From a virus, in IMG/VR virus record IMGVR_UViG_3300010885_032796, positions 1 through 64,000 of that record: a stretch of DNA of 64,000 nucleotides. One strand, given 5' to 3'. The notes under the pieces are model-generated. The model was given only the letters and a program-made list of their open reading frames with translations. It was not told where the DNA came from and searched no databases. Of the stretch, positions 1 through 64,000 are shown piece by piece. The position numbers and the translations under genes were made by a program. Positions within the stretch are counted from its first letter, which is position 1, and each line of letters opens with the position of its first letter.

Positions 1-860
1 AAGGCGTCGATGTAGTCCACCAAATTTGTGTTCTTCGCCTCCGCTAGCCCTGTTCGCAGGTTTGCCAGCCCCGCCCGCAGGGCCGCCTCGCTTTTCTTCA
101 GCCGCTCCACCTCGCTGCGGAGGCGTTTGACCTCTTCCTGTTCGGCAGCCAAAGCCTCATTTACGGCTTGCCAATTTGCCGCCGCGATCAATGCGTCACG
201 ACTGGCACTCGCCCGCGTCTCCGCTGGCCGTGACTGCGGTGCCGGTGGCACCACGGGCGTCACGCGGCGGCGGTAGCGGTTTGGCGAGAGCGCCCCAACT
301 TGACGACCAATTGACGCAGTGGCGAGCCAAGTGTCCTCAATAATCACCTCATCGCCATCGCGGAGAATGTCATCCGGCCCAAGTTCCTCCCACCCCTCGC
401 CAACGTCTGGCTTATCCCCGTCGATTTCGACGGGTTTGGCTGGCTCTTGTCGCTCCCCGCGACACGTCGCCGCGTCGTGTCGCTCCTTCTCGATTTGTTC
501 GACACATCGGACAACGTCCGCAGCAAGCGCGAAAGCGAAATTAACGCCGGAGGGTTTTGGCGGTTGTTCCGCAGGAATGGCGACAGGTGCGGCGTAGAGC
601 GGAAAAACGCGGCATTCCTCGCCCCAATGAGTTGCCCTGTCGCATGCGACTGATTGCAAAACATACAATCCCTCAATCCCGCGCCCGCTCTCCACGGCCC
701 ACGCCACCGGCGTCGGCGTTGTCTCAACCGCAGCCTCACGCGGTCGGATATGCGGCGGCGAGTCTTGCGGCTTCGGCAGCGTTTTCAAATCGTCAAGTCT
801 TTCACGCAGTCTAGCAACTTCCATTTTCAAGCTGTCGAGCGCTGCTTGCTCTGGTGTCAT
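1..860 (-). CDS. Phage protein with PLY motif, GW-GDE-YRRR module and coiled coil (3' end cut by window edge)
   Basis: The frame is open from ATG 860 to the window edge, giving 286 residues without a stop; the C-terminus lies outside. An N-terminal helix is followed by a segment of the type seen in Ea22-like phage proteins (VAWAVESG at about residue 55, then FPLYAAP at about 95). Next comes a module reading GEGWEELGPDD...GDE...W...YRRRVTP at about 150-200, which also occurs four times in the protein at 2765-4057. The rest, from about 215, is a charged heptad-like coiled coil. The start overlaps the stop of the upstream MazG-like gene as ATGA. The function is unknown; the coiled coil suggests an oligomer. 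Confidence 0.8.
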   Translation of the reverse strand, partial: MTPEQAALDSLKMEVARLRERLDDLKTLPKPQDSPPHIRPREAAVETTPTPVAWAVESGRGIEGLYVLQSVACDRATHWGEECRVFPLYAAPVAIPAEQPPKPSGVNFAFALAADVVRCVEQIEKERHDAATCRGERQEPAKPVEIDGDKPDVGEGWEELGPDDILRDGDEVIIEDTWLATASIGRQVGALSPNRYRRRVTPVVPPAPQSRPAETRASASRDALIAAANWQAVNEALAAEQEEVKRLRSEVERLKKSEAALRAGLANLRTGLAEAKNTNLVDYIDA

Positions 861-1165
861 TTTGTTTCCTTTACAAAAATGCCGTCCTCAGTCAATGTGC
901 CTTTCCGGTCTTTGATCTCGTCATACGCGCCGGCCAAACAATCTGTAATGTTTGTGCCGTACAACTTGCAATACAGAATTAGCGTTACCAGCACATCGCC
1001 CACGCCGTCCTTCACGCCAGACATATCGCCCTTAAGCGTGGCGTCGGCTAACTCGCCTAATTCCGACATAGTCTTCATTAACTGCGCTGTTGGGTTGCTG
1101 TTGGGGATAATCTTCCTGTCTCTGGCCCACTGCACCACGTCTTGCTCTAACGTCTCAAAAGTCAT
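857..1165 (-). CDS. MazG-like nucleotide pyrophosphohydrolase
   Basis: 102 residues. The fold of the MazG/dUTPase-like all-alpha NTP pyrophosphohydrolases is suggested by W-x-R near the start, then KTMSELGEL (ExxE metal-binding pattern, about residues 31-39) and KDGVGDVLVTL (ExxD-like second half, about 52-62). Such enzymes hydrolyse (d)NTPs to monophosphates; phage versions are thought to clean the nucleotide pool or lower alarmone levels. The ATG at 1165 overlaps the upstream stop by ATGA, and its own stop overlaps the next start, so it is translationally coupled on both sides. The family call rests on motif and length; the substrate cannot be told. Confidence 0.8.
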   Translation of the reverse strand: MTFETLEQDVVQWARDRKIIPNSNPTAQLMKTMSELGELADATLKGDMSGVKDGVGDVLVTLILYCKLYGTNITDCLAGAYDEIKDRKGTLTEDGIFVKETK

Positions 1166-1596
1166 TTGGATTTAGCCTTTTGTTTAGGTTGCACGGGAAT
1201 TAATTCATTGGTTTTCACAGGCCCCATATTTCTGGTCCACGCGGCAGCCGCTAAACTTAACGTGCGCACTTTGTCTTTTTCTGTTCGGTTGGCTGCTGGC
1301 AAGCTAATACGCCAATAATATGCCGCTTCGCCATTTATCAAACCAGCGCAGTTTTCAATCTCCACGGCAAAATAACCGCAATATTTAACCATTAACGCGG
1401 TAGTAATAGGCGACAAAAAACTTACATAAAAACCGTTGGGGTGCCCTTCGCAGCTGTAATGCGTAACCGCACCAAGCTTTTCTAGCTGCAACACAAAATA
1501 GTTCACGCCGGGATCAATAATGCCAGTGTACGTACCACACGGCGAAGATCTTTCAAGCCGCAGTTGCTTAGCTTGTTTCCAAGTTTTGACGACCAT
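1162..1596 (-). CDS. Hypothetical protein with SCEGHP motif
   Basis: 144 residues from ATG 1596; a TTG two codons earlier is less likely. A central HYSCEGHPNGFYVSF segment (about residues 46-60) holds Cys and His residues that could be catalytic or metal-binding. I have a loose memory of similar CEGHP segments in other phage proteins but no function. It ends with a Lys-rich tail. It overlaps the end of the SEC-C gene by 29 nt and couples to the MazG-like gene through ATGA. No membrane segment or signal peptide is visible. Confidence 0.65.
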   Translation of the reverse strand: MVVKTWKQAKQLRLERSSPCGTYTGIIDPGVNYFVLQLEKLGAVTHYSCEGHPNGFYVSFLSPITTALMVKYCGYFAVEIENCAGLINGEAAYYWRISLPAANRTEKDKVRTLSLAAAAWTRNMGPVKTNELIPVQPKQKAKSK

Positions 1597-2005
1597 GCTC
1601 AATTCTTTCTTTCACAAGGGCGATTGCGACTTCAATATCGTCAATGTCGACAAACGGGATCTTCTCCTGCAGGTGTGCCCATTTCGTCTCGCCCACGCCA
1701 GATACGTTGATCTCGCCGGGGCGCTGGTCTTTGAACTCTTCCAGCCGCGCAATAACCGCGGCTTCTTCTTTGGTCTTGAACACCAACGCTCTGTTATCTT
1801 TATCGGCAAACAGGTGCGTGCCAGACTCGTCGCAGATCACCCACCGCACAGGTTGCTCGCCCATGTCGATGTGCCGTGCGCTGCCAATGCCTCGAAGCCC
1901 AGTAGGCGCTCCGGGCATGCAGCACCGCTTGAACTTGTCGCCGCTGCCGCAGCCGCACTTGTCGTTCCGCCGCAAAATAGAACCGTCATAACCTGTGTGG
2001 GCCAT
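1568..2005 (-). CDS. SEC-C motif zinc-binding protein
   Basis: 145 residues. The N-terminus carries RNDKCGCGSGDKFKRCC (about residues 13-29), a clear SEC-C motif (CxC...CC), the zinc-binding tail of SecA that also occurs in many small stand-alone proteins. The rest (about 45-145) is a charged mixed alpha/beta region that I do not recognise. ATG 2005 is preceded by AAGGATG at good spacing. The motif usually mediates protein or nucleic-acid contacts, so an adaptor role is possible; the target is unknown. Confidence 0.75.
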   Translation of the reverse strand: MAHTGYDGSILRRNDKCGCGSGDKFKRCCMPGAPTGLRGIGSARHIDMGEQPVRWVICDESGTHLFADKDNRALVFKTKEEAAVIARLEEFKDQRPGEINVSGVGETKWAHLQEKIPFVDIDDIEVAIALVKERIEHGRQNLETS

Positions 2006-2029
2006 AAAACATCCTTGTGAAGTTGAAAC

Positions 2030-2737
2030 TCAAACACTACTGCGCGTTACGCCTTTGTGCGCCGGGCGAGCAACTTTCGGAAGCTTGAACGTGCCGTTGT
2101 TGGCAACGATGTTCCGCATAATAGCCAGCAAGCGTTTTGTCGGCGTTGCGTAGGTCTTGTAAAACGCCTTTGATGCCGCTGAGTAGTGCGCATGAAATTT
2201 GCCAGTACCGTCACTCATATCATCTCTAACTATGCCTGTATTGCCCTCGAATGTCTGCTCAATCAAACGAAGTTGCGCCATCGAAAAGAATTTGTCTAGA
2301 CCGTTTGAGAAGCCGTCACGGTGATACCGCTCACGATTAATTACTTCGCCAATATTGTTGTACACAAACTGATTTAACGTTGTGTTGTTGTTGTAAAGTG
2401 TGCAGCTAACAAACAAACCACCTAGCGCGCAACACGCGCACTGCGTAATGTGGTTTGTCAACAAAATCTTTCTGGCGTCAGAATCGTCTAAGTCGGAAGA
2501 GTAGATTGATTCGGCTACACGCGGATTTTGTTTAGCAGAAATAAAATGCCCAGATGTTGGCTTGATCTTCTTGGTTTTGATTTGCGCAATCACGTCTTTT
2601 GCAATAAGCACGCGCTTCTCTGCGTTGTTGGCTGCCTTGAAGAGTTTTTCGCGTCTAGCAATTTCCCGCGCTACACGGGCGGCTGTAATCGCTTGCTGTT
2701 GTTCTGGCGTTGTCTTCTTTGTGGCTGTCTTCGTCAT
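2030..2737 (-). CDS. Phage hypothetical protein with CACCALGGLF cysteine motif
   Basis: 235 residues. A basic N-terminal helix is followed by KRVLIAKDVIAQIKTKKIK (about 41-59) and a cysteine-rich CACCALGGLF (about 97-106). This order resembles a family I have seen in phages and plasmids as an uncharacterised protein (IAKDV...CALG). The C-terminal 100 residues are aromatic and helical. ATG 2737 has AGGA eight bases upstream. The cysteines may form a metal site; no catalytic motif is visible. Confidence 0.65.
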   Translation of the reverse strand: MTKTATKKTTPEQQQAITAARVAREIARREKLFKAANNAEKRVLIAKDVIAQIKTKKIKPTSGHFISAKQNPRVAESIYSSDLDDSDARKILLTNHITQCACCALGGLFVSCTLYNNNTTLNQFVYNNIGEVINRERYHRDGFSNGLDKFFSMAQLRLIEQTFEGNTGIVRDDMSDGTGKFHAHYSAASKAFYKTYATPTKRLLAIMRNIVANNGTFKLPKVARPAHKGVTRSSV

Positions 2738-2764
2738 TGGTCATGTCCTTTGTGGTTGTTGAAA

Positions 2765-4057
2765 TTACTGATCAAGTTCAAATCGTTTGGAGTCCGTGTT
2801 GTCGAGCAGATCGGGGCCCTGTTCTGGCTTAATTGGTTGCGTCGTGTCTAACACGCGGCGGCGGTAGGTGATAGATGGCGCCAACTCCTTCGACCCATGC
2901 CTGTCCCGCGTAAGCTTGCGCCAATCAGCGGGGCCTGACGAAAACGTCCATTCGTCGCCGTCCTGCAGCACATCGTCCTCCCCTAACTTCCGCCACCCCT
3001 CGCCAGCGTCGGGTTCGGGCTTTGATGTAGTATCTGCTTCCATCTTTGCGCGTATGTCATTGTTAACGATATCAACAGCCGCCGGGTCAGCCTTTTCAAC
3101 TATGTGCTGAAGTTCGCGTAGCTCTTCGGGCGGTAGCCACGGAATAGGCTTAGACACGCGACGGCGATATGTAAACGATTCGTCGGCAGTTGCGCCCCAA
3201 CCGATGTTTAGCAGCTTTTCAAATTTGCCGGCAGCGTCAACGCGTTCGTCTTGCTCGCAAAGGGTTTCACCCTCTGCAAGCCATCGCCAGCCATAGCCGT
3301 GATATAGCGGTTTTGCAGGTGCTGCTGGTTCAACAGGCGTCACGCGGCGGCGGTAGGGTTGTGACATGTCGCCAACGCGCATTCCAAAATTAACCGTAGC
3401 GACCCACCGTCCTGCACCGTGCCCCACACGGACCTCGTCCCCTAACCGCAGGATGTCGTCCTCCTTCAAGTCCCGCCACCCCTCGCCAACGTCGGGCTTA
3501 TCCCCGTCGATTTCCACGGGATTGTCTGGCGTCACGCGGCGGCGGTAACGCCGACCAGAACCATCAAAATCTGTAATCCGTGAGCCTATTTTGTATTTTG
3601 TTGGCACCCAAGAACCATCACTAGCCTCAAACTCGTCGCCATCTTGCATAACAGCATCCGGGCCAAGAATTACCCACTCTGCGCTAACGTCTGGCGTCGG
3701 CACTGTTGGCGCATGTACCGGCAAAATATTGCGCAAACGCAAACTTAAATGCCTATGTGAAGCGGCGTCACGCACTTTTTCTATTACAGCATCACGCTCA
3801 GAAACGGCGCTGCTCAAAGTCTCAACAACCTGCGCCAGCCGAACAAGCTCTTTTGCTTGCGACTGCGTTAAGTTAAGTGCGGCGTCCCGTTCTTTGATAA
3901 CTAAATCCCTGTCATTTTCTGCTGCTAAACGCTCACGGTGCGCGTTCGCCAGTGCGTCACAGTAGGTTCGAGTCTCGCCATGCAAGCTATCAATTTCATC
4001 TTGCAGTTCTTTGCGGGACTGCGGTGGCATAAGCCAGTCAAGAATTGTCTGAAACAT
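2765..4057 (-). CDS. Four-copy GW-GDE-YRRR repeat protein with N-terminal coiled coil
   Basis: 430 residues from ATG 4057 (GGAG ten bases upstream). This start overlaps the end of the upstream gene by 20 nt. Residues about 13-95 form a coiled coil rich in Glu, Lys and Arg. Four copies of a roughly 50-residue module follow at about 125-177, 191-241, 255-302 and 352-403, each with an EGW..L start, a central (G/Q)DE and a closing YRRRV. Between copies three and four lies a PEELREL...ADPAAV...VNN segment, shared with the next upstream gene. The same module occurs once in the gene at the left edge. It is known in phage proteins without an assigned function; repetition suggests a binding domain. 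Confidence 0.75.
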   Translation of the reverse strand: MFQTILDWLMPPQSRKELQDEIDSLHGETRTYCDALANAHRERLAAENDRDLVIKERDAALNLTQSQAKELVRLAQVVETLSSAVSERDAVIEKVRDAASHRHLSLRLRNILPVHAPTVPTPDVSAEWVILGPDAVMQDGDEFEASDGSWVPTKYKIGSRITDFDGSGRRYRRRVTPDNPVEIDGDKPDVGEGWRDLKEDDILRLGDEVRVGHGAGRWVATVNFGMRVGDMSQPYRRRVTPVEPAAPAKPLYHGYGWRWLAEGETLCEQDERVDAAGKFEKLLNIGWGATADESFTYRRRVSKPIPWLPPEELRELQHIVEKADPAAVDIVNNDIRAKMEADTTSKPEPDAGEGWRKLGEDDVLQDGDEWTFSSGPADWRKLTRDRHGSKELAPSITYRRRVLDTTQPIKPEQGPDLLDNTDSKRFELDQ

Positions 4058-4856
4058 TGTCCGAAGTCTCCGTAGGTGAAGTTGAATTAGCTGCAGCAGC
4101 CATAGCGCGAATACGCCGGCCGGGTTTATGCCCGGGATACGCATACGGATCAACCGGTTGTGCGGCTCTACTTGCATTAAGTGCGCTACGTGCATTAAGT
4201 GCGTCAATTTCTAGCTGCCAATGCTGTAAACGAGCTGCGTCAGCAGCAGGCACAGAGTAATGCCGTCCAAGCTGCCGCTGACGCACTGCCTCGGCGGACC
4301 AGTACGACATCATCGAATCGTTGCGCGCTGTTCCGTACGGCTGCCCCATTGACGCCACCGCATCTATATTTTCGACCGTGTTTGCCGGGCCGCTGGTTAC
4401 CGAAGAAACCGGCACAGTCACAGCGGGCACTGCAACCGAAGCGCCAGTTGCCGGCGAAAGTTGCTGAGCAGGCCAACCGTCAGCAGCACGGTTAATAGCA
4501 TTAAGGTTAATACCGTGAGGCAATACAAATGCGTGCGTGTTGCTAAGCGTTATCTGGCGCTCACGCGCGTAATCCGCAACCTCTGCAGCCATTCCCTGCC
4601 GCGTGTAGTTGTTCACGACCTCAACGGCAGCGGGGTCAGCCATTGCAGTTGTTTGCTCTAGTTCACGCAGCTCTTCTGGTTGCAACTGAGGCACCGGCCG
4701 TTGTTGAGCTGGTCGTCCCCGCAAATCAACCGACAGCGACAAATTCCAAAGATCACCTGCGCCACTACTCCCCGAAAAACTCATGCTGGTGCAGCGCATC
4801 TCCGGAAAAATGCGGCTCAGCGCTGCGACCAGCTCCGCGTGCTGCTGCTCATTCAT
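4038..4856 (-). CDS. Hypothetical Ala/Ser-rich protein sharing a PEELREL segment with its neighbour
   Basis: 272 residues from ATG 4856. The segment QPEELRELEQ...ADPAAVEVVNN (about residues 60-85) is nearly the same as one in the protein encoded just downstream, so the two share a module through duplication or a common partner. The middle is low-complexity Ala/Val/Ser/Pro and the C-terminus is polar with a basic patch (GHKPGRRIRAM). No enzyme motif is seen. Its start overlaps the end of the 57-codon gene by 8 nt. The start is uncertain because the Shine-Dalgarno is weak. Confidence 0.55.
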   Translation of the reverse strand: MNEQQHAELVAALSRIFPEMRCTSMSFSGSSGAGDLWNLSLSVDLRGRPAQQRPVPQLQPEELRELEQTTAMADPAAVEVVNNYTRQGMAAEVADYARERQITLSNTHAFVLPHGINLNAINRAADGWPAQQLSPATGASVAVPAVTVPVSSVTSGPANTVENIDAVASMGQPYGTARNDSMMSYWSAEAVRQRQLGRHYSVPAADAARLQHWQLEIDALNARSALNASRAAQPVDPYAYPGHKPGRRIRAMAAAANSTSPTETSDNVSDNS

Positions 4857-5022
4857 AATCGGCACCGTGGCGTCCAAGCCGCTGCCAAAACAAAAGAGGC
4901 AGCATAGAGCACCGGGCTGCAAAGTCAAGAATCCAACGCATAAAACCAACCCTGAATAAAAAAACTTGCCATAACTTGTTGTGCAGACAGCGGTTACGGC
5001 AAAAAATGAGTTTTGATGTCAT
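4849..5022 (-). CDS. Small hypothetical protein, 57 residues
   Basis: ATG 5022 is preceded by AGAGG at eight bases, one of the better ribosome sites here. The product is basic and hydrophobic, with three Cys and many Trp, Phe and Leu. The middle (WQVFLFRVGFMRWILDF) could be a membrane-active helix. An internal ATG at 4941 also has an AGGG site and would give a 31-residue form. It is the first gene after a terminator, so it may head a transcription unit. The function is unknown. Confidence 0.45.
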   Translation of the reverse strand: MTSKLIFCRNRCLHNKLWQVFLFRVGFMRWILDFAARCSMLPLLFWQRLGRHGADYE

Positions 5023-5117
5023 TGAACTAGCCTCTTTTTTTGCGCCGTAACTTGTGCGCACCAAACACGTTACGTCAAATTTGGGAATAAAAACATGTCC
5101 GACTTGTGCGGACCTAG

Positions 5118-5161
5118 AGTAGTCTTTCAGACTACTTCGGAAGCCACTACGTGGCTTTTTC
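5118..5161 (+). terminator. Double hairpin with plus-strand intrinsic terminator
   Basis: AGTAGTC/GACTACT (5118-5136) is followed by AAGCCAC-TAC-GTGGCTT (5141-5157) and a T run into 5160. In the plus direction the second hairpin is a good intrinsic terminator; in the minus direction no T run follows. All neighbouring genes are on the minus strand, so it would stop antisense transcription or end a short plus-strand RNA. Confidence 0.5.
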
Positions 5162-5210
5162 GAAGAAGAGCAGAGAGAGAAAAGAGAGTTTTGCCCGGAT
5201 CACCGACAGC

Positions 5211-5250
5211 AAAAAAATAGCTGCGGTAGGGGCGGGAGACCCGCCCCTAC
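5211..5250 (-). terminator. Intrinsic terminator after the 5274-5618 gene
   Basis: A perfect 11-bp stem (5226-5236 with 5240-5250) with a 3-base loop is followed on the minus strand by a short spacer and a run of seven T (plus-strand A run at 5211-5217). It lies 24 bases after the TAA of the upstream gene, so it would end the transcription unit coming from the right. Confidence 0.7.
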
Positions 5251-5273
5251 GCGCATAGCCGATTACTTTCTGC

Positions 5274-5618
5274 TCAATTATTGGCGCTGTCTTTGCCGGA
5301 CTCCGAAGACTCTGATTTCTCCACATCCACACTTGGCAACACATCGAAACAATACATTGGCATGTCGATGATAAATCTGTCGCCAAGTTCATTGTGCACG
5401 AACATGCAGCGCATATGCGGTTCTGCTGGTTTACCTGCAATGTGCTCATGTATCATTGTGAACACGACAGGAAAATTAACGTCACTTGGCAATCGTTCGA
5501 TGAAGTCTTTGTCGAGCGTGCGATTGTAACCAACTTGATGCGCGACATTGTTGATAAGTTTCAGCAGGTTCTTGTCTGCAAACCTGACCGTTTTGGTTTC
5601 TTTGTTATTCGCTATCAT
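5274..5618 (-). CDS. Hypothetical protein, 114 residues
   Basis: The ATG at 5618 (AGAGG ten bases upstream) is preferred over an upstream in-frame codon. A helical N-terminal half (ADKNLLKLINNVAHQVGYN) is followed by a segment with HEH, MRCMF and a DMP loop, then an acidic Ser-rich tail (SSESGKDSANN). I do not recognise a family. It starts two bases after the stop of the upstream gene and is followed by a strong terminator. Confidence 0.6.
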   Translation of the reverse strand: MIANNKETKTVRFADKNLLKLINNVAHQVGYNRTLDKDFIERLPSDVNFPVVFTMIHEHIAGKPAEPHMRCMFVHNELGDRFIIDMPMYCFDVLPSVDVEKSESSESGKDSANN

Positions 5619-5620
5619 GT

Positions 5621-5881
5621 TTAGTCTGCCTCTCTTTGTGCGCAACTGTACTGCTTTTCTGCCCGTGCGATAGACTCCTGCAGCAAGACCCAGTCATCTG
5701 CCGTCACACATTCCTTGTACTCTTCGAGCGTACTTGCATCAGGTACGGGTAAACCATTTGCGATGGCGTCAAGGTCGACGACGCACACGTTTACGCCTTT
5801 GTTAGGCCATGTTGCCGCTGTGCCACCTTGCACGATTACCAACACTTTAGGCTGATACATCAGCACCATCGGCATAGTCAT
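5621..5881 (-). CDS. Small phage protein with VIVQGG...VVDLD motif
   Basis: 86 residues from ATG 5881. Residues 8-45 read as two beta strands around KVLVIVQGGTAA and VNVCVVDLDAIANG. This resembles a small family common in phages and plasmids in which a GG turn precedes a predicted strand ending in (I/V)D(W/L)D. The function is unknown. It lies between an HTH gene and a small hypothetical gene in a tight run. Confidence 0.6.
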   Translation of the reverse strand: MTMPMVLMYQPKVLVIVQGGTAATWPNKGVNVCVVDLDAIANGLPVPDASTLEEYKECVTADDWVLLQESIARAEKQYSCAQREAD

Positions 5882-5901
5882 TTTGTTCTTTCTGCTTGTG
5901 G

Positions 5902-6210
5902 TTATTCGTAAACGTTCTGCATGTAAGCTATCTGCATTGCATTCGGCCACGCAGCTCTGACTTCCAGCTTGCGCGCCTCGATAGCGTCTTTTTCTGCTGC
6001 TGTGGGTTCTTCATCAAACTCGTCGTCGTTATCGCCGAGGTGCGCTGGCCTATCTGGCAGCTTGTGCTTTTTTGCCAGACGGTACAGCTGCACGACTGTG
6101 ATGTGCAATTGCGCGGCCATCTCAGGAATAGACTTGCCAGATTGCCACACGGCGAACAACTGTGGAACTGGAATACGGTGCGGCTCTACACGAGTAAGCT
6201 TTGCTCGCAT
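5902..6210 (-). CDS. Helix-turn-helix protein
   Basis: 102 residues. Residues about 18-52 (LFAVWQSGKSIPEMAAQLHI then TVVQLYRLAKKHKLP) form a resolvase/GcrA-like helix-turn-helix with an unusually regular pattern: length of helix 2, the turn, and a basic recognition helix. An acidic linker (about 58-70) leads to a C-terminal helix. It is probably a DNA-binding regulator; the operator is unknown. The Shine-Dalgarno before ATG 6210 is weak. Confidence 0.65.
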   Translation of the reverse strand: MRAKLTRVEPHRIPVPQLFAVWQSGKSIPEMAAQLHITVVQLYRLAKKHKLPDRPAHLGDNDDEFDEEPTAAEKDAIEARKLEVRAAWPNAMQIAYMQNVYE

Positions 6211-6250
6211 CTTGCGGTTTTCTCTACGTAAGTTGTCGTGGTTTAGATAT

Positions 6251-6526
6251 CTATTCGCCGGTCACGACGGTCCAGCCGATATGGCTGAACACTTCTTTTG
6301 TGGCGATGACGTCCGGGTCGTCGGCCTTGCCCATAGTGAGGGTCATGCGCTTGGCAGCCTTGTCAAACTTGAACATGACGCCAGATCTTGGAATACCCCA
6401 GACGCCACCGTCTGCGATCATAGCCACGAGGGTTCTGCACCAGTCCAGCACGTCTTCAGACGGCTTGGGGCCTGTTGGCTTGCCGGCGCGGTTGTTTTCA
6501 GGGAAACAGCGGTTGATTGCGACCAT
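6251..6526 (-). CDS. Hypothetical protein, 91 residues
   Basis: ATG 6526 follows a near-perfect AAGGAGGT at seven bases, so it is probably strongly translated. The product has a central GVWGIPRSGVMFKFDKAAKRM strand-rich part and ends in IGWTVVTGE. The PxSEDVLDWCRTLVAMIADGG segment (about 22-42) is a helix with one Cys. No family is recognised. Confidence 0.6.
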   Translation of the reverse strand: MVAINRCFPENNRAGKPTGPKPSEDVLDWCRTLVAMIADGGVWGIPRSGVMFKFDKAAKRMTLTMGKADDPDVIATKEVFSHIGWTVVTGE

Positions 6527-6564
6527 GGCGCAACCTCCTTTTGGTTGGGCTAGCTTACAGCAGC

Positions 6565-7077
6565 TTAGCTATTGGTCTTTTTAGCAAACGCGGCTGTGGC
6601 GTCCAGTACCCACAGGTCGTTGCCCACTTCCAGCCGCGCAAGCCGTTCCAGCGTCTCGTCGTCGTACCCAAACCTTAGATCGCCGCCCCACCTGTTCTCG
6701 ATGGGCAGGATATCCGGCCACATTGCTGTTTCCTCTGCGTACGCCTTGTCGAAGCCGCACGCGCGGTAGAGCGCTATGACGTGCTCCCTGTAGCGCTGGC
6801 TGGCTTCTTCACCCTTAAGCCGCGGCGCGAGCATTGTAGCTGCTACGTCGCTCACTCTGTACCGCAGGCAGTCGAGCGTCGTGAGCAAATTCTCCAGCAG
6901 CTCTGTGGTCGTGTCGTCGTCGTAGGCGTGGTCTTCGTCGAGGAAGTGCGCTGCGAACACCCGGCACACATTGTCTCTGGCCTCGCTGACTGTGAGCGTT
7001 TCTTTGTCTGCCGCGAGGAACTCCATCCGCAGCGTTGCGTTCATGCTGCGCTTTTTGTTGTCGTTTTCACTGGTCAT
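6565..7077 (-). CDS. Hypothetical helical protein, 170 residues
   Basis: ATG 7077 is preceded by AAAGGAAG. The protein is acidic and almost wholly helical, with no Cys cluster or enzyme motif. The N-terminal half has runs of Asp and Thr (DHAYDDDTTTELLENLL). It overlaps the upstream gene by 11 nt. The function is unknown. Confidence 0.6.
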   Translation of the reverse strand: MTSENDNKKRSMNATLRMEFLAADKETLTVSEARDNVCRVFAAHFLDEDHAYDDDTTTELLENLLTTLDCLRYRVSDVAATMLAPRLKGEEASQRYREHVIALYRACGFDKAYAEETAMWPDILPIENRWGGDLRFGYDDETLERLARLEVGNDLWVLDATAAFAKKTNS

Positions 7078-7495
7078 TGGTTCTTCCTTTTTTGCCGGAA
7101 AAAAATGTTTCTTCGGGAGAAGGAAAAAGTGTGTCTGTCACAAACCACCGCCGGCGTTTCATGTCGGCTGCTTTGGCTGAGCCCGGCAGCCCTTCTTTTG
7201 AAACCCATATCCACGCTTGCACATATGCGCCTTCTTCGTTACCCAACGTTACAGTATTATCCAGCGATATAGCAGCGTTGTCGTCTACCTCGATAATTCC
7301 TTCGTCCCTGCATTCTTTTGCTGCGGTTACGTATATGTCGCGCAGCTCCGAGTGTTGCGTTTGCGCAGCCTCGTTAACTTTGATTGCTAACACGCTGTTT
7401 GGTCTGATATCTTTCAGATTTTCAAAACGGATAGCCAGCCAGCATGCAATTTCGTCGCGCGGAATATCGCCTTCTAGTTCTCTTTCATTTATCAT
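7067..7495 (-). CDS. Hypothetical protein, 142 residues
   Basis: The ATG at 7495 overlaps the preceding stop as ATGA. The middle (AKECRDEGIIEVDDNAAISL) and AYVQAWIWVSKE suggest an alpha/beta fold, and the C-terminus is Lys/Arg-rich. It resembles the general class of small phage proteins with AYVQAW(V/I)WV segments. No function can be given. Confidence 0.6.
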   Translation of the reverse strand: MINERELEGDIPRDEIACWLAIRFENLKDIRPNSVLAIKVNEAAQTQHSELRDIYVTAAKECRDEGIIEVDDNAAISLDNTVTLGNEEGAYVQAWIWVSKEGLPGSAKAADMKRRRWFVTDTLFPSPEETFFSGKKGRTNDQ

Positions 7496-7884
7496 TGTTC
7501 GTCATCCAGTTCGTCTTTTGTTGTTGCCGTAAATGGTCGACGGTTGCGCCGTGGCGTTATATACATCGGGTGCCGGTACAACACTTGCCGGCCGCGCGTT
7601 GTTTTAATTTCAAGAATATGTTCGTCGCCTATTTGCACGGCACCTCGCGAGCGCTTGCTGTATTGTATTATTGGCACTTTGGTGCTGCCGTTGCTTCGCG
7701 AAACGTACCCAATGTCCCGGCTCGGGCTTTCGTCGTAACCCCAAGCTTGACCAATGTCGGCGCCGCTTGTGCTGCCGTAAATAATTGACACACGCGTTTT
7801 ATCTGCCATGCATTTTTCTAGGACAGCAATAACATCGTCTGCCGTGTTTTCGTTATACGACGTGCCTTGCGCGCTAACTTTCAT
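7492..7884 (-). CDS. Phage protein of the YYG...GxSxG...P type
   Basis: 130 residues. RVSIIYG...GQAWGYDESP...IGYVSRSNGSTKVPI follows the layout of a widespread small phage family (R-x-x-Y-G...W...GxxxRSxGxxKxP, then a Gly-rich loop and IxxIxT). The usual GG before the final strand is RGAVQIG here. The role is unknown. It couples by ATGA overlaps to both neighbours. Confidence 0.6.
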   Translation of the reverse strand: MKVSAQGTSYNENTADDVIAVLEKCMADKTRVSIIYGSTSGADIGQAWGYDESPSRDIGYVSRSNGSTKVPIIQYSKRSRGAVQIGDEHILEIKTTRGRQVLYRHPMYITPRRNRRPFTATTKDELDDEQ

Positions 7885-8543
7885 GGCGTTACTCTTTGAG
7901 GGTTAAACAGCGTTAAACCAATTGAGCGCAGCTTCTCCTTTACTTCCGCCAACGACACGGCTCCAAAATTCTTAGCTGCGAGCAGTTCTTTTTCTGTGTG
8001 TTGCGTCAGCTGGTAGACCGTGTCAATGCCTAGCGCTTTCAGGCATTTACGGCAACGCACTGACAGGTTGAGCACAGCCACTGGCGACGGCGCCGTGATC
8101 TGCGTAACCGTGGCCGGCACTTTTGGCGTAGAAAATGAGTAGTCAAGTGTGGCTGCGTTTACGTGAATCAGAAACTTGGAGTACAGCGCGCAATTTGGCA
8201 ACCAGTCGTCTTGGATCGGCAAGATCTCGACAAAGTCGTCACCACCCACCAGCTCGCGGCTTGTTTGGTACCAGTCATCGAACGCGCCGATATTTGGGTT
8301 ACAGCCTTCGGCGTACGCTACTGGCTGGCCGCGCATTCTGTTGTTGCTCATAAGATAGACGCCGCTATCGTGGACAAACAGAATAGCCGGCCCTGCTGGC
8401 GTTCTATTTGTTATTGGCGGCAAACCCAGCTCGGCTAGTGCTTCATCTGTGTCGTTTTCGTAGCCCATGTCAAACTCAGTTGCGGCTTTAGCGTCTCCAA
8501 TAAGCCGCCGCAAATCTGTTGTGTCAAAACTGCAAACACCCAT
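7881..8543 (-). CDS. Fusion: DUF3085-like N-terminal domain with RNA polymerase alpha C-terminal domain (alphaCTD)
   Basis: 220 residues. The N-terminal part has LFVHDSGVYLMSNN (about 55-68) and YAEGCNP...FDDWYQTSRELVGGDDF (about 77-105), like DUF3085 of plasmids and phages. Residues about 152-213 match the alphaCTD: LSVRCRKCLKALGI then TEKELLAAKNFGAVSLAEVK. Aligned from memory to E. coli alpha, Arg265, Cys269, Lys271, Gly296, Ser299 and Glu302 are kept; Asn268 is Lys and Lys298 is Val. AlphaCTD binds UP-element DNA, sigma region 4 and activators. A detached copy could redirect host RNA polymerase or act as a DNA-binding module. ATG 8543 has AAGGA upstream. Confidence 0.8.
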   Translation of the reverse strand: MGVCSFDTTDLRRLIGDAKAATEFDMGYENDTDEALAELGLPPITNRTPAGPAILFVHDSGVYLMSNNRMRGQPVAYAEGCNPNIGAFDDWYQTSRELVGGDDFVEILPIQDDWLPNCALYSKFLIHVNAATLDYSFSTPKVPATVTQITAPSPVAVLNLSVRCRKCLKALGIDTVYQLTQHTEKELLAAKNFGAVSLAEVKEKLRSIGLTLFNPQRVTP

Positions 8544-8544
8544 G

Positions 8545-8742
8545 TTAATTTCCTTGTTCGGTATTGAAGGCTTTGGTGGCTTTTGCTATAGCGGCATTTG
8601 CGTCTGCTATAGCGGTTTTGATGGTGTTGTCTTCGTCAGGAAACATGCCGGCCATTTGCTCGGTTTGCCAGATAAGCGCCGACAGTGCCGCACGCAGATT
8701 TTGCGCAATTGATTTAAAATCCGGTTTAGCGTTTTTAGCCAT
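8545..8742 (-). CDS. Small helical protein, 65 residues
   Basis: ATG 8742 has AAAGG upstream and overlaps the last base of the preceding gene. The product is one or two amphipathic Ala-rich helices (ADANAAIAKATKAF). There are no Cys residues and no membrane segment. No family is recognised; it may be an accessory partner of the alphaCTD protein encoded directly after it, but that is only position. Confidence 0.55.
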   Translation of the reverse strand: MAKNAKPDFKSIAQNLRAALSALIWQTEQMAGMFPDEDNTIKTAIADANAAIAKATKAFNTEQGN

Positions 8743-8960
8743 TACGCACCTTTACATTCAGCGTGATCAGCGCACGGCAAACATACTGCCGGTTCTCGTC
8801 TGGGTACGTTTTCAAATATTTTGCCGCAGGTAGCGCACGGCGCATACCCGCCGCAACTGTTGCAACACGTCACAATTCCCTTTTTGGGGTGGCGCCACGT
8901 GCGGTTCAGCTCTGCTGGCGTATCGCACTGCTTGGCGCAGTAGCAGCAAGGCGTAGGCAT
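8742..8960 (-). CDS. Small zinc-cluster protein
   Basis: 72 residues with 12 Cys in paired patterns: CCYCAKQC (about 5-12), CCNSCGGYAPCATC (about 32-45) and CLPCADHAEC (about 60-69). This suggests two zinc ribbons or knuckles. ATG 8960 has GAGG at seven bases; a GTG codon just before it is an alternative. A DNA-, RNA- or protein-binding adaptor is likely; the target is unknown. It overlaps the preceding stop by one base (TGATG). Confidence 0.65.
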   Translation of the reverse strand: MPTPCCYCAKQCDTPAELNRTWRHPKKGIVTCCNSCGGYAPCATCGKIFENVPRREPAVCLPCADHAECKGA

Positions 8961-9148
8961 CACGTGTCCTCTTCCATTGTGTCGTAGGGGGCATCACAGG
9001 CGTCGACAATTTCTTCGTCTGTGAGTTTGTTGATTCGCTCAAGCAATGCAGCGCGTAACTGCGCGCCTGTAACGTCTTCAGCGTGAGAGTCTGTGCTGCC
9101 GAATACTTCGACAGCAAATGAAAATGCGTGGTTGTACGTGATCGGCAT
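8960..9148 (-). CDS. Small phage/bacterial hypothetical, 62 residues
   Basis: The layout SFAVEV...DVTGAQLRAALLERI...PYDTMEED matches a small family I recall from bacteria and phages, with a beta strand, an LRAAL helix and a PFDT-like end. The function is unknown. Its TGA overlaps the next ATG (TGATG). The ribosome site is weak. Confidence 0.6.
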   Translation of the reverse strand: MPITYNHAFSFAVEVFGSTDSHAEDVTGAQLRAALLERINKLTDEEIVDACDAPYDTMEEDT

Positions 9149-9149
9149 T

Positions 9150-9404
9150 TCAGGTTGTGTCCTTGTTGTCTGCGTCTAAATACGCGTCATTTGCAACGTC
9201 TGTTTTGTGCTGGTTTAACAGCTCGACCATGGTGTCATGCGTGGTAGACCAGTCCATTGAGTCTTCAATGTGTTCGGTAGCGGCATACCACGCGTCATCG
9301 TCCAGCTGGTCAAATATGTCAGCACTCCACCACGACAGCACAATACTTTTTACGCCTTCTTTTTTGGCTTCTTGCAGCTGTTTAATTGCTTGCTCAATCG
9401 TCAT
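9150..9404 (-). CDS. Hypothetical acidic protein, 84 residues
   Basis: ATG 9404 has AAGGA upstream. The N-terminal helix (QAIKQLQEAKKEG) is followed by a strand and an acidic stretch with DQLDDDAWYAATEHIEDSMDW, and the end is again acidic. DW..TH motifs of this type occur in other phage hypotheticals. No function can be given. Confidence 0.55.
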   Translation of the reverse strand: MTIEQAIKQLQEAKKEGVKSIVLSWWSADIFDQLDDDAWYAATEHIEDSMDWSTTHDTMVELLNQHKTDVANDAYLDADNKDTT

Positions 9405-9421
9405 GGCGTGTGTCCTTAGAG

Positions 9422-10009
9422 TTATCTAACTGAAATTACTGTGCGTGATTCAACGCTGTCGTTGACGGTGTGCGTATAATGCGTAATTCTGATGTGCATG
9501 TCTGCGTAAGAATTTCCCCGGCGCTTTTTTCTGTTTATCGGCGGCACAACTAACTGCAGCGTTCCGCGCCCACCCATGCCGGTGTACCAGCACAAGTGAG
9601 CAGGAAGCGGCTGCTTCATATCATCGCGCGCTATGCTGGCGGCTATGTCCATATCAGGGTAATCTTGACGCGCGCGGGATCGGTGTACGTACTCCACTAA
9701 AGCCTTAGCAAGTTCTTTCTTTTCTGTTTCTTGCTGAGTTGCGTTAAGCGCCGTAAAGGGTATACCGTACTCATGCTTGAGCGTTGTTACGCTATATACG
9801 CTTTTGATCAGTGCGCTTCTAGACGCAACACTTGGCGCCGCCGCGCCTGCCGACGGGATAAAACTAAATTCTGGATCGTTGCAAATTACAGTGCCGTGGT
9901 CGCCTGCATACTCCATGAGTATGCTCACAACACCCGCATCTCGAACACTGTTAACGACTGCTTCGATAATCTCAGCTGGCGTTTTCGGTGGCGCTGCTTT
10001 TTTTGCCAT
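9422..10009 (-). CDS. Hypothetical protein, 195 residues
   Basis: The start at 10009 (MAKKAAPP) has a full AAGGAGGT four bases upstream, so the longer in-frame reading is rejected. A basic N-terminus, a helix (PAEIIEAVVNSVRDAGVVSI), a middle region and a C-terminal strand-rich part with KKRRG are visible. HLCWYTGMGGRGTLQL has a Gly-rich loop. No family is recognised; the strong ribosome site suggests an abundant product. Confidence 0.6.
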   Translation of the reverse strand: MAKKAAPPKTPAEIIEAVVNSVRDAGVVSILMEYAGDHGTVICNDPEFSFIPSAGAAAPSVASRSALIKSVYSVTTLKHEYGIPFTALNATQQETEKKELAKALVEYVHRSRARQDYPDMDIAASIARDDMKQPLPAHLCWYTGMGGRGTLQLVVPPINRKKRRGNSYADMHIRITHYTHTVNDSVESRTVISVR

Positions 10010-10068
10010 AGTTACCTCCTTTTGTTTGCGCCGCATTGATTTTGATATCAATACAGCAGGTCACTAGA

Positions 10069-10695
10069 CTACGACACTTTTTTGCTTCGAGTGCTCGACA
10101 AAATAGCCGCCACTCTACGAACAATGCGTGTTGGCGACGCACGATGCTTGATCGTGTGCCCGCCCACGACCACCGTCTTACGCTTAAAAGCACCTGTGCT
10201 CTTTCTGCTCACCAGCACTGTCACAGTTGTCGTGGGCGTTTTGCGGCGGTCTTTACCTTCGTACATGCGGATCCACGAGGGGGGCAGCGCGCCCATAACT
10301 TGCGGGCCGGGAGGCAGATCCCATGTACCAAATTTGGTACTGCCGCGCTTGCGTCGCTCCCATTTATTGATCTGTGCTCGCAGCGCTGGTGGCGTGGAGA
10401 AACGAACGAAAACCTTGGCATCTTCATCGATGATCTTGATGATCCCCGCTCCGACCTCGAAGCGGTAATGATCACCAAAGCCGGCGTGGAGAGCCAGTCC
10501 AATTACACACCGCACGGGATCCCGAGGGATTCCGTTGTCGATGTGTTCTTGCGTGATCATGAACATCTGACTGATAATTGCGTTAACTGCTATCCAGCCA
10601 TCGTTGCATTTCACCGGTCTACCCATTTTCAGAAGCGGGCAGCGCGTGCTTGCGGAAACTCGCGGCTTGTTATTTTTCTTGGTTTTGACGGCCAT
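10069..10695 (-). CDS. Hypothetical basic protein with EHIDNGIPRDPVRCVIGLAL segment
   Basis: 208 residues. The segment from about 50 to 69 resembles a small family found in bacteria and phages (ITxEHI..G...DP..C.I.LAL). The C-terminal half is strongly basic with Thr-rich strands (TTTVTVLVSRK, KRKTVVVGGH). It may bind nucleic acid. The gene begins 21 bases after a terminator-like hairpin on the same strand, so it probably depends on read-through or an internal promoter. Confidence 0.6.
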   Translation of the reverse strand: MAVKTKKNNKPRVSASTRCPLLKMGRPVKCNDGWIAVNAIISQMFMITQEHIDNGIPRDPVRCVIGLALHAGFGDHYRFEVGAGIIKIIDEDAKVFVRFSTPPALRAQINKWERRKRGSTKFGTWDLPPGPQVMGALPPSWIRMYEGKDRRKTPTTTVTVLVSRKSTGAFKRKTVVVGGHTIKHRASPTRIVRRVAAILSSTRSKKVS

Positions 10696-10719
10696 CTTGG
10701 CGGTTCCCTTTAGGCATGA

Positions 10720-10762
10720 AAAGAAAAAGCCCAGCGCGCATATGCCTAATGCGGGCGGGGCT
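10720..10762 (-). terminator. Intrinsic terminator after the 10795-11268 gene
   Basis: An imperfect G/C-rich stem (10728-10740 with 10750-10762) is followed on the minus strand by TTTTTCTTTT (plus-strand A-rich at 10720-10728). It lies 33 bases after the upstream stop. Confidence 0.65.
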
Positions 10763-10794
10763 CTGGTGCGTCAAACTACAAACTAGAAATAGAG

Positions 10795-11268
10795 TTAAAG
10801 CTCGTTGTTACAAAGTATCTGCTTAACAAACTCACCCATGGCGTCCACCGCGACCGTCTTTTCGGTCGTCAGCTTAAGACGTTGGATAACTTGCTTGAGT
10901 TTTTCGGTGGTTCCCGTATACGAATACTCACTCATTACCTCGGCGGAGTCGGGGTGCATAGGGGACTGCCCTAGTTTGGCTAACTGTGCTTTGGTGGGGT
11001 GCAAATCCAGCCTGACATAGAAGTACCCGTCCCAGATCCACTTGATCTCGTCCGACTCCAAAGTGCTGGGTTTTAGCTTTCCCAGTTCTTTGCAGGCAAA
11101 CGCAATGGCTTTCTTATGCCATGCGTCGTACTCCTTCTTCATTTGTGTCTGTTTCTTTTTTTGTGCCTCCCACGCTTTACGGAGCGTGACGAGCTTGCCC
11201 TCAAGCAATACGATCGCCTTGTCTCTGTCGATCTGTATCGCTAGTTGGCGCAATTTCTTCTTTGCCAT
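10795..11268 (-). CDS. Hypothetical Lys-rich protein with N-terminal coiled coil
   Basis: 157 residues from ATG 11268, with AGGAG five bases upstream. Residues about 1-65 form a long Lys/Gln-rich helix likely to be a coiled coil (AWEAQKKKQTQMKKEYDAW). The middle has WIWDGYFYVRLDLHPTKAQL; the C-terminus is helical. The gene stands alone between two minus-strand terminators (11297-11334 and 10720-10762), so it must have its own promoter in the 117-base gap upstream. No family is recognised. Confidence 0.6.
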   Translation of the reverse strand: MAKKKLRQLAIQIDRDKAIVLLEGKLVTLRKAWEAQKKKQTQMKKEYDAWHKKAIAFACKELGKLKPSTLESDEIKWIWDGYFYVRLDLHPTKAQLAKLGQSPMHPDSAEVMSEYSYTGTTEKLKQVIQRLKLTTEKTVAVDAMGEFVKQILCNNEL

Positions 11269-11296
11269 CTGCACTCCTAACGAAGTTGATTAATCA

Positions 11297-11334
11297 CAAA
11301 AGAGAGGGCGCCGGAGAATTTCCCCGGCGCCCTC
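11297..11334 (-). terminator. Strong intrinsic terminator after the secreted-protein gene
   Basis: A perfect 11-bp G/C-rich stem (11304-11314 with 11324-11334) with a 9-base loop is followed on the minus strand by TCTTTTGTG. It lies about 50 bases after the stop of the 11386-11712 gene and before the next one. Confidence 0.75.
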
Positions 11335-11385
11335 ATTGACTCTGGTTGCTGGTCCGTTTACCGGACTAGCTGTTTGTTGCCGGTA

Positions 11386-11712
11386 TTAGCGGCGGACGGG
11401 CTTGACGACCGTACGGGTGCTCTTGCGCACGACGTGACCGCCAAACAGCCGGTGCCGGCAGCTTTCGTCCTGCGTGGTCTCGGTGCTGTAGAGCTTCTGG
11501 CACTTGCCGCTCAGGCAAACGACAGAGGCCGGGGCGGCCGAGACACAATCAACGCACGCCGGCGCAACGACAGCTGCGGGAGCTGCCGTGACGACAACAG
11601 CCGTTGGCTGCTGCACAAGCACACTCACCGGCTCGCCGGTATTGCCAGCAGCAGCCACGCTGCACGCGACACACAAAGCCACAACCGCCAACAGACAGGT
11701 AAACAAACGCAT
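11386..11712 (-). CDS. Secreted Cys-containing protein, probable moron gene
   Basis: 108 residues from ATG 11712 (GAAGGAG at nine bases). The N-terminus is a classic signal peptide: MRLF, a hydrophobic core (TCLLAVVALCVACSVAAA) and an AAA/G cleavage site near residue 22. A lipobox is imperfect. The mature part is Ala/Val-rich with CVDC and CLSGKC pairs and a basic C-terminus. The gene has its own promoter candidate and its own terminator, the hallmark of a moron expressed apart from the lytic program. The function is unknown; an envelope or surface role is likely. Confidence 0.65.
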   Translation of the reverse strand: MRLFTCLLAVVALCVACSVAAAGNTGEPVSVLVQQPTAVVVTAAPAAVVAPACVDCVSAAPASVVCLSGKCQKLYSTETTQDESCRHRLFGGHVVRKSTRTVVKPVRR

Positions 11713-11816
11713 AGCACTTAACTCCTTCGGAACACACCAAACTAGTTGACGCATACGTGCGCCAACTCACAATTACGTCTAGTTCCACCAGACGCAGTGA
11801 TCTTCTTTGTGGTATC

Positions 11817-11845
11817 GGTATAACCGACGCCCCGGCACTTGCCAA
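11817..11845 (-). promoter_or_regulatory. Sigma70-like promoter candidate for the secreted protein
   Basis: On the minus strand TTGGCA (11840-11845) and TATACC (11817-11822) are 17 bases apart, about 100 bases before ATG 11712 and just after the stop of the upstream gene. It is in one of the few real gaps of the window. Motif match only. Confidence 0.45.
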
Positions 11846-11851
11846 CCCCAG

Positions 11852-12160
11852 TCAGTTGTCTAAATACACCGCAAGCGCGGCATTTTCTATTGCTGCGCGT
11901 AATTTAGGCGTTGTCAGGATTAACTGAAGTGCCCATTTTGTCATCAGGACTGAAAAATCACCGCCGCCAAACCAATTAATCGGCAGCAGGTCTTTGATCT
12001 CTGCTGACGCAGGTACAGCCGGGCAACCGTCACCGTCACTGTCTCTCTGCGCTGCCGGCTCGCCCGGATCTATGTCCAGCACCACGGTGATGGGCACTGC
12101 TGTGGGGTACCCCAGCGGGCTTGTGCCGTCTTCGTCCTCAATAACCCACTCTAGTTCCAT
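11852..12160 (-). CDS. Small phage/bacterial hypothetical with DIDPGEPA...P motif
   Basis: 102 residues. VVLDIDPGEPA...GDGCPAVPASAEI fits a common small family with a strand, a Pro-rich acidic loop and a following strand (V.V.Y.P.EPA...P.EP.E.EI). The C-terminal half is helical. No function is known to me. It overlaps the upstream stop by one base and ends a transcription unit before the secreted-protein promoter. Confidence 0.6.
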   Translation of the reverse strand: MELEWVIEDEDGTSPLGYPTAVPITVVLDIDPGEPAAQRDSDGDGCPAVPASAEIKDLLPINWFGGGDFSVLMTKWALQLILTTPKLRAAIENAALAVYLDN

Positions 12161-12429
12161 TACAGCGCTCCAGTGGCTGCGACATGCCCGCTAGCCATCT
12201 TGTTGTTGAGCCACGCCTCTTCAGCTGCCAGTGCTTGGTTGCGTGTATCAAACGGGCCGAGCATTGGCCCGCCAACTGGCGCCAGATCAGCGCACCACTT
12301 TACGGGAAGCGTAGCTGTGGGTTCAACGTGGCTGGCCCGGGCAATACCCAGCGCGCCAAGTTTAGTCAGGTCGATGTCTTCGCTGTACAGGCACTGCGCT
12401 GTGCCATCTGGCCGCACGAACAAGTTCAT
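12160..12429 (-). CDS. Hypothetical of the RASHVEP...ADLxPVGGPxLGPF family
   Basis: 89 residues. The middle ARASHVEPTATLPVKWCADL and APVGGPMLGPF...ALAAEEAWL match closely a small family I recall in many bacteria and phages, annotated only as hypothetical. The fold is probably a short beta sheet with a C-terminal helix. The ATG at 12429 lies eight bases after the upstream stop. Confidence 0.7.
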   Translation of the reverse strand: MNLFVRPDGTAQCLYSEDIDLTKLGALGIARASHVEPTATLPVKWCADLAPVGGPMLGPFDTRNQALAAEEAWLNNKMASGHVAATGAL

Positions 12430-12437
12430 ACTGCCTC

Positions 12438-13508
12438 CTATGGGGTGAGCGCACTGATGCGCCGGGGCCGCGTCAGGTTATTGATATCAAAAGCTTGGCC
12501 TGTGTTACGCTGCGCGCGCACAAGAGTTGCTCGTATATCTTCTTTTGACCTGTTGTAAGTTAGAAACACGTTGTAGTCAGTAATGCGCTCGTCTATAAGC
12601 ATAATCCGGGCGTGCACATCAAGACGCAGATAGGGATTATCAGTTCTCTGCTCTGTAAAATACGTGCTCAGATCAATTTCACTACGCATGATATTTCCGC
12701 TGGCCATGTCATAGCGCCCAGTCAGCGAACTGAGATAGATACGCGTGTCACTCAAAATACGCGTTGCATTGTCTTCGGGGTAGTTGGGCCCCGTGGAAGG
12801 ATACGGCAGTTGATTTTTTACAGTTGACTCGTTGATTACAGCATTGCCGCCAACCAGTACGTGGCCAATAATATCAGCGCGGTCAAGTCTGGCTTTGTCA
12901 AATACCATGGCTGCGCCGCGTACAGTACCGCCAAAGATTACGGGCGTGCCAAAAATTATGCAGTGGCCTGAGAACCTAGCCATAATGCGAGTGTGGGGCG
13001 AAGGGTCATGCGCACGCCGAATGATAGGATTGTCACGAATTACGCAATTGCCTTCAATGTCAGCGTCGACAATGTCGCCGCCAAAAACGCGCGCGTGGTT
13101 TGCCACGACGGAATTCTTGATAATTGTGTTCCCGCCAACACAACTGCGGTCGCGCATAACGCAAGCGCGCACTTTTGCTGAACCGCACACTCGCGCATTA
13201 CCACTCATATGGGTGCCGTTTAACACAGTAGCGTTGTGATAGACAGTGGCAGGATATCCTATAAGACACTCTTCGCTTACTTTTGCTGTGTCTGCAACCC
13301 AGCCGCCGCCGTTTGCGTGCTTGTGCGCCGGCACCCGACCTTCGCCGTCGCCAAAGTCATATCGCGAAATGGGTTTTTTGCGGATTTTTGGTGGCGGTGC
13401 TGGCAGCGCGGGTGCTGGCCCAGCTGGCGTGTCACCAACTGGGCCAGCGGCAAACGCCACAAGCTCTTTGATTTCTGGGATTGGCTCAAACATGTTGCTG
13501 TCTGTCAT
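12438..13508 (-). CDS. Left-handed beta-helix (hexapeptide-like) protein, YdcK type
   Basis: 356 residues. After a Pro-rich start, RYDFGDGEGRVPAHKHANGG (about 49-68) and GWVADTAKVSE lead into a run of short repeats (VYHNATVLNGTHMSGNARVCGSA, in pieces) continuing to about 240. This is the left-handed parallel beta-helix of the YdcK-like proteins, related to acyltransferases but often without their catalytic His. Two breaks with longer loops are visible at about 170 and 235. It may be a structural or sugar-modifying protein; no activity is sure. It couples by ATGA to the coiled-coil gene upstream. Confidence 0.75.
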   Translation of the reverse strand: MTDSNMFEPIPEIKELVAFAAGPVGDTPAGPAPALPAPPPKIRKKPISRYDFGDGEGRVPAHKHANGGGWVADTAKVSEECLIGYPATVYHNATVLNGTHMSGNARVCGSAKVRACVMRDRSCVGGNTIIKNSVVANHARVFGGDIVDADIEGNCVIRDNPIIRRAHDPSPHTRIMARFSGHCIIFGTPVIFGGTVRGAAMVFDKARLDRADIIGHVLVGGNAVINESTVKNQLPYPSTGPNYPEDNATRILSDTRIYLSSLTGRYDMASGNIMRSEIDLSTYFTEQRTDNPYLRLDVHARIMLIDERITDYNVFLTYNRSKEDIRATLVRAQRNTGQAFDINNLTRPRRISALTP

Positions 13509-14470
13509 TCGTGCTCCATCGGTGTGATGCGCCTACGGGGCCTTTCGGTGATTAAGTTATCTAAAGCCGTTTGGACGTCGGCCATTTGCGCCGAGATAGT
13601 CTGGCGCACGCTGTTGTTTTCACGAAGCTCTTTGATGTCCACGCCGGCAACGATGTCGTTTGCCTGCTTGATAAGCCCTTCAAGCTGCGCGTTGGAGCGC
13701 ACGTTCATGTGCTTGAAGTTCTGGTAGAACTCCTTGAAGTTTTCCACGGCAGACGCGCGGAAGATTTTCTTCTGCTCGCCGGGCGCTTCTGTCAGGCGCT
13801 CTTGCAGGTGCGAAACCAGCTCAGCCAGCTTGGCCGCAAAAGCGTCTTCAGCCAGCGCTACAGCCTGCTCAAAGCGCTGTCGGACGCGGCCCTGTTCCTG
13901 CCGATACAGTTCTGGGTTGAACTGCATCAGGTACCGCGGCGGTTCGACGGGCGGATACTCCCACGAGATGCCGAAGACGCCCTCCAGCGTAGCCGGGTAG
14001 TCAACGGGATTGAACAGCGAACCAAGTTTCTCGCGCGCTGCGTTCTTGATAGTCTCGTACTCCAGCTGCAGGTTGGCAGCTGCGGCGTCGAGCTGGACTT
14101 TGAACTCCCGCATCTTGTCTTCAAACTTGGCCACGTCGCTCTGCTTGATCAACCGCACACCTTCTTGCGGGTACGGCAGCGTCATACTGCGCCAGTACGC
14201 TGACGCCTGACTTTTGATTGCCGTCGCCGCACGATAGGCGGGATGCTTTGTGTCAATCAGGCGCTTGGACGCCGTGACCAGCTCTGTCGCTGCGTCGAAC
14301 GTGTCTGCGGCCTGCTTGGTCTGCGCGTCAGACAGTTTGCGCTGCGTACCGAGCCACGAAAACGAGAGCTTTACAGCGCCCGTGCTTTGGCGCATTTCAG
14401 CTGCGCTTTCAATCACGCTATCTGGCAAGTTAGCGGTCTCACTGGAGTCTTGGGTTTCAGTTGCGGACAT
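13505..14470 (-). CDS. Coiled-coil protein linked to the AAA ATPase (DUF3150-like)
   Basis: 321 residues from ATG 14470 (AGGGA upstream). AVKLSFSWLGTQRKLSDAQ (about 32-50) is followed by helical segments with DTKHPAYRAATAIKSQAS, a middle EYPPVEPPRYLMQFNPELY and a long coiled coil to the end. It resembles the DUF3150-type proteins that sit beside AAA ATPases in bacteria, but I am not certain of the family. Directly downstream of the ATPase gene, it could be its substrate or partner. There is no signal peptide. Confidence 0.6.
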   Translation of the reverse strand: MSATETQDSSETANLPDSVIESAAEMRQSTGAVKLSFSWLGTQRKLSDAQTKQAADTFDAATELVTASKRLIDTKHPAYRAATAIKSQASAYWRSMTLPYPQEGVRLIKQSDVAKFEDKMREFKVQLDAAAANLQLEYETIKNAAREKLGSLFNPVDYPATLEGVFGISWEYPPVEPPRYLMQFNPELYRQEQGRVRQRFEQAVALAEDAFAAKLAELVSHLQERLTEAPGEQKKIFRASAVENFKEFYQNFKHMNVRSNAQLEGLIKQANDIVAGVDIKELRENNSVRQTISAQMADVQTALDNLITERPRRRITPMEHE

Positions 14471-14544
14471 ATTTTCCCTGTCTAAAAGAGGTAAAACGAA
14501 AGCGCTATAGCGCAACTACACAGTTGCAACTCTAGCTACCGGCA

Positions 14545-16032
14545 CTAGTTCTGGCCGGGGTTGCTCACAACGCGCCGCCGCGTTGCGCCGTTGTTAGCCG
14601 GCTTTCCAACGCGCGTGTAGATACCGCGAGTATCTGCCGACAGACAGCGACCCTCAGCCCAGTGGCGAAGGTTCTCAATCTGGTCAGCAGACGTCACGGC
14701 AACGGGGACGACATTCTGGGCGGCGTCAAGCAGCGGGATGTCAAGCAGCGCAGCCAAGCGGCAGCACGACTTGATCTCGGCACCAGTCCAGTTAGCGTCG
14801 TCAGGACGGGGCTGTTTCTCGTCCAGACCGAAATGCTGGAGATAGATGCCCCAAATCTGCTGCCGCTGCTCAACACCCGGCAGGTCAACAAAGAACACGC
14901 CGTCGAAGCGCTCAGCGCGCGCAAACGGCGCTGGGAGCTGGCTGGCGTCATTGCAGGTGCCGATGAAGAACACGTCGCTGGTGTGGTCATTAAGCCACGT
15001 CAGCAGCGTGCCAAACAACCGGGCAGACACACCCGAGTCATTCTGACCAGAGCCGCCAACGCCGGCAAGGCCCTTCTCGATCTCGTCGACAAACAGGATG
15101 CACGGGGCCATCGCATCGACCTGCTTGAGCGCACGCCGCATGTTGCCCTCAGACTCGCCCACAAACTTGCCCATCAGGCTGCCAAAGTCCAGCATGACGG
15201 TCGGGCGACCCACCTCGTTACCCAGCGCCTTGGCGAATTGCGACTTACCGCAGCCCGGAGGCGACAGGAGCAGAACGCCCTTGGGCCGGCGATCCGCACT
15301 GGTCTCGTTCTGCCGGCGCATCGACCGCAGACAGAACGACTTCACGTTTTCCAAGCCGCCGAGATTCTCAAAGCTGGCGTCACCGCGATAGAGCGTCATT
15401 GTGCCGCTCTTCTCCAGTGTCTGCGCCTTGATCGTCCAGACGGTGTCGGCCGTGAGCTTCTCGTTGCGCACGAACGACAGGGCAAACGCGTTCTCAGCCT
15501 CGGTGTTGGTTAAACCCCGGGCAGCGTCTACGACGACCTGCACGTCTTCTTTCGTCGGCGCAGCAAAGCCGCTATCCGGCGTGCACAGGCTGTTGCAGAT
15601 CTTGGTCAGCTGCGCCGTGTCGGGCAGATCGTGATGCACGACCGTGAAGAGCTTCTCAATCTCAGGCTGCAGCAGCAGAGTTGGCGAGACGACTACAACG
15701 TGCTGGCTTTCAGACTTGCCAGCTACAAGCTGGTTAGCCAGCGTCTGCAGCACTTTGACGCTGCTGAAAAACCGGTTGTAGTTCTTCAGCACCAAAACCT
15801 TAGTTGGCTTTTCAGTCGGCACCTTGAAGAACTTGAATGCGTCTTCAGGCGCCGGTGCCTTTTCAAGACCAGAATACAGGCCCTTCTCGATGTCCCACGT
15901 ATCAATAGCCCAGTTCTTTTCCTTGGCGATTGCGTACAAAGACGTAATCGCCTCGTCGCACTCCTGCGACTCGACCCAGATACCGGCAAAACCGGCGTGA
16001 ACGAGTTCCTGAAATTCTTTTGCGAACGACAT
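14545..16032 (-). CDS. Ycf46-like AAA+ ATPase
   Basis: 495 residues. The N-terminal half (AGFAGIWVESQECDEAI at about 13-29, then WDIEKGL) is the region typical of Ycf46-like ATPases. The AAA+ core follows: Walker A SPPGCGKS (257-264), Walker B CILFVDEIEK (311-320), sensor 1 FIGTCND, arginine-finger region RAERFD and sensor 2 WTGAEIKSCC. All catalytic residues are present. Such ATPases form hexameric rings that remodel proteins. Together with DUF2997 and DUF1257 encoded just upstream it recreates the cyanobacterial/plastid ycf46-ycf35 neighbourhood. The substrate is unknown. Confidence 0.85.
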   Translation of the reverse strand: MSFAKEFQELVHAGFAGIWVESQECDEAITSLYAIAKEKNWAIDTWDIEKGLYSGLEKAPAPEDAFKFFKVPTEKPTKVLVLKNYNRFFSSVKVLQTLANQLVAGKSESQHVVVVSPTLLLQPEIEKLFTVVHHDLPDTAQLTKICNSLCTPDSGFAAPTKEDVQVVVDAARGLTNTEAENAFALSFVRNEKLTADTVWTIKAQTLEKSGTMTLYRGDASFENLGGLENVKSFCLRSMRRQNETSADRRPKGVLLLSPPGCGKSQFAKALGNEVGRPTVMLDFGSLMGKFVGESEGNMRRALKQVDAMAPCILFVDEIEKGLAGVGGSGQNDSGVSARLFGTLLTWLNDHTSDVFFIGTCNDASQLPAPFARAERFDGVFFVDLPGVEQRQQIWGIYLQHFGLDEKQPRPDDANWTGAEIKSCCRLAALLDIPLLDAAQNVVPVAVTSADQIENLRHWAEGRCLSADTRGIYTRVGKPANNGATRRRVVSNPGQN

Positions 16033-16040
16033 GTGTTGTC

Positions 16041-16238
16041 CTATTGGATTTGATACGTGTTGTTGGTGAGTTGGCGTAACCCGCGGCTACACGGCCAAGT
16101 AACTTTCCCAGAGGGCCAGCGCACCATAACGCGCTGGCCCCTGCATCCGTCAAGTTGGCATTTCTTCGTGCTGCCTGTGGCTACACCGCGAAGCTGCTCG
16201 TCATCACGTGCAACAACTACGGAGTCTTTGTAGCCCAT
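16041..16238 (-). CDS. Small conserved protein with DGC...WPSGKVTWPC
   Basis: 65 residues. CQLDGCRGQRVMVRWPSGKV then TWPCSRGL (about 27-53) is a compact strand-rich segment with three Cys, possibly a small zinc-binding or OB-like domain; I recall similar small proteins in bacteria and phages. It lies between the ATPase and the DUF2997 gene, so it may belong to the same complex. The ribosome site is weak; ATG 16238 is the only good start. Confidence 0.6.
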   Translation of the reverse strand: MGYKDSVVVARDDEQLRGVATGSTKKCQLDGCRGQRVMVRWPSGKVTWPCSRGLRQLTNNTYQIQ

Positions 16239-16243
16239 GGGAG

Positions 16244-16432
16244 TTAGTTGCTTTCTTCGAGAGTCTGCTCGTTGGAGGCGTAATACTCAGGCGTAAACGA
16301 CTCGCCGGCCTTGGCGCCGAGCGCAGCCTCAAGTGCTCGCGTGGCGTCTTGGCAAGAGCTGCCGGTGAATCCAGTGGTCTCGATTTTGGTCTCACCCTTG
16401 GGGGAAACGGTGACGTGAATCATCTTGCTCAT
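16244..16432 (-). CDS. DUF2997 protein
   Basis: 62 residues. MSKMIHVTVSPKGETKIET then TGFTGSSCQDATRALEAALG matches DUF2997: a short beta hairpin, a G-(F/Y)-x-G-xx-C turn and an amphipathic helix ending in LG. In bacteria and plastids this domain is encoded next to a DUF1257/Ycf35 protein and a Ycf46 ATPase, as here. The function is unknown; the Cys may be redox- or metal-active. Confidence 0.8.
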   Translation of the reverse strand: MSKMIHVTVSPKGETKIETTGFTGSSCQDATRALEAALGAKAGESFTPEYYASNEQTLEESN

Positions 16433-16800
16433 TAGTAGCTCTCCACAGTGATGTTAAGTTTGATCGAACCGTCTTCCAGAAGCTCCTCGCCCACGGTATA
16501 CCCGTTGCTGCGCGCCTCGCTTGTGGCCTTCTCGATGGTGTATGCCTGCAGGAACTTATCTAGCTCGACCTGCTTGCCCCAGCGGCCGTTGTAGTTGTCG
16601 AACGCTACCTCGCCAGTTTCGGTGTTGCAGACAACGGGGTACTGCCAGTTTGGGAGCATTACGCCCACGCCAGTAGCTTTCTGGCCGCTGAACAAGTCAA
16701 ACGTGCCAGTTGTTGGCTCTGGGAGGTTGAGCCGCGCGCAGGCTGCTGTAATAGCAGCTTCGTCGGTCACCTGTGTTTTGATCTGAACGATGTGCGACAT
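16432..16800 (-). CDS. DUF1257 (Ycf35-like) protein
   Basis: 122 residues. The start MSHIVQIKTQVTDEAAITAA is typical of DUF1257/Ycf35 (MSHF..I.T...D...L..A). FSGQKATGVGVMLPNWQYPV, a GEVAFDNYNGRWG turn and the C-terminal VESY-type end also fit. It overlaps the DUF2997 start by one base, so the two proteins are probably made together. The role is unknown, but the gene order with the Ycf46-like ATPase is conserved in other genomes. Confidence 0.8.
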   Translation of the reverse strand: MSHIVQIKTQVTDEAAITAACARLNLPEPTTGTFDLFSGQKATGVGVMLPNWQYPVVCNTETGEVAFDNYNGRWGKQVELDKFLQAYTIEKATSEARSNGYTVGEELLEDGSIKLNITVESY

Positions 16801-16802
16801 GG

Positions 16803-17108
16803 TTATGTGGCCCTTTTGTCTTTGAGGATTTCTTGTAGCGCATATTGAATAGCATGCGCAAAAATGTCAGCTGTTATTTCAGGAATACCTGCAAACCGCG
16901 CCAGAACTTTTTCAGCCGTGTCTCGGTCAAACTCGTCTAACAATGTTTTGTTGTGCCGGAAATAGTTGAGTCTGTACTCTGCAATTTCCAACATTGTGAT
17001 TGGCATTGGAATACTGATGAACCGTTTGTGCTTTTCTTGCACGGCTGCCAAGTCAGCTAACGCGAGCGTAATGTGCTCAGTTATTTCAGCAAGTTCTTTC
17101 CCTATCAT
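16803..17108 (-). CDS. Hypothetical helical protein, 101 residues
   Basis: ATG 17108 has AGGT at five bases and overlaps the preceding gene by four bases. It is mostly helical (LAEITEHITLALADLAAV, IEKVLARF-like segment AEKVLARFAGIPEITADI), with no Cys and no membrane segment. No family is recognised. It starts the run that contains DUF1257 and DUF2997. Confidence 0.55.
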   Translation of the reverse strand: MIGKELAEITEHITLALADLAAVQEKHKRFISIPMPITMLEIAEYRLNYFRHNKTLLDEFDRDTAEKVLARFAGIPEITADIFAHAIQYALQEILKDKRAT

Positions 17109-17395
17109 TGGCGACCTGCAATCTCTGCAGTGGTCTCGACCCAGACAGTGGCACCGCAGTTTAGCGGCTTGTTGGGCGAGTAGACTACGCGTGACGGGCC
17201 AAAAATCTCTACGGACTCGAAGCGGTAGGGCTTGCCTCGCCACTGCACTGTGACGACGGGTTCGCTAGCGTTGGTTTTTTTGTTGCTTCGGATAATGTGA
17301 GTGTTTACGTGGACACGTTTGAGCGTGCCGGCTGGCATGGTCATAGGGCATAACGCCCCGGTAGCCACGCTGCATTTTGCTGCAGCGGCAGGCAT
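17105..17395 (-). CDS. Phage hypothetical with GPSRVVYSPxKPLxCGAxVWxET motif
   Basis: 96 residues from ATG 17395 (AAGGAG at five bases). The RVHVNTHIIRSNKK start and the EIFGPSRVVYSPNKPLNCGA motif then VWVETTAEI match a small beta-rich phage family of unknown function. It heads the module and is preceded by a 134-base leader with three hairpins. Confidence 0.65.
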   Translation of the reverse strand: MPAAAAKCSVATGALCPMTMPAGTLKRVHVNTHIIRSNKKTNASEPVVTVQWRGKPYRFESVEIFGPSRVVYSPNKPLNCGATVWVETTAEIAGRQ

Positions 17396-17529
17396 ATGGG
17401 CTCCTTTCGCGCGCAACAGCGCGCAGACGCGGGCAGAACGCCCGACAGGATAAAGATATCTAATCCGCGTGGCGCCAGCTGCTGTGAGTCGCAGACTGGC
17501 GCCGCCGCAGATTGATGTAGCGCTGCTGA
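17396..17529 (-). other. Leader with three hairpins
   Basis: On the minus strand the gap holds an 8-bp stem GGCGCCAG/CTGGCGCC with a 17-base loop, an AT-rich GATTAGATATCTTTATCC, a CGGGC/GCCCG hairpin and GCGCGC-TGTT-GCGCGC just before the ribosome site. No T run follows any stem, so this looks like a structured 5' leader with a possible promoter at the AT-rich part rather than a terminator. Confidence 0.4.
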
Positions 17530-18363
17530 CTAAAGCGTGGCGTTTTTGATCGTGTCCATCGTCATGGTCATACGGCGGTAAGTCGCCAACGTGCAAAGCG
17601 CGGCGTCAAAATTGCCTTCGCACGTCTTCACAAATTGCGCTGCGGCGATCAGCATCTCGGTTGTCATGAGCGGATCTTCCGCCATATCCATGACAGGCTG
17701 CGCCGCAACTGCTGTCGGGGCTGTTGCAACGCGAGGCTTCGCAGATGCAAGCACCGCGTTGTTTGGCACCCGTGTCCGACCCGGCTTGTCTTTCAGCTTG
17801 AACTGATTGGCAATCCGGCTGCGGTCTTCGCTGCTGATTGTCATAGCCATACCGCGCGGCTTACCGCCCATGCCAGCCTTCTTCAGCAGCTGACTGACCT
17901 GTGCTGGACTGACCACAATCTTCTTCTTAGCCAACGCAGCCACGATATCGACGCCACGCAGTGACTCGCCGCTAGCCGTGCGCTGAGCGATCATGTCACG
18001 AATGTGGTCGGCGCCGCTTTTCTTTTCAGCCATATGTTCACGTTCCTTCTCGTTAGTGGGCATTTCAACTGTTTCTGCAGCAGCGCTAGTCTGGGCAACA
18101 ATAGTTTCCTCTGGCGCTACTACGTCTTCTTCTTCTTCTTCGGTCTCATCCTCTTCGTCGCCTTCTTCGTCGTCGAAGTCTTCGTCGTCTTCATCGTCGA
18201 TGGCTTCGTCTTCTTCTGGCTCGTCGTCATCCGGCAGCGCGTCTGTCACGGCAGGCGTTTCTTCCTGTGCAACAACGGGCTCTTTCTTGCCGCTGTAACC
18301 CGGCAGTGGCTTGCCCCACAGATTTGCGGGGCTGATAAACTGCTCGGGAGCTTTCTTGGCCAT
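17530..18363 (-). CDS. Acidic protein with a C-terminal winged-helix-like domain
   Basis: 277 residues from ATG 18363 (AGAGGG upstream). A short N-terminal part is followed by a stretch of almost only Asp and Glu (about 45-85). Residues about 118-170 (DHIRDMIAQRTASGESLRG, then VSPAQVSQLLKKAGMGG) look like a winged-helix or HTH of the kind that precedes VSPAQVS in bacterial regulators. A basic Pro/Ala linker and a helical end follow. It could be a DNA-binding protein with an acidic activation or DNA-mimic segment. A promoter candidate precedes it. Confidence 0.6.
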   Translation of the reverse strand: MAKKAPEQFISPANLWGKPLPGYSGKKEPVVAQEETPAVTDALPDDDEPEEDEAIDDEDDEDFDDEEGDEEDETEEEEEDVVAPEETIVAQTSAAAETVEMPTNEKEREHMAEKKSGADHIRDMIAQRTASGESLRGVDIVAALAKKKIVVSPAQVSQLLKKAGMGGKPRGMAMTISSEDRSRIANQFKLKDKPGRTRVPNNAVLASAKPRVATAPTAVAAQPVMDMAEDPLMTTEMLIAAAQFVKTCEGNFDAALCTLATYRRMTMTMDTIKNATL

Positions 18364-18420
18364 TTGATCCCTCTGTTCTTTTTTACGGCTCCAGACCTCG
18401 TTAGGTTGGACGCCTATTTC

Positions 18421-18448
18421 AAAATACGCTGTGCAAAACAAAAAGCAA
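18421..18448 (-). promoter_or_regulatory. Promoter candidate before the acidic protein
   Basis: TTGCTT (18443-18448) and TATTTT (18421-18426) on the minus strand are 16 bases apart, in an AT-rich gap 58 bases before ATG 18363. Motif match only. Confidence 0.3.
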
Positions 18449-18473
18449 CTGCCTGTGCAATTTTTGCCAGAAG

Positions 18474-18728
18474 CTACAGAGTAGCGGGCGGCAGGGGCTT
18501 AAAATCTAGGTAAAAACCGCCGGCAACGTCGATAAAAATTGCCGTGCCCGGCGCGCCAGTTTGCTTCTTTGTGGCAAACGCGTACGGCCGAGTGTGGTGC
18601 AAGATATCAAAATCGCGTTTGAATTCTTCTGCGTCCCACACCTTTAAGCCGCTGGTCTCAAGAGCAGCGCGGACATCGCCTTTTTCCAGTTTTGCAAGAT
18701 TAGATTCAAACGTGTTGACGAGCACCAT
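18474..18728 (-). CDS. Hypothetical protein, 84 residues
   Basis: ATG 18728 is chosen because it lies seven bases after the upstream stop; an ATG at 18785 would overlap that gene by 50 bases. Neither has a clear Shine-Dalgarno. EEFKRDFDILHHTRPYAFAT and GTAIFIDVAGGFYLDFKPLP suggest a small alpha/beta domain. No family is recognised. Confidence 0.5.
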   Translation of the reverse strand: MVLVNTFESNLAKLEKGDVRAALETSGLKVWDAEEFKRDFDILHHTRPYAFATKKQTGAPGTAIFIDVAGGFYLDFKPLPPATL

Positions 18729-18735
18729 GGCTGCG

Positions 18736-19155
18736 TCATTTGGCAGCGGCACTGTCGTTGTCGGGGGCAGCGGGGTTGTTGTCATCGGTTTGTTGTGCGC
18801 CAAGGTTGTTTAACTTTGTTTCCTGTTCGTTAATAGCTGTGCGCAAGTCTGCCGCATACTTGTCGAAGATATGCAGCTGCCCAAGCAGATCCTTGTGCAC
18901 ATTGATACTGAATTTTGCCAGCTCACTCTGAAGCATCAGCATGCTTGCAACATAGGGCGGCTCTGGATCGCGCAGGTGGAGCAAGCCAGCCGGCAAGTTC
19001 TCTGGCTTTTTCTCCCAGAGTGCCACAAGCGCGATTCCATGCAAATTAGGAAACTGCGCAGCTAGTAGTTCACACATGTTCTGGCTGGCCTGTAGAAAAC
19101 TGGCAGCTGTATCTGTTGGCTCTGCTGCCGGCTGGTCAGCATTTGGTTCGGTCAT
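18736..19155 (-). CDS. Hypothetical helical protein, 139 residues
   Basis: ATG 19155 has AGGA upstream. A low-complexity acidic N-terminus, helices through the middle (MLMLQSELAKFSINVHKDLL) and an Asn/Asp/Ala-rich end. There is no enzyme motif. It lies between membrane-protein genes and the acidic protein, without a gap. Confidence 0.55.
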   Translation of the reverse strand: MTEPNADQPAAEPTDTAASFLQASQNMCELLAAQFPNLHGIALVALWEKKPENLPAGLLHLRDPEPPYVASMLMLQSELAKFSINVHKDLLGQLHIFDKYAADLRTAINEQETKLNNLGAQQTDDNNPAAPDNDSAAAK

Positions 19156-19168
19156 TTAACTTGTCCTG

Positions 19169-19513
19169 TTAGGGTACGTACTTTGATTGCTGCGGTAAAA
19201 AGCCTTCGATGATATTGCCCAGCCGCGTAGCAGCTAGGCCATAAATTGCTACCACAAAAAGGCCACCAGTTGCGCCGCCGACCCACTTAGCTGCCAAAAG
19301 CAGCAGCAACAAGTAGAAGGGCACGTGATAAGATTTGCAGAACGGGCAATTCACCCACTCAAGGAAGAGCCCTTTCAGGCTATCGTGCGGGGTGATGTCT
19401 TGCAACGCCTGCGCTTCTGCCCGGCGTGTAGCGAAGATTGAGCCCTTGTGCCACAGCTCAATAATGGCGCCGGAAGCGAGCGCAACTGCCAGAAACTCAA
19501 TTGGCGTAAACAT
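19169..19513 (-). CDS. Membrane protein, DUF1360-like
   Basis: 114 residues. A hydrophobic N-terminal segment (about 4-20), a loop with WVNCPFCKSYHVPF (about 53-66) and two further membrane helices (about 67-83 and 84-98). The CPFC...H motif after the first helix resembles DUF1360 proteins, which are small inner-membrane proteins of unknown function. No clear ribosome site. Confidence 0.6.
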   Translation of the reverse strand: MFTPIEFLAVALASGAIIELWHKGSIFATRRAEAQALQDITPHDSLKGLFLEWVNCPFCKSYHVPFYLLLLLLAAKWVGGATGGLFVVAIYGLAATRLGNIIEGFLPQQSKYVP

Positions 19514-19521
19514 GGGTTTGG

Positions 19522-19713
19522 TTATCGCTTTCTACGTTCCGCTGTGAACCCGCGCATAAAGCACGCGCCAGTGTAAATAGCGGCACCTGCGCCGAGTAGC
19601 CCTGCAATACCAAGCTGGGGCACTGTGATGATGCCGGCAACGAGCATGAGCGCTGCGTAGCCGGCGAACGTTTTGTTGGGATCGGATTTTGGCATCGTGT
19701 CATTGATTTCCAT
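19522..19713 (-). CDS. Small membrane protein, 63 residues
   Basis: ATG 19713 is chosen; it overlaps the upstream gene by 14 bases. Two hydrophobic segments (AALMLVAGIITVPQLGIAG and LGAGAAIYTGACF) and a basic end RGFTAERRKR suggest a helical hairpin in the membrane with the C-terminus inside. It lies in a run of three small membrane proteins near the terminase; a holin-like role is possible but unproven. Confidence 0.5.
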   Translation of the reverse strand: MEINDTMPKSDPNKTFAGYAALMLVAGIITVPQLGIAGLLGAGAAIYTGACFMRGFTAERRKR

Positions 19714-19915
19714 TTGGCCACACAGTCGTAAGGGCTGAGTCTGGGCCGTTAGGGTTGAAAGCAAATGCGGGATTTGGCAACGGCGCCTCTAGTTTGATGT
19801 TATGCACCGCGTTATCGGGCAGGTATACTTGCGGGCCGGGGCCGCGCCGAGTACCTTCGACGTACGCGCGTTTGCGCTCTTGATAGAGTCGGGCTGATTG
19901 GCCGATGATTGGCAT
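19700..19915 (-). CDS. Hypothetical protein, 71 residues
   Basis: ATG 19915 has a full TAGGAGGT four bases upstream, so this start is firm. The product is Pro/Asn-rich with a basic N-terminal part (RLYQERKRAYVEGTRRG) and a C-terminus rich in NPN and PNG turns. No membrane segment and no family. Confidence 0.55.
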   Translation of the reverse strand: MPIIGQSARLYQERKRAYVEGTRRGPGPQVYLPDNAVHNIKLEAPLPNPAFAFNPNGPDSALTTVWPNGNQ

Positions 19916-19971
19916 AGAACCTCCTACAAAATAATGGCGGACCACCGTTTAGTATATCCGCCGGCTAGCTG

Positions 19972-20148
19972 TTATTTCTTGAGTTTTTCTTGGGCTGCAG
20001 AAGCAGCGGCTTGGCATGTCTGCGCAAGGGCGGACGCCAAACCAACTACACCGCACAGGAACACGTAGCCTGTGAATTTAAGGCTGTCTTCCACCCACTG
20101 AAACTCCCAATCTTCGCTGGGCTGAATATTCGGACTGTTATTGCTCAT
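19972..20148 (-). CDS. Small membrane protein divergent from terminase
   Basis: 58 codons. It has an acidic N-terminus with Trp residues (EDWEFQWVEDSLKF), one membrane helix (GYVFLCGVVGLASALA) and a Lys/Ala-rich amphipathic end. Its ATG (20148-20146) and the terminase ATG (20147-20149) overlap in the palindrome CATG. The ribosome site is weak. The order membrane helix then charged tail is compatible with a holin-like or accessory membrane protein; the function is unknown. Confidence 0.5.
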   Translation of the reverse strand: MSNNSPNIQPSEDWEFQWVEDSLKFTGYVFLCGVVGLASALAQTCQAAASAAQEKLKK

Positions 20149-22063
20149 GATAAACGCTCGCTGTGACGATAAAGCTCACGCTGTGCCGCCAGACGGCATA
20201 GCTGAGTTAATCAGTAACTTGATGACAATCGACGCTACTGACCCGGCGTCTGTTCACGCCAAGGCCGGTATATTGAAAGAGCTGGCGGCTCGCTACGCGT
20301 TTCCGTCGCTGGAGCCAATCCTGCCTCTTGTGTTGAATTTGAATGGCTCGCCGTACACCCTTCGCGACCACTTTGCTTTTTCGCCTTTGTTTCGCGTGCT
20401 TACGCCAAAGAGCCAAGTGTGGTGTACTGGGCGGCAGGTGTCTAAGTCTACGTCGCTTGCCGCGCACGGAGTTGTATTTGCGAACTCCGTGCCGTTTTCT
20501 AAGACGCTATACGTCACGCCACGGTTCGAGCAGGTGCGCCGGTTCAGCAACAATTACGTGCGCCCGTTTATAGATCAGTCGCCGGTAAAAGCGCAGTGGA
20601 GCGACACGACCACAGAGAACTCGGTGTTGCAGCGCTCGTTTCGCAACAACTCGATGATGCTGTTCAGCTTTGCGCTGTTAGACGCTGATAGAACCCGCGG
20701 AGTGAGCGCCGACCGCGTTAATTTTGACGAGGTGCAGGATATGGATCCTGACCACGTGCCAATTATTCAAGAGACCATGTCTTACTCCAAGTGGGGTATC
20801 ACATACTATACGGGTACTCCAAAAACGCTCGACAACCTGTTGTATGGGTTGTATCAACGGTCGTCACAAGCTGAGTGGTTTGTTCCGTGCCATTCGTGCG
20901 GCAAGTGGAACATCCCGTCGCTTGAGCACGACCTTGACGCCATGATTGGCGACTACAGCATTCACATCAGCGAGAAGTATCCCGGGACTGTGTGCGCTAA
21001 GTGCCGGCAACCGATTAACCCGCGACACGGCAGGTGGGTACATAGATACCCAGACAGGCGTTGGCAGTTTGCTGGCTATCATGTGCCGCAGCTTATCTTG
21101 CCGCTGCATTTTGCCGACCCTGAAAAGTGGTCGACGCTGCTGCTCAAGCGCGAAGGCTACGGCAATATGACACAAGCACAGTTCTATAACGAAGTCATGG
21201 GCGAAAGCGTAGACACAGGCCAGCGCCTTATCAGCGAAACTGATTTGCGCGCTGCTTGCCTTTTGGACTGGGAAAACAAAAAAGAACCTGACCCAAAGTG
21301 CATGAAGAACCTGAACGACTACAAGCACAGAATGCTGGCTATCGACTGGGGTGGTGGCGGAGAAGCCGGGGTCAGTTTTACCGTGTTGGCTGTGCTTGGG
21401 TTCCGCAATGACGGCACAATTGACGTCTTGTGGGCCAAACGACTGCTCATTGGCGGCGACCACCTGCAGGAAGCAATTGAGTGCATGAAGTGGTGCAACT
21501 TGTTCAACTGCGACTTCGTAGCTCACGACTACACTGGCGCCGGCACAGTTCGCGAGACTGTGATGGTGCAGGCTGGATTCAACCTCGACCGCGTAATGGC
21601 GATGCGGCTTGTCCGGTCGGCGGCTCAAGATTTACTTATCTATAAGCCGCCGACCGAGATCAATCACCGCGCGCACTACAGCCTCGACAAGACCAGATCG
21701 CTGCTGTACACGTGCCAAGCCATCAAGCTGAAACAAGTCAGGTTTTTCCAGTACGACCGTATCTCGCAGGAATCCCCGGGGCTTGTCTCAGATTTTCTGG
21801 CCCTTGTCGAAAACAAAGCTGACGCTAGGTCAGGCAGCGACATATACACCATTACGCGCAACGTACTTCTGACAGACGACTTTGCGCAGGCTGTCAATAT
21901 TGGCTGCGCGGCGTTGTGGCATATTAGCGACGCATGGCCAAACTTTGCCGCTATTGCTGGCGTAGCCCGGCTTACTGAGAAACAGGTAGAAACTGAAACC
22001 GTGAACTCTGCCGACGACTGGGCTGACGATTCAATTGGCAACAGTTACTTTGGCCGATACTAG
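20147..22063 (+). CDS. terL: Terminase large subunit
   Basis: 638 residues. The ATPase part has Walker A GRQVSKST (95-102), Walker B VNFDEVQD (191-198) with catalytic Glu and motif III TGTP (222-225). A zinc ribbon follows (CHSC 248-251, CAKC 283-286), as in GpA-like terminases. The nuclease domain begins at AIDWGGGGEAG (Asp400), then HDYTGAG (Asp461), with a later Asp near 565 or 577. TerL cuts and pumps DNA into the prohead. It is on the plus strand in a minus-strand region; its start shares CATG with a small membrane gene and its stop shares CTAG with the next gene. No good Shine-Dalgarno is seen. Confidence 0.92.
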   Translation: MINARCDDKAHAVPPDGIAELISNLMTIDATDPASVHAKAGILKELAARYAFPSLEPILPLVLNLNGSPYTLRDHFAFSPLFRVLTPKSQVWCTGRQVSKSTSLAAHGVVFANSVPFSKTLYVTPRFEQVRRFSNNYVRPFIDQSPVKAQWSDTTTENSVLQRSFRNNSMMLFSFALLDADRTRGVSADRVNFDEVQDMDPDHVPIIQETMSYSKWGITYYTGTPKTLDNLLYGLYQRSSQAEWFVPCHSCGKWNIPSLEHDLDAMIGDYSIHISEKYPGTVCAKCRQPINPRHGRWVHRYPDRRWQFAGYHVPQLILPLHFADPEKWSTLLLKREGYGNMTQAQFYNEVMGESVDTGQRLISETDLRAACLLDWENKKEPDPKCMKNLNDYKHRMLAIDWGGGGEAGVSFTVLAVLGFRNDGTIDVLWAKRLLIGGDHLQEAIECMKWCNLFNCDFVAHDYTGAGTVRETVMVQAGFNLDRVMAMRLVRSAAQDLLIYKPPTEINHRAHYSLDKTRSLLYTCQAIKLKQVRFFQYDRISQESPGLVSDFLALVENKADARSGSDIYTITRNVLLTDDFAQAVNIGCAALWHISDAWPNFAAIAGVARLTEKQVETETVNSADDWADDSIGNSYFGRY

Positions 22064-22554
22064 TTGTTTTCTGGATTGCCGTTGCAGCCAAACTTGCGTA
22101 CAGCAGAGTTAATGTCGCTGTTCATAAGTTCGATGCCTTTTTCTGTAGGCGTAAAATCAAACTCGTTGGTTTCGGTGTTGAAGTCAACGCTCAGAAAGCC
22201 GTCTGCCGCAGCGCGCTGGCGGATGTTGCTAAACAACCGCTCGCCAATTGCCACCATCAGCGCGCCAATCTTTTTATTAGCTTCTTCTATTGAGTCTGCA
22301 CCAATTGCGCTTACACCGTTTTCGTGAACAGTGGTGTGGTCTCTCACGATAGCCGACACTTCTTCGGCCGGCAGGAAATCGCGTAATGAGTTGGCCATGG
22401 CCATAAAGTTTTGCGGGTTTGACAGAACCTCGGTCATTTGTGACGGATCTCGCATAACCACGTTGGCCATGAACGAGCCAACTATGTAGTTGCGCAAATC
22501 ATCGATAGACCCGCCAAAAAACCGCTTTGGTTCGCTGTTTTCCTCAAACAACAT
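22060..22554 (-). CDS. Hypothetical phage protein, 164 residues
   Basis: ATG 22554 has AAGGAG upstream. The protein is helical with SLRDFLPAEEVSAIVRDH and a conserved-looking end FTPTEKGIELMNSDI. Its TAG and the terminase TAG overlap in CTAG. The neighbour of the terminase may be a small-terminase or head-assembly factor, but no domain supports this. Confidence 0.55.
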   Translation of the reverse strand: MLFEENSEPKRFFGGSIDDLRNYIVGSFMANVVMRDPSQMTEVLSNPQNFMAMANSLRDFLPAEEVSAIVRDHTTVHENGVSAIGADSIEEANKKIGALMVAIGERLFSNIRQRAAADGFLSVDFNTETNEFDFTPTEKGIELMNSDINSAVRKFGCNGNPENN

Positions 22555-22861
22555 TGTGGGCTCCTTGCATTAGGTTGGCATTGGCGACAGCGGCGTGATA
22601 AACGCCTTGCGCCAAAGTACGGGCTCCCGCTGCAATACGCAAGCGTTCCAGATGGCTGGCATAGTTTTCGTCGGAATAGACCATAGCTTCCGCGCTCGAA
22701 AACGAGTGCGGCTTGCCGGTCATGCGATTCTCGCCAGTCATGATGCGCCCGATTGCGGCCATCTTGATAGCCTGCCGGGCGTCTTCCAGCTCCATCTCGT
22801 GCATGACGGCGTCGCCCCATTGGCGGGCGGCTGTTTCGATTGCAATTGCTAGGTGATGCAT
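22544..22861 (-). CDS. Phage protein with TGKPHSFSSAE motif
   Basis: 105 residues. A helical N-terminal part is followed by MTGKPHSFSSAEAMVYSD and a long helix (HLERLRIAAGARTLAQGVYH). The TGKPHS..SAE segment recurs in a small family of phage proteins often found near the terminase. Its function is unknown to me; it might be a DNA-packaging accessory. It overlaps the next gene by 11 bases. Confidence 0.65.
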   Translation of the reverse strand: MHHLAIAIETAARQWGDAVMHEMELEDARQAIKMAAIGRIMTGENRMTGKPHSFSSAEAMVYSDENYASHLERLRIAAGARTLAQGVYHAAVANANLMQGAHNVV

Positions 22862-22882
22862 GTGCTTCTTTCTTTTTGTGGG

Positions 22883-23599
22883 TTACTCTCTACACAGGCC
22901 GCCGACCAGCCACATAGAGCCAAGGTCTATTGTTTGTTCCGTGTACAGCTCGGCTGTAAACTGTTCGTCTAATGCGCGCAACGTCATTGCCGCGGCGTCG
23001 GCGTCTAGCCGCAGTTCGTGGCGCTGATTGCCAAAACGCAACAACGGTTCGAGCGTTTCAGGCGTGATCAGCTCTTTGGTGCGAGCAATCCCGCTTAACG
23101 TCGCGTCAAAGTTTTCCGCAACTCTGTCGGCCGTTTTCTTTTTTACGCGCCACGTATCGTATGCGGTAGCGAGCGTCTTTTTCTGCTCGGGCGTAAGCTG
23201 ATCGGCAACTGCTGGCGCTACGGTGCTGACTAAACAACGCATCGTGTAGCTCCAATCAGTCGCGTCGACTACTCTAAAATACGCGCCGCCATCCCATTGC
23301 TTGAGTTTTTTGCCGTTAAACGTGGGTTCTTTTGTGTACTCTTTGCGCGTGTCAGTGTATTTGACCGCAATAGCGGACTCCCCTTTCGTGCAGATGTCGG
23401 CAAGGTATTCCCCAGCGGCAGCTTTGGTCGTAAATACGTAGTCAGTAACTTCAAAACCTGACAGCGTTGAGAACGTTCCGTTATATGCGTTATCGCCGTA
23501 AGCGTTGCGTAGCTCGTCTACGGTAGCAAAATAGTGCTCAGTCAATTCTTTCTTTGTGAGTTTTCCGTCAAATGCACAAGTGACAAAACACGCACCCAT
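22883..23599 (-). CDS. Hypothetical protein, 238 residues
   Basis: ATG 23599 follows CGGAG. MGACFVTCAFDGKLTKKEL resembles the start of phage proteins that begin MGAYF.T..F.G.LT. The middle has a CLV and a TDW segment, and the C-terminus is helical with DLGSMWLVGGLCRE at the end. No catalytic motif is seen. The function is unknown. Confidence 0.6.
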   Translation of the reverse strand: MGACFVTCAFDGKLTKKELTEHYFATVDELRNAYGDNAYNGTFSTLSGFEVTDYVFTTKAAAGEYLADICTKGESAIAVKYTDTRKEYTKEPTFNGKKLKQWDGGAYFRVVDATDWSYTMRCLVSTVAPAVADQLTPEQKKTLATAYDTWRVKKKTADRVAENFDATLSGIARTKELITPETLEPLLRFGNQRHELRLDADAAAMTLRALDEQFTAELYTEQTIDLGSMWLVGGLCRE

Positions 23600-23601
23600 G
23601 G

Positions 23602-23847
23602 TTACTCCGGGTTGTTGAGATCTCGCGTAGCTAGCTGTTCTTTGCGCGTTAGCTTGCGCTTGGGAAACTTATCCGCGTGGCACATAGCGCACCGGCTTTG
23701 CCGACACCCTGAGCACCGCTGCGTTTTGCGAAAGCGGCCGACGTCAGGAACAAATTTGTTATCGTCCGGCCCGAAGTGTCCGGCTAACCGCTTGTATTCT
23801 TTTGCGCGGTTCTCAATAAGTTGTTTTTCTTCGTGATAGCGTTTCAT
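23602..23847 (-). CDS. Small zinc-binding protein (RFRK...CxxC...CHxDKFPKR)
   Basis: 81 residues from ATG 23847 (GAGG upstream). RFRKTQRCSGCRQSRCAMCH and ADKFPKRKLTRKEQLA match a widespread small family in bacteria and phages with two Cys pairs and a conserved DKFPKR. Probably a zinc ribbon; the role is unknown. The gene ends the protein-coding run before a tRNA-like region. Confidence 0.7.
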   Translation of the reverse strand: MKRYHEEKQLIENRAKEYKRLAGHFGPDDNKFVPDVGRFRKTQRCSGCRQSRCAMCHADKFPKRKLTRKEQLATRDLNNPE

Positions 23848-23887
23848 TGCTGTTATGCCTCGCACAAGAGCTGTATGTAACACAAAA

Positions 23888-24073
23888 GCAGCAGGCCGGA
23901 GTCGAACCGGCTGTGATAGATTTGTACGGTTACCTGTCAATTCAGGCTTTAAGACGCCACATCGGCTTGCGAATCAAGCAACCGGCGACGCCCCGACGCT
24001 TCGTCCGTTCAGGTGATCAGCCCATATCCGTCTATCACTTCAAGCTAAAACGCGCACCCCGCGTATCTGCTGC
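23888..24073 (-). other. tRNA-like 3' half (T arm and acceptor) with distant complementary 5' segment
   Basis: On the minus strand GCCGG-TTCGACT-CCGGC (23895-23911) is a canonical T arm, followed by CTGCTGC (23888-23894). No anticodon or D arm fits at normal distance. The exact complement GCAGCAG lies at 24067-24073, giving a closed 186-nt unit with several internal hairpins and no open reading frame. It could be a degenerate tRNA, a tRNA with an insert or a tRNA-like structural RNA. The T arm itself is convincing; the long closing is inference. Confidence 0.35.
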
Positions 24074-24074
24074 A

Positions 24075-24104
24075 AAAGCCAGTGGCCGGGTACGACCCGG
24101 CAAC
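24075..24104 (-). repeat. Copy of the tRNA-Thr 3' half
   Basis: These 30 bases match 24317-24346 (the T arm and acceptor 3' strand of the tRNA-Thr gene) at 28 of 30 positions, in the same orientation. The two copies flank one 65-codon gene. No matching D arm, anticodon arm or 5' acceptor strand is present beside this copy, so it is a fragment. Confidence 0.75.
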
Positions 24105-24105
24105 A

Positions 24106-24303
24106 CTATTTGGCGATATCTTTTTTGCTTTCCCTCAAATATTTGGACGCCTCAATTAGCCAGTACCCCATCTGTTCCATTTTTTCAGCTTCTTTCCCGG
24201 TCAGGTAAGAGGCTACATGAATGAAGGCGTAATCAATTTTACCCCTAGACACAATCTCTAGTGTGCCAAACGTTGGATCACTGAACTTTTCTGGCTTGTC
24301 CAT
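24106..24303 (-). CDS. 65-residue protein in a cassette flanked by tRNA 3'-half repeats
   Basis: ATG 24303 has GGAG seven bases upstream; the longer in-frame start lies inside the tRNA and is rejected. The product has an N-terminal strand part (FGTLEIVSRGKIDYAFIHVA) and a helical C-terminus (AEKMEQMGYWLIEASKYLR). No family is recognised. It sits just downstream of tRNA-Thr and just upstream of a second copy of the tRNA 3' half, as if inserted at or duplicated with the tRNA end. Confidence 0.6.
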   Translation of the reverse strand: MDKPEKFSDPTFGTLEIVSRGKIDYAFIHVASYLTGKEAEKMEQMGYWLIEASKYLRESKKDIAK

Positions 24304-24318
24304 AAGGTCTCCAATTAA

Positions 24319-24391
24319 AGCCAGTGGCCGGGTACGATCCGGCGACATGCAGTTTACAAAACTGCTGCTCTACCAACTGAGCTACACTGGC
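24319..24391 (-). tRNA. tRNA-Thr (anticodon TGT)
   Basis: 73 nt including the discriminator T. Acceptor GCCAGTG/CACTGGC, D arm GCTC-AGTTGGTA-GAGC, anticodon stem GCAGT/ACTGC with loop TTTGTAA (anticodon TGT), variable ATGTC, T stem GCCGG/CCGGC. All stems pair perfectly. The T loop is ATCGTAC: position 54 is A and 58 is T, the reverse of the usual T54-A58 pair. CCA is not encoded. It lies seven bases after the glycosylase gene on the same strand. Confidence 0.88.
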
Positions 24392-24398
24392 GGCGGCT

Positions 24399-24863
24399 CT
24401 ATTGTACAGCCTCTTGTGATACCGGCCAGACGTAAGGTAGATCTACTGGCTCAACCCATTCAAACTGGCCGTAATACACAGGGTCTTTGCGCAAGAGATT
24501 ACTGCGGTGGCTGGCGTGAAAGTTTTCGTCTTCTAACCACTCAGGCACGTCGTCGCTGTAGTCTTTGAAGCGCAACGCGTCTTCTACGGCGACAAACTGC
24601 GCTCGCAGCGTGTCTTTGAACCCGCGAATACGCCACTCGGTGCAGATATACTGAGCGTAAATAGCCAGTTGCACTTCATGCCCGCGCCACATGACTACAG
24701 CCGGATGGTTTTTCCAGCCGCGCTTGCCGGGAACATGTTCGCCAACAGGAACGCCCAGAGCGAGCAGGATTTGCTTGCACTCTAGGCGTTGTTTACCGAG
24801 TCTTTTGTTATCTAAAACACTTGCCGAATCTGCGTAGCTGGGCAGAGGCAAAAATGTCTGCAT
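24399..24863 (-). CDS. Pyrimidine dimer DNA glycosylase (T4 endonuclease V-like / MSMEG_6728 family)
   Basis: 154 residues. MQTFLPLPSYADSASVLDNK then RLGKQRLECKQILLAL is typical of the pyrimidine-dimer DNA glycosylase family, with the conserved Arg-Leu-Gly-Lys-Gln-Arg block; GWKNHPAVVMWRGHEVQL and EWRIRGFKDT follow. These proteins cut at cyclobutane dimers to start repair of UV damage. It is full length for the family. The UV-repair function suggests a sunlit habitat for the phage. ATG 24863 has GAGGA ten bases upstream. Confidence 0.82.
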   Translation of the reverse strand: MQTFLPLPSYADSASVLDNKRLGKQRLECKQILLALGVPVGEHVPGKRGWKNHPAVVMWRGHEVQLAIYAQYICTEWRIRGFKDTLRAQFVAVEDALRFKDYSDDVPEWLEDENFHASHRSNLLRKDPVYYGQFEWVEPVDLPYVWPVSQEAVQ

Positions 24864-24869
24864 GGTCGG

Positions 24870-25178
24870 TCAGTCCTCGTTTTCTTCTGTGTTTTCGGTG
24901 TCGTCGTCAATTGGTTCTTCGGCGGCTGTGCTTGGATCATCTTCGTTGTCTGGATCCCACTCGCCGCTCCACTCAGAGTCGCTATTGTCTTCGTCGTCAT
25001 CGTCGTCGATAACAAAGTTGATTTGCGGCTGCGGCATAAACTCGCCGTCATCGCTGTCGTCTGCGTTATCCTCGCGTACGACTTCCCACTGCCACTCGTC
25101 TTGATTGAAGTCGCCATCAAGCCCGTCGTCATGACGTGCGCGCCCAGCGCAGTGCCCTGTTCGAGTGTTGTGCAACAT
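24870..25178 (-). CDS. Highly acidic protein, 102 residues
   Basis: After a short N-terminal part with two Cys/His, the protein is dominated by Asp and Glu, with runs such as DDDDDEDNSDSEW and EEPIDDDTENTEENED. Such extreme acidity is seen in DNA-mimic and anti-restriction proteins and in disordered chaperone-like proteins; nothing here decides between them. The start is at ATG 25178, two bases after the stop of the large gene upstream. Confidence 0.55.
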   Translation of the reverse strand: MLHNTRTGHCAGRARHDDGLDGDFNQDEWQWEVVREDNADDSDDGEFMPQPQINFVIDDDDDEDNSDSEWSGEWDPDNEDDPSTAAEEPIDDDTENTEENED

Positions 25179-25180
25179 GG

Positions 25181-27814
25181 TTATCCGATTTCTTGCGCCG
25201 TGGTGGTCTCTTGCGGGTCTTGCCAGAATTTATCGCACCAACCAGTCGGTACGAGAATACCCGGCATATTCTGCACAATTTCTTCTCCAGAAAAAAGCCC
25301 CGCTTTACTGAGCAGCTCAATTATCGCCAGCCAATTGGGCGGCGCGCTTTTCTGTAGTTCAAAATACCGGTCTATGGCGCGGCGGTTGAGCCACCAATTA
25401 TCGGCACGGCGCAACAGGTAGTTGTACGCTTGCTGCTTGTTTCTAGGGCGCGGTAACACGGCCAGCTTACCTAGTTGGATAGCATTGTTTAGCTCGCCCA
25501 TAAGCGTGATGTGCGCTGTTTTTGGGCTGACCAATTTGTTCAGCGCGCACGGCAAATGGAACGCTGTGCCGTAAGTCTCGTCTAGCCAGCGGTGCAGGTC
25601 ACGCAGCACGACCTCGGTAAGCGTGCCGGTTTGGGCGGCTAGGCTCATGCGGCTACGCAGCGTGCGCTGGATGTAAGCGGGAAGCACATGTTGCAGCACC
25701 GAGAAGTCTGTATTAGCTGCAGGGGCTGTGCCGTTGATCAGCTGCCAGCCGTAACCAGTTGCTATAGCGGCGCACGTTGGAGTTAACCGCACGGTCACAG
25801 GCAGGTTATGGCACCGTGTAACTGCCGCGCTGAATACGGTGTCGTCAAAGGCGTTTGAAGCTAGTAGCGGCCAGTCTGATTCGTTGCTGGCTTTAACCAG
25901 CTGTTGTGCGTTGTGGCTTTTACGCAACCCCGCATATTGTATATGAGCGCAGTTCAAGGCTGCGGCAATGCGTACAGCCGCGTTAAAGTTTGCGCCGACT
26001 ATGCCAATAGCCGCGCTGTCTTTACGCAGCACCGGCGCCAGTAGCTGCGCTGTGATCCCGGCAAACACAGTCCAGATGAACGAGTTTTCATAGCTGGGTG
26101 TTAAAAACTGCCGGATAGCTGGCGGGGCTACAGGCGTTGGCTCGGGAAAAGATATCTTTGATCGGTTGCGCTGCAGTAGATTAGCCAGCGTGATTTCGCC
26201 GTCTGTGCCAAGTTCGTATTGCGCGAACCGGAACACAGACGCATACTCGTCCCAGCCAGCGCGCCCTGACACCATGATTAGCTCAGGTTGGTGTAGCTGG
26301 ATTGCGAGCAAGTGGCTGCGCCTATTCCACGCCCGGTCAAACACAATGAGTTTGCCGTGGGGCGCTGCGTGGGCCGCGGCGAAAGACAGCAGGCCCATGC
26401 GCTCTATCTTTGTAGCCGTGTCGCAGAACTCCAGCGCGTCGTTTTTTATGTAGATAGTGCCGGAGTACAGCTTTTCGCCGTTGTCAGCTTGGATGATTTT
26501 TTTGATCACGGGCCGGGCTGAGCAAATCTGGTGGCCAAGCTGGTTCCACCAGCTGTTGTCTTTCTCTACGATGACCCAGCGTCGGTGCGCTTTTGTCGGC
26601 GCTGTGGGCGCGACGGCTAAGGCTGTTATGACCCGGCTGGCGAACGTCGCAGACAAGTTTACGTCGCACTTCAGCAGAAAATGCTGCAGCTTATCGTGCG
26701 GCACCATGAGCCTAGACGCGAACGAGTAGGCTGATATTTCATTCATGCCGCGCAGTGTTTTCTGCAAGCTGTTTTGCCAAGTCGCAGCGCTACGCCGGAT
26801 TTCAGCGAGCGTGGTAATGGCGGGAGCTTCGCGCACCCTAGCAGCTGGCGCGAGCGGCGTTACGCAGACGTAACCTTTGGCGTGGCATGCCCGGCTGACA
26901 AGTTCTGGCGTAATCGTGTTGCCGTGAAACATGCGCGGAATAGGCGGGAACGCAAGCCAGCTGGGGCCGTAGCTGGTAGCTTCGGGGCCATTGTAGCTGG
27001 CCATGATGGGCAGCAGATCCAAGCCGTGCGCGCGTTGTTTACACTGAGCACGCAAGGCCCAGAATGGGTCGTCTACTACAAACTGCGAGCTTTTGAGTAG
27101 CTCAGGCCCCGGTAGTGTGGCTGTCTTGAGCAGGAAGTACCCAGCTTCTGGGCGTTGCCGGGTGTAGCCGCTGGTCGGTATGAACGTGCTTTTGGTCGCG
27201 AAGTCCTCGGCGTACTGCACGACTAGCACGCCTGTTGGGCGCCCGGGTAGATCGTAGAACGGGAACACGATGCTGGCGCCGTCTGCCCTGAGCTTAGTGG
27301 GTTTGGGGCGGCCCACTTCTGAGCACAAGTTTACGATCTGGTCGTGGTGCGCTACGCCGACTAGGCCGTCAGCGCAAATTTCTTTGCCGACGCCTAGTTC
27401 CCGCAGGCGGCAGGCGATCACGTCGTCGCCGTGGTTCCAGATCTGCGCCTCAGCGTCGCACCAGAAGTTCTCGACAGCCAACTGGCGCCGTAACCCTCGG
27501 TCGTACTGCCCGGCTAAGTTATCTTTATCCCCGGAATTTACCAGTCCAAGGTCGGCAAACCGGGTCAATGCAGCCGGCAGGCTTGTATTCCATATCAGCG
27601 CGCCAAACGTTATGATATCTCCATGGGCCGCGCACCGGTCGCAGTGCAGCCAAATACCGTCTGTTGTGATATCGTCGAACAGGTGCAACGCAGTTTGTTG
27701 GCATAGCGGACACTGAACAACTGCTGGAAACGCAGGTTTTTCCAGCTCAATACCCAAAGCTGACAGCGCCCCCATGTGGTGCTGACGGCGGACTAAACAG
27801 GTAGGCAAACCCAT
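25181..27814 (-). CDS. Large protein with N-terminal primase-type zinc finger
   Basis: 877 residues. Residues about 34-70 (CPLCQQTALHLF...WLHCDRCAAHGDIITFGALI) form a zinc ribbon like the CHC2-type finger of DnaG primases, including the GDIITF after the last Cys pair. A middle IVFPFYDLPGRPTGVLVVQY resembles the start of the primase catalytic core. I find no clear Toprim DGD or helicase Walker motif; AIGIVGANFNAAVRIAAAL is not a proper Walker A. The rest is not recognised. It may be a diverged replication protein. Its ATG overlaps the ATG of the divergent plus-strand gene in CATG. Confidence 0.6.
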   Translation of the reverse strand: MGLPTCLVRRQHHMGALSALGIELEKPAFPAVVQCPLCQQTALHLFDDITTDGIWLHCDRCAAHGDIITFGALIWNTSLPAALTRFADLGLVNSGDKDNLAGQYDRGLRRQLAVENFWCDAEAQIWNHGDDVIACRLRELGVGKEICADGLVGVAHHDQIVNLCSEVGRPKPTKLRADGASIVFPFYDLPGRPTGVLVVQYAEDFATKSTFIPTSGYTRQRPEAGYFLLKTATLPGPELLKSSQFVVDDPFWALRAQCKQRAHGLDLLPIMASYNGPEATSYGPSWLAFPPIPRMFHGNTITPELVSRACHAKGYVCVTPLAPAARVREAPAITTLAEIRRSAATWQNSLQKTLRGMNEISAYSFASRLMVPHDKLQHFLLKCDVNLSATFASRVITALAVAPTAPTKAHRRWVIVEKDNSWWNQLGHQICSARPVIKKIIQADNGEKLYSGTIYIKNDALEFCDTATKIERMGLLSFAAAHAAPHGKLIVFDRAWNRRSHLLAIQLHQPELIMVSGRAGWDEYASVFRFAQYELGTDGEITLANLLQRNRSKISFPEPTPVAPPAIRQFLTPSYENSFIWTVFAGITAQLLAPVLRKDSAAIGIVGANFNAAVRIAAALNCAHIQYAGLRKSHNAQQLVKASNESDWPLLASNAFDDTVFSAAVTRCHNLPVTVRLTPTCAAIATGYGWQLINGTAPAANTDFSVLQHVLPAYIQRTLRSRMSLAAQTGTLTEVVLRDLHRWLDETYGTAFHLPCALNKLVSPKTAHITLMGELNNAIQLGKLAVLPRPRNKQQAYNYLLRRADNWWLNRRAIDRYFELQKSAPPNWLAIIELLSKAGLFSGEEIVQNMPGILVPTGWCDKFWQDPQETTTAQEIG

Positions 27815-28991
27815 GTCAAATATTCCGTTGGATCAGATACAGGACGTTAGTGGCCGCGAAACCCACAGGCTTACCGCTCTTCATCCCGCGCCCGATTTTG
27901 TTAAATCAGCTGCGCCGGAACGGCTTTCTGGCGATGGCACACTTCCTCGCCACTTGTATGCTGATCCGCGCAACAAACTTTACCCATGTCACACTGCGCC
28001 TGCAACATGGATGTCTGCGTTGTTTTTCACAGACAAACAAGCCAGCTTTGATAAGGCGACAGCGGACGCTATCCAATCCAAGATACACAAAGCAGCTGAG
28101 TATTTCGGCATTTCTGGTCTTGTAGCCGAACTGGAGAAGACGTCGGCAGCCCAAAGCGGGTTGTCTGAAAGCCAACTGCCGGACGACGCTTTTGCTGTTG
28201 TCTGGGTAGGCGACAATGGCAACACAGAACGCCACTGGCCGATGCGCAACGCTACGGAAGTCAAGTTTGCCGCTGCGCATTTCCAGAAGTACCGGGACGA
28301 GTTTGTATTCGAAGACCGGCACATGATTGCCACCAAGATCCTGAAGAAAGCCGCGCAGTACAGCGCTGACACGTCTGATACAAACGGCTCGCTGGAAATG
28401 GCCGCTGGCCTCGGCGCCTGTGCGGCAAAGGTCGCCAGCCAAATGATTAAAGACCGCGTACGGCTCACGCAACGGGACCATGGCCCGCTGGCCGCTGAGT
28501 TGTCAAAGTTAGCTACTGTGATTGACCAGCACCCGGAGAAAGCTCGGGAACTGGACACGCGGCTAAAGTTGGCGAGCGCGGTCGACCAATTTGACAAGAG
28601 CACGCAGCTGCACCGGCTTTACGACGCCGGCGGGTTGTCGCGGCCCGAAGAAGTGCTTTTTGCCATTACCGAGAAAGTCGCTCGTGACTTCATGCAGCAC
28701 AACGTCGAGACCACCACGGGCAACGTGTATGCCCTTGATGATCTGGAGAAGCTGGCCGTTGAAGACGTCCGCGAATGGATGGGCGACGACTTCGCTGACG
28801 CTGTGAGCGCTGGCGGTGTTTACATGGACCGCGACAAGCTGGCTGAGATTGTCCCCACACTTGACCGGGGTATGGCAGCCACGCTTGACCGGCTTGTGCA
28901 AGAGAAGAACGCCGGCGCTGTTGTGAAGCAGGCGGCAGCAGCTGATACGCTGCTGCCATTGAGCAAGCTATACGAGTTGGCTAAAGGCTGA
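27813..28991 (+). CDS. Unknown phage protein, 392 residues
   Basis: The N-terminal part has YADPRNKLYPCHTAPATWMS and ALFFTDKQASF (about 49-75). It is followed by LPDDAFAVVW, PMRNATEVKFAA and a helical second half with DLEKLAVEDVREWMGDDF. I recall proteins of this layout in large phages, possibly virion or prohead components, without a sure name. It is plus strand, with its ATG overlapping the ATG of the minus-strand primase-like gene. AGGTAGG lies upstream as a possible ribosome site. Confidence 0.6.
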   Translation: MSNIPLDQIQDVSGRETHRLTALHPAPDFVKSAAPERLSGDGTLPRHLYADPRNKLYPCHTAPATWMSALFFTDKQASFDKATADAIQSKIHKAAEYFGISGLVAELEKTSAAQSGLSESQLPDDAFAVVWVGDNGNTERHWPMRNATEVKFAAAHFQKYRDEFVFEDRHMIATKILKKAAQYSADTSDTNGSLEMAAGLGACAAKVASQMIKDRVRLTQRDHGPLAAELSKLATVIDQHPEKARELDTRLKLASAVDQFDKSTQLHRLYDAGGLSRPEEVLFAITEKVARDFMQHNVETTTGNVYALDDLEKLAVEDVREWMGDDFADAVSAGGVYMDRDKLAEIVPTLDRGMAATLDRLVQEKNAGAVVKQAAAADTLLPLSKLYELAKG

Positions 28992-29007
28992 TTATCCCGT
29001 TTTATCT

Positions 29008-29040
29008 GGGCTTAGATAATTTATGCGGGCTTAGATAATT
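29008..29040. repeat. Tandem 14-bp repeat between convergent genes
   Basis: GGGCTTAGATAATT occurs at 29008-29021 and 29027-29040. The second copy codes for the last residues of the 29021-29281 gene; the first lies after its stop. TTATCT...AGATAA upstream of the first copy can form a 6-bp hairpin. It sits where the plus and minus genes converge and might end transcription from both sides. Confidence 0.5.
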
Positions 29041-29281
29041 CAGTTTGTCGCTTTTCAGCTGCTTTGAGCTTTGCAATCAGCTCATTTAACGACGCGCGCA
29101 CGTCGGTATCTTGCTGTGCAGCTACGCGCGTAGCCGGGTCAATGTTTTGCGACGTTAACCCAAAACACGGCTCTGCGGCTTCTGCGGCGCGTAGCTCTTC
29201 CGAGTACAACAGCCACCCTTCGTAACTGTCTTCCTCACTTGGCAGGGCCGGGTCTTCCCTTAGCCTGTCGTTCCAGCCCAC
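29021..29281 (-). CDS. Small protein with WNDRLREDPxxPSEED start, 86 residues
   Basis: A GTG start at 29281 gives MGWNDRLREDPALPSEEDSY, a typical beginning of a small family seen in phages and bacteria (WNDRL.EDP..PS..D...WL.Y.E). The C-terminal half is a helix (ASLNELIAKLKAAEKRQTEL). It overlaps the csrA gene by 47 bases. The function is unknown. Confidence 0.6.
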   Translation of the reverse strand: MGWNDRLREDPALPSEEDSYEGWLLYSEELRAAEAAEPCFGLTSQNIDPATRVAAQQDTDVRASLNELIAKLKAAEKRQTELSKPA

Positions 29282-29456
29282 GTTTCACCGGTTTTTCTTT
29301 AGTGCGCGGCGCGCCTAATTCACCGCGCATGATGGTTACATTAGCCGGCGCTGTTAGGCCCAGTCGCACGCGGCCTTTCTCAATCGATAGAACGCGGATA
29401 ACCACGTTATCGCCAATCATGATGTCTTCATTCAGTTCCCGCGATAGCACTAACAT
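29235..29456 (-). CDS. csrA: CsrA-like RNA-binding translational regulator
   Basis: 73 residues. MLVLSRELNEDIMIGDNVVI then RVLSIEKGRVRLGLTAPANV covers the full CsrA fold. Residues known to bind RNA in E. coli CsrA are kept: Leu4 and Arg44 (TIMRGEL). CsrA dimers bind GGA motifs, often over ribosome sites, and block or stabilise mRNAs. The C-terminal tail (LERQAKGRPGPAK) is basic. ATG 29456 is preceded by GAGGGG. In a phage it could repress host or early viral mRNAs. Confidence 0.9.
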   Translation of the reverse strand: MLVLSRELNEDIMIGDNVVIRVLSIEKGRVRLGLTAPANVTIMRGELGAPRTKEKPVKRGLERQAKGRPGPAK

Positions 29457-29466
29457 TGTTCACCCC

Positions 29467-30138
29467 TCAAGCGTCTTGCTTCTTAGCGCCGCGCAACATG
29501 TCTACGACATACTGCGTGGATCCATTTTTTAAGTTCAACGCGGCCATCTGCTGGGCTAACAGGTCTGCCCGTAGCTGCAGCGTACGCGTGATGTCATCTG
29601 TCTTGCCTGCTTCAACGTCGTATATGGCGCTGAACATTGCCGGGTCATCCGAGAAATCTGTCATGTGCGGCGACGTTCTAGTCTTGCGGAAAGCGATGCG
29701 CAAGATATCAGGCGGGTTCATGATGCCTTCTTGGTCAAGCATGGTGCCGATGTAGGCGCGGATCTCGTCTGTAAACGGATCTGCTTCTTCAGGCGGCTCG
29801 ATTAGCAGGGCTTCGGTAATCCCCCACGCGATCTCCTCAACGTCTGCAGGATCCCACATGTCAGGCTGGTACGTGTCGCCGCTGAGCACGTTGCAGAACG
29901 AGATGAAGTCAGGCAGGCTTTTGAAGAACCTATCTGTCGTCAGGATCTGGATGCCGACGATTAACTTATCTAAAGGCAGCTGCGGCAGATCGACCTTGAA
30001 CTCTTCTTCGATCTCCAGCGTGATAGTGGCCGGATCCCATTCCAGCGCCTCCATCCCGAACCTGTCGAGGAACAACGTGAGCAGTACGCTGGCAAATGTG
30101 TCAGGACTCTTCCACGCTTCTTGCAGTAGGTTTGACAT
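29467..30138 (-). CDS. Hypothetical phage protein, 223 residues
   Basis: MSNLLQEAWKSPDTFASVLL then FLDRFGMEALEWDPATITLE is an acidic helical protein with conserved-looking WDP, LTTDRFFKSLPDFI and WDPADVEEIAWGI. The end has ALNLKNGSTQYV. It resembles a family I recall only as hypothetical in large phages. The start at 30138 (GGGA close upstream) is preferred to the longer frame; it overlaps the upstream gene by 38 bases. Confidence 0.6.
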   Translation of the reverse strand: MSNLLQEAWKSPDTFASVLLTLFLDRFGMEALEWDPATITLEIEEEFKVDLPQLPLDKLIVGIQILTTDRFFKSLPDFISFCNVLSGDTYQPDMWDPADVEEIAWGITEALLIEPPEEADPFTDEIRAYIGTMLDQEGIMNPPDILRIAFRKTRTSPHMTDFSDDPAMFSAIYDVEAGKTDDITRTLQLRADLLAQQMAALNLKNGSTQYVVDMLRGAKKQDA

Positions 30139-30604
30139 GCTTCCCGGCCCTATTCTCGATCTGCAGTACACCCCGGCGGTACAGCTCATTTAGATTGTAC
30201 CCAATTGTCTCCATAGGCGGATTAGGAAGAGACGTAACCTCTTCCCCAGACTCAAGATCTGTAAAGCCCGCGTGAGTGGTCCATGTGGCGTATTGGCCGT
30301 CTGCAAAGACCAGCTGCATCAGGCACTCCCGGCACGACTCTGGTTCTGTGAGCACTGGTTTGAGCGCCGTGAGCAAAAGCGTGCGCTGCTCTGGCTTGAG
30401 AAATACCAGTTTCTCCAGCATGTCAGCTATCAGCAGAAACATGACGGTAATCTGGTCTAGTGAGTCAGCAGCTGCAGCGGGTTTAACGCCAAGCACAGTT
30501 GTAAAAATTGCCCGCACTTGCAGCTTGCTTAACTTCACGACTCGCATTACCATATCAAGCGTTACGGTTTTTTCTACTTCGGAGGTATTTTCCATGGTTT
30601 CCAT
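30101..30604 (-). CDS. Hypothetical helical protein, 167 residues
   Basis: ATG 30604 has GGAAAG at ten bases; a second ATG at 30595 shares CATG with the divergent plus-strand gene. The protein is helical (VMRVVKLSKLQVRAIFTTVL, MFLLIADMLEKLVFL) with CRECL near the middle. No family is recognised. The ribosome site of the plus-strand neighbour (GGAGG) lies inside its reading frame. Confidence 0.6.
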   Translation of the reverse strand: METMENTSEVEKTVTLDMVMRVVKLSKLQVRAIFTTVLGVKPAAAADSLDQITVMFLLIADMLEKLVFLKPEQRTLLLTALKPVLTEPESCRECLMQLVFADGQYATWTTHAGFTDLESGEEVTSLPNPPMETIGYNLNELYRRGVLQIENRAGKHVKPTARSVEES

Positions 30605-30869
30605 CGTTGACGGTCTTTCCAAGGTGGCGTCGGGTCGGGCGGAGTTTGTGGTCAGCGGTAGCGGCGTGGAGGAACTCATGTCGGCCGCAACGTCGAACAT
30701 TGTGATCCAGAAGGCTGCAGAGCTGGGTTTGAACCGCCCGGGTGTGTCTAACGCCAGCGGGCCGTACCCCGTTGACGCCGAAGGCAAGACCGACGATGAC
30801 CTCCTGCTCGGCAAGCGCGGCCCAGTGGCTGCTTACCAGCGGGATTTTGTTATCTTAGCGTCGATCTAA
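30594..30869 (+). CDS. Hypothetical protein, 91 residues
   Basis: ATG 30594 has GGAGG at eight bases, which decides this start over a longer plus-strand frame. The product has DGLSKVASGRAEFVVSGSG, a helix and an end DDDLLLGKRGPVAAYQRDF. Its start overlaps the divergent minus-strand gene and its TAA overlaps the next minus-strand stop in CTAA. No family is recognised. Confidence 0.6.
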   Translation: MVSIVDGLSKVASGRAEFVVSGSGVEELMSAATSNIVIQKAAELGLNRPGVSNASGPYPVDAEGKTDDDLLLGKRGPVAAYQRDFVILASI

Positions 30870-31336
30870 GCGTCGTCGCGGCGGTCTACGACGAAAAAGT
30901 GTACAGGCGCGCCGTTGTCAAACTGCACGACTGCAAAACAAACCGGCGTAGCGCAATCGATTTCGAGCCGCTTGCTGATTTCGTAGGCTTTTTGACGGCG
31001 CATTGTTGTTGCAAACTTGACAGCGTCATCATAATCTGAAAACAGGCCGACCGGCACATCATCCATTGTGTGCCGCCAAATCACTAAAAAACCTGTTAAC
31101 CCGGATTTAGGAGCCGCGCTGCGTGTTTTACGCGGCGCGGTTTTCTTTTTGCGCGCAGCAACCGGCGTCTGCCGCGGGGCTAACTTGCCTGCGTAGTCCA
31201 CCATTGTGAACCCGGTTAACCGCGCTGTTGGTTTCTTTTTGCTTACGGGGTTTTTCTTTTTGCCCGCAGCAGCTACCTTGCCTGCGTAGTCCACCATTGT
31301 GAACCCGGTTAACCGCGCTGTTGGTTTCTTTTTCAT
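30866..31336 (-). CDS. Basic protein with duplicated KKPTARLTGFTMVDYAGK unit
   Basis: 156 residues. The N-terminal half holds two identical 19-residue units (about 2-20 and 33-51) separated by Lys/Ala-rich linkers, then a further basic stretch and a C-terminal domain (about 78-156) with LTGFLVIWRHTMDD and VKFATTMRRQKAYEI. A third, diverged LTGF occurs at its start. The unit could be a binding motif. The DNA of the two copies is identical over 57 bases, a recent duplication. Confidence 0.65.
   Translation of the reverse strand: MKKKPTARLTGFTMVDYAGKVAAAGKKKNPVSKKKPTARLTGFTMVDYAGKLAPRQTPVAARKKKTAPRKTRSAAPKSGLTGFLVIWRHTMDDVPVGLFSDYDDAVKFATTMRRQKAYEISKRLEIDCATPVCFAVVQFDNGAPVHFFVVDRRDDA
31184..31333 (-). 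repeat. 57-bp perfect direct repeat inside a basic-protein gene
   Basis: 31184-31240 and 31277-31333 are identical by eye, with a period of 93 bases (31 codons), so the repeat keeps the frame. It encodes the two KKPTARLTGFTMVDYAGK units. Confidence 0.8.
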
Positions 31337-31337
31337 G

Positions 31338-31802
31338 TCATTCCTCTACGCCAAAGGTGTCAATGTGGGCTAAGCGAGCGGCGTAAAACTCCGCAACAGC
31401 CCCGGCTACTTCTTCAAATCGCCGTTCGATCTCTGGAATGATAGTAGCCTCGAACACTTTCATAACGGTCTTTTTGTATTTTGCAAGCGCCGCCGTGGAG
31501 TACTTGGCTGCGCGTGCTTTTTCGGCGCCTTCTCTAATCGCTGGACTTGCGTCGAGCAGTAGCTGCAAGAACGCTGGGCACACGAAGTCGATTGTGTGCC
31601 CGTAGGTTTGCCGCACTTCAATTGGCGCAGCGACGCTGAACATGCCGTTGCCGGGCCATATGTCGCCGGGTTTTGAGTCGGACGTCGGGTACCGCAATTT
31701 TCCCAGCGCCCAACCATACGCGGCGGCATCGTCGTTCGGCTCTTCCATACGGAACTTGGGCTTACGCTTTTCTATCGGCGTGTCGAGTTTTGCTTTTCGC
31801 AT
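31338..31802 (-). CDS. Hypothetical protein, 154 residues
   Basis: A basic N-terminus, a middle with DIWPGNGMFSVAAPIEVRQ and a helical C-terminal part (AALAKYKKTVMKVFEATIIP). No Shine-Dalgarno is seen before ATG 31802. The only candidate control is the strongly folded element 25 bases upstream. No family is recognised. Confidence 0.6.
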   Translation of the reverse strand: MRKAKLDTPIEKRKPKFRMEEPNDDAAAYGWALGKLRYPTSDSKPGDIWPGNGMFSVAAPIEVRQTYGHTIDFVCPAFLQLLLDASPAIREGAEKARAAKYSTAALAKYKKTVMKVFEATIIPEIERRFEEVAGAVAEFYAARLAHIDTFGVEE

Positions 31803-31826
31803 TTGTTTGATAGCTAAGGAAAACGG

Positions 31827-31921
31827 GGCACGTTAACGCACTGGCCGTGTAACCGGGAGCACACAATACACCCCGGTAAGGGGGCGTAAAGGTGTCCCGG
31901 CTACACAGCCAGTGACGTGCC
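31827..31921 (-). other. Structured intergenic RNA element
   Basis: Four stacked perfect stems close a 95-base element: GGCACGT/ACGTGCC (31827-31833 with 31915-31921), CACTGGC/GCCAGTG (31839-31845 with 31908-31914), GTGTA/TACAC and CCGGG/CCCGG. ACACC/GGTGT (31868-31872 with 31891-31895) forms an inner hairpin. On the minus strand the stem is followed by CCGTTTTCC, so it could end transcription, but the size is large for a terminator. It lies between the 31925-32320 stop and the start at 31802. Confidence 0.6.
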
Positions 31922-31924
31922 AGC

Positions 31925-32320
31925 TTACTGCAAGCTGGCGGAGCATGCCGCGTAAGCGGCGGAGCGGACAGACAACTCGATGTTGTCGTCCACTTTTCTG
32001 ACAGCGCCATCGTCGTCGATGGTCGCCATCTCTCCCCGCAGCATAGCTGCGGTATAGTCGCTGTACCAGCGGGCCATTGGGCCGCGCAGGCCAGCAGCGG
32101 TGCGCTTGAGAACGCGCCGCCGGATGAACTCGGCACGGGCCCAGAATCCTTCGATTCTGTTCAGGCCGCGCGCCGATTTGCGCATCGTATCTTCAAATAA
32201 CATGATCGCCTTTTCAGGGACGATCTGAAATTGTGGAGGTTGCTTATGCAACCGCCTGACAACAGCCAGTTTGAGTCTGGCTGCCGGCTCCTTTATTGCG
32301 TGATGAGCAGAATCACGCAC
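31925..32320 (-). CDS. Hypothetical basic protein, 131 residues
   Basis: A GTG at 32320 has AAGGGAG at six bases and is chosen; ATG 32203 (AAGG at five bases) would give 92 residues. The N-terminal part is basic (ARLKLAVVRRLHKQ), the middle has TMRKSARGLNRIEGFWARA and RRRVLKRT, and the end is neutral. It might bind nucleic acid. In the N-terminal coding part three hairpins are present on the RNA (for example GGTTGC-ATAA-GCAACC). Confidence 0.55.
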   Translation of the reverse strand: MRDSAHHAIKEPAARLKLAVVRRLHKQPPQFQIVPEKAIMLFEDTMRKSARGLNRIEGFWARAEFIRRRVLKRTAAGLRGPMARWYSDYTAAMLRGEMATIDDDGAVRKVDDNIELSVRSAAYAACSASLQ

Positions 32321-32435
32321 GCGATACTCCCTTGTACGCAGGAAAGAGTGCTACCAATACGATGCAGTAGCGACATTAAATATGCCGTGTTTTTGCAAAG
32401 AATTTAGCGGCACTTTTGCGCGGGAGACAGCGCGA

Positions 32436-32738
32436 CTAGAAATTATGCTGCACGACTTGGCCGCTGGAGTTTGCGTACACGATGCGAATGTCGTCAGCGC
32501 CAAGCAGCTTTTTGAACTCGTTCTTTTTCTCTGTGCTCATGCTTGCTAGGCACGATTTAATTCGGGCCATCTCGCTGCGCTGCCGCTCCTGCTTTTTGTT
32601 TCCGCAAGAACCACACCCTGTACGGGACGTGTTAAAGATATCCCGCTTGTTCATGAAACAAGGGATTGTCTCGGCAAACCGGGTGTCGCTAAGCAGTGTA
32701 ATGATTGTGCTGTCTTCGATAACGACTGTTCTGGCCAT
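32436..32738 (-). CDS. Hypothetical protein with CGSCG motif, 100 residues
   Basis: MARTVVIEDSTIITLLSDTR is a strand-helix start. TGCGSCGNKKQERQRSEMAR (about 41-60) has a CxxC pair and one earlier Cys, then a helix with Cys and the end IRIVYANSSGQVVQHNF. It may be a half zinc ribbon. After its stop a 115-base AT-rich gap follows before the next gene. No family is recognised. Confidence 0.55.
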   Translation of the reverse strand: MARTVVIEDSTIITLLSDTRFAETIPCFMNKRDIFNTSRTGCGSCGNKKQERQRSEMARIKSCLASMSTEKKNEFKKLLGADDIRIVYANSSGQVVQHNF

Positions 32739-32753
32739 GATGCGCTCTCTTGT

Positions 32754-33269
32754 TTACTCGGGTGGAATACCGACCCACAGCTGCCCGCCCGGCAACAACG
32801 TGTCGGCTGTATCAAGCGCAGTTTTAAGCCGCTGCACGTCTTCTGCCACGTCAGCAATAAACGCGTTTACCTCAGCCCGGGAACGCAGCAGCACGTCAAC
32901 GTAGTCGAGCCGGAACCAAGCTGGGCGCACGTTCGGCAGCGGTTCGTCTTCTGGATACTCTTCCAAATCAACCGGCGAGCACACATGATCGAACGCCCCG
33001 ACGGCTGTGTTTGCGCCCGGCTTCATTGGCAGCATCAAGTACGCAAAGACTTTCGACGCCATTTCTGCGGCGTCAGTAGCTGTGATCCTGACGCGAATGC
33101 CGTCTGTCTCGCTGAAGTTGTACCGGCTCACAGTCCACGTTAACTTAATGCGCCGGCCGTTATCTGGTTGTGGCGGCGGTGGCGTAATGATCGGATTGTA
33201 GAAGTCCAGCCCGATGGCGTCCGGCAGTACGATAGTTCCGTCGAGTGGCTCTGGATCACATGTCGACAT
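32754..33269 (-). CDS. Hypothetical, possibly structural, 171 residues
   Basis: ATG 33269 has AGGT at five bases. A Pro-rich part (IITPPPPQPDNG) is followed by strands (RRIKLTWTVSRYNFSETDG) and a helical C-terminus (EVNAFIADVAEDVQRLKTAL). It begins the run leading into the Ig-like and collagen-like genes, so it may be a virion protein. No family is recognised. Confidence 0.55.
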   Translation of the reverse strand: MSTCDPEPLDGTIVLPDAIGLDFYNPIITPPPPQPDNGRRIKLTWTVSRYNFSETDGIRVRITATDAAEMASKVFAYLMLPMKPGANTAVGAFDHVCSPVDLEEYPEDEPLPNVRPAWFRLDYVDVLLRSRAEVNAFIADVAEDVQRLKTALDTADTLLPGGQLWVGIPPE

Positions 33270-33276
33270 ACGGCAC

Positions 33277-33555
33277 CTACGGAGAAACGGGTAAAACGAC
33301 GGCTGTGATGTTAACCGGCCCAACTGTATCGGCTGTCACGTAACCCAGCGCCAAGCCGTGTTCGTCTGTCAGTCCCGGTTGTTGAATTGTGACGCCCGCG
33401 CGGCTTGCCGAAAGTTGTGCTTGCCTGCCGGCGACGGGTTGGTCGTTGTGATCGCGCAGGCGGACTTTGACGACAGCTTGGTGCGTACCGTCTGCGGGCA
33501 CGTGCGGACTAGACCCGTGAAGGATGCGCGAGTTAGCTGGTTGGACATTGCTCAT
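33277..33555 (-). CDS. Ig-like (Big_1-type) domain protein
   Basis: 92 residues. ADGTHQAVVKVRLRDHNDQP, VAGRQAQLSASRAGVTIQ, a turn TDEHGLALGYV and VGPVNITAVVLP match the strands of a bacterial Ig-like domain of the invasin type. Such domains decorate phage capsids and tails and often bind surfaces. It is a single domain, encoded beside fibre genes. It overlaps the upstream gene by four bases. Confidence 0.75.
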   Translation of the reverse strand: MSNVQPANSRILHGSSPHVPADGTHQAVVKVRLRDHNDQPVAGRQAQLSASRAGVTIQQPGLTDEHGLALGYVTADTVGPVNITAVVLPVSP

Positions 33556-33917
33556 GGGAACACGTATCGGCGCAGCGAGTTAGTTCCGGGGTGGATGTAA
33601 TGTATTGTAACTCCTGTGTGCGCAATATCCTCAGCTTTCGCCACGTACCGGATAAACTGCTGCACTGTTTCAGGCTCTGTCTGGCGCGCTGCTTCAAGCC
33701 TGTCGAGTAGCGCCATAATTGCGTTTGTGAGCAGCGACGTGTCTGCGCGGCACCTACAGCCAGCTTTTTTGGCCGACTCGTAGAACGCGGCAAGGCTGGA
33801 CGCGGCGAGGGGCTGGATATCTACAAGTGCTTGATTGCGCGTGAAAAAGTCCGGCTGCTCAAACATGTTGATGATGTTGTCGCGGCTAATCGAGACCATG
33901 CGTGTGATCGTGGCCAT
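33552..33917 (-). CDS. Hypothetical protein, 121 residues
   Basis: ATG 33917 has AAAGGA upstream. The helical middle (SLAAFYESAKKAGCRC, SLLTNAIMALLDRLEAAR) ends with a strand pair (VTIHYIHPGTNSLRRYVF). No family is recognised. It lies between the collagen-like and Ig-like genes and may be virion-associated. Confidence 0.55.
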   Translation of the reverse strand: MATITRMVSISRDNIINMFEQPDFFTRNQALVDIQPLAASSLAAFYESAKKAGCRCRADTSLLTNAIMALLDRLEAARQTEPETVQQFIRYVAKAEDIAHTGVTIHYIHPGTNSLRRYVFP

Positions 33918-33938
33918 GCCGAGTTCCTTTAGTTATCT

Positions 33939-34583
33939 TTACGCGCTGGCTGCCGCCTTAATCGCCGCCCGCAGCGCTGTGTTTGTCTGTAGTTCACTGA
34001 TAAGTAGCGCAACTGTCAACTCGCCTTGTACGCCAGTAGCCCCCGGCGGGCCACACGCGCCAGTGGCGCCAGCCACGCCAGTCACGCCTATCAAGCCAGA
34101 CGGCCCGACAGGCCCGGTTATGCCGCGCGGCCCGCTAGGCCCACTAGGTCCAGTTGCGCCTGTAGCGCCAGCTGCGCCAACGGGCCCAGAGACACCGCGT
34201 AAACCAGACGGGCCTTGCCTGCCTGCGTTACCTGTAATCCCAGTCATGCCAGTAGGCCCAGCAGAACCAGCCGGGCCAGATTGGCCTGTCAAACCGCTTG
34301 GACCAACTTCGCCGCGCAGCCCGCTGATACCGGGAATGCCGCTTGGGCCAGATAACCCGCGCAAACCAGACGGCCCGCTAGGTCCACTTGGTCCACTGGG
34401 GCCACTGGGGCCTTGAGTTCCTTGTGGCCCCTGTTTGCCGGTTAAGCCAGACGGCCCCGCTATGCCCGGGTCGCCCTGCGGCCCCGGCGGCCCCTCTGGG
34501 CAGATGCCACAGTTGTTAAGCTCTGTTACAGCCATCGGCGTGCCGACGTACTGGACAAACTCTACAGGATGCTTGTCGGCCAT
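33939..34583 (-). CDS. Collagen-like fibre protein
   Basis: 214 residues. A short N-terminal part with two Cys (NNCGICPEG) is followed by about 160 residues of Gly-X-Y repeats ([13 protein letters not shown] and so on), then a small C-terminal domain ending ISELQTNTALRAAIKAAASA. The same C-terminal motif closes the next, larger gene, so it may be a shared trimerisation or attachment element. Phage collagen-like regions form rigid triple-helical stalks of fibres. It has no signal peptide. Confidence 0.85.
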   Translation of the reverse strand: MADKHPVEFVQYVGTPMAVTELNNCGICPEGPPGPQGDPGIAGPSGLTGKQGPQGTQGPSGPSGPSGPSGPSGLRGLSGPSGIPGISGLRGEVGPSGLTGQSGPAGSAGPTGMTGITGNAGRQGPSGLRGVSGPVGAAGATGATGPSGPSGPRGITGPVGPSGLIGVTGVAGATGACGPPGATGVQGELTVALLISELQTNTALRAAIKAAASA

Positions 34584-34584
34584 G

Positions 34585-37500
34585 TTATGTACTCACGATA
34601 GCGAGAATAGCGGCGCGTAAAGTAGGGTTTGTTTGCAGCTGGCTGATAAACGCCGTCATAAACGCTGCGTTGCCGGGTATATCACCGGGGTAGCCACTTG
34701 GCAGCACGCCAGTAGCACCCGGCGGGCCGCACGGCCCTGTGGCCCCTGTGTGGCCCACGCCGGCCGTTCCGGGCACACCAGACACTCCAGACACCCCTCT
34801 GTCGCCCGTGGCGCCACGCGGGCCTGTAGGGCCTGTAGCGCCCGTAAAACCGGCCGGTCCTTGGGTGCCAGCTACGCCGGGAAGCCCCTGTAAGCCCCGG
34901 GCGCCAGAAATACCGCGCAAGCCAGATACGCCGTTCGTGCCAGCGTCGCCTTTATCGCCCTTTGCGCCTGTATCGCCCTTTGCTCCAGCGTCACCAGTTT
35001 TTGTGAACGACAACAAGCACTGCCCGGTGAACAATCCTGCCGCCGCGGGTATGTTTGCCGGATTTGCCTGCGTTACGTAATTTACCGCCAGCTCGTAGTA
35101 GTTGCTGTGGTTTGTAGCGCCAGCCACGTTATAGATAACAAAACCGGGGGCTTGCGTAGCCGCGAATGTCGGCGTCGAGACAGTGAGCGTGCCTTTGATG
35201 GCACTAGAGCTAGCTGCGAAGTTAGCCAGCCACAGATCTACACCAATACTGTCGGCGGCGGTCGTGCTGATGTACACAGCCGTAGTTGTAGCGACGTCTG
35301 CGCCACTGAAGTTGATTTTGCCACCGCCCGGGTTGCCTGCTCCCTGCGAGAACAATCCGTAAGTGAATCGGATTGAGTCGCCGCCGTAATTTCCAGACAT
35401 TCCGGTTACGCCCGGCAGGCCCTGCACACCAGTTTCGCCTGTCAAACCAGTGGGGCCAGTCATACCTGTGGGGCCGGTTTTACCAGTCAGCCCGGAAGGC
35501 CCTACCGCGCCGCGGTCGCCGGTGTTGCCTTTGGCGCCAGTTACGCCGCGGTCGCCCGTGCAGCCTGTAGCACCTGTTGCGCCGGCGCGGCCCGGCGCGC
35601 CTACGCCCGTCGCGCCAGTTGCGCCTGTTACGCCTACGCCAGTTGCGCCAGCTGGGCCAGATGGGCCGGATGGTCCGCGCTCACCTTCTACACCGTCAGC
35701 TCCGTTTTGGCCAGCCTGTCCCGGTATGCCAGTTGGGCCGCGCAACCCAGTCGGGCCCGCTGGGCCGGCAATCCCGCGGTCACCTTGCGGGCCGTCTGGT
35801 CCTTGCGGCCCAGTTGGGCCTGTGGGGCCTTCGGGTCCGGTTGGGCCGCTGCCGCTGCCACCAGAACTAGACGAGCTACTCCCAGAGCATGTTGCAACTT
35901 CCAGTTCAATCAACGCGGTTAGTTTTGTGTCTTTGCCGGCTGGGGTGAAAGTGAATTTGCCAGAACCTACTTGTTTGCCATCAGCTTTAACAACGATTCC
36001 GCCGTTGTCGCTGACCAACTGCGACATAGCAAACGTTTGCTTAACAGAGTACTGCGAACATTCTGCCGACTGCGGATTAGTTTTTGTGATTTCTGTTTTT
36101 GTGCCATCAGCGCGAACTGGTGAGTAAGTTACTTGCCCGCCCCAGCTAACATCAACATCAACTTTTGTTGGTTCTGGCGTAAATGTTAAACAATCTGTCA
36201 GTGCGCCAATACGCAAGTCCTGTGAGATCACGTACTCGCACGTGTCGATTTGCCTGATAGATATGTAGCCGTAACCTTTGGACCCGTTGTTGATATATTG
36301 CGGACCAACGTCCACAGACGACGAACCTTGATCAAAGTTGAATTTCAGGTTTTGGCATGGCCGCGGAATCGTCAAGTCCATCTGGATGCCAAAACTACAC
36401 TCGTTGCTATTTACGTCGATTGCCGACATAGAGCCGGTTGCGTACGTATTGCCGTATTCATCTTTTACGTAGATGTAACCGCCGCTAAACGTCGTGCATT
36501 TAGGCGTTGGCAGAAACAGCTCAAGGCCGAGCTGGAAATCAAACAAGCACTGGCCGTTCTCACCGCTACCGACGTTGCCGCCCGATACAGTGAAGTACCC
36601 ACGAGGCTCGTTGCTTTCGTAGATGCTTACCTCGCCGGATCGCATGTAGATAACAGGGCACGCAATCTGCGGGATTGGAATATCGATAAACGTGTCAAAC
36701 AGGAACGTACACGTACCGGGGTCTGTACATGTAGCCGGTGTACTGCGTGTGCGCAGGTCAAACCGGCTTCGGCTTGTGAAGTCTCCGTTTTGCGGTACTT
36801 GCCGAGTTTGCGCTGTACCGGTGTATGTAATGTCCGGGCATTTAGGCGTCGGTACAGGTATGACCAGATCTAGTGTGATTTCAAAGTCGCACGTGTCGGG
36901 TACGTCGCAACCATTACCCGGGGTTACCACGCGCACAATGTTGAACTGGCTGGTGCGGTTGCTGACGCAGGACGTACCAGCGTAACCCACAGTCGTTGTG
37001 AACGACTTGCTTTGTATGTCGATACAGGGCGGCACAGGAATGGGGACGACAATCTCTAGGTCAATATCAAACGCGCACGTTGGAATACTGCAGTCGTCGG
37101 TAGGTATCTTCGACGCTGTGATTGTGAACTTGTTGCTGGCGTCTTCTACGCACGGCGAATTGGCATAGCCGGAGTTCACCGCAAACGTCTTAACGTTGAT
37201 CTGCGGGCAAGGCGGTTCTGGAATCGGGATGTTGAGGCGTAGATCTAGAGCAAAATCGCAACGCAGCTCTGAGTTGCAATCAAGCGGGTCTGGCGGCGGG
37301 TGGTTTACCGTAAGCGTCGACACAGAGCCGACCATGCAGCTTTCCCAACCCACTGTCTGCTGTACTGGCAAGACGGATATCGACGGGCAGGCAGGCGGAG
37401 GAATGGGAATGACCAGATCAAGATTGAGTTCAAACTCGCATGACTTCTGGTTGGTGCAGTCAATGCTCGGGTCTAGTTCAACGTAGTTAGCGCTGACCCA

Positions 37501-38655
37501 CTGGTAGCTCTTAGCGTGCGTCAGATCTACGTAGATAATTCCGTCTACGCCAATTTCTGGAAAATCGGTAAGTGATTCGTACTCGCGGCGGTTTGACGTT
37601 GACGTGACCGTAAACGTTGACGCGCGTTGCACACACGATGACCCCGCGTAGCCAACTGTTACAGCCGGGCTGTTTGCGTTGATACTGGGACACGGTGGCC
37701 GCGGGATCGGCACTACAAGATCGAGGTTTAAGTCGAATGCGCACGCGTCTGTGTCCGGCACGCGATCCATCGTGAGCGTCGATTCGCGGTCAACACACGC
37801 GCTGCCGGTATAGCCAGACGTGACAGATAGCGTTGGCGGGTTGATCGTCGGGCATTCTGGCAACGGAACTGGTATGACAATTTCTATTTTGAGGTCGAAC
37901 TCGCAAGGCTTGAGCTGGTTGCAGTTCTCGCTTGGCGCCAGCTCAGTTGCGGCGTACGTTGCTAACTCAGGCTGCCAGAAGTACACAGCGCTATCGGCAA
38001 GATAGAAAGTATCTGTAGCGCCTGTAGTCGGCAGCTGCCCAAAAGTATTTGAGGCCACTACGGTGGTTGTGTCGTTAAGCTCGTATGCAGTGCCAGTCCA
38101 CTTATATGCGGCAAGTCCGTCGATGTCGATGTAATCTACAGCGTCATCGCCTGTAGCTGGGAAGTTCGCCGTTGTGACGTATTGCTGCGCGTATTTTGTC
38201 ACGCGCGGGGCAACAACGAATATCGACGGCCGCTGAACAGCTTCTGAGTTTTCGTAGCCAGTGATAACCGTGACGCCGGTAGTGTTGATGATCGGGCACG
38301 GCGGTTTCGGGATCGGCACAGCCAGATCAAAATTGAAGTCGTATTTACACGGATCTACGTCAACTTTGGCGAGCGTCAGAATAGCGGAGGGCTCAGTGGG
38401 GATACCGCACCGCGCAGCCTCCGACGCGCCAGTTGGAGCGTACCCAGCCACAATGCTGGACGTAATCGAGAACTCGGGGCAATTTATGCCAACGTCTGTG
38501 AAAATATCGCGCGGCACGTTGGGCAGCGCGCAGTTGTAGATCGGCTTCGGCAGCGGAGTGATATTGCAGACGTCGAGCTGGATGAAGTCGAAATCGACTT
38601 TATCTACTGGCTCAATGTCGCACTGCGTATTGCTAGCAAATAAATTTTCGGCCAT
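34585..38655 (-). CDS. Large repeat and collagen-like tail fibre
   Basis: 1356 residues. About 11 imperfect repeats fill residues 20-850; each has C.F(D/E)..LDLV(I/V)PIP.P.CP.I, then V..GY..S.CV and a strand. Two repeats contain an inserted FPATG..YIDxxxxxxYKW module. A short Gly/Ser linker leads to Gly-X-Y repeats (about 937-1088), then a globular beta-rich part (about 1089-1222), a second Gly-X-Y stretch (about 1223-1315) and an end [20 protein letters not shown] like that of the smaller collagen-like gene. It is probably a fibre with receptor-binding tips. The paired Cys may form disulfides. Confidence 0.8.
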
Positions 38656-38657
38656 GG

Positions 38658-39602
38658 TTACGTCGTAGGTTGTGCGCAGGCAGAAGATGGGGCGGCTGTT
38701 ACGGCTATGCTGCTTTGATTATCGACGGTTTGCACGGTGATTGTCACCCCTGTTCCGCCGATAATGTTTTGTTGGCTGCCACTGACTCCGTTGATGGTCG
38801 TAATTAACTCGCTACACGCCGGGCCACCGCTGTAGAAACCGGTAACGGTGTCGTACGGCTCGTCTGGGTAGAGCGGTATCTCGCCGCCGTGGGCGCAGAG
38901 TGCAGCGTCCTGTGGCGCGCCGGCCCCGACCGCTGCCGATATAGACAGGTTGTTTGCCCTGTCTGTTTGCGTAATCTGGCAGTTGTAGCCTTCTTTGAGC
39001 CGGATGTCGCCTTTCATACAGCGGGCGTTAACAATGATTGATTTGTACGGCACGAGTCCAGCTGAGTCGCAGTCTGGTACGCGCGTCCGGTCGTAGTTAC
39101 CTACGCTGATAGAGCGCAGGTAAGCTTTGGCTAGGCTTTGAATACGGCCCGGCTCAATCTTGTAGTCGGTACTGCCAAACGTGAACTCGTTCCCGTTGGC
39201 AAGAAGTTCATCTTTAAGTTCACACAGTGGCCCAGTCACTAGGAAGCCGCGCCAACTGGGTTCTTCGGCGCAGTTTGTTTCGTTGTAGCCACTGATAGTT
39301 GCGGCGTCGGCGTACTCGATCAGCCACTCTGGGTTGACGCAGTCGTCAGGAATAGGCCGGGAGAATGTAAGCGTAGCGGCAGTAGCGTTAGTCTTGAATA
39401 CGAACACAAAGTCTGTGGCCGTGAGCGAAATACTGTGCAGCCAGATGCTGTGCGCGCTGAAGTCGAAATTGATATCTAAACCCATCACGAACCCGGCATC
39501 TACGACAACGCTATTTGGTATCGTTGTAGCTGGCGGAACGGGAGTGTAGATGAACGGATACGCTCGGTATTCGTTGTCGTTGTAGAAACCGGGTTGCGGC
39601 AT
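38658..39602 (-). CDS. Fibre or decoration protein, paralogue 1
   Basis: 314 residues. The start [16 protein letters not shown] belongs to a group of neighbours that begin N..(R)xYPf, followed by a beta-rich domain; near the end [19 protein letters not shown] is a TING/NGV...G motif shared with the next four genes. There are several Cys. Probably a tail-fibre or baseplate-attached protein. Its ATG overlaps the upstream TAA (TAATG). Confidence 0.65.
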
Positions 39603-40363
39603 TACAGCACACTCCTGCCCACAGAAGAAATAACAATAGCGTCGTTTTCTTGGTAGATCCGCAGCACAGTGTCGGTGCCGGTGGCTGTGATGGTGAAATT
39701 GCCAAACTCGTCTGGCGGCACGTTGTTAATTGTCTTCAGGTAGCGCGGCGCCGGGGCAGAACTGCCGGGCGCGTTACACAGACTGCGCTTGAACAGCGGG
39801 TTGCCGACAATGTCTACCCGGATTACGTTGTCGCCTTCTTTGCGCAGCACAACGCCCTGATCGCCAACCAGCCAGATGTCGCCATACAGCGTGCGTCCTG
39901 TGTCAGCGTCTGTTATGCCGCGAACGCCGGGTTCGTTAGCCGGTATGACCACGCTGCTGACAAACTCAGTCGCTTTGGCCGTGAACGTGTATGTCCCGAT
40001 GTCCCATGTGGTAAAGCTGGCCAGATTGTTAGCCAGAAGCATGCCAGCTGGGCGCCCGTATGCGTCTGTAAATGGCAAGACACCATCTGCCGGCGGGTCG
40101 AACGTGCCGTACGAGGCTGTAATCAGAAAGGCGCTGTTTGCATCGCCGATTGTGACGGTTACGTTTTGCGCGCTAACGACTACAGCCGAGATATACAGCT
40201 TGCCGACAGACCGGATAGGGAAGAGCGATGCGTCGATAAACGTGTCCCCGCCAATAGCGACTTTGCCTGAAGTTGATTTCAGGGTGGCGTTGTCGGCAAA
40301 CGGGTACTTGGAGTCTTGCTGCTCGTCACGGAACTGCGGGTAAAGTATGCGCGCGCTTGTCAT
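39602..40363 (-). CDS. Fibre or decoration protein, paralogue 2
   Basis: 253 residues. FRDEQQDSKYPFADNATL gives the conserved N-terminal motif; strands and YLKTINNVPPDEFGNFTITA close the protein, as in the paralogues. Secreted-protein features are absent. Function is inferred from position and similarity to the neighbours. Confidence 0.65.
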   Translation of the reverse strand: MTSARILYPQFRDEQQDSKYPFADNATLKSTSGKVAIGGDTFIDASLFPIRSVGKLYISAVVVSAQNVTVTIGDANSAFLITASYGTFDPPADGVLPFTDAYGRPAGMLLANNLASFTTWDIGTYTFTAKATEFVSSVVIPANEPGVRGITDADTGRTLYGDIWLVGDQGVVLRKEGDNVIRVDIVGNPLFKRSLCNAPGSSAPAPRYLKTINNVPPDEFGNFTITATGTDTVLRIYQENDAIVISSVGRSVL

Positions 40364-40366
40364 GCT

Positions 40367-42079
40367 TTACTCCACTGTAAATTTGTTGAAGAACGTCAGC
40401 GACTGGTTGGAGAACAATCCAACCATACCAGTCAGGCTACCCGGGTTTAAAATCGTGGCTACGCCCGAAACTTGATTCGCGCCAGAGAGCTCTTCTGCGG
40501 CGTACTGCACGTCTACATTGCTGCCGTTCAGAATCATCGTGGCGGATAACGTGTACCAAGTGTTGGTTTTAACCGGCACAGCTGTATGCGCCTCTTCGAC
40601 AAAAGAACTGCCGGTGTAACGCAGCACCCGGATACGGCCCCGGATAGCGTCAAGCTGCACGGCCAGATATGTCGTAGTGATTGAAAGCGTCTGCGGGTTT
40701 TGCGTCTGCACGTAATTCAGGATAAGCCCGCCGTTTCGTGCAACGCCGTCTGCGCTGATTTTCAACTGCAGCGATATTTTGTGCCCGTACGCCCAGTCAG
40801 TCGGGCAGTTTTTTAACACAGCCAAATTGACTGCGCCGGTACCAGTAGTCGTGTACGTTTGGTGGCTTGTGTACTCTTCGACAGTCGCGTCACACAGGGC
40901 AGGCGCGTCTGTGTAGCGCACGTCAAAGAAACCCTGCCGTTGCGCAAAATACTCTTCCGGGTAGCACGAGGCAAACCCGATGCACAGCGGTAAAGTCAGG
41001 CATGTGTAATCTGTAGTCGGCAGCGTTTCGTTAACAACCACGTCAATGGCTGTGGTGGGATCTGGCCAGCAGTAAGCGTCTAGTGCGTCTGCTTGTTGGT
41101 AAGCAGGCGGCGTAGCTGCTGGATTCCAGTCATACGAAAAGTTAGTGTCCAGCGCGACGTACAGATATTGCGGGTCGCCAGTAGCCGGAAAAGCCTCAAA
41201 GCTGCTGTAGGCCCGTGTTGTCTTGCCGTCAGGTTTGCAGCACGCGTCTTGAAACGCTTGCGGCTGTTTAAGCTGATTTGCCGTGCATAGGTCAGTAAGC
41301 GTGGCGTCCGTGAGTAGATTTATGCCGCCCGTGAACTGCTCTTGATTGAAGTTGAACGCAATATTGATGTTGCCATTGCAGTCTGGCTCAATACCGTTTA
41401 GCGTCATAATCGGCTGCTTCGGGCATGTGCCGCTTTCAGGGCGCTGGCTGCAAGGGCCCAAGAACTCCGTCAGCGGGTTGTAGGCTGTCGTGATCTGAGC
41501 GCTGTCGAGCCTGAACACAATCGCTGGATATACTGTGCCGTCGTATTCAATGGGTTCGTATGTCGCTGTTACAGGAGTAGACGCCGCCATGGTGACAACA
41601 CCCTGCAGCGCCGTTCCGACGTTCAACTTGCCAATAGACGGCACGGGCAAGGGCTTGTAGGGCTGGGCGCAACGTGGCTGTATCAGTGTCTGCGTGGGCT
41701 GTGTATAGCGCCCGGCAAAAGTCTCAGTCAGCCCCGGGCCAAATACAACCCAGCCAGATACGCCGGGTTGCAGGGCCGTGATCGCGTAGTTCACATAGCT
41801 GTTGATTGGTTTTGGAAGCGAGACAACAGCGACAGGTGTGCCCGACGTAGCAAGAATGTCGTTCACCGCGCCGAACAGCACAGTCACAATCCCAGCCGAC
41901 ACTGTTACGCCCTGCACATACAAGTAGCGCCCAATTGCTGCCGGGAACCGGATATTGCAGTCGACTAAGATATCATTACGCAGAAACGCGCCGGCATCGT
42001 CTACGCCTGTACTTGACTCGTCAAGCGGGTAGCTCCGGTTGGCCTGCAGGTTGTACCAATTTTGGTTGCGTACAGACAT
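40367..42079 (-). CDS. Fibre protein, paralogue 3, with lectin-like C-terminus
   Basis: 570 residues. NQNWYNLQANRSYPLDESST is the family start; PIMTLNGIEPDCNGNINIAF the shared motif (about 235-255). A YSSFEAFPATGDPQYLYVAL unit with YDW follows. The last 180 residues (GHKISLQLKISADG, GRIRVLRYTGSSFVEEA, GMVGLFSNQSLTFFNKFTVE) look like a LamG/concanavalin-type jelly roll that could bind glycans on the host. Confidence 0.7.
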   Translation of the reverse strand: MSVRNQNWYNLQANRSYPLDESSTGVDDAGAFLRNDILVDCNIRFPAAIGRYLYVQGVTVSAGIVTVLFGAVNDILATSGTPVAVVSLPKPINSYVNYAITALQPGVSGWVVFGPGLTETFAGRYTQPTQTLIQPRCAQPYKPLPVPSIGKLNVGTALQGVVTMAASTPVTATYEPIEYDGTVYPAIVFRLDSAQITTAYNPLTEFLGPCSQRPESGTCPKQPIMTLNGIEPDCNGNINIAFNFNQEQFTGGINLLTDATLTDLCTANQLKQPQAFQDACCKPDGKTTRAYSSFEAFPATGDPQYLYVALDTNFSYDWNPAATPPAYQQADALDAYCWPDPTTAIDVVVNETLPTTDYTCLTLPLCIGFASCYPEEYFAQRQGFFDVRYTDAPALCDATVEEYTSHQTYTTTGTGAVNLAVLKNCPTDWAYGHKISLQLKISADGVARNGGLILNYVQTQNPQTLSITTTYLAVQLDAIRGRIRVLRYTGSSFVEEAHTAVPVKTNTWYTLSATMILNGSNVDVQYAAEELSGANQVSGVATILNPGSLTGMVGLFSNQSLTFFNKFTVE

Positions 42080-42082
42080 GGT

Positions 42083-43678
42083 TTAGCACGGCGCCTCTGT
42101 TGTTCCGGTTTCGCTGCAGTAAAGCGCTTGCGCCACCGTGGCTACGGCAGGCTCGATTATGATGCGCAGGTATTCGTTGACCCATTGATACACGAAACCG
42201 TTAGACAGGTCGGTATACAGTGTATTCGCTTTGCCCGTGGCCGGAAACACTGACAGGCTGCTGTAGCTTTCACGCGCGTCTTGGCTGCCGCAGTTATTCC
42301 GCATGAGCGACTGGTCGCTGAGCGCACCTGTAAGTACACCGGTGACAATAACTGGCCCGGCGGGCTTGCTGCCGTCTGCGGCCAAGAATTTCACGCGGAA
42401 CTTCAGGTATGCAGAATCCCCCGGCGGTATCTGTGGCAACGTCGACGAGTATGTCAGGCCATCGGGCGACGGGTACACAGCGACCGGCTTGCCATTTACG
42501 TTAGGCCCGAAAAGCGCTGTGTTGCCGCAGACCAGTGATGCTGTTACGCCGGGGCTGCTAACTGTAAGCATGACCGACAGCGTGACCGGCGGCAGGCATG
42601 TGGTGCATGGATTGCAGGCCATCATGACAATGTCCATGTATGGACACATCTGCGGCGTTAACATCAACCGCAGCGGGTTAGCTGTGCTACAGCCACGTTG
42701 CGCGTTCCAGCGGGCTATGTTGTTCTCGTGAGCTGTGCGAACATTCTCTGCGCGCTGCCCAATAAGGGCATATCGGTCCCGAGTTAGGTTGAGGTATTTT
42801 GCCAGATCAGAGTAGTCTGAGCATTTGCAGCAGGGCGCTGTGCAACCTGTGCCAATGTGCAGCTGGTTATCTGGATCTACGGCGCCGTCGACTAGAGGCC
42901 GGCGCGCAAACAAGCAGTCTGTGGCAGAGATCAGGAAGTCGCCGCTGGCGCTAGGAGACACGCCATTGATAGACGTAATTGGCACGTCTCCTGTGCTTGA
43001 GCACGGCGCCAGCCCGGCACCAGAGCCAGCTTGTGCTGAGACAGTGATAGCCGTGTTGTTGCGAAACGGGCTATTGCTCGATACCTGCCCGGCCAGCTCA
43101 GTGTTGTAACTATTCTTGAGCAGTATGTTGCCAGCGTACGGCCCATGCTCGCTCTGGCCGTTGCGGACGCTGATCGTGCGCAACCTGCGGGGCATTTGAT
43201 ATGTAGCGCGGCCAGCAAGTTTAGCGCTGGTTGGGGTCAGGTACTTATCGTACTGTTGCTGTTCGGCTGTGTCGGGCGCCCATGTCGTATGCGTAACCAG
43301 TCGACACACGGCTGCACTACCCAGCCACTCGTATATCTTGTAGTCTGTGCCCCACGCGCTTACAGTGAACGCGGTGTTTACGGCACTGTTGAACACGACG
43401 CGGTTGGCGGCGTCGACCACAACAATGTCGGCGGCGTGCGTTGGCGTGAAGAAGTCAACAGCTGGGGTGTTCTCTACACACCCTACGCCATAAAGATATC
43501 TAATCGACAGCGGGTATGTGATCTCAAACGCTGGCGGTTCAAAAGCCAAATAGAAATCAGCCAACAGGTAGTCGATGTCGCTAGACGGTCGGACAAGCGG
43601 GTAGTCCAGTCCGGCATCTTGGTTTACGCCGATACCGGCCCGGCCGCTTGACGATATTACGTAATCAGGGCACGCCAT
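42083..43678 (-). CDS. Fibre protein, paralogue 4
   Basis: 531 residues from ATG 43678 (CAGGG upstream). An N-terminal DYPLVRPSSDIDYLLADFYL domain, the SINGVSPSASGDFLISATDC motif, a Cys cluster (CTAPCCKCSDYSDLAKYL) with a helix, and a beta-rich second half with YSSLSVFPATGKANTLYTDL and YQW. The Cys cluster and helix are shared with paralogue 5. Probably a virion fibre or adaptor. Confidence 0.65.
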   Translation of the reverse strand: MACPDYVISSSGRAGIGVNQDAGLDYPLVRPSSDIDYLLADFYLAFEPPAFEITYPLSIRYLYGVGCVENTPAVDFFTPTHAADIVVVDAANRVVFNSAVNTAFTVSAWGTDYKIYEWLGSAAVCRLVTHTTWAPDTAEQQQYDKYLTPTSAKLAGRATYQMPRRLRTISVRNGQSEHGPYAGNILLKNSYNTELAGQVSSNSPFRNNTAITVSAQAGSGAGLAPCSSTGDVPITSINGVSPSASGDFLISATDCLFARRPLVDGAVDPDNQLHIGTGCTAPCCKCSDYSDLAKYLNLTRDRYALIGQRAENVRTAHENNIARWNAQRGCSTANPLRLMLTPQMCPYMDIVMMACNPCTTCLPPVTLSVMLTVSSPGVTASLVCGNTALFGPNVNGKPVAVYPSPDGLTYSSTLPQIPPGDSAYLKFRVKFLAADGSKPAGPVIVTGVLTGALSDQSLMRNNCGSQDARESYSSLSVFPATGKANTLYTDLSNGFVYQWVNEYLRIIIEPAVATVAQALYCSETGTTEAPC

Positions 43679-43682
43679 TGTT

Positions 43683-44636
43683 TCACCCTGACGTGCAGCC
43701 AGAGTCTCCCAGCTTGCTGCCGAGCACGACAAGGCTCATTTGTGTTACTTCGCCGCCCATCCGGGTAAGAAAGTTCTGCAGTGTTGCAGCCCCGTCTCCA
43801 AATCGGTTGACCTGATTTTTCAGCGCGTCTAGCTCTTTGCAGCCGCAGCATGGCGTGGCGCACGTGTCGGCAAACTTGAGCCCGCTGTTATTGGCGCCAT
43901 TCAATGGGGTGATAGCCAAGCATGAGTCCGGCGCAAACATGAAGTTGCCGTCCAGCGACGTCACGCCGTTGATAGACCGGATACAGGGCCCAGTCGAGTT
44001 TGTCACGCACGCGCATGTCTCGTTTAGATTCGCGCCAGAGATTGCTTTGATCGTAATCTCAGTCGTGCTACCAACAGTGGCTACGTCGATGTTGATGTTG
44101 CCGCCAGCAACCAGTGTGACGTCGCCGTAGATAGGCGCGCTAAGTTCATTGTTGTTGCTGATCTGCAGTCGTTGCACCCCGCGGATCATAGGCCGGATGC
44201 AGTCTGTCTCCAGTTCACCGGCAGCTTGTGTGAACTCATAAAGCCCGGGCGGCAACTTGTCGATATCGTCAAGCGAGCCAAGCACCAGTTGGCCGACGCA
44301 GTCAGCGAAGTCGTTTATTCCGCCCAGCGCATAAGTTTGGTCGGCAACGTAGCCCGTGCGGATGATGTTGGCTGCTGCTACGTCTACAGTGTCACCAGCC
44401 GCCTCGTAACCCACCGTAATATTGAAGCCAGTGGGGGAGATCAGCACGCGCCGCACAAAGAAGTTGCTGGGCGCGAACGTCAGGCCAGAATGAATAGGCA
44501 AATACAGGCCGACGAGAAAGCTGTCTGGCAGCGTGAGCGTGCCGGTAGTGTCAGTTTTTGTAGCCCGAGTTGTGAACGGGTACGAGCGCTGGGCGTTGTG
44601 GTTCAGCCACTCTAAATTCCAGTTTCCGATAACCAT
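43683..44636 (-). CDS. Fibre protein, paralogue 5
   Basis: 317 residues. NWNLEWLNHNAQRSYPFTTR is the clearest family start, followed by DTTGTLTLPDSFLVGLYLPI, typical of phage fibre or baseplate proteins. CIRSINGVTSLDGNFMFAPD and CATPCCGCKELDALKNQVNR close it with a helical C-terminus. The order and Cys cluster match paralogue 4. Confidence 0.7.
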   Translation of the reverse strand: MVIGNWNLEWLNHNAQRSYPFTTRATKTDTTGTLTLPDSFLVGLYLPIHSGLTFAPSNFFVRRVLISPTGFNITVGYEAAGDTVDVAAANIIRTGYVADQTYALGGINDFADCVGQLVLGSLDDIDKLPPGLYEFTQAAGELETDCIRPMIRGVQRLQISNNNELSAPIYGDVTLVAGGNINIDVATVGSTTEITIKAISGANLNETCACVTNSTGPCIRSINGVTSLDGNFMFAPDSCLAITPLNGANNSGLKFADTCATPCCGCKELDALKNQVNRFGDGAATLQNFLTRMGGEVTQMSLVVLGSKLGDSGCTSG

Positions 44637-44652
44637 GACAGTTCACACACCC

Positions 44653-46539
44653 TTATGTAGCGCTGTACACAATTCCGGCGATCCTCAACACGCCTACGTC
44701 GCCCAAATACGCATCAGCATCAGTGCGGCCGATGGTCACAAGCACTGTATCGCCAGCTGCAATACTGAACGGCGCGCTGTCTTTGACAATCGCAATGTCA
44801 GACGACAGCGTTACGACCGAGTTGAACGTTAAGTTTGTGTCGTTTTGTTCAAGAGGAGTGCCCGTGATAGCGGCGGGAGCCGGCAGACGGCGGTACGTCA
44901 TGTAAAGCGCCGGCAATGACTGGCTTGCACCACCGCGGCCGAAGAACTGCACGCGGATCTTCATTTGCAGGTTATCGCCAAGATTGCTGTCGGGTACGTT
45001 GAGCCGTACGCGCAGCAATGAAGCTTGGCCGGGCGGGAAGCCGATATATGGAATGTCCATATACAGCCGCTCGACGGTATCGCTGAGCCGGATGATCTGC
45101 GGCGAAATCTCGCGCTCGACCAGCTGATCTGTGTAGTCGAGTTTCACCACGCCTTGATGCAGCACGTGGTTGCCGCTCAGGCCAAACTCGTCCAGCTCGG
45201 CAGTAGTTAAGTTACGCTTTGTGCCGCGGGTGCTGGAGAGCGAAAGCTGGTTAGACGTTGTGAATACGCCTTCTGTGACCCAGCCGGCTTTCAGTTTGTT
45301 ACCGCCGGGGGCTTCTTTCAGCGCCTGCCCACCAATAGCCTCTGCTGGAAGTATGGGCAGGTTGATGTCGAGCATCAGGTCGCCGGTGCCGGTGGTGCTT
45401 GGCGTCCCGTCGCAGCTCTCGACAAGAATGGGGCTGCCGGGAGCCGACTCAAGCTTTGTTACAGCTGTACGGTCATTGCCGTACAGCATGCGCAGAAACA
45501 CAACCTCTACGCGCATGTCTTCCTGCACGGGGCACGCTGTTGACTCAGGTGCGTAGTCTGCGTCTGTAGTATCTGTGTCAGCGGGCCACGGCACTTCGCC
45601 AAAGCAGTCTTTCATCCACCAGATGCCGTTGCGGTCACAAATAACAAAACCAGCTGCGCCCTGCGCTACTTCACTCGCGCCGCGTTGTTTTGGCGCTGTT
45701 GGCGAGCCCGCTGTCTCATCGTGACCCTTGTCCCACAGCACAGCGACGGACTGAATTGGCACCGGGGGCCAGACATTGGCCAGCGTGGTGTGTTGCGACA
45801 AGTTGTAGCCGAACTTAGCTCCGGCTGGCGCCTTGCCGTTGAAACTACCGTGCGCTGCCGGGAGCCAACCCTGCAAGTTAGCGTCAGCGTCTGTGATCAC
45901 GTGTGCGTCGGTGTCTTCTGGCTGCGTGTGCGTGCCAGCTGGCTTGGCGTACAGCGCAAACCTGTAATGAGTGTGCTCGTCAATGAAGTCGCGCAGGTGC
46001 GGCATAACAACAACACGCGGCACATCGGAGCAGTTGTCTTTGGGGCCCTGCACGTGGCATACGCTCACGTTTACAGACGGCTTCTGCTGCGTGAGCTTCC
46101 CGGGCTCAGATGTTGAAAGGTAGTAGCGACCGGGCAGTACGGCGCCGGTGATGGCGTTGTCCAAGTTCGAGATATCGACGATGCCCTGCAGCACAATGTC
46201 GCCCAGTGTGGCTGTGCGCTTTGTGAGACACAGGCCCACGCAGTCAGATGACGGCTGCACGGTCGGGAGCTGGGTGACAGTGTCGTTAGCGACAGAAGCA
46301 AGCGCCTGCTCGTAGCGCTGCGTAGTGTAGTTCCAGTACACCGGCTGGCCGGGCATTACGTTTGTTGCGATTGTTGCGTTTGAGTCAACAATGGCCCGGC
46401 CGACCACAGCTGCGTCCAGCCGGTCTTTCAGGTGGTCCGTACGGTCGGCCAGCGTGCGGTCAGCGCGATTGACGACGTCTGCCTGCACCGGCTCGCCGGG
46501 GGCGACGTACGACACTTTATTGAGCCAGTTACTGGGCAT
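44653..46539 (-). CDS. Virion structural protein, 628 residues
   Basis: MPSNWLNKVSYVAPGEPVQA then NRADRTLADRTDHLKDRLDA is a common start of phage baseplate or fibre proteins that trimerise on the particle. A long beta-rich body follows, with HTHYRFALYAKPAGTHTQPE and an end with VLVTIGRTDADAYLGDVGVL. ATG 46539 has GGGAGG upstream. It is likely to be a baseplate-associated fibre carrier; the exact role is unknown. Confidence 0.65.
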   Translation of the reverse strand: MPSNWLNKVSYVAPGEPVQADVVNRADRTLADRTDHLKDRLDAAVVGRAIVDSNATIATNVMPGQPVYWNYTTQRYEQALASVANDTVTQLPTVQPSSDCVGLCLTKRTATLGDIVLQGIVDISNLDNAITGAVLPGRYYLSTSEPGKLTQQKPSVNVSVCHVQGPKDNCSDVPRVVVMPHLRDFIDEHTHYRFALYAKPAGTHTQPEDTDAHVITDADANLQGWLPAAHGSFNGKAPAGAKFGYNLSQHTTLANVWPPVPIQSVAVLWDKGHDETAGSPTAPKQRGASEVAQGAAGFVICDRNGIWWMKDCFGEVPWPADTDTTDADYAPESTACPVQEDMRVEVVFLRMLYGNDRTAVTKLESAPGSPILVESCDGTPSTTGTGDLMLDINLPILPAEAIGGQALKEAPGGNKLKAGWVTEGVFTTSNQLSLSSTRGTKRNLTTAELDEFGLSGNHVLHQGVVKLDYTDQLVEREISPQIIRLSDTVERLYMDIPYIGFPPGQASLLRVRLNVPDSNLGDNLQMKIRVQFFGRGGASQSLPALYMTYRRLPAPAAITGTPLEQNDTNLTFNSVVTLSSDIAIVKDSAPFSIAAGDTVLVTIGRTDADAYLGDVGVLRIAGIVYSAT

Positions 46540-46586
46540 CCTTGCCTCCCGCGAAATGGAACACTAGTGGGCCGCGAAACGGTGCA

Positions 46587-47210
46587 CTACTCAAATGCGA
46601 TATCCCAAGTAATGCCGATCTGGGAGGACGCTTCTTTTGTTACCTGATTGGCGCCTGTAAACATCGTGCGCGCAAACACGGCATCTTTTGTGCGGTCGCT
46701 AAACACTGGCGCGGCAACAAGCGTTGCGGCAAACACCTTGCTGTTCACGACATTGCTAAACGCCTTGCCGCGCACGCCAGTAGTGCCGGACGTCTGTGCA
46801 AAGAACGTCAACTGGTTGGCCTGCTGGCTGATCGGCAGGTTCGCCTCAAAGCCGCTGGATACCCCAAGTGCCGGCTCCAGACTCAGCGGAATACGCAAAA
46901 AGTCGCGCTCACCGGAAAGTGAGTTGTAGTAATTAATGCCGACATCCCGGGCAAAACCTGTTGTCGCGATAACGTCGGCTGGGTTTTCTTGGTTCTCAAA
47001 CTCGATATACAGCGCCGAGATGTGATAAGACGGCCGGTCAGCCTGTGCGCGGTAGCCAAGTTGCTTGGCAGCGATAAAGCCCCACGAATACTGGATTTGG
47101 TTGTGCTGCGAAAAAATAGGCGTGTGCAAGCCGGTTTTTTCGTCAATGCTCCAAAGCGTGACGTGACCGCGAACGCCAAAATTTTCCGGTGTGATTTTGT
47201 CAGCAGCCAT
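46587..47210 (-). CDS. Virion structural protein, 207 residues
   Basis: FGVRGHVTLWSIDEKTGLHT then FSQHNQIQYSWGFIAAKQLG has the layout V.G...L...D..TG......HN.I...G of phage tail or fibre proteins. The remainder is beta-rich. ATG 47210 has AAGGA upstream. It lies next to the baseplate wedge genes. Confidence 0.65.
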   Translation of the reverse strand: MAADKITPENFGVRGHVTLWSIDEKTGLHTPIFSQHNQIQYSWGFIAAKQLGYRAQADRPSYHISALYIEFENQENPADVIATTGFARDVGINYYNSLSGERDFLRIPLSLEPALGVSSGFEANLPISQQANQLTFFAQTSGTTGVRGKAFSNVVNSKVFAATLVAAPVFSDRTKDAVFARTMFTGANQVTKEASSQIGITWDIAFE

Positions 47211-47219
47211 TGTGGTTCC

Positions 47220-48947
47220 TTACTGGCACGTACCTGATACCAACCTGACCGTTACGCCCAAATCCTGCACAAGTGTTACCGGCACAGTGTCGCTTTGGGG
47301 CGCCATTCCGGTAAAAACACGCGCTGTATCGCTGATAACGTCTTCGGCGTTTACAACGTCTAGCCCGCCTGTCAGCTCGAAAATCACTATCATTGCGACC
47401 TGCGGCGGGAGCAACTGCCGTAGGTGTCTAACATTGTACAGGCCGAGGTGATTTTGCCCCAACGCAGAAATTTGAATTCTGACTACAAATATGTTGTTTC
47501 GCAGCACATTTTCTACCAAAAACTGCATTGGGTTAATGGTTCTTGGCAGATGGGTTACTTCCGGCTCTGTAACTGAGTTTGCCCGCCTGTCGAGGATGTG
47601 CGCAAGCGTTCCCCGGCGTTTACTGCGCACAATACACGGCTGGTCGTTCGCTTGGGCAGACGCTACGCCCCGGCTGTGAATCTCGTCAAAGAACCGGTCT
47701 ACTTCTGCCGGTAAGCCCCCGAGCGCGAACTTCAGGTAGGTGTAGCCGCTTGGGTGGTCTGTAATCACCTCCAAGGGCACATCTACGTTCTCAAATACCA
47801 GCTCGCCGTAAAAGCAGGCAGACAGGAAACCGCCGTCGAGGGTCAGGGCGTTAATAGCCTTGCGGGTTCGGCGGCATACTTCTGAATTGGGGTCTAGCAG
47901 GATCTCGTCGTCGCCTTCGGTCGTAAGGCTTTCCCACAGGTTATCGGCCAGCACAGTGTCAGCAGGCGGGCAGCACACGAATTCCGGGTTTGTGGTGGTG
48001 AGTTGCGCGTATTTGTTGCCGACGAAGAACTCTGTGATCTCTAAGCCAGAAATTAGCTGTGTGCCGGCGCTGATCTGCTGGCCTACCGTCACTTTGGCTG
48101 TAGCGCCGGTGTTGAACCTGTAAACAGCCTTGTCGGTTATGATAAGTAAACCCGTGGCGTCCCGGTCAACCACTTCTACGGTTTCAGTGGGCTCAAGGCT
48201 AACCGGGATGCCACTGATCGCCGCGAGGGCCAAATCCAGTGTCGCCGCGCTAGCGCCGCCTTCGATAAGGCCGTTTATGATCGCGTTGGTGAGGTCTTTG
48301 TAGCCCTGACTGGTCTTTAGGTACAGCCCGACAGCGTACGCAAACTGGCGGAACACGTACTCGTAATCGAACTGGCCGCAGAACCCCCAGAGCACTATTT
48401 CTTCGTCGTTCTCTACGCCTGCGATTGGTTTGCGCACCAGCCCGAGGTTGTCGAACGGATTGACCGGGAAAACAATCGAGTTGCGCGTCGAGTCGATTGT
48501 GAAATCTATGTTTTTCAGCAGCGCCACTGTCGGATACGTAATCCGGTTGAACAGTTGGCGCACATCAGCGAGCTTGGCCGGCAGCGGGAAGGCAAAGCTT
48601 GTTTGAACAGGTGTTACGTCAAACTGGAGGCCGGAGTAGTCAAATACACCGGCGTTGTCGTCAAACCGGCTACCGGCTACAGCCGCAGAGTTCAGCTCAG
48701 ACTTCTTTATCGTGATTGGCGTGATTGTCTCAGTGTGGAACAGCGGCACGTCATACCGGCTGAGCATTGCCAGCGTTTCAAGCAAGTTTTGGTACGTCTG
48801 GTTGGCTATCTGCCCTGTCGCTGCCGCATAAGACGAGACTTGGTCGGAGCTTGTGTACGTGCGGGACCAGAAGCTTCCGAGCACAGCAACGAGATTGCGT
48901 GCGCGGTCAAAGTCAGAGCCCGGGTATACAAATGTCGGTGTGTCCAT
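47220..48947 (-). CDS. Baseplate or tail structural protein, 575 residues
   Basis: It begins MDTPTFVYPGSDFDRARNLV then VLGSFWSRTYTSSDQVSSYA, like large baseplate proteins of big contractile phages that follow the J-like gene. The middle has alternating strands and helices, CCPP and CRRTRKAINALTLDGGFL. No known enzyme motif. The assignment comes from position between the J-like gene and fibre genes. Confidence 0.65.
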   Translation of the reverse strand: MDTPTFVYPGSDFDRARNLVAVLGSFWSRTYTSSDQVSSYAAATGQIANQTYQNLLETLAMLSRYDVPLFHTETITPITIKKSELNSAAVAGSRFDDNAGVFDYSGLQFDVTPVQTSFAFPLPAKLADVRQLFNRITYPTVALLKNIDFTIDSTRNSIVFPVNPFDNLGLVRKPIAGVENDEEIVLWGFCGQFDYEYVFRQFAYAVGLYLKTSQGYKDLTNAIINGLIEGGASAATLDLALAAISGIPVSLEPTETVEVVDRDATGLLIITDKAVYRFNTGATAKVTVGQQISAGTQLISGLEITEFFVGNKYAQLTTTNPEFVCCPPADTVLADNLWESLTTEGDDEILLDPNSEVCRRTRKAINALTLDGGFLSACFYGELVFENVDVPLEVITDHPSGYTYLKFALGGLPAEVDRFFDEIHSRGVASAQANDQPCIVRSKRRGTLAHILDRRANSVTEPEVTHLPRTINPMQFLVENVLRNNIFVVRIQISALGQNHLGLYNVRHLRQLLPPQVAMIVIFELTGGLDVVNAEDVISDTARVFTGMAPQSDTVPVTLVQDLGVTVRLVSGTCQ

Positions 48948-48955
48948 GCGTCACA

Positions 48956-50593
48956 TCAATTCAGAAAGCCAGCAGCGACGACCGAAATCGATACGTCTTG
49001 CGGGCTTGTGAGGAATACTGTCGTGCGGCCGGTAACCAGTCTTTCGGGGTCTGTCGGTATGCGCAGAATAGCGCTATCGCGTACAAAGCTTAAATCGCCA
49101 TTGGGGCGCCGGATCTTACCGAACATATCGATGCTGCTAACGGCTTGCTGGCCTGTCAGGTAGTCATGCACAACGTTTGTAATGACCGACGCATGCAATT
49201 GGCCAGAGAAGCCAATCTTGGACACAGCGGCACTTACAGCAGCTTGAATCTCTGCAACAGGCGGCGTTGGGTCACTGGCTTGGGTGCGAATCTCAAATGA
49301 AATCTTGGTGAAGCACGGCACTGCGGCTTTGACCAGAATATCAGCGCTGCGCGATCTGTTAGCGCGAGAACTCAAGAAGTCCTGCATCTCGGCAATCAAC
49401 GGCATAGCTGATGTCGTGACCACATACAGCGCGCGGGACTCGTTTGCAACCAAAGAACTGGTGGCGGCGTCAGTGTCGTTGAAGCGGATCACGGCGTTTT
49501 GATATCTAGTGTACGTGCCTTCGTGCAGGTACAACACGTCTGGGACAAAGTCTGTGTTCAAGAAATCAATGTTGCGGATATCTTCAGCTACGCCGTATCC
49601 GCTGGACACTGTGTCGCCAGCCCGGGCAATACGGGTAACTTCGTAGAAACCGGGCGCGGTGTCTCTCGGCAGAATGAGCTGCCACTGATTCCCGCCCATA
49701 TATGTAGCTTCAAGCAAGTGGTCTTGCAGCTGAGCGTAATCGCTGGTCTGCACATAGATGTCGACCTTGCCGCCGCCTGATACTGGAAACAAGCTGTGCT
49801 GGTCGCGCTGCTGCTCTGGGTCGCCGCAGCCCAGCACCGAGACGTGCAGCGTGTTAGAGAACGCGGGCTGGTTGAGAATAGCTGCGGTGTAGCTCTGCCG
49901 ACTGCCGATTGTCTTTGCGGCAAGGGCGGGCGCAAGCTTGGTCAGGTACTCTGCGTTTGAACTGGCGTCGCGACCGTGGATAAAGTCAGTGTTGGCGTAT
50001 ACGTCGGCGGTGTTGTTCAGCACGCTGTTTGGCGTGAGTTTAACGCCGCGGCGAATGTTGCCAGCTGCGCCAATAGTCGTAGCCTGCACAGTGATGTTAG
50101 CCGCGTAAGTACCGTCGCCTACCGGGATCATTACGCGCTCGTTTGCTGCCGTGGCTACGTTACCGGCGCGCAGAATAACAAACGCCTCAGTGGGTTGAAA
50201 TACAACACCAGTATCTGCGGCCGTGAGGCGCACATTAGCCGCAATGGCTGTTGTGACGTTCAGGTGAAAAATAACAGTGGCTACGCCTGTGGCTGGCGTA
50301 CCGTTATCGCGGGTGATGTTGTAGTTCGACAACACCTGATCAACGACGCTCGTGTCTGCAAGTGTCGGATCGGTATTGATATCTAAAAGACTGTTGCTCT
50401 GCTGCAGGCGTGTGATGTTCTCTTGAATCGCTGCGTTCAGCACGCCGTCAAAGTACAGCACAAGATCGTGAAACACACCCCGAGTTAACTCAACCTCTGG
50501 GTGGCTTTCGGCCATAAGCTGCGTCAATTGAGCAATCATGGCCGCCACTTTTGTAGCGTCCAGCTGCTTTAAACTTGTGATCTCAATAGCCAT
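48956..50593 (-). CDS. Baseplate J-like protein
   Basis: 545 residues. The N-terminal helices (LDATKVAAMIAQLTQLMAES, HDLVLYFDGVLNAAIQENI) are followed by VDQVLSNYNITRDNGTPATG and VATVIFHLNVTTAIAANVRL, a strand pair, then YTAAILNQPAFSNTLHVSVL. The end is beta-rich with GRTTVFLTSPQDVSISVVAA. This is the gpJ/gp6 type that forms the baseplate wedge in contractile tails. ATG 50593 has TAGGT upstream. Confidence 0.82.
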   Translation of the reverse strand: MAIEITSLKQLDATKVAAMIAQLTQLMAESHPEVELTRGVFHDLVLYFDGVLNAAIQENITRLQQSNSLLDINTDPTLADTSVVDQVLSNYNITRDNGTPATGVATVIFHLNVTTAIAANVRLTAADTGVVFQPTEAFVILRAGNVATAANERVMIPVGDGTYAANITVQATTIGAAGNIRRGVKLTPNSVLNNTADVYANTDFIHGRDASSNAEYLTKLAPALAAKTIGSRQSYTAAILNQPAFSNTLHVSVLGCGDPEQQRDQHSLFPVSGGGKVDIYVQTSDYAQLQDHLLEATYMGGNQWQLILPRDTAPGFYEVTRIARAGDTVSSGYGVAEDIRNIDFLNTDFVPDVLYLHEGTYTRYQNAVIRFNDTDAATSSLVANESRALYVVTTSAMPLIAEMQDFLSSRANRSRSADILVKAAVPCFTKISFEIRTQASDPTPPVAEIQAAVSAAVSKIGFSGQLHASVITNVVHDYLTGQQAVSSIDMFGKIRRPNGDLSFVRDSAILRIPTDPERLVTGRTTVFLTSPQDVSISVVAAGFLN

Positions 50594-50600
50594 GTTGCAC

Positions 50601-51068
50601 CTACGGCAGTGTTTCTACGGGTAAGATGATTGTACGGGCATCGCCGGCTACACTTGAGATAGCTACGCGTAGATTTAAGTAGCCCGGGCCTATGACAACA
50701 GATAGCAACTCAGCGTCGTCGAGGCGCTCGTCGGCGGGCATTGCGTCGTATTCTTCCAGCTGGAGCGCTGTTCGTACTCGTAACGCAGAGGCATAGAACG
50801 ACTGCTCTACGTTTAGCTGTGTGCGCAACCGGCCTTGGCGCACGGCCGCCATAAAATCGCAACCCCTGTCAGGTAGGCCGGGCATAGAACCTTTTTCGGT
50901 CAAAAACTCCAGCACCCAGCGCTGCGTAAGCTTTTGGGCGCCGACGCAAATTTTGCCAGCTGTTTGCCCGGAGTAAAGCGCCATGTCCAGCTGCGCTTCC
51001 CCATTAGGTGTGGCGCCTTGAAACGCCAAGAAGTCGTATTTACGTACAGCGTAGTCTGCAAGGCTCAT
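50601..51068 (-). CDS. gp25-like baseplate wedge protein
   Basis: 155 residues. The GAQKLTQRWVLEFLTEKGSM, PGLPDRGCDFMAAVRQGRLR and final AISSVAGDARTIILPVETLP fit the gp25/GpW-like baseplate proteins, which have a short helical start, a G-x-x-L helix and a terminal strand pair. In contractile tails they link the wedges to the sheath. ATG 51068 has TAGGAG upstream. The family is inferred from layout. Confidence 0.65.
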   Translation of the reverse strand: MSLADYAVRKYDFLAFQGATPNGEAQLDMALYSGQTAGKICVGAQKLTQRWVLEFLTEKGSMPGLPDRGCDFMAAVRQGRLRTQLNVEQSFYASALRVRTALQLEEYDAMPADERLDDAELLSVVIGPGYLNLRVAISSVAGDARTIILPVETLP

Positions 51069-51077
51069 GGTTTACTC

Positions 51078-51548
51078 CTAGCTACCGCGGCCAGCGCGAA
51101 TGTAAGAAACCACGCCGTTTTTGACCACAGAGAACACGCTTTTGTTTACCTGCGCGTGTCCGTCAAGCCGCCCGTGCATAAAAGCCATACAGCGAGGATA
51201 TGACGCATGGCGCATACGCCACGCGCGCTCTTCTACGGCCATGAAGTCTGCCTGCCACTTCATTGCGATAAGATCACCAGTTGTGCCGCTGTCTTTACCA
51301 GACCCGCCCAGTATGTCAGCGGAATAGATCTTATTGATATCATTACGGTCCCATGACGGCGAGTGCATACCCGGCACGTCCAGCAGCTCTTTTTCTTTAA
51401 GCTCGTCGGGCGTGTGCCATGGCCTCGCGTCACTCATGTACCTGAAAGTAGCGGCCATTTGCCCGGCGCGGTCTTCTAGCTGAGCTACGCGCGCGGCAAA
51501 TTTAGCGTCAAGCTGTCCGCGGCTTGTGCCGTCAATTGGTGCTGACAT
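51078..51548 (-). CDS. Tail or baseplate protein, 156 residues
   Basis: A helical start (AKFAARVAQLEDRAGQMAAT), a polar middle with DRNDINKIYSADILGGSGKD and a helical end. It lies between the gp25-like gene and the sigma factor gene, without a gap. No family is recognised; a structural role is likely from position. Confidence 0.55.
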   Translation of the reverse strand: MSAPIDGTSRGQLDAKFAARVAQLEDRAGQMAATFRYMSDARPWHTPDELKEKELLDVPGMHSPSWDRNDINKIYSADILGGSGKDSGTTGDLIAMKWQADFMAVEERAWRMRHASYPRCMAFMHGRLDGHAQVNKSVFSVVKNGVVSYIRAGRGS

Positions 51549-51550
51549 GA

Positions 51551-52363
51551 TTAAAATCCGCCGTAGGTGTGTCGTTTGTCTAGCATGCCCTGAATCTTAG
51601 CCGCGCGTTGGCTTACAGCGCCCGGTGTAATTTTCAATTTCTGCGCAATTTCCTGTGTGCTTGTACGCCGCCGCCCGTTACGCCCGAGCGTCATATCTGC
51701 AATGAGTTTATCGGTCGGTCCCAAATCGTCATAGACAAAGTTGAACCACGCATCTGCAGCGTTGTTCGCGCCGGGAATGCTGCTGGCCATTCCGTCTCCG
51801 TAGCTGTCTTCGCTTGTCTCGCGTGTCGTTGTGCCTTCTGCGAGCGGCTGGTTGAATCGCCTGATTTTTTGAATACGGCGCTTGGACAGGCCGGTGGAAT
51901 CAGCCAGCTCGTCATCTGTCGGGTCGCGCCCAAGAACGTCGTTAAGTTCTATTTCGTGTTCGTTCAATCTGGAGAAATCAAGGCCAGCCTGCTCTGGCAC
52001 GTTGATAATATTTTGCGATTGCGCCGACAACCGCCGAATACCCTGTAACTGTGAAAGCAAATGCGTGCGGACATTACCCCGCTCTGGGTCAAAACTGCCT
52101 AGAGCCTTGAGCGCCATAATTTTTGCCCGCGACTTGATCGTTGGCCCGGCCGTGTTACCGGCATAACTCGACACAGCCGTGTCGATTACGGGCTGGATTG
52201 TCTTCAACATAGCCGTGCTTGCTTCGGGCGTTTTGTTTGTCTGCCACTGCGCATATGCGTTGCTGAAATCATCATGCACACCAGCCGGGCGAGAACCAGA
52301 AAACGGTCCGCGAATATCGCCAAGAATAGACGGCGCGCCAGTAGTTGTGATTTTGTCGCTCAT
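51551..52363 (-). CDS. Phage sigma-70 family factor
   Basis: 270 residues. A long N-terminal part with helices (region 2-like SRAKIMALKALGSFDPERGN) is followed by LNEHEIELNDVLGRDPTDDE then LADSTGLSKRRIQKIRR (region 3, about 132-168) and a C-terminal DKLIADMTLGRNGRRRTST then QEIAQKLKITPGAVSQRAAK (region 4, HTH). It resembles FliA-type sigma factors. It would direct host RNA polymerase to viral promoters, probably late genes. It couples by ATGA to the gene upstream and lies inside the baseplate operon. Confidence 0.82.
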   Translation of the reverse strand: MSDKITTTGAPSILGDIRGPFSGSRPAGVHDDFSNAYAQWQTNKTPEASTAMLKTIQPVIDTAVSSYAGNTAGPTIKSRAKIMALKALGSFDPERGNVRTHLLSQLQGIRRLSAQSQNIINVPEQAGLDFSRLNEHEIELNDVLGRDPTDDELADSTGLSKRRIQKIRRFNQPLAEGTTTRETSEDSYGDGMASSIPGANNAADAWFNFVYDDLGPTDKLIADMTLGRNGRRRTSTQEIAQKLKITPGAVSQRAAKIQGMLDKRHTYGGF

Positions 52364-54042
52364 ATTGTTGTTCTATTTTGCGTGGTTGTTTTTAAGTTGC
52401 CGCCGTACCAAGCAGTGTCTTTTCCGTACAGCGGCGCGTGCGTTCCCGAAACCTCTACTGTGTCTGCATCTTCTTCTTCTGTGCGCACGTAAGCCAGTGT
52501 AAAAGATGTCCCCGCTAGCCCGCGTTCGGCGTTAATTGCGTATGACACCTGCGTTACAGCGGCAATCATAGCGCCGTCAGACGCAATCTCTGTTGTTGGT
52601 GTTTCAATTCTAACAATACTGCCCGGCGCAATATCAAAACGCAACTTACCGGACAATTCGCCCTGTCGGTGGCTCAATTTTTCTGTTTTGTACCAGTGTT
52701 CTGCCAGTCGTGTGTATATGTCACTTTGCTGCAACTGAAACAGTGTCTCTGTTGGCGTGAGCGCGCCGTCTGGCGCTTTTGGCTCTCCAGTCCCCGGCGC
52801 TGCGCAATCGCCCGGCGATTTTCCGCCGACGCCGGTTGTAGGCCCAGCAAGTAGCGCCATTGGCGTCACATTTGATAGCCATGTTGGCGGCTCTTTGAAC
52901 AGTTTCATGCCTACGCGGTCAGTGCCCGCTTCGGCCGGCGGGTATTCGCCCGCTGGCCTGTTCAGATTTGCAGGAAATTGCGTCTCGCCGCTATCGTTAA
53001 TTTCAGATGGGTCAAAATCATTTTGCGGCGACCAAACAATCATTACGCTCTCTAGCAGCTGTGTAAGGCTCGCATTAAAATTTGCGTAACTGTACTCGTC
53101 GCCGCGAATGTGTTTTGCGTGCTCGCTTTTTTCGTTGAATTGCAACCCAGCAAAAAACGGGACTACAAGTGCGTGCTCAACACCCGGCGACACCGCAAAG
53201 AAAAACTGTGCGGCGTACTCACCAATCAGTTTGCCCCAGAAAGTTGTGTGCGCAAAAGAATCTAGCCCTGTTTTTACCAACGCCGTGCGGATTGAGTCGA
53301 GCAAGCAGTCTTCAGCATTTGCGCCAAGATCTAACGCAAGTGGTACGTTATTTATCTCTGCGGCCGTGCCGGGCATTTTATCTAGAGCTTTAAGCGCCGC
53401 GGTATTAGGTGTATTGTCGGGCATTGGGCAATTAGCTAATGCTTTAAATAACGGTTTGATTACCAAATCCCAAAAATCTGTTGTTACATTGCCGCCGCGC
53501 ACCAATAAGTTGTCGCCATCGATCATCGGCACAGAGGATAAACCGCCCGCTACTGCGCCTTGTTCGCCCCCGCCGCTTGTCTGCTCCAGTGACTGAAAAC
53601 CGGCATTTGTCTGCAACGCGTACATTGCGCCGGGAAACCAGTTGCCGTTCATGGCAGATGAATTGTTAAGCGCATCGAGCCAATGCACCAGCTGTATAGT
53701 GTAATTTGCGCTATTATGACTGCGTTGATAACCAATTCCGGCATACGCGCCCTCGAAAATGACGAATGTGCCCGCTTCCATTTTCAGTTTCGCGCCTTCT
53801 TCGGGCGTAATGGTCAACGTCACAATCGCTTTTGCCCGCGGCTTCATTTTTTTCCGCGCTGTGTGTATTTTGGCCTGTTTTTGTCCGCCGCTACTTGCTT
53901 CATGCCCTACGGCAACGGTTAAAGAAGCTGTTGGAATAGAGTTCAAACCAAATGTGGCAGACATAGCCACAATATCGTTGAACACTTGGCCGTCTATAAC
54001 CGCAGAGAGCCTGAAACTTGAATATACGTACGGATCAGCCAT
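52360..54042 (-). CDS. Tail/baseplate hub protein candidate
   Basis: 560 residues. SSFRLSAVIDGQVFNDIVAM then SATFGLNSIPTASLTVAVG is the start of phage tail proteins of the gpD or gp27 hub type. The body has VHWLDALNNSSAMNGNWFPG and HTTFWGKLIGEYAAQFFFAV; the end has DIAPGSIVRIETP and ERGLAGTSFTLAYVRTEEED, like hub proteins that carry the spike. Its function is inferred. It overlaps the preceding gene by eight bases. Confidence 0.65.
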   Translation of the reverse strand: MADPYVYSSFRLSAVIDGQVFNDIVAMSATFGLNSIPTASLTVAVGHEASSGGQKQAKIHTARKKMKPRAKAIVTLTITPEEGAKLKMEAGTFVIFEGAYAGIGYQRSHNSANYTIQLVHWLDALNNSSAMNGNWFPGAMYALQTNAGFQSLEQTSGGGEQGAVAGGLSSVPMIDGDNLLVRGGNVTTDFWDLVIKPLFKALANCPMPDNTPNTAALKALDKMPGTAAEINNVPLALDLGANAEDCLLDSIRTALVKTGLDSFAHTTFWGKLIGEYAAQFFFAVSPGVEHALVVPFFAGLQFNEKSEHAKHIRGDEYSYANFNASLTQLLESVMIVWSPQNDFDPSEINDSGETQFPANLNRPAGEYPPAEAGTDRVGMKLFKEPPTWLSNVTPMALLAGPTTGVGGKSPGDCAAPGTGEPKAPDGALTPTETLFQLQQSDIYTRLAEHWYKTEKLSHRQGELSGKLRFDIAPGSIVRIETPTTEIASDGAMIAAVTQVSYAINAERGLAGTSFTLAYVRTEEEDADTVEVSGTHAPLYGKDTAWYGGNLKTTTQNRTTI

Positions 54043-54970
54043 TTAATTTCAGCCTCAGTGCTTCAGTGCGGTAAATAAGCGCAAGCGTAAACGCTGCTAA
54101 GCGGTACGCAGGCAAGCGGTGAGCATACCACAGGTTTTTGAAAGTGGTGTAAGGTTCAACGGTGTGTTCGCCAAACAGATCGAACAACACTGGGCCGCCA
54201 ATAAGTTCCAGCGCAGGCATAATAGTGGCTATAGCTGGAGATGGGTTTGCGCGTAAGGCTAGTGCCCAGCTGGCTCTAACATCTGTCACAGGCACGGACG
54301 ACAACGTATTGAACTCTGTCGCAGATATCAGCGAGCCCGCGCCCGCGTAATTTGACTCCACAAGCGTGCCGCCAACGCTGCTGGCGCTATTCAACAACAA
54401 CCCCGACGCGTCTGGCGCGCCAAAACGCACAGTAACCTGTGTTTGCGGCAAAACAAACGCCGGAATATGGTCAGTACTTGCGAATGTTGTGGTTACCGCA
54501 GGCTCAGTAGTTCCAAGTTTTTGCGTCACAAGCACACCTGTGTTTTCTGCTGTAGCGCCCACCCCGACAAAGTAATTGTTTGTCGAAACACCAGTTGCGT
54601 TACTTGCGGCAAATTCACCACTAACGGCTACAGTTCTTGGCGTAGCGGCAGTTTGCGTGACCGTCACTTTGCGTCGATACAGCACGCTTTCGGCAGTATT
54701 GTCGGGCCAGTACGTAATTCGCGGGTCAAGTGCTTTCACGTAGCCGGCTAGCCCGTCTATTGCGTGTACGTACGACAGCAGCTCTCGCGCCCGCAAATTC
54801 AAAAACCGCTGGTCGGGTTGTTGCCCAAACAATACGCCGCGGATAACGTTTAAGCCAGACGGTAACGTAATTTGTTTGAACGTAGTCGGTACGTATTCGT
54901 AGCCGTCGACCAGCCTATTGGCTGCTACTCCAGACAAATTCAACAGCAGTGTGCGGGCATGGTTAATCAT
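54035..54970 (-). CDS. Tail structural protein, 311 residues
   Basis: MINHARTLLLNLSGVAANRL and GYEYVPTTFKQITLPSGLNV give a helix then strands; a long beta-rich middle (VTVTQTAATPRTVAVSGEF) and helical end. ATG 54970 is chosen with GAG seven bases upstream; a GTG at 54982 would overlap the upstream stop as GTGA. It is probably a baseplate or tail-completion protein. Confidence 0.6.
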   Translation of the reverse strand: MINHARTLLLNLSGVAANRLVDGYEYVPTTFKQITLPSGLNVIRGVLFGQQPDQRFLNLRARELLSYVHAIDGLAGYVKALDPRITYWPDNTAESVLYRRKVTVTQTAATPRTVAVSGEFAASNATGVSTNNYFVGVGATAENTGVLVTQKLGTTEPAVTTTFASTDHIPAFVLPQTQVTVRFGAPDASGLLLNSASSVGGTLVESNYAGAGSLISATEFNTLSSVPVTDVRASWALALRANPSPAIATIMPALELIGGPVLFDLFGEHTVEPYTTFKNLWYAHRLPAYRLAAFTLALIYRTEALRLKLNG

Positions 54971-54978
54971 TGAACGAC

Positions 54979-55482
54979 TCACTTACTGTTCTTTTTCGGC
55001 ACAACGCTGAAACGCATCGACCACTGACCTACCATGGTTGCAGCGTCTTGCATCTCTATGCGCATGCCAGTTAAAAACGCATAGAACGTAGCGTTTTTGT
55101 CTCCGCCGATTGACACAGATAAACGCCCGTTTGACGATAGTTTTTGCGCTCTGTAGAAATCAAACACGCGCCCTAGTCTCGCTGCGTACGTGTTCAAATC
55201 CGGTGTCGATGTAAACGCTCTGTCGGTGCACGTGCGCACAAAACCAATTCCAGACATTGTCAATTCGCCCATGCGATTGCCGAAGCTGTACACATATATG
55301 AAATCGTTGACAGTGTGTAAAAACTGGTAGTTGCCGTTCATTTCTAATGCGAACCCGGTTAGCGGCGCTGTGAGCGCTATGCCATCGTTCAGACCTTCCA
55401 TGTTGAGCGAAAAAAACGGTTCTGTATTGCAGCCGGCGACTTTAACTACGGCGCCGAAGCATGGACTAAAAATTACGGCCAT
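54979..55482 (-). CDS. Tail protein, 167 residues
   Basis: MAVIFSPCFGAVVKVAGCNT is followed by strands (FFSLNMEGLNDGIALTAPLT) and DFIYVYSFGNRMGELTMSGI; the end has GMRIEMQDAATMVGQWSMRF. This pattern is common in tube-like or baseplate-tube-adaptor proteins of contractile tails, but no specific family is recognised. It lies directly downstream of the tape-measure gene. Confidence 0.6.
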   Translation of the reverse strand: MAVIFSPCFGAVVKVAGCNTEPFFSLNMEGLNDGIALTAPLTGFALEMNGNYQFLHTVNDFIYVYSFGNRMGELTMSGIGFVRTCTDRAFTSTPDLNTYAARLGRVFDFYRAQKLSSNGRLSVSIGGDKNATFYAFLTGMRIEMQDAATMVGQWSMRFSVVPKKNSK

Positions 55483-55496
55483 ATGTCACCTGTTGC

Positions 55497-58400
55497 TTAA
55501 AGCATGCCGAAGTCGACTGATGCCCCGCCGCCGCTTGGCTCTTCCATGCGTCGGCCCGCCGCGCGCATGATCACTTCATTAAGGCCCTGCAACACCAGTG
55601 TGCCGCCAATGTCTATTTTACCGCCGCTATTGTTGTTAACGGCGCCAGCATTATTTCCACCACCAGCCTGTGTAGCTTTATTCGTTGTCTGTTGCGCGCC
55701 CTGCATCAAATTTTGTGAGTAGTTATCCGCGTCGCCAGCGAGCGCGTTCCGTCGGCTTATTAAAAATGCGTGTCGTTTTTGGTCTTCTGGATTATCAAAA
55801 GCTTCTTCGCCTGTTTTAGCGCCTAAGCCAAATGTGGCCCAAAACCCAGTTTGTTCGCGTATCGGCACCACTTTTTTATTCACTTCAAAAATCTGCTTGT
55901 CGACATAGGCAAGCGGATTGCCAGACTCTAATTCTGCTTTGCGCTGGGTAAGTTCTTCGTAGCGCTGTACGCCTTTTGCTTTATCTTCGCCGCCTAATTG
56001 CTTCAGCATTGCCTCTCGCTCGGCTTGTACTTTAGCCAGTTCTTGCGGGTCTACCGGCCGCTGCTCTGCGTACGATACTGACGTGCCCATGCCCTGTTGG
56101 TGTGCTTGTTGCGTGGCTTCTGGTGTCATACCTACTGTCGGTGTTTGCTGCTCATTTTTGTCTATTGCTGTAACAAGCCGGTCAAAATTTTGTGCTTCAG
56201 CGCCACTCAATCCAATTCCATATTTACTGAGTGCGCTGTTGTTGAGCCCCTTCATTCTTTCAAGGGCCGCTTTGCGTTCGGCCGCTGGCAACTTGTTGAA
56301 CATATCAACAGCCGCTTGGTCTGGAATAGTAAGCAACTGCGCACGCAAGCCGCGCTTATCTTTATCCTGCATTATGGCGGCAAACGTGCCGCCAGTCGGA
56401 TCTTGGCTTATGTCCTGCAACAGTTTTTTCTGTTCTGCTGTCAGTTCTTTCTTAACGCCCAGTTTGTCGTAATCGTAGTTCAGCTGACCGTCTGAGCTCA
56501 CGCCAGTTACGTTGCCAACAGCAGCGGCTGCTGCCGCCGCCTCTGCTTCTCTCGCGGCCCGCGCTTCGGGTGTTTGCTCCAGCCCCGCGCTCTCTAGCCC
56601 GCCAAGTCGTGAAGCTTCTCTAAGCGACTTGGACAACGCCAGCGCCTCTTCTTGTCGCTGCTTAGACAGCCCACCGCCAAAAAAGCCGCCTTTGATTTTC
56701 TTTTCAAATCCCGCTGAGTCGCTATCAAGGGCCAGCTTTGCAAATTCTTTGATATCTTTTTCACTAGCCCTCGGCCCAAGGAACTGCTGCGCCATAGCGC
56801 GCGCGCCAGCTGCCACGTGCTCTGGCGTGCCGATGTTATGCGCGTTAAAAATGATGTTGGCGCGTTGTTTTTCAGCGTCGCTTTTTGCATTCTGGTACAT
56901 ACTACTTGCAACTTTAAGCCCGCCTCGCATTTCGGGCGCATACCGCTGCAAGATATCTTCACCAAATTGCACGTTACCCACGCGCTTTAACGAGTCACTG
57001 AAGCTACCGGACTTGCCTTCCCCCAGACGATCCAATTCTTCGCCAATACGCTGCGATAACGCCGCTTCGTTTCCGGCAGAGACAGCAGCGCTTTGGTCTG
57101 CTTGCGCGCTAACAGTACCGCGCTGTTGTTCTGCCGCTTTGAGCACTTTTTCTGCGTACGTCTGCGTATGCGCTGCCATGTTGCGCCCGGTTGTGTACGT
57201 TAGCCGCGCGCTCATTTCGCCGTATATGGTGTTAAACCCAGTCGCACGTTCCGATTCGGTTTTCCCCACCATATGTTCGAGATGTTGCTGCGCCATAGCT
57301 TTTGCTTTTGAGGCGCTATGTCCGCCGCCGGCTTTAGACATGAAGTGCTCGGTCAGTATTTCTTTACTGCGGCGCTCCATTACTTTTGCTCGCGAGTCTG
57401 CCGACATGTCCGCTGTTTCGTCCATGATGACGTCGGCTAGTTTTCTAGTTAACAGCGTAGACGTCTGCTCACTGCGATTGCGGTATTCTGTGTCTGACAT
57501 GCCGCTAGGCTTTAACGCCTGCTTTGCCTCTTTTGACGACAATCTACCGCGCATTTCGCCGCTGCTTGTTACTGACGCGTCGTTCAACAGGCGCTCTCGT
57601 TGAATTCGCATGCCGTAATCGGTCGTTGTGTAGGCTTCCGTATTTTCTTTGTCTCGAAAATACGCGTAGAGCTGTGCGTTAGACGCACCAGACTCGCGGG
57701 CCATGTTAAACACGCCGCTTACACCACGCTTAGCGGCCATTTCGGTAAGATTGACAGTCTTGCCGTTATACTCATACGTAGCCGCACCTTTGCGGTATGC
57801 TTCTACGGCAGCTGCCAGTTCGGTGCCCTTGTACTTATCTGGGCTTTCGCTGACCACGCGATTTAGGGTCGCTAACGACTGCCCAATACTAGATTTGTCG
57901 CCGCGTAGGCTGAGCATGCGCCTATTCTGTTCGGCTTCTGCTCGGTTCATTTTCCCTGCGCCCGCGGTGTCAAACATACCCGCGTCGGCCATTGCTTTTC
58001 CGCCAAGATTGCGCATCGCCTGTCCGCGATCAACAGTGCTTTCAGACAGCCCAATTTGTTGGCCGTAATTAAGGTCTTGTTGATGCGTTGCGACTAATTC
58101 AGCTGCGGACATGCCAGTCTGCCGCGCGACTACGCGCATCTCACGAACGAGCTTTTCGACCTTTTGCGGCGACAGCGCTGTTTGCGCGCCATTTGTTAAC
58201 TGTTGCAACGCAGCCATTAACTCTGGCACTGGCGCGTTTGGCCGCCCGTTGTCGCCAAAAATTTCTCGCATTGCTGCAAGTGCGCCGGTATGTTCTTTGA
58301 CAATTCTGCCCGCACGTCGCGCGTCGAGCGCATTTGCGGCGGTAGAGAAACCGCCCATTTGCTCAATCTCTTCTGCAGATTTAGAGCGCGGATCATTTTT

Positions 58401-59303
58401 GCTGAACTTGTCAATTTCTTTAAACGTTGTTTGCAGTTGCGTTTTATACTTACCGACTTTTTGCGCAAGTATGCCTTTACGTTCATCGCCATTCGCGGCT
58501 GCGTAATCTGAGTCTGTTGCCATTAAATCATCGTGGCCAAACTTTTCCGCCATGCGCTGTATTGTCTTGTCGTCGCGTTTTGCCGTGCCCATGACACGCA
58601 CACGCTCCGCTGCCGTCATACCGCCAAGACTGCGCGACAACTTGCCCTGTTGAAAGAGCGTTTTTGTTATTTCACCGGCAGCGATTCCGCCAAAACCGTG
58701 CATTTCATCAAGGTTAGCGTCTTCGCCAAACATCGTGTCGTGCATCTGCGTCGAAAAACTATCCAACGACGCAGCCGACATACGCCGCGCGCCCGTAGCC
58801 GCGTCTGGTCGGTAAAATCCCATGCTGTGCACGGCTGCGGCAGTAGCTGAAGGATCGCCACGCCGGCCAAACATAACGCCTTCTAGGTTCTCTGGCCCTA
58901 TTTGCTGAGCCATAAAACTTTTGAACACCGGGTTATTCAACACAGCCGCGCCTGTATGGGCGTTAGCTATGTCTAGCTTCGAGGCTGGTTTTCCACCGTT
59001 TTTGGCAGCTTCAAAACCCAGCAGCTTTTTGGCTACCTCGGCGTTACCCGCAGCGTTGGCCGTAGCAATGGCCTGCTCGCCGGCTTGTTGATATTGCGCA
59101 GCCCGGAACGTGTCGGTTAGCGCTTGGCCGGGGTTTTGGTTGGCTAAGAAAGCATCTGGACCGCCCAAGCCGCGTACAAGCCCGGGGCCGTAAGTATTGG
59201 CCAGATACCCAAATGCGTTATCTATCTGGTACGGATTGCCCACAGGCGAGTACGCTGGCGCGGAGTACGGCTGCTGTATCCGGTTTGTAACGTATCCAGC
59301 CAT
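55497..59303 (-). CDS. Tape-measure protein candidate
   Basis: 1268 residues from ATG 59303 (GAGG upstream). It is long, Ala/Gly/Lys/Gln-rich and mostly helical, with many charged coiled segments (QAMRNLGGKAMADAGMF, KLVREMRVVARQTGMSAAEL). No clear membrane segment is visible, which is unusual for tape-measure proteins. The C-terminal tail has a Gly/Asn-rich linker and GGTLVLQGLNEVIMRAA. The length and the position after a chaperone-like pair support the call. A tube of roughly 190 nm would follow from the usual 0.15 nm per residue rule. Confidence 0.65.
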   Translation of the reverse strand: MAGYVTNRIQQPYSAPAYSPVGNPYQIDNAFGYLANTYGPGLVRGLGGPDAFLANQNPGQALTDTFRAAQYQQAGEQAIATANAAGNAEVAKKLLGFEAAKNGGKPASKLDIANAHTGAAVLNNPVFKSFMAQQIGPENLEGVMFGRRGDPSATAAAVHSMGFYRPDAATGARRMSAASLDSFSTQMHDTMFGEDANLDEMHGFGGIAAGEITKTLFQQGKLSRSLGGMTAAERVRVMGTAKRDDKTIQRMAEKFGHDDLMATDSDYAAANGDERKGILAQKVGKYKTQLQTTFKEIDKFSKNDPRSKSAEEIEQMGGFSTAANALDARRAGRIVKEHTGALAAMREIFGDNGRPNAPVPELMAALQQLTNGAQTALSPQKVEKLVREMRVVARQTGMSAAELVATHQQDLNYGQQIGLSESTVDRGQAMRNLGGKAMADAGMFDTAGAGKMNRAEAEQNRRMLSLRGDKSSIGQSLATLNRVVSESPDKYKGTELAAAVEAYRKGAATYEYNGKTVNLTEMAAKRGVSGVFNMARESGASNAQLYAYFRDKENTEAYTTTDYGMRIQRERLLNDASVTSSGEMRGRLSSKEAKQALKPSGMSDTEYRNRSEQTSTLLTRKLADVIMDETADMSADSRAKVMERRSKEILTEHFMSKAGGGHSASKAKAMAQQHLEHMVGKTESERATGFNTIYGEMSARLTYTTGRNMAAHTQTYAEKVLKAAEQQRGTVSAQADQSAAVSAGNEAALSQRIGEELDRLGEGKSGSFSDSLKRVGNVQFGEDILQRYAPEMRGGLKVASSMYQNAKSDAEKQRANIIFNAHNIGTPEHVAAGARAMAQQFLGPRASEKDIKEFAKLALDSDSAGFEKKIKGGFFGGGLSKQRQEEALALSKSLREASRLGGLESAGLEQTPEARAAREAEAAAAAAAVGNVTGVSSDGQLNYDYDKLGVKKELTAEQKKLLQDISQDPTGGTFAAIMQDKDKRGLRAQLLTIPDQAAVDMFNKLPAAERKAALERMKGLNNSALSKYGIGLSGAEAQNFDRLVTAIDKNEQQTPTVGMTPEATQQAHQQGMGTSVSYAEQRPVDPQELAKVQAEREAMLKQLGGEDKAKGVQRYEELTQRKAELESGNPLAYVDKQIFEVNKKVVPIREQTGFWATFGLGAKTGEEAFDNPEDQKRHAFLISRRNALAGDADNYSQNLMQGAQQTTNKATQAGGGNNAGAVNNNSGGKIDIGGTLVLQGLNEVIMRAAGRRMEEPSGGGASVDFGML

Positions 59304-59310
59304 GGCAGCC

Positions 59311-59673
59311 TCAATTGTTGTCCGCAACCATTTTTTTGTACCGCTCAATCAATTCGGCGGTTTCGCTGTCTATTATTGTATCGTTTTGCCCTGTAGATGA
59401 CGGCGCTGCCGTTTTTGCCCACGGAAACGTTATTTGCCGCAATTCACTGAGTAATTCAACTGTTTCTTGTTTAGTCTGTTTGAAACTGTCCTCAGTCAGA
59501 TTACCGTGAGCCAACAACGCAAGGCGATGCGCGTAAGTATCGCGCAACACCGACAAATTTTCTTTTCTCGCTACTTCGGACAGCAACAGCTGGTGCTTTA
59601 TTCGCCATTTGGTGTTTCGGGGATCGGCACCGGTGTAGTCCATTACACCAGTCGCGGCAGCGCGCACCATCAT
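59311..59673 (-). CDS. Putative tail assembly chaperone, second frame
   Basis: 120 residues if started at ATG 59673; the open frame reaches back to TTG 59697. It is helical and polar (YAHRLALLAHGNLTEDSFKQ). The frame is -1 relative to the upstream gene, whose last codons read AGT TTT TGG, so a -1 shift on the T run would fuse the two proteins. Start by itself would rely on a weak ribosome site. The next gene is the tape measure, the classic place for such a pair. Confidence 0.55.
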   Translation of the reverse strand: MMVRAAATGVMDYTGADPRNTKWRIKHQLLLSEVARKENLSVLRDTYAHRLALLAHGNLTEDSFKQTKQETVELLSELRQITFPWAKTAAPSSTGQNDTIIDSETAELIERYKKMVADNN

Positions 59674-59678
59674 CGCTG

Positions 59679-60698
59679 CTATTCGATCCCTGTCCAAAAA
59701 CTTGGCTCAAGCGCTACAGCTTCCAGAGCCTCTACAAGCCGCTGAAACCGCCGCAACTGCGCTTGCACAATCCTGCGCGTTACTTCGTGTGCCAGTGCTG
59801 TTTTGTTAAGCGTGGCGCGCATTGTGACAAGCGCAGTTTCGTTTTGTTTATCCGCAGGTGGCGTAAATACAACGTCTGCTAATTCTGGGTGCATCAGTAC
59901 AGGTTTTCCGCGGCTGTCGATAATGCGTTCCAGAGAACAAGCCATTCGATACTCGGCAAACCGCACAAACCACTCAGACTCAGACAGGATGTCGCCGGCT
60001 GCTTGATCTAGCAGCAATTGGCGCTGCACCAAAAAATTCTCGTCAGCAAGCATGCTTCGAAACGTCACAATCATTTTTCCGCCGGCAATCTCGTAATCGC
60101 GACGAAACCGCGCGCCGCCGAGCAGCACAGCGATGAAATCTTCTTTGTCGTTCTCGGCAATTTCTACGTCAAATTTCTGTTTCATGTCCCAGCCGCAACG
60201 AGGACAAAACGGCAACACTGGCTCTGGCCCGCCAAGACCCGCGTCTGCCGCCCCCTCAATTGTCGGGTCAATTGGCGCGTCCGGCGCTGCTTCTGGGGTC
60301 GCCGCCGCTGTTGGCTCTGGCGCTACAGTAGCTGGCGCTGTTACGTTGGCGCGGTCGTCGACAATTTGCGGGGTTTCTTGAAGAAACTTCTGGTACACCT
60401 CACGTACACTCGGCGACATATTGGCGGTCTGTGCTTCTAGTTGTTGCGCCGCAGCGTTGTTAGCCTCGACATTTATTGCGGCCGCAAGCACATTTTTTAC
60501 CTGTGCAATGTCGTCGGGCTGCATGTCCTCAATTGCGATAAGCACGTCGCTACGCGCGGAGGCTGTTGGCAGGCGATCTTTGATCTGCACTAGCAGTTCG
60601 CCTAATGTGTGCGGAATAGGCTGTCCGTCTTGCCAGCCAAACTGCGTCAGCGTTTTTTTCGTGAAGTCAGACAGGTACGCGCTTTCGATAAGTTCCAC
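59679..60698 (-). CDS. Tail protein with zinc motif, putative chaperone first frame
   Basis: 339 residues with GTG start and a perfect AAGGAG upstream. Helices at the N-terminus, an Ala/Pro-rich linker (about 115-160), then FCPRCGWDMKQKF (about 165-177), a CxxC pair, strands and a helical end RRFQRLVEALEAVALEPSFW. T4-like phages have similar proteins in the baseplate hub and chaperone set. The end holds the TTTTT run that could shift into the next frame. Confidence 0.6.
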   Translation of the reverse strand: MELIESAYLSDFTKKTLTQFGWQDGQPIPHTLGELLVQIKDRLPTASARSDVLIAIEDMQPDDIAQVKNVLAAAINVEANNAAAQQLEAQTANMSPSVREVYQKFLQETPQIVDDRANVTAPATVAPEPTAAATPEAAPDAPIDPTIEGAADAGLGGPEPVLPFCPRCGWDMKQKFDVEIAENDKEDFIAVLLGGARFRRDYEIAGGKMIVTFRSMLADENFLVQRQLLLDQAAGDILSESEWFVRFAEYRMACSLERIIDSRGKPVLMHPELADVVFTPPADKQNETALVTMRATLNKTALAHEVTRRIVQAQLRRFQRLVEALEAVALEPSFWTGIE

Positions 60699-60708
60699 TG
60701 GTTACTCC

Positions 60709-63585
60709 TTAGCGTCCAATAATGGGGTAGTTGCCGTTAATCTTTTTCTTCTGACTGGCATTGCTTTTGAACGACGGCGCTTTGTACGCGTCGTTCAGGT
60801 TATCTACAGCGCCGCGGTCTTTATCCCGCAGTGCGCCGCCGTTGTTTTCAACAATGCCCATATCCTGTTCAATATACGCATCGTTGTCGGCAAGCCATTT
60901 TTTGCCCGGGAACGGCCAAGTCTCGTCGCAGATCTTAGACTTAACTGGCTTCTCTGTCCACTTGTCTAGGCTGGCGTTGCCTATTCGCGCCATTTGCTGC
61001 CACCGGTCTTCATACAGCAAGAAGTCTGGAATGGCGTACTGCTCGTCAGTCCTGAATGAGAACTCCATAATGTCGACAACGCGGTCATTTCCGGGTTGTT
61101 TGTCGTCGTACCACAGTTGGCCCAGATACGTTTCGTCGACGTTTGTGCCCAGCTCTGGTAGCGTCTTGTCGATGTAATCGCGTACCTTGTCAATGCCTTC
61201 GTTGACCTGCGTCTGGCATTTGTCGTCACATGGCGCCACAAACTGCGCGCCTTTTGCGGCGGCTTTTGTGATGATGTGCCCCTTGCTGGCCAGAAAACCA
61301 ATCGAGCCGTTGCAGAGCACATTGCCGTTGAGAATGATATCTTTATCAATCCCCAGCGGCCCGTTTAGCAGCGTAAAACCGCCACGGAACATGTTCGACT
61401 TCGTAACTGGGCCTTCTTCAGTTGGCTTAAAGAAGTGCAGGATCTCGCCGTCTTCAGAGACGTAGTTGTACATAGCCTGCGACTTCGTGACGATATCTGC
61501 TGTGCCCTTACCGGCGTCTAGCATGATATTGCCGGCGCCGCTATTCTCGCCATCAACTGTGCGCAGGTACATCTGGTTACCGAGCGCGACAATATTGGAG
61601 TTGGGCGCCCGCAGCACTACCCCGCCAAATTGCACGTCGTCACCGCACTTTTCGAAGTCATACGTCTTTTTGGCTGACCGGCTCTCGATAAGCACGCCGC
61701 CGTCATTGTTGCCGTTGCCAGCCATCACCATGACGTGCTTTTCGCTCTTGATGCGCACACTTTGCTTGGTTGTCGAAACGTCTACGCCCTCGTTAGCTCG
61801 CAGCACGCAGTTACCGCCAGCCCACATTTGCGCGTCACGGCCCGACTTGATCCAAACGTCTCCGGGCGCAGAAAGCACAAGGCAGCCGGCAGACATGCGA
61901 ATTTCAGCACCATAGCCGTCTCCGATGACAACGCTGCCGTCTTCCAGCAACGACACAAAGCTTTCTGTCTCGTAGAAGTTCTGTTTGCCGTAGCGGTGGT
62001 CGATATTCAGCGAAACAGGCTGCGGCTCTTTCAGGTACATAGAGCCTTTGAGCGAGCTAAAGTCAGGCAGGCGCTGGTTGCATGTTGCGTACTCCAGCTC
62101 AGACTGTTCCCACGTTTTGTAGTCTTTGGTGTGCCAGTAAAACGGGTGCAGGCCGGAGTAGTTGAACAGGTAGCCGTGAAGGTCTAAAACAGCCGCTGCG
62201 CGCTGTAGGTTAGGGTGCGCGCTGTCTGTAGTCTGGATGTCGCCCGTAATCTTGTGCTCAGGGCCGTTGCCGTACTTACTGGCGGCTTTGTACGCTTGTT
62301 CGGTGTCGTCGCCCTTGCCAGACTCGGGTCGCTTGAGACGCTGCGGCATAGGGAGCAGCATGCGTTTAGATATCACAATCCCCTTGGCCGACGCTATGAA
62401 CCGCCGCCCGTCTTGCCCGGTGTTGTCTTCAGCCAGCCCGTAAGCTGGTTTTTCTTCGTGCGTACGGGATTTGTCTTTACCGTTACCGGGGGCATCTGGC
62501 GCAAAACCACCTGTACTTGTGACTTTGGAGTCGTACGGCTGTGGCGGCGTACCAGCTGTATCGGGCTTGTAGGTCCAGAAATCAAGGCCCTGTGGCGGCG
62601 CGTGGACCACAGTTCGTCCGCCTTGCCCCAGATAACCAAAAAACTTCTGGGTGCGGTGATACGGCTGCTGGAACTCGTTTTTGTTTTCCCAGTGCGAGTA
62701 GTGGGGTCTGCCTAGTGTGTTGTGGTAATCATCGGGCATGTAGACTTCAATGCCGTCACCGGGTTTCAACATCCCGACAGCTTCCCACGGATATGGCGAG
62801 TAACCGTTTGTGTCGTTGCACTCTGCCTGATCCATGTAGGCGTCACGCTCGCTGCCAGCTGTCCACACCTGCAGGTTGTAGCCAGCCACGCGCAGCAACT
62901 GATCGTGGTAGAACCCGTAAATACCGCAAAACTCATTTACGGCAAGCTGCAGCATGAAGTCGTCAATGCTTAGCCGAATGCCGGTTGTTGAGATAGCGCC
63001 CCACTCGCCGGCAAGCGTAGCGTCGAACGGCCGCCAGTTGCTCCAATCAACCATCTGACCGTTGAGCCGCTCTTTGATGTATTTCTTGTGGCAGTCGTCG
63101 ACACGCTTGCGCGACGCCTGCGCGATGTAATCGTGGTACGCGCCACGACCAGTGCCCAGTACGCTAGGGTACGCGCCAAGGATGAACGCCTGCCCGATTT
63201 TGTCGTGCAGCATAATAATTACAGACGTGCCGGGCGTGTACGTATTAATTGACGTAGCGCCAAGGCAATTATTGCTTGTGTGCGTTGTCGCCTGCGCAAT
63301 TACAGGCGCACGACCCTTCTCGACGAACACCTTGTAGCAATTCGCTATTGCTGTTCCGTCGACAATTTTGCCTAGACACACCCGGCCGGTGTCCTGAAAC
63401 CCAAGCTTAAATCCGCATAGCTTAGAGAGCGGATCTGCTGCCGCCACACCTTGATTGCCGTTAGGCGGACTGGCAAATTGCGTATTGTTCTGCAGCCGCC
63501 TAACAGCCTGTGTCGGGTCGTAAGCGTACTGCGACGCGGAAGCCATAGGTTGCCCCACCGGCTTCGAAGGCGGATTGCTGCTCAT
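60709..63585 (-). CDS. Tail spike / gp5-VgrG-like puncturing protein
   Basis: 958 residues. The N-terminal half has an OB-like barrel (GFKLGFQDTGRVCLGKIVDG, INTYTPGTSVIIMLHDKIGQ, AFILGAYPSVLGTG), a middle without a lysozyme motif that I can see, and a beta-helix: SVVIGDGYGAEIRMSAGCLV, LSAPGDVWIKSGRDAQMWAG, GVDVSTTKQSVRIKSEKHVM. The repetition is as in gp5 C-terminal or VgrG needles. It may pierce the outer membrane. The end is polar and Lys-rich. ATG 63585 is used. Confidence 0.75.
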   Translation of the reverse strand: MSSNPPSKPVGQPMASASQYAYDPTQAVRRLQNNTQFASPPNGNQGVAAADPLSKLCGFKLGFQDTGRVCLGKIVDGTAIANCYKVFVEKGRAPVIAQATTHTSNNCLGATSINTYTPGTSVIIMLHDKIGQAFILGAYPSVLGTGRGAYHDYIAQASRKRVDDCHKKYIKERLNGQMVDWSNWRPFDATLAGEWGAISTTGIRLSIDDFMLQLAVNEFCGIYGFYHDQLLRVAGYNLQVWTAGSERDAYMDQAECNDTNGYSPYPWEAVGMLKPGDGIEVYMPDDYHNTLGRPHYSHWENKNEFQQPYHRTQKFFGYLGQGGRTVVHAPPQGLDFWTYKPDTAGTPPQPYDSKVTSTGGFAPDAPGNGKDKSRTHEEKPAYGLAEDNTGQDGRRFIASAKGIVISKRMLLPMPQRLKRPESGKGDDTEQAYKAASKYGNGPEHKITGDIQTTDSAHPNLQRAAAVLDLHGYLFNYSGLHPFYWHTKDYKTWEQSELEYATCNQRLPDFSSLKGSMYLKEPQPVSLNIDHRYGKQNFYETESFVSLLEDGSVVIGDGYGAEIRMSAGCLVLSAPGDVWIKSGRDAQMWAGGNCVLRANEGVDVSTTKQSVRIKSEKHVMVMAGNGNNDGGVLIESRSAKKTYDFEKCGDDVQFGGVVLRAPNSNIVALGNQMYLRTVDGENSGAGNIMLDAGKGTADIVTKSQAMYNYVSEDGEILHFFKPTEEGPVTKSNMFRGGFTLLNGPLGIDKDIILNGNVLCNGSIGFLASKGHIITKAAAKGAQFVAPCDDKCQTQVNEGIDKVRDYIDKTLPELGTNVDETYLGQLWYDDKQPGNDRVVDIMEFSFRTDEQYAIPDFLLYEDRWQQMARIGNASLDKWTEKPVKSKICDETWPFPGKKWLADNDAYIEQDMGIVENNGGALRDKDRGAVDNLNDAYKAPSFKSNASQKKKINGNYPIIGR

Positions 63586-63641
63586 TATGCCACCAAATGG
63601 TGTGGTTACGGGCTGTTGCCCAAGGCGTATAGCCTAATACC

Positions 63642-63678
63642 ATAAACGGCGGTCGCGTAAAACGCAACCGCCGTTTAT
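63642..63678 (+). terminator. Perfect 12-bp hairpin, terminator-like
   Basis: ATAAACGGCGGT (63642-63653) pairs with ACCGCCGTTTAT (63667-63678) and inner GCGT/ACGC; the plus strand continues TTTTGTC. On the minus strand the following bases are poorer in T. It lies between the tail-tube-like gene and the spike gene, both on the minus strand, so it may act mainly against antisense transcription or in both directions. Confidence 0.5.
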
Positions 63679-63743
63679 TTTGTCTTCCATTACAGTTAGC
63701 GCCGCAAAAATTAAACGCGCGGCTAAACTGCTATCGTGCTTGC

Positions 63744-64000
63744 TCAGGTCTGGGCGTAATCAAGATCCAGAAACATAAACGCCAAATTTTCGCTGACCAC
63801 TACTTCTTGCGCGGACACGCTGCCGCCAATGCTGGTCAGTGTTGCGCTCTTTAATTCGTAGGACAGGCTTGCTTTGTTTTTGCCGCAGGCAGAACTAGAC
63901 ATTCCCAGCTTAAGGTGCGCCGGCGTGCACATATTTCCGTACGCCGTAACCATAGCCCCGAAGTTTTTTGAGCCGCTAACGAGTCGCGTGATCTGCGCCT
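63744..64000 (-). CDS. Tail-tube-like protein, partial at window edge
   Basis: The minus frame is open from the right edge to a stop at 63744: at least 85 residues. The visible part reads ITRLVSGSKNFGAMVTAYGN, then KASLSYELKSATLTSIGGSV and SAQEVVVSENLAFMFLDLDY. Strand-rich C-termini with a GSVSAQEVVVSEN motif are common in tail-tube-like proteins. An internal ATG at 63953 is not the natural start, because the frame continues beyond the window. Its role is inferred from context. Confidence 0.55.
   Translation of the reverse strand, partial: AQITRLVSGSKNFGAMVTAYGNMCTPAHLKLGMSSSACGKNKASLSYELKSATLTSIGGSVSAQEVVVSENLAFMFLDLDYAQT

Follow-up and report, generated by a model that had tools for sequence, protein, structure and literature searches.

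Cellular multisubunit RNA polymerases are built on the alpha subunit. In the C-terminal domain of this subunit (alphaCTD), the DNA-binding 265 determinant is made up of R265, N268, C269, G296, K298, S299 and E302, and the sigma-contacting 261 determinant of D259 and E261. The domain is well known, and phage proteins bearing it have been annotated in Bacillus phage Goe8 and Microbacterium phage Mazun, neither of which, we presume, encodes an RNA polymerase (RNAP) of its own. Phages are known to target host alphaCTD: the T4 proteins Alt and ModA are reported to modify its Arg265 (PMC2988021), and Rac is reported to act on alpha (PMC7552054). The multisubunit polymerases of jumbo phages such as phiKZ and AR9 are described as lacking alpha (PMC7598289), and the main text of the report on the mReC phages (Weinheimer and Aylward 2020, PMC7481178) uses neither the word alpha nor the word sigma. 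The literature we searched, with preprints and most subscription journals outside its scope, yielded no paper on phage-encoded detached alphaCTDs. Nor did it yield a description of a lineage such as the one presented here, of polymerase-encoding phages that lack the N-terminal domain of alpha (alpha-NTD) and carry alphaCTDs which are detached and re-usable, in one case as four tandem copies. With somewhat less than even confidence, we propose that the gene described below encodes a detached alphaCTD that acts in trans in the transcription of the phage, most probably on behalf of the alpha-less polymerase that the phage itself encodes.

The DNA analysed here (the window) comprises the first 64,000 nucleotides of IMG/VR virus record IMGVR_UViG_3300010885_032796, which is 120,049 bp long, has a GC content of about 55% and is labelled G000. 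On its minus strand, a gene with an ATG start (P0001, 7881-8543) encodes a 220-aa protein in which an N-terminal domain (residues 1-140, 8124-8543) is joined by a linker (residues 141-153, 8085-8123; AF2 block mean pLDDT of 67 for residues 141-150) to an alphaCTD (residues 154-206, 7926-8084). The gene lies among tightly packed small ORFs: upstream, an ORF of 65 aa (8545-8742, minus) ends one base before the fusion start, and downstream a gene of 130 aa (7492-7884, minus), assigned to phrog_17487 and without a Pfam family, has a start that overlaps the fusion stop by 4 bases. In the related loci L001, L002, L003 and L009, too, the fusion (intact or truncated) is followed by an ORF similar to this 130-aa one. 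Pfam matched residues 154-206 to RNA_pol_A_CTD (PF03118; E 2.2e-17, 63 bits against a cut-off of 23.8) and residues 53-109 (8217-8387) to DUF3085 (PF11284; E 1.3e-14, 54.5 bits against a cut-off of 25). Both scores are far beyond chance, and chance or contamination was rejected for this ORF. The C-terminal alphaCTD named in a preliminary description of this gene is thus borne out, and the N-terminal domain, which it had called DUF3085-like, turns out to be a full DUF3085 match. In the whole record, the fusion ORF is the only match to PF03118.

The AF2 model of the full fusion, based on a 32-row alignment, has a mean pLDDT of 87.8 and places five alphaCTD helices at residues 155-207 (pLDDT mostly 83-91). 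Compared with solved alphaCTDs, it gave VIA Z scores of 11-12 for the leading rows (Z 11.1-11.5 and rmsd 1.7-2.8 over 67-71 residues against 1z3e, 1lb2 and 3n97) and, for the leading domain-only rows of Foldseek (e.g. 1lb2, 3n97 and 7vpd), rmsd values of 0.6-1.2 over 55-61 columns, so that the fold on which the preliminary description had staked its assignment is the one predicted. In a phmmer search of the PDB with the fusion, all 46 distinct sequences that matched at E <= 1 are alpha subunits; the best has an E of 3.3e-10 and covers residues 155-212. The domain is about 49% identical to cellular alphaCTDs, and both Pfam and VIA score it far better as an alphaCTD than as any other helix-hairpin-helix family. 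By sequence and by predicted fold alike, this is a true alphaCTD. The full model of PglW, a BREX protein, was not matched by the fusion, whose alphaCTD stretch alone scored (15.1 bits against 990); membership of a defence system was rejected, as this stretch is all that is shared.

Alignment to Salmonella RpoA, with residue numbering anchored on R265, found R265, C269, L270, K271, N294, G296, S299 and E302 in the fusion, among them all six residues that had been listed as kept from inspection of the sequence (R265, C269, K271, G296, S299 and E302). The same alignment revealed changes that the earlier list did not include, namely N268 to K, K298 to V, and D258, D259 and E261 to A, V and N. Five of the seven residues of the 265 determinant are therefore kept, with N268K and K298V as the exceptions, and the 261 determinant is absent, D259 and E261 being V and N in the alignment. 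Among 19 phage alphaCTD rows chosen for alignment, from which the weakest matches (L191, L193-L197) and a broken copy (L077) were excluded, Arg265 is kept in all 19 and Gly296 in 18. A tree of 25 alphaCTD rows over 73 columns had good support for 3 of its 22 inner branches and gave no placement for the fusion row; both capture of a host rpoA tail and relocation of a standalone phage gene are therefore candidates for its origin.

The DUF3085 domain modelled alone (residues 1-146) reached a pLDDT of 92.9 and a pTM of 0.85. Its predicted order of a strand, a helix and three strands, followed by a strand, a helix and two strands, corresponds to that of a single clamp domain, slightly shortened. 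All 50 VIA matches listed for residues 1-146 are sliding clamps (beta, PCNA, 9-1-1 and T4 gp45), with Z 5.4-6.1 and rmsd 3.2-4.8 over 92-103 aligned residues, and Z scores below 8 may reflect merely a common arrangement; the Foldseek list is likewise nearly all clamps, but at E 0.13 or worse. With Z about 6, the models give a hint that suggests, and only suggests, a clamp-like fold. In a viral structure library, two uncharacterised phage proteins matched at E <= 0.001. A profile scan found DUF3085 at 34 viral and 9 bacterial loci, and the proteins share a conserved core, GVY...GGDD. The fusion query matched 2481 plasmid records, a few of them through the alphaCTD part alone and none across 80% of the query; DUF3085 without alphaCTD occurs on plasmids and in many phages. 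On plasmids, it is reported often to adjoin RadC (PMC12826799), and we found one JAB-domain neighbour. In Vibrio phage VpKK5 (KM378617.2; locus L006, 3923-4303, from the start of the phage), an unannotated DUF3085 ORF lies right at the end of the genome as deposited.

PF03118 was found in four of the five close relatives searched, the window's own record included, and there it is fused to DUF3085. The exception is L002, in which the alphaCTD was deleted, leaving a 152-aa protein with DUF3085 alone and an out-of-frame remnant of the tail. The DUF3085 parts of L001, L002, L003 and L009 are 61-64% identical to residues 1-146 of the window's protein, and the alphaCTDs of L001, L003 and L009 are 27, 30 and 35% identical to its alphaCTD; the two halves therefore evolve very differently, or the tail has been replaced. 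Diverged alphaCTD copies also match HHH_5. An AAA ATPase encoded elsewhere in the window (14545-16032, minus; phrog_8638) is about 71% conserved with L001.

Other than those of L001, L003 and L009, the DUF3085 ORFs that were read carry no alphaCTD, and a PF03118 search of 31 DUF3085-bearing viral records gave five matches at E <= 0.1, two of them above the cut-off. G005 has the alphaCTD as a gene of its own (62 bits). In G019, a protein of 160 aa has an alphaCTD-like domain at its C-terminus, and its gene directly precedes that of DUF3085, about 24 bases away; the layout in G017 (L045) is the same. By Pfam, these neighbouring copies score weakly (15.2 bits), and they are strong against a phage alphaCTD profile, which was itself built partly from the G019 copy, near-identical to that of G017. 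The two domains are fused in one lineage and adjacent in another, which constitutes a Rosetta-stone link between them. The copy in G031 is broken by a stop. A match in G014 was dropped as a generic helix-hairpin-helix in a basic protein.

Standalone alphaCTD genes occupy a defined slot near the terminase. In G005 (L079), G037 (L083) and G042 (L185), the gene lies between homologues of window ORFs 23602-23940 and 22544-22861 (both minus), G044 carries the same ORF as G042, and the genes of L083 and L185 encode 75-76 aa. The synteny is anchored by the large terminase subunit (GpA_ATPase; 20141-22063, plus), to which the terminase near the slot in the relatives is 74-81% identical. In the window, the slot is filled by a 238-aa ORF (22883-23599, minus) without a Pfam match at E <= 0.01, and the alphaCTD, as part of the DUF3085 fusion, stands 15 kb from it. 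The simple reading of this synteny would be relocation from the terminase slot, which the tree does not settle.

The phage carries a transcription machinery of its own. Outside the window, a minus-strand gene of G000 (85316-89713; L100 1316-5713) encodes a 1466-aa protein in which beta is joined to the first part of beta' (E 1.7e-70 for beta and 2.4e-49 for beta' against the PDB, along with PHROGs beta families), and another (81278-83992, minus; L099 17278-19992) encodes the remaining beta', interrupted by an intein that contains a LAGLIDADG endonuclease. Four polymerase homologues share invariant columns that include the catalytic ADFDGD motif. The division of beta' in G000 differs from that in cellular RNAPs. 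Within the window, a predicted sigma factor of 270 aa (51551-52363, minus) matches Sigma70_r3 (33.2 bits against a cut-off of 25.3), with region 4 below cut-off, and its gene shares a stretch with those of baseplate J and a tail fibre. The window also encodes a 1356-aa collagen-like or repetitive tail fibre (34585-38655, minus) that matches many PHROG tail families.

The polymerase is present in 5 of 32 related records (G000, G008, G011, G012 and G017), and sigma in 6 of the 22 searched, namely all five that bear the polymerase and G009; by this distribution, the predicted sigma is conserved together with the phage polymerase. The alpha-NTD family (RNA_pol_L, PF01193) was found in none of 19 such records (0/19), G000 included, so that no whole alpha subunit is seen in the fusion's record either; the control gave 13 of 14. 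The phage therefore encodes beta, beta' and a sigma-like protein and has no detectable alpha-NTD. Cultured phages with a related polymerase are Salmonella phage Arash (32.5% identity over 97%) and Vibrio phages D69, D181 and D148. Beta, beta' and a sigma factor are reported to have been detected by mass spectrometry in Arash virions (PMC10585845), which makes a packaged holoenzyme plausible by analogy in the window's phage. A rough gene call gave 31 upstream gaps that were 60 bases or longer; no clear UP-element or promoter motif was found in them beyond a few weak 7-mers, and they are hardly richer in AT than the record (47.5% against 45.2%).

A scan with a beta-beta' profile yielded 184 relatives, 80 of which were surveyed for alphaCTDs. 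The phage alphaCTD profile matched 14 of these 80 contigs at E <= 0.01 and 12 at E <= 1e-5; all 14 are among 50 contigs, mostly the longest, and none of the 30 others, all under 52 kb, had a match. Proteins of G042, G049, G060, G070, G071, G074 and G075 exceed the Pfam cut-off, those of G068 (20 bits) and G017 (15.2 bits) fall below it, and those of G062 and G069 resemble that of G070; the matches in G040 and G081 (E about 2e-4), included among the 14, are probably spurious. No alphaCTD was found in the other 66 contigs, many of which are fragments, although G045, G046, G055, G073 and G078, of about 200 kb, are also without it, and neither Arash nor Vibrio phage D69 had a match. The domain is therefore not a general need of this polymerase and, from its distribution, is optional in the lineage. 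DUF3085 was found in 12 of the same 50 contigs. On G049, a 198,101-bp contig whose polymerase is 83% identical to that of the window's phage, a 380-aa protein contains four tandem alphaCTDs (L187, minus 1441-2580; PF03118 156 bits in 4 stretches), and its gene adjoins a homologue of window 27813-28991.

Searches of 50,697 phage records by tblastn with three queries gave two confirmed phage alphaCTD proteins, those of Goe8 and Mazun, a rate that is not strictly comparable with that among RNAP contigs, as it rests on single sequences and the latter on a profile. The first query matched 21 records: 4 carry an rpoA annotation, 5 were found on reading to hold a complete rpoA, 2 are Goe8, and 10, unannotated, were read in part at most. 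For many 'phage' records, chance or contamination may account for the match. Mazun came from the second query, outside these 21. Five records named 'Bacteriophage sp.' (L094-L098; MT837142, MT837602, MT837710, MT836419 and MT835508) contain a complete bacterial rpoA and are likely host DNA. A further 156-aa phage protein (L082 4752-5222, plus) has a C-terminal alphaCTD (63.7 bits) on a 115.7-kb contig with no match to this RNAP; an AlpA-type helix-turn-helix in its N-terminal half was considered and dropped, since Pfam gives the alphaCTD only.

As the phage has its own beta and beta', a co-conserved sigma and no alpha-NTD, the partner of the alphaCTD need not be the host polymerase. On the reading that we prefer, the alphaCTD would bind DNA upstream of promoters through its Arg265 surface and/or contact an activator or sigma, the alpha-less polymerase would gain an upstream handle such as alpha provides in cellular polymerases, and DUF3085, possibly clamp-like, would bring the alphaCTD to the polymerase, another phage protein or DNA. 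What counts against it are the optional occurrence of the domain within the lineage, the altered N268, K298 and sigma face, the loss of the alphaCTD in L002, the lack of a clear UP-like motif, and the presence of the domain in Goe8 and Mazun, phages not expected to encode an RNAP. The preliminary description had suggested competition with host alphaCTD, tethering to DNA and bridging to sigma, any of which may hold; its domain assignment and fold stand, and the changes at D259 and E261 weaken the case for bridging through the classical 261 determinant. The alphaCTD might instead be a plain helix-hairpin-helix DNA-binding tail for a DUF3085 protein of DNA metabolism or counter-defence, with no part in transcription. 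The occurrence of DUF3085 without alphaCTD on plasmids and in many phages, its RadC neighbourhood on plasmids (PMC12826799) and single JAB-domain neighbour, its clamp-like hint, the alphaCTD-like stretch in PglW and the HHH_5 matches of diverged copies would all suit such a tail, but the standalone genes of 75-76 aa have no second domain to tether, and the match to alphaCTD far exceeds that to other helix-hairpin-helix families, so that we consider this rather unlikely.

A free alphaCTD could also act against the host: as a competitor of the host domain at UP elements and for activators, it would depress host transcription (e.g. of rRNA) whilst the phage polymerase carries on. Host take-over of this kind agrees with the kept DNA-facing residues and the identity to cellular alphaCTDs, with a tightly packed region of small ORFs such as may be typical of early genes, and with what is reported of Alt and ModA at Arg265 (PMC2988021) and of Rac (PMC7552054), and host shut-down is affordable for a phage that supplies the polymerase itself. 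We regard it as unlikely, however, since N268K and K298V may weaken UP binding, the L001 and L003 copies are strongly diverged (27-30% identical), and the fusion to DUF3085 is not needed for it. That the domain is a neutral or decaying passenger, the stolen tail of a host rpoA without a current role, would agree with its loss in L002, its divergence in L001 and L003 and the stop in G031; the open frames, an Arg265 kept in every aligned row and a standalone slot conserved in G005, G037, G042 and G044 make it improbable. Returning to a trans-acting alphaCTD in phage transcription, a broader and more doubtful idea is that alpha has been taken apart in some phages with their own polymerase: the NTD would have been dropped, and the alphaCTD would persist as an independent, interchangeable module, binding upstream DNA in trans and reaching the polymerase by way of a partner domain, here perhaps clamp-like, as a distant echo of the clamp-coupled late transcription of T4. 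The variants of the domain (standalone gene, DUF3085 neighbour, fusion and tandem) point to a movable transcription part. If the trans-acting reading is true, contact with upstream DNA can be supplied in trans to a polymerase lineage without alpha-NTD, and proteins of about 75 to 220 aa, along with the four-fold tandem, offer a small natural system for testing the alphaCTD alone; if the protein competes with the host domain instead, it represents a new route to host promoter shut-down.

Among known systems, the alphaCTD of E. coli RpoA (1lb2, 3n97) has the same profile, fold, Arg265, Cys269, Gly296, Ser299 and Glu302 as the fusion, but the latter lacks an alpha-NTD and the acidic 261 determinant, carries N268K and K298V, and is joined to DUF3085. 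Goe8_c00050 of Bacillus phage Goe8 (QDP42789.1), annotated 'RNA polymerase subunit alpha', likewise has a C-terminal alphaCTD (78 bits), whereas its N-terminal 150 aa are different, its 265-determinant residues are kept save for K298R, and the phage belongs to the Herelleviridae. Gp26 of Microbacterium phage Mazun (QNL30328.1), a 'DNA binding protein', is similarly small with an alphaCTD-like C-terminal end, but has another N-terminus, in which no DUF3085 was seen, and a diverged domain. The DUF3085 proteins of conjugative plasmids and phages share the N-terminal domain of the fusion with its GVY...GGDD core. No recognisable homologue of an initiation factor is described for the jumbo-phage polymerases of phiKZ and AR9 in PMC7598289, whereas the window's phage has a sigma-like protein. 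The mReC phages and Salmonella phage Arash encode bacterial-type beta and beta', as does the window's phage, whose beta and beta' are recognisable as cellular homologues, a feature of the mReC phages; judged by these sequences, the group to which the window's phage belongs appears to resemble the mReC phages.

Follow-up and report, generated by a model that had tools for sequence, protein, structure and literature searches.

A minus-strand gene set in a 64,000-nucleotide stretch of phage DNA (the window) is best read as encoding a protein remodeller of the phage's own, in which a two-tier AAA+ ATPase of the Ycf46 type would work with a DUF1257-DUF2997 adaptor; we give this reading a probability of about 55%. 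Sequence comparisons strongly support a set that works as one system, through reordered synteny, a natural gene fusion, phyletic profiles and selection. The set appears to be an old, selected phage part, and some carriers grow on Pseudomonas aeruginosa, Rhizobium, Rhodobacter capsulatus and Aeromonas; cultured phages that carry it therefore offer a simple genetic system for learning its function. Cyanobacteria and plastids share conserved Ycf46 and Ycf35 proteins, and DUF1257 and DUF2997 occur in many bacteria and archaea, but we know of no settled function for Ycf46, Ycf35, DUF1257 or DUF2997. A literature search found no paper discussing a phage Ycf46/DUF1257/DUF2997 system.

In the proposed machine, the ATPase would most likely form a hexameric ring of two tiers: the first AAA ring, dead, would serve in docking, and the second, live, would pull on protein with its K-F-V-G pore loop, by threading. 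DUF1257 and DUF2997 are predicted to pair as one TBP-like adaptor that may select or present the substrate, and the phage and mobile-element versions could have a helical DUF3150 protein and an 89-aa protein as added adaptors or regulators. Three features of the ATPase argue for ATP-driven protein remodelling, namely its motor, its pore loop and its predicted tandem-AAA fold. The substrate, at a guess from gene neighbours, may be a part of DNA replication or recombination complexes.

Gene order and the ATPase

The window comes from a partial IMG/VR record of 120,049 bases that carries a terminase and has several close relatives of 203-205 kb. Transcription on the minus strand runs through DUF1257, DUF2997, the small WPSGKVTWPC protein, the ATPase, the coiled-coil protein, a beta-helix-like protein and the 89-aa protein (Table 1). 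All five ORFs that the original prediction had described as one tight run exist, closely packed on the minus strand, while its module range of 13505-17395 needs redrawing: 16803-17395 holds other phage genes outside the module, and the 89-aa partner lies beyond the range. The WPSGKVTWPC protein, which had been counted as a part of the module, does not belong to the core, because a relative occurs in just one of the 63 related viral loci (L024). The ORF of the coiled-coil gene as listed reaches upstream to a TTG at 14515, and the 3' end of this gene is overlapped by the gene for the beta-helix-like protein. Conservation of the latter extends to 37 close viral loci and to none of the distant ones; it is taken as accessory, its membership of the module being uncertain. 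Elsewhere in the window (7881-8543, minus strand), a DUF3085 domain is joined to an RNA polymerase alpha C-terminal domain (PF03118, 2.2e-17). A Volactin-family actin homologue (PF25216, 1.4e-62) is encoded at G000 100677-101687 (L066:16677-17687, minus strand) and is also present in four of the five 203-205 kb relatives searched.

Table 1. Genes of the module and adjoining genes in the window
Feature	Position	Strand	Basis
DUF1257 (Ycf35-like) protein, 122 aa	16432-16800	-	relatives match PF06868
DUF2997 protein, 62 aa, family's invariant Cys present	16244-16432	-	PF11211 match
small WPSGKVTWPC protein, 65 aa, not core	16041-16238	-	no Pfam or PHROG match
Ycf46-type AAA+ ATPase, putatively two-tier, 495 aa	14545-16032	-	PF00004, phrog_8638, profile-profile
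DUF3150-family helical/coiled-coil protein, 321 aa	13505-14470	-	relatives match PF11348
left-handed beta-helix-like protein, 356 aa, accessory	12438-13508	-	hexapeptide/LbH-type matches
conserved 89-aa partner, no Pfam family	12160-12429	-	relatives beside module elsewhere

The ATPase matches the Pfam AAA family (PF00004, E 8.2e-28) and, across 463 residues, phrog_8638 (E 5.9e-83). An alignment of the phage ATPase, used to scan genomes, returned 80 cellular Ycf46-type loci. In profile-profile comparison the phage and cellular Ycf46 families match end to end (467 columns, E 2e-132), and their N-domains alone match over 210 columns (E 6e-53, probability 100%), which bears out the earlier assignment to the Ycf46 type, N-terminal part included. 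The motor motifs comprise Walker A SPPGCGKS (257), the pore loop KFVGESE (289), Walker B ILFVDEIEKG (312), sensor 1 (358) and the paired arginine fingers ARAERFD (369), spanning residues 257-377; all are intact as judged from the sequence. Besides full-length homology, cellular Ycf46 (slr0374 type) shares with the phage protein the DEIEKG Walker B signature and the DUF1257/DUF2997 partners. However, its pore loop is mostly SLVGQSE, with Leu replacing the aromatic residue in most cellular Ycf46 proteins and also in many distant phages (a point that weighs against the remodeller reading), and the phage ATPase sits in a separate viral clade and has DUF3150 and the 89-aa protein as extra partners.

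The predicted structure of the ATPase (pLDDT 84.5) matches the tandem-AAA proteins p97, Rix7 and NVL over 504-579 alignment columns that cover both domains. These proteins have two AAA modules, so that a degenerate first AAA module is the likeliest reading of the N-domain, though the similarity of its profile to an AAA core is weak (70.7%, E 4e-5). Two AAA modules, motor motifs and a pore loop would be common to the phage ATPase and Cdc48/p97, Rix7 and NVL, from which it differs in the apparent degeneration of the first module, in having no p97-type N-domain, and in its partners. The SgiA/IetA antitoxins belong to the same SpoVK/Ycf46/Vps4 superfamily, as described for SGI1 (PMC10954446), and the likeness of the ATPase to anti-phage ATPase models is of a general AAA kind. 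It is nevertheless highly improbable that the set is a toxin-antitoxin or exclusion system of this type, in which an AAA+ ATPase restrains a subtilisin-like protease, given that the partners here are DUF proteins and that no Peptidase_S8 was found in the partial record of the window or in five 203-205 kb relatives.

Two departures from the usual gene structure were seen in related phages. In six of them (L041:6939-7721; L038, L042, L043, L050 and L051), the ATPase gene is interrupted within Walker B, where a group I intron separates the Asp codon from the Glu codon; the intron matches RF00028 of Rfam (68.6 bits in L041) and contains an ORF for an HNH-like endonuclease. In four others (L059:2021-3619, L060, L063:5638-7236 and L057:2762-4276), Walker B and the following helix precede Walker A, with motifs at 295 and 339 and sensor 1 at 398 in L059, and at 273, 315 and 374 in L057. 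All motifs are intact and each gene has a DUF3150 neighbour; these proteins probably have a segment-permuted AAA+ core.

The DUF1257-DUF2997 pair, DUF3150 and the 89-aa protein

The identity of the DUF2997 protein stands on a direct match to PF11211 (3.9e-17; 62.3 bits against a gathering cut-off of 24.1), and one Cys is conserved in 100% of 72 sequences. The window DUF1257 protein, encoded next to it, falls below the cut-off of PF06868 when searched alone (E 0.044; 14.5 against 22.2 bits), although 34 of the 41 members of the family derived from it match PF06868 (best 1.3e-27). An iterated profile that starts from the window protein picks up cellular DUF1257 proteins adjoining Ycf46, and the family alignment has a conserved MSH N-terminus and one invariant Tyr. 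The protein thus belongs to PF06868 through intermediate sequences, in agreement with the DUF1257/Ycf35-like name first given to it. The window DUF1257 and DUF2997 proteins, compared directly by tblastn, gave no matches among cultured phages, and profiles were needed.

A Clostridium gene is a natural DUF1257-DUF2997 fusion, and its predicted structure (pLDDT 92.1, pTM 0.85) suggests that the two form a single compact unit. For modelling purposes only, same-frame gene pairs were read through the intervening stop in the joint DUF1257/DUF2997 alignment; three cultured-phage rows were left out whole from the alignment for structure prediction. A fold search with the model of the pair returned weak TBP-like and RnlA matches (TM about 0.25), too weak for a function to be drawn from them. 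DUF1257 is tied to DUF2997 as one likely adaptor, and two further partners, DUF3150 and the 89-aa protein, can be looked for. Apparent DUF1257 fusions in L095 and L155 (a 1435-aa frame) were rejected as overlapping reading frames. Two DUF1257 copies per module occur in L062 (7572-7955 and 8454-8840) and L095 (4793-5164 and 7527-7919), hinting that DUF1257 may be hetero-oligomeric.

The coiled-coil protein noted earlier after the ATPase is present and can probably be placed in the DUF3150 family through its relatives, 13 of 25 of which match PF11348 (best 3.9e-25); the window protein alone has no match to PF11348. In nearly all of the close phage loci, and in many of the distant ones, its gene stands beside the ATPase gene, and it is the most constant ATPase neighbour among distant uncultured phages. 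Other elements carry DUF3150 alongside MoxR and VWA genes. Both points could be taken to mean that a Ycf46-type ATPase has been swapped into a MoxR-DUF3150-VWA system, with DUF3150 as the working part and DUF1257/DUF2997 in place of VWA. This is unlikely: no VWA_2 domain was found in 13 phage records, DUF3150 is missing from the chromosomal module of the genomes checked, and among the five cultured-phage lineages with the DUF pair a DUF3150 neighbour was detected only in that of Tunturi_3. Searches of cultured phages for DUF3150 returned no further record. The Tunturi_3 gene (Tunturiibacter phage, L153:11285-12241), named an HNH endonuclease, matches the DUF3150-family profile at 1.2e-51, and the annotation is probably wrong.

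The 89-aa family has invariant Gly, Arg, Trp and Glu residues. Its members adjoin the module in phages with changed gene order (L047, L049 and L052), in cellular mobile-element-like loci (L082, L087, L092, L097 and L127) and in the cultured phages HJ05, L338C, SM1 and Tunturi_3.

Association across phages

In the close viral loci (L002-L046), DUF1257 and DUF2997 accompany the ATPase in 44 of 45 cases, the remaining locus being cut off, and DUF3150 comes next wherever the contig extends far enough. Taken alone, this association could reflect common descent. However, the set recurs in altered order in divergent phages, both uncultured and cultured, as the proposed co-occurrence search of viral genomes established. 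The order is ATPase-DUF1257-DUF2997-89 aa in L047, L049 and L052, ATPase-DUF3150-DUF1257-DUF2997 in L055, and DUF3150-ATPase-DUF1257-DUF2997-DUF1257 in L062. The cultured RcTiptonus, L338C, SM1, HJ05 and Tunturi_3, mostly unannotated in this region, keep the set in changed order; the cultured carriers are phages of Pseudomonas, Rhizobium, Rhodobacter, Aeromonas and Tunturiibacter. The DUF1257 of HJ05 as query found 17 records of cultured phages, with Pseudomonas, Rhizobium and Aeromonas as hosts, and the DUF2997 of RcTiptonus four Rhodobacter records. In RHph_I4, L338C, SM1/PaMx31, RcTiptonus and HJ05, the same three families adjoin one another as in the window, but in another gene order, with an ATPase of another clade, with no DUF3150 detected, and mostly annotated as hypothetical; the Rhizobium phage RHph_I4 already has both DUF names in its annotation. 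Partial sets also occur. No partners were detectable near the Ycf46-like ATPase of Smooch, Summit, vB_VhaS-a and Javan368, and L054, L056, L057, L058 and L059 have DUF3150 with no clear DUF1257 or DUF2997; the lack of the DUF pair in cases such as L054, L058, Smooch and Summit weighs against the remodeller reading.

Purifying selection acts on all parts (median dN/dS 0.14-0.25), with values of 0.136 for the ATPase, 0.153 for the DUF3150-family protein, 0.18 for DUF2997 and 0.187 for DUF1257. A defence or counter-defence device that takes apart host immune or phage-inhibiting complexes would agree with the patchy spread in phages and mobile elements and with the several copies in one Verrucomicrobiales genome, but is very unlikely, as the set is kept in nearly all members of the phage group under purifying selection and not in fast turnover.

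As to the substrate of the proposed remodeller, in three cultured phages the genes for DnaB helicase and polymerase lie downstream of the module, and proximity to these genes, together with that to clamp and ligase genes in mobile elements, leads to the guess that it acts on replication complexes. In the phage of the window itself, none of the module's neighbours was recognised as a replication gene.

Origin and cellular modules

In the ATPase tree, the window protein falls in an all-viral clade (14 rows, support 100/100), and the cultured phages form a second viral clade with the same support. Because of the first clade, the window ATPase is not a recent host capture, and the two viral clades together make the phage copy an old one among viruses. 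There was probably more than one virus-cell transfer overall, the exact number being blurred by long branches. Replacement of a host machine, one of the two roles first put forward, is disfavoured by the clade, by the unrelated hosts of the carriers and by the extra partners, while the other, a remodelling system of the phage's own, fits better.

A host-derived auxiliary set, copied from the host Ycf46 complex to take over the same host process (e.g. redox or carbon metabolism), would account for the protein families shared by phage and host. In Synechocystis, loss of Ycf46 reduces the activity of the carbonic anhydrase EcaB, as found by Jiang (2015), cited in PMC7496141, and the operon responds to many stresses, its function being given as unknown (PMC7496141). 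In the cyanobacterial cluster, DUF2997 and ycf35 are joined by the ferredoxin gene fed7 (PMC4284462), which can be set beside the invariant Cys of DUF2997. Such an origin is quite unlikely, since the window clade is long separated, the cultured carriers infect hosts as unrelated as Pseudomonas, Rhizobium and Aeromonas, and DUF3150 and the 89-aa protein are additions of the phage version, DUF3150 being absent from those module genomes of Paenibacillus, Chloroflexi and cyanobacteria that were checked. A photosynthesis-related reading was rejected in view of the hosts and the phylogeny.

On chromosomes (Paenibacillus, Chloroflexi, Methanoregula and others), the module consists of ATPase, DUF1257 and DUF2997. 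Across 150 Paenibacillales genomes, profiled with the centre left out, the ATPase occurs in 11, which include all five DUF2997 carriers (hypergeometric 8e-7) and all three DUF1257 carriers (3e-4), in a test that ignores the relatedness of the genomes. The neighbourhood had been described as conserved in cyanobacteria, plastids and some other bacteria; around the ATPase itself it is not typical of cyanobacteria, where most Ycf46 loci fetched have neither DUF1257 nor DUF2997 within 6 kb. The version of the module found in phages and mobile elements is set apart by DUF3150 and the 89-aa protein: cellular loci that have both (Verrucomicrobia, Desulfomonile and Lentisphaerae) are mobile-element-like, and a sliding clamp and a DNA ligase adjoin the module in such loci, as verified with Pfam in L092. 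One Verrucomicrobiales genome has three complete DUF3150 copies, on its three DUF1257-carrying contigs. It is tentatively possible, though doubtful, that this mobile-element class is a distinct one, in which a single phage-ancient complex of ATPase, DUF1257-DUF2997 adaptor, DUF3150 and 89-aa protein remodels replication or virion-assembly proteins of the phage, with cellular and plastid Ycf46/Ycf35 as its chromosomal cousins.

Chromosomal modules are often flanked by Hsp70-like, HEAT or NrdG-like radical-SAM genes, and the Hsp70 and HEAT neighbours would fit a chaperone-like role. NrdG-like radical-SAM (Fer4_12) genes stand beside the cellular DUF1257/DUF2997 genes at L083:8119-8700 and L120:3319-3957; together with fed7 in cyanobacteria, such neighbours hint at an iron-sulphur or redox link.
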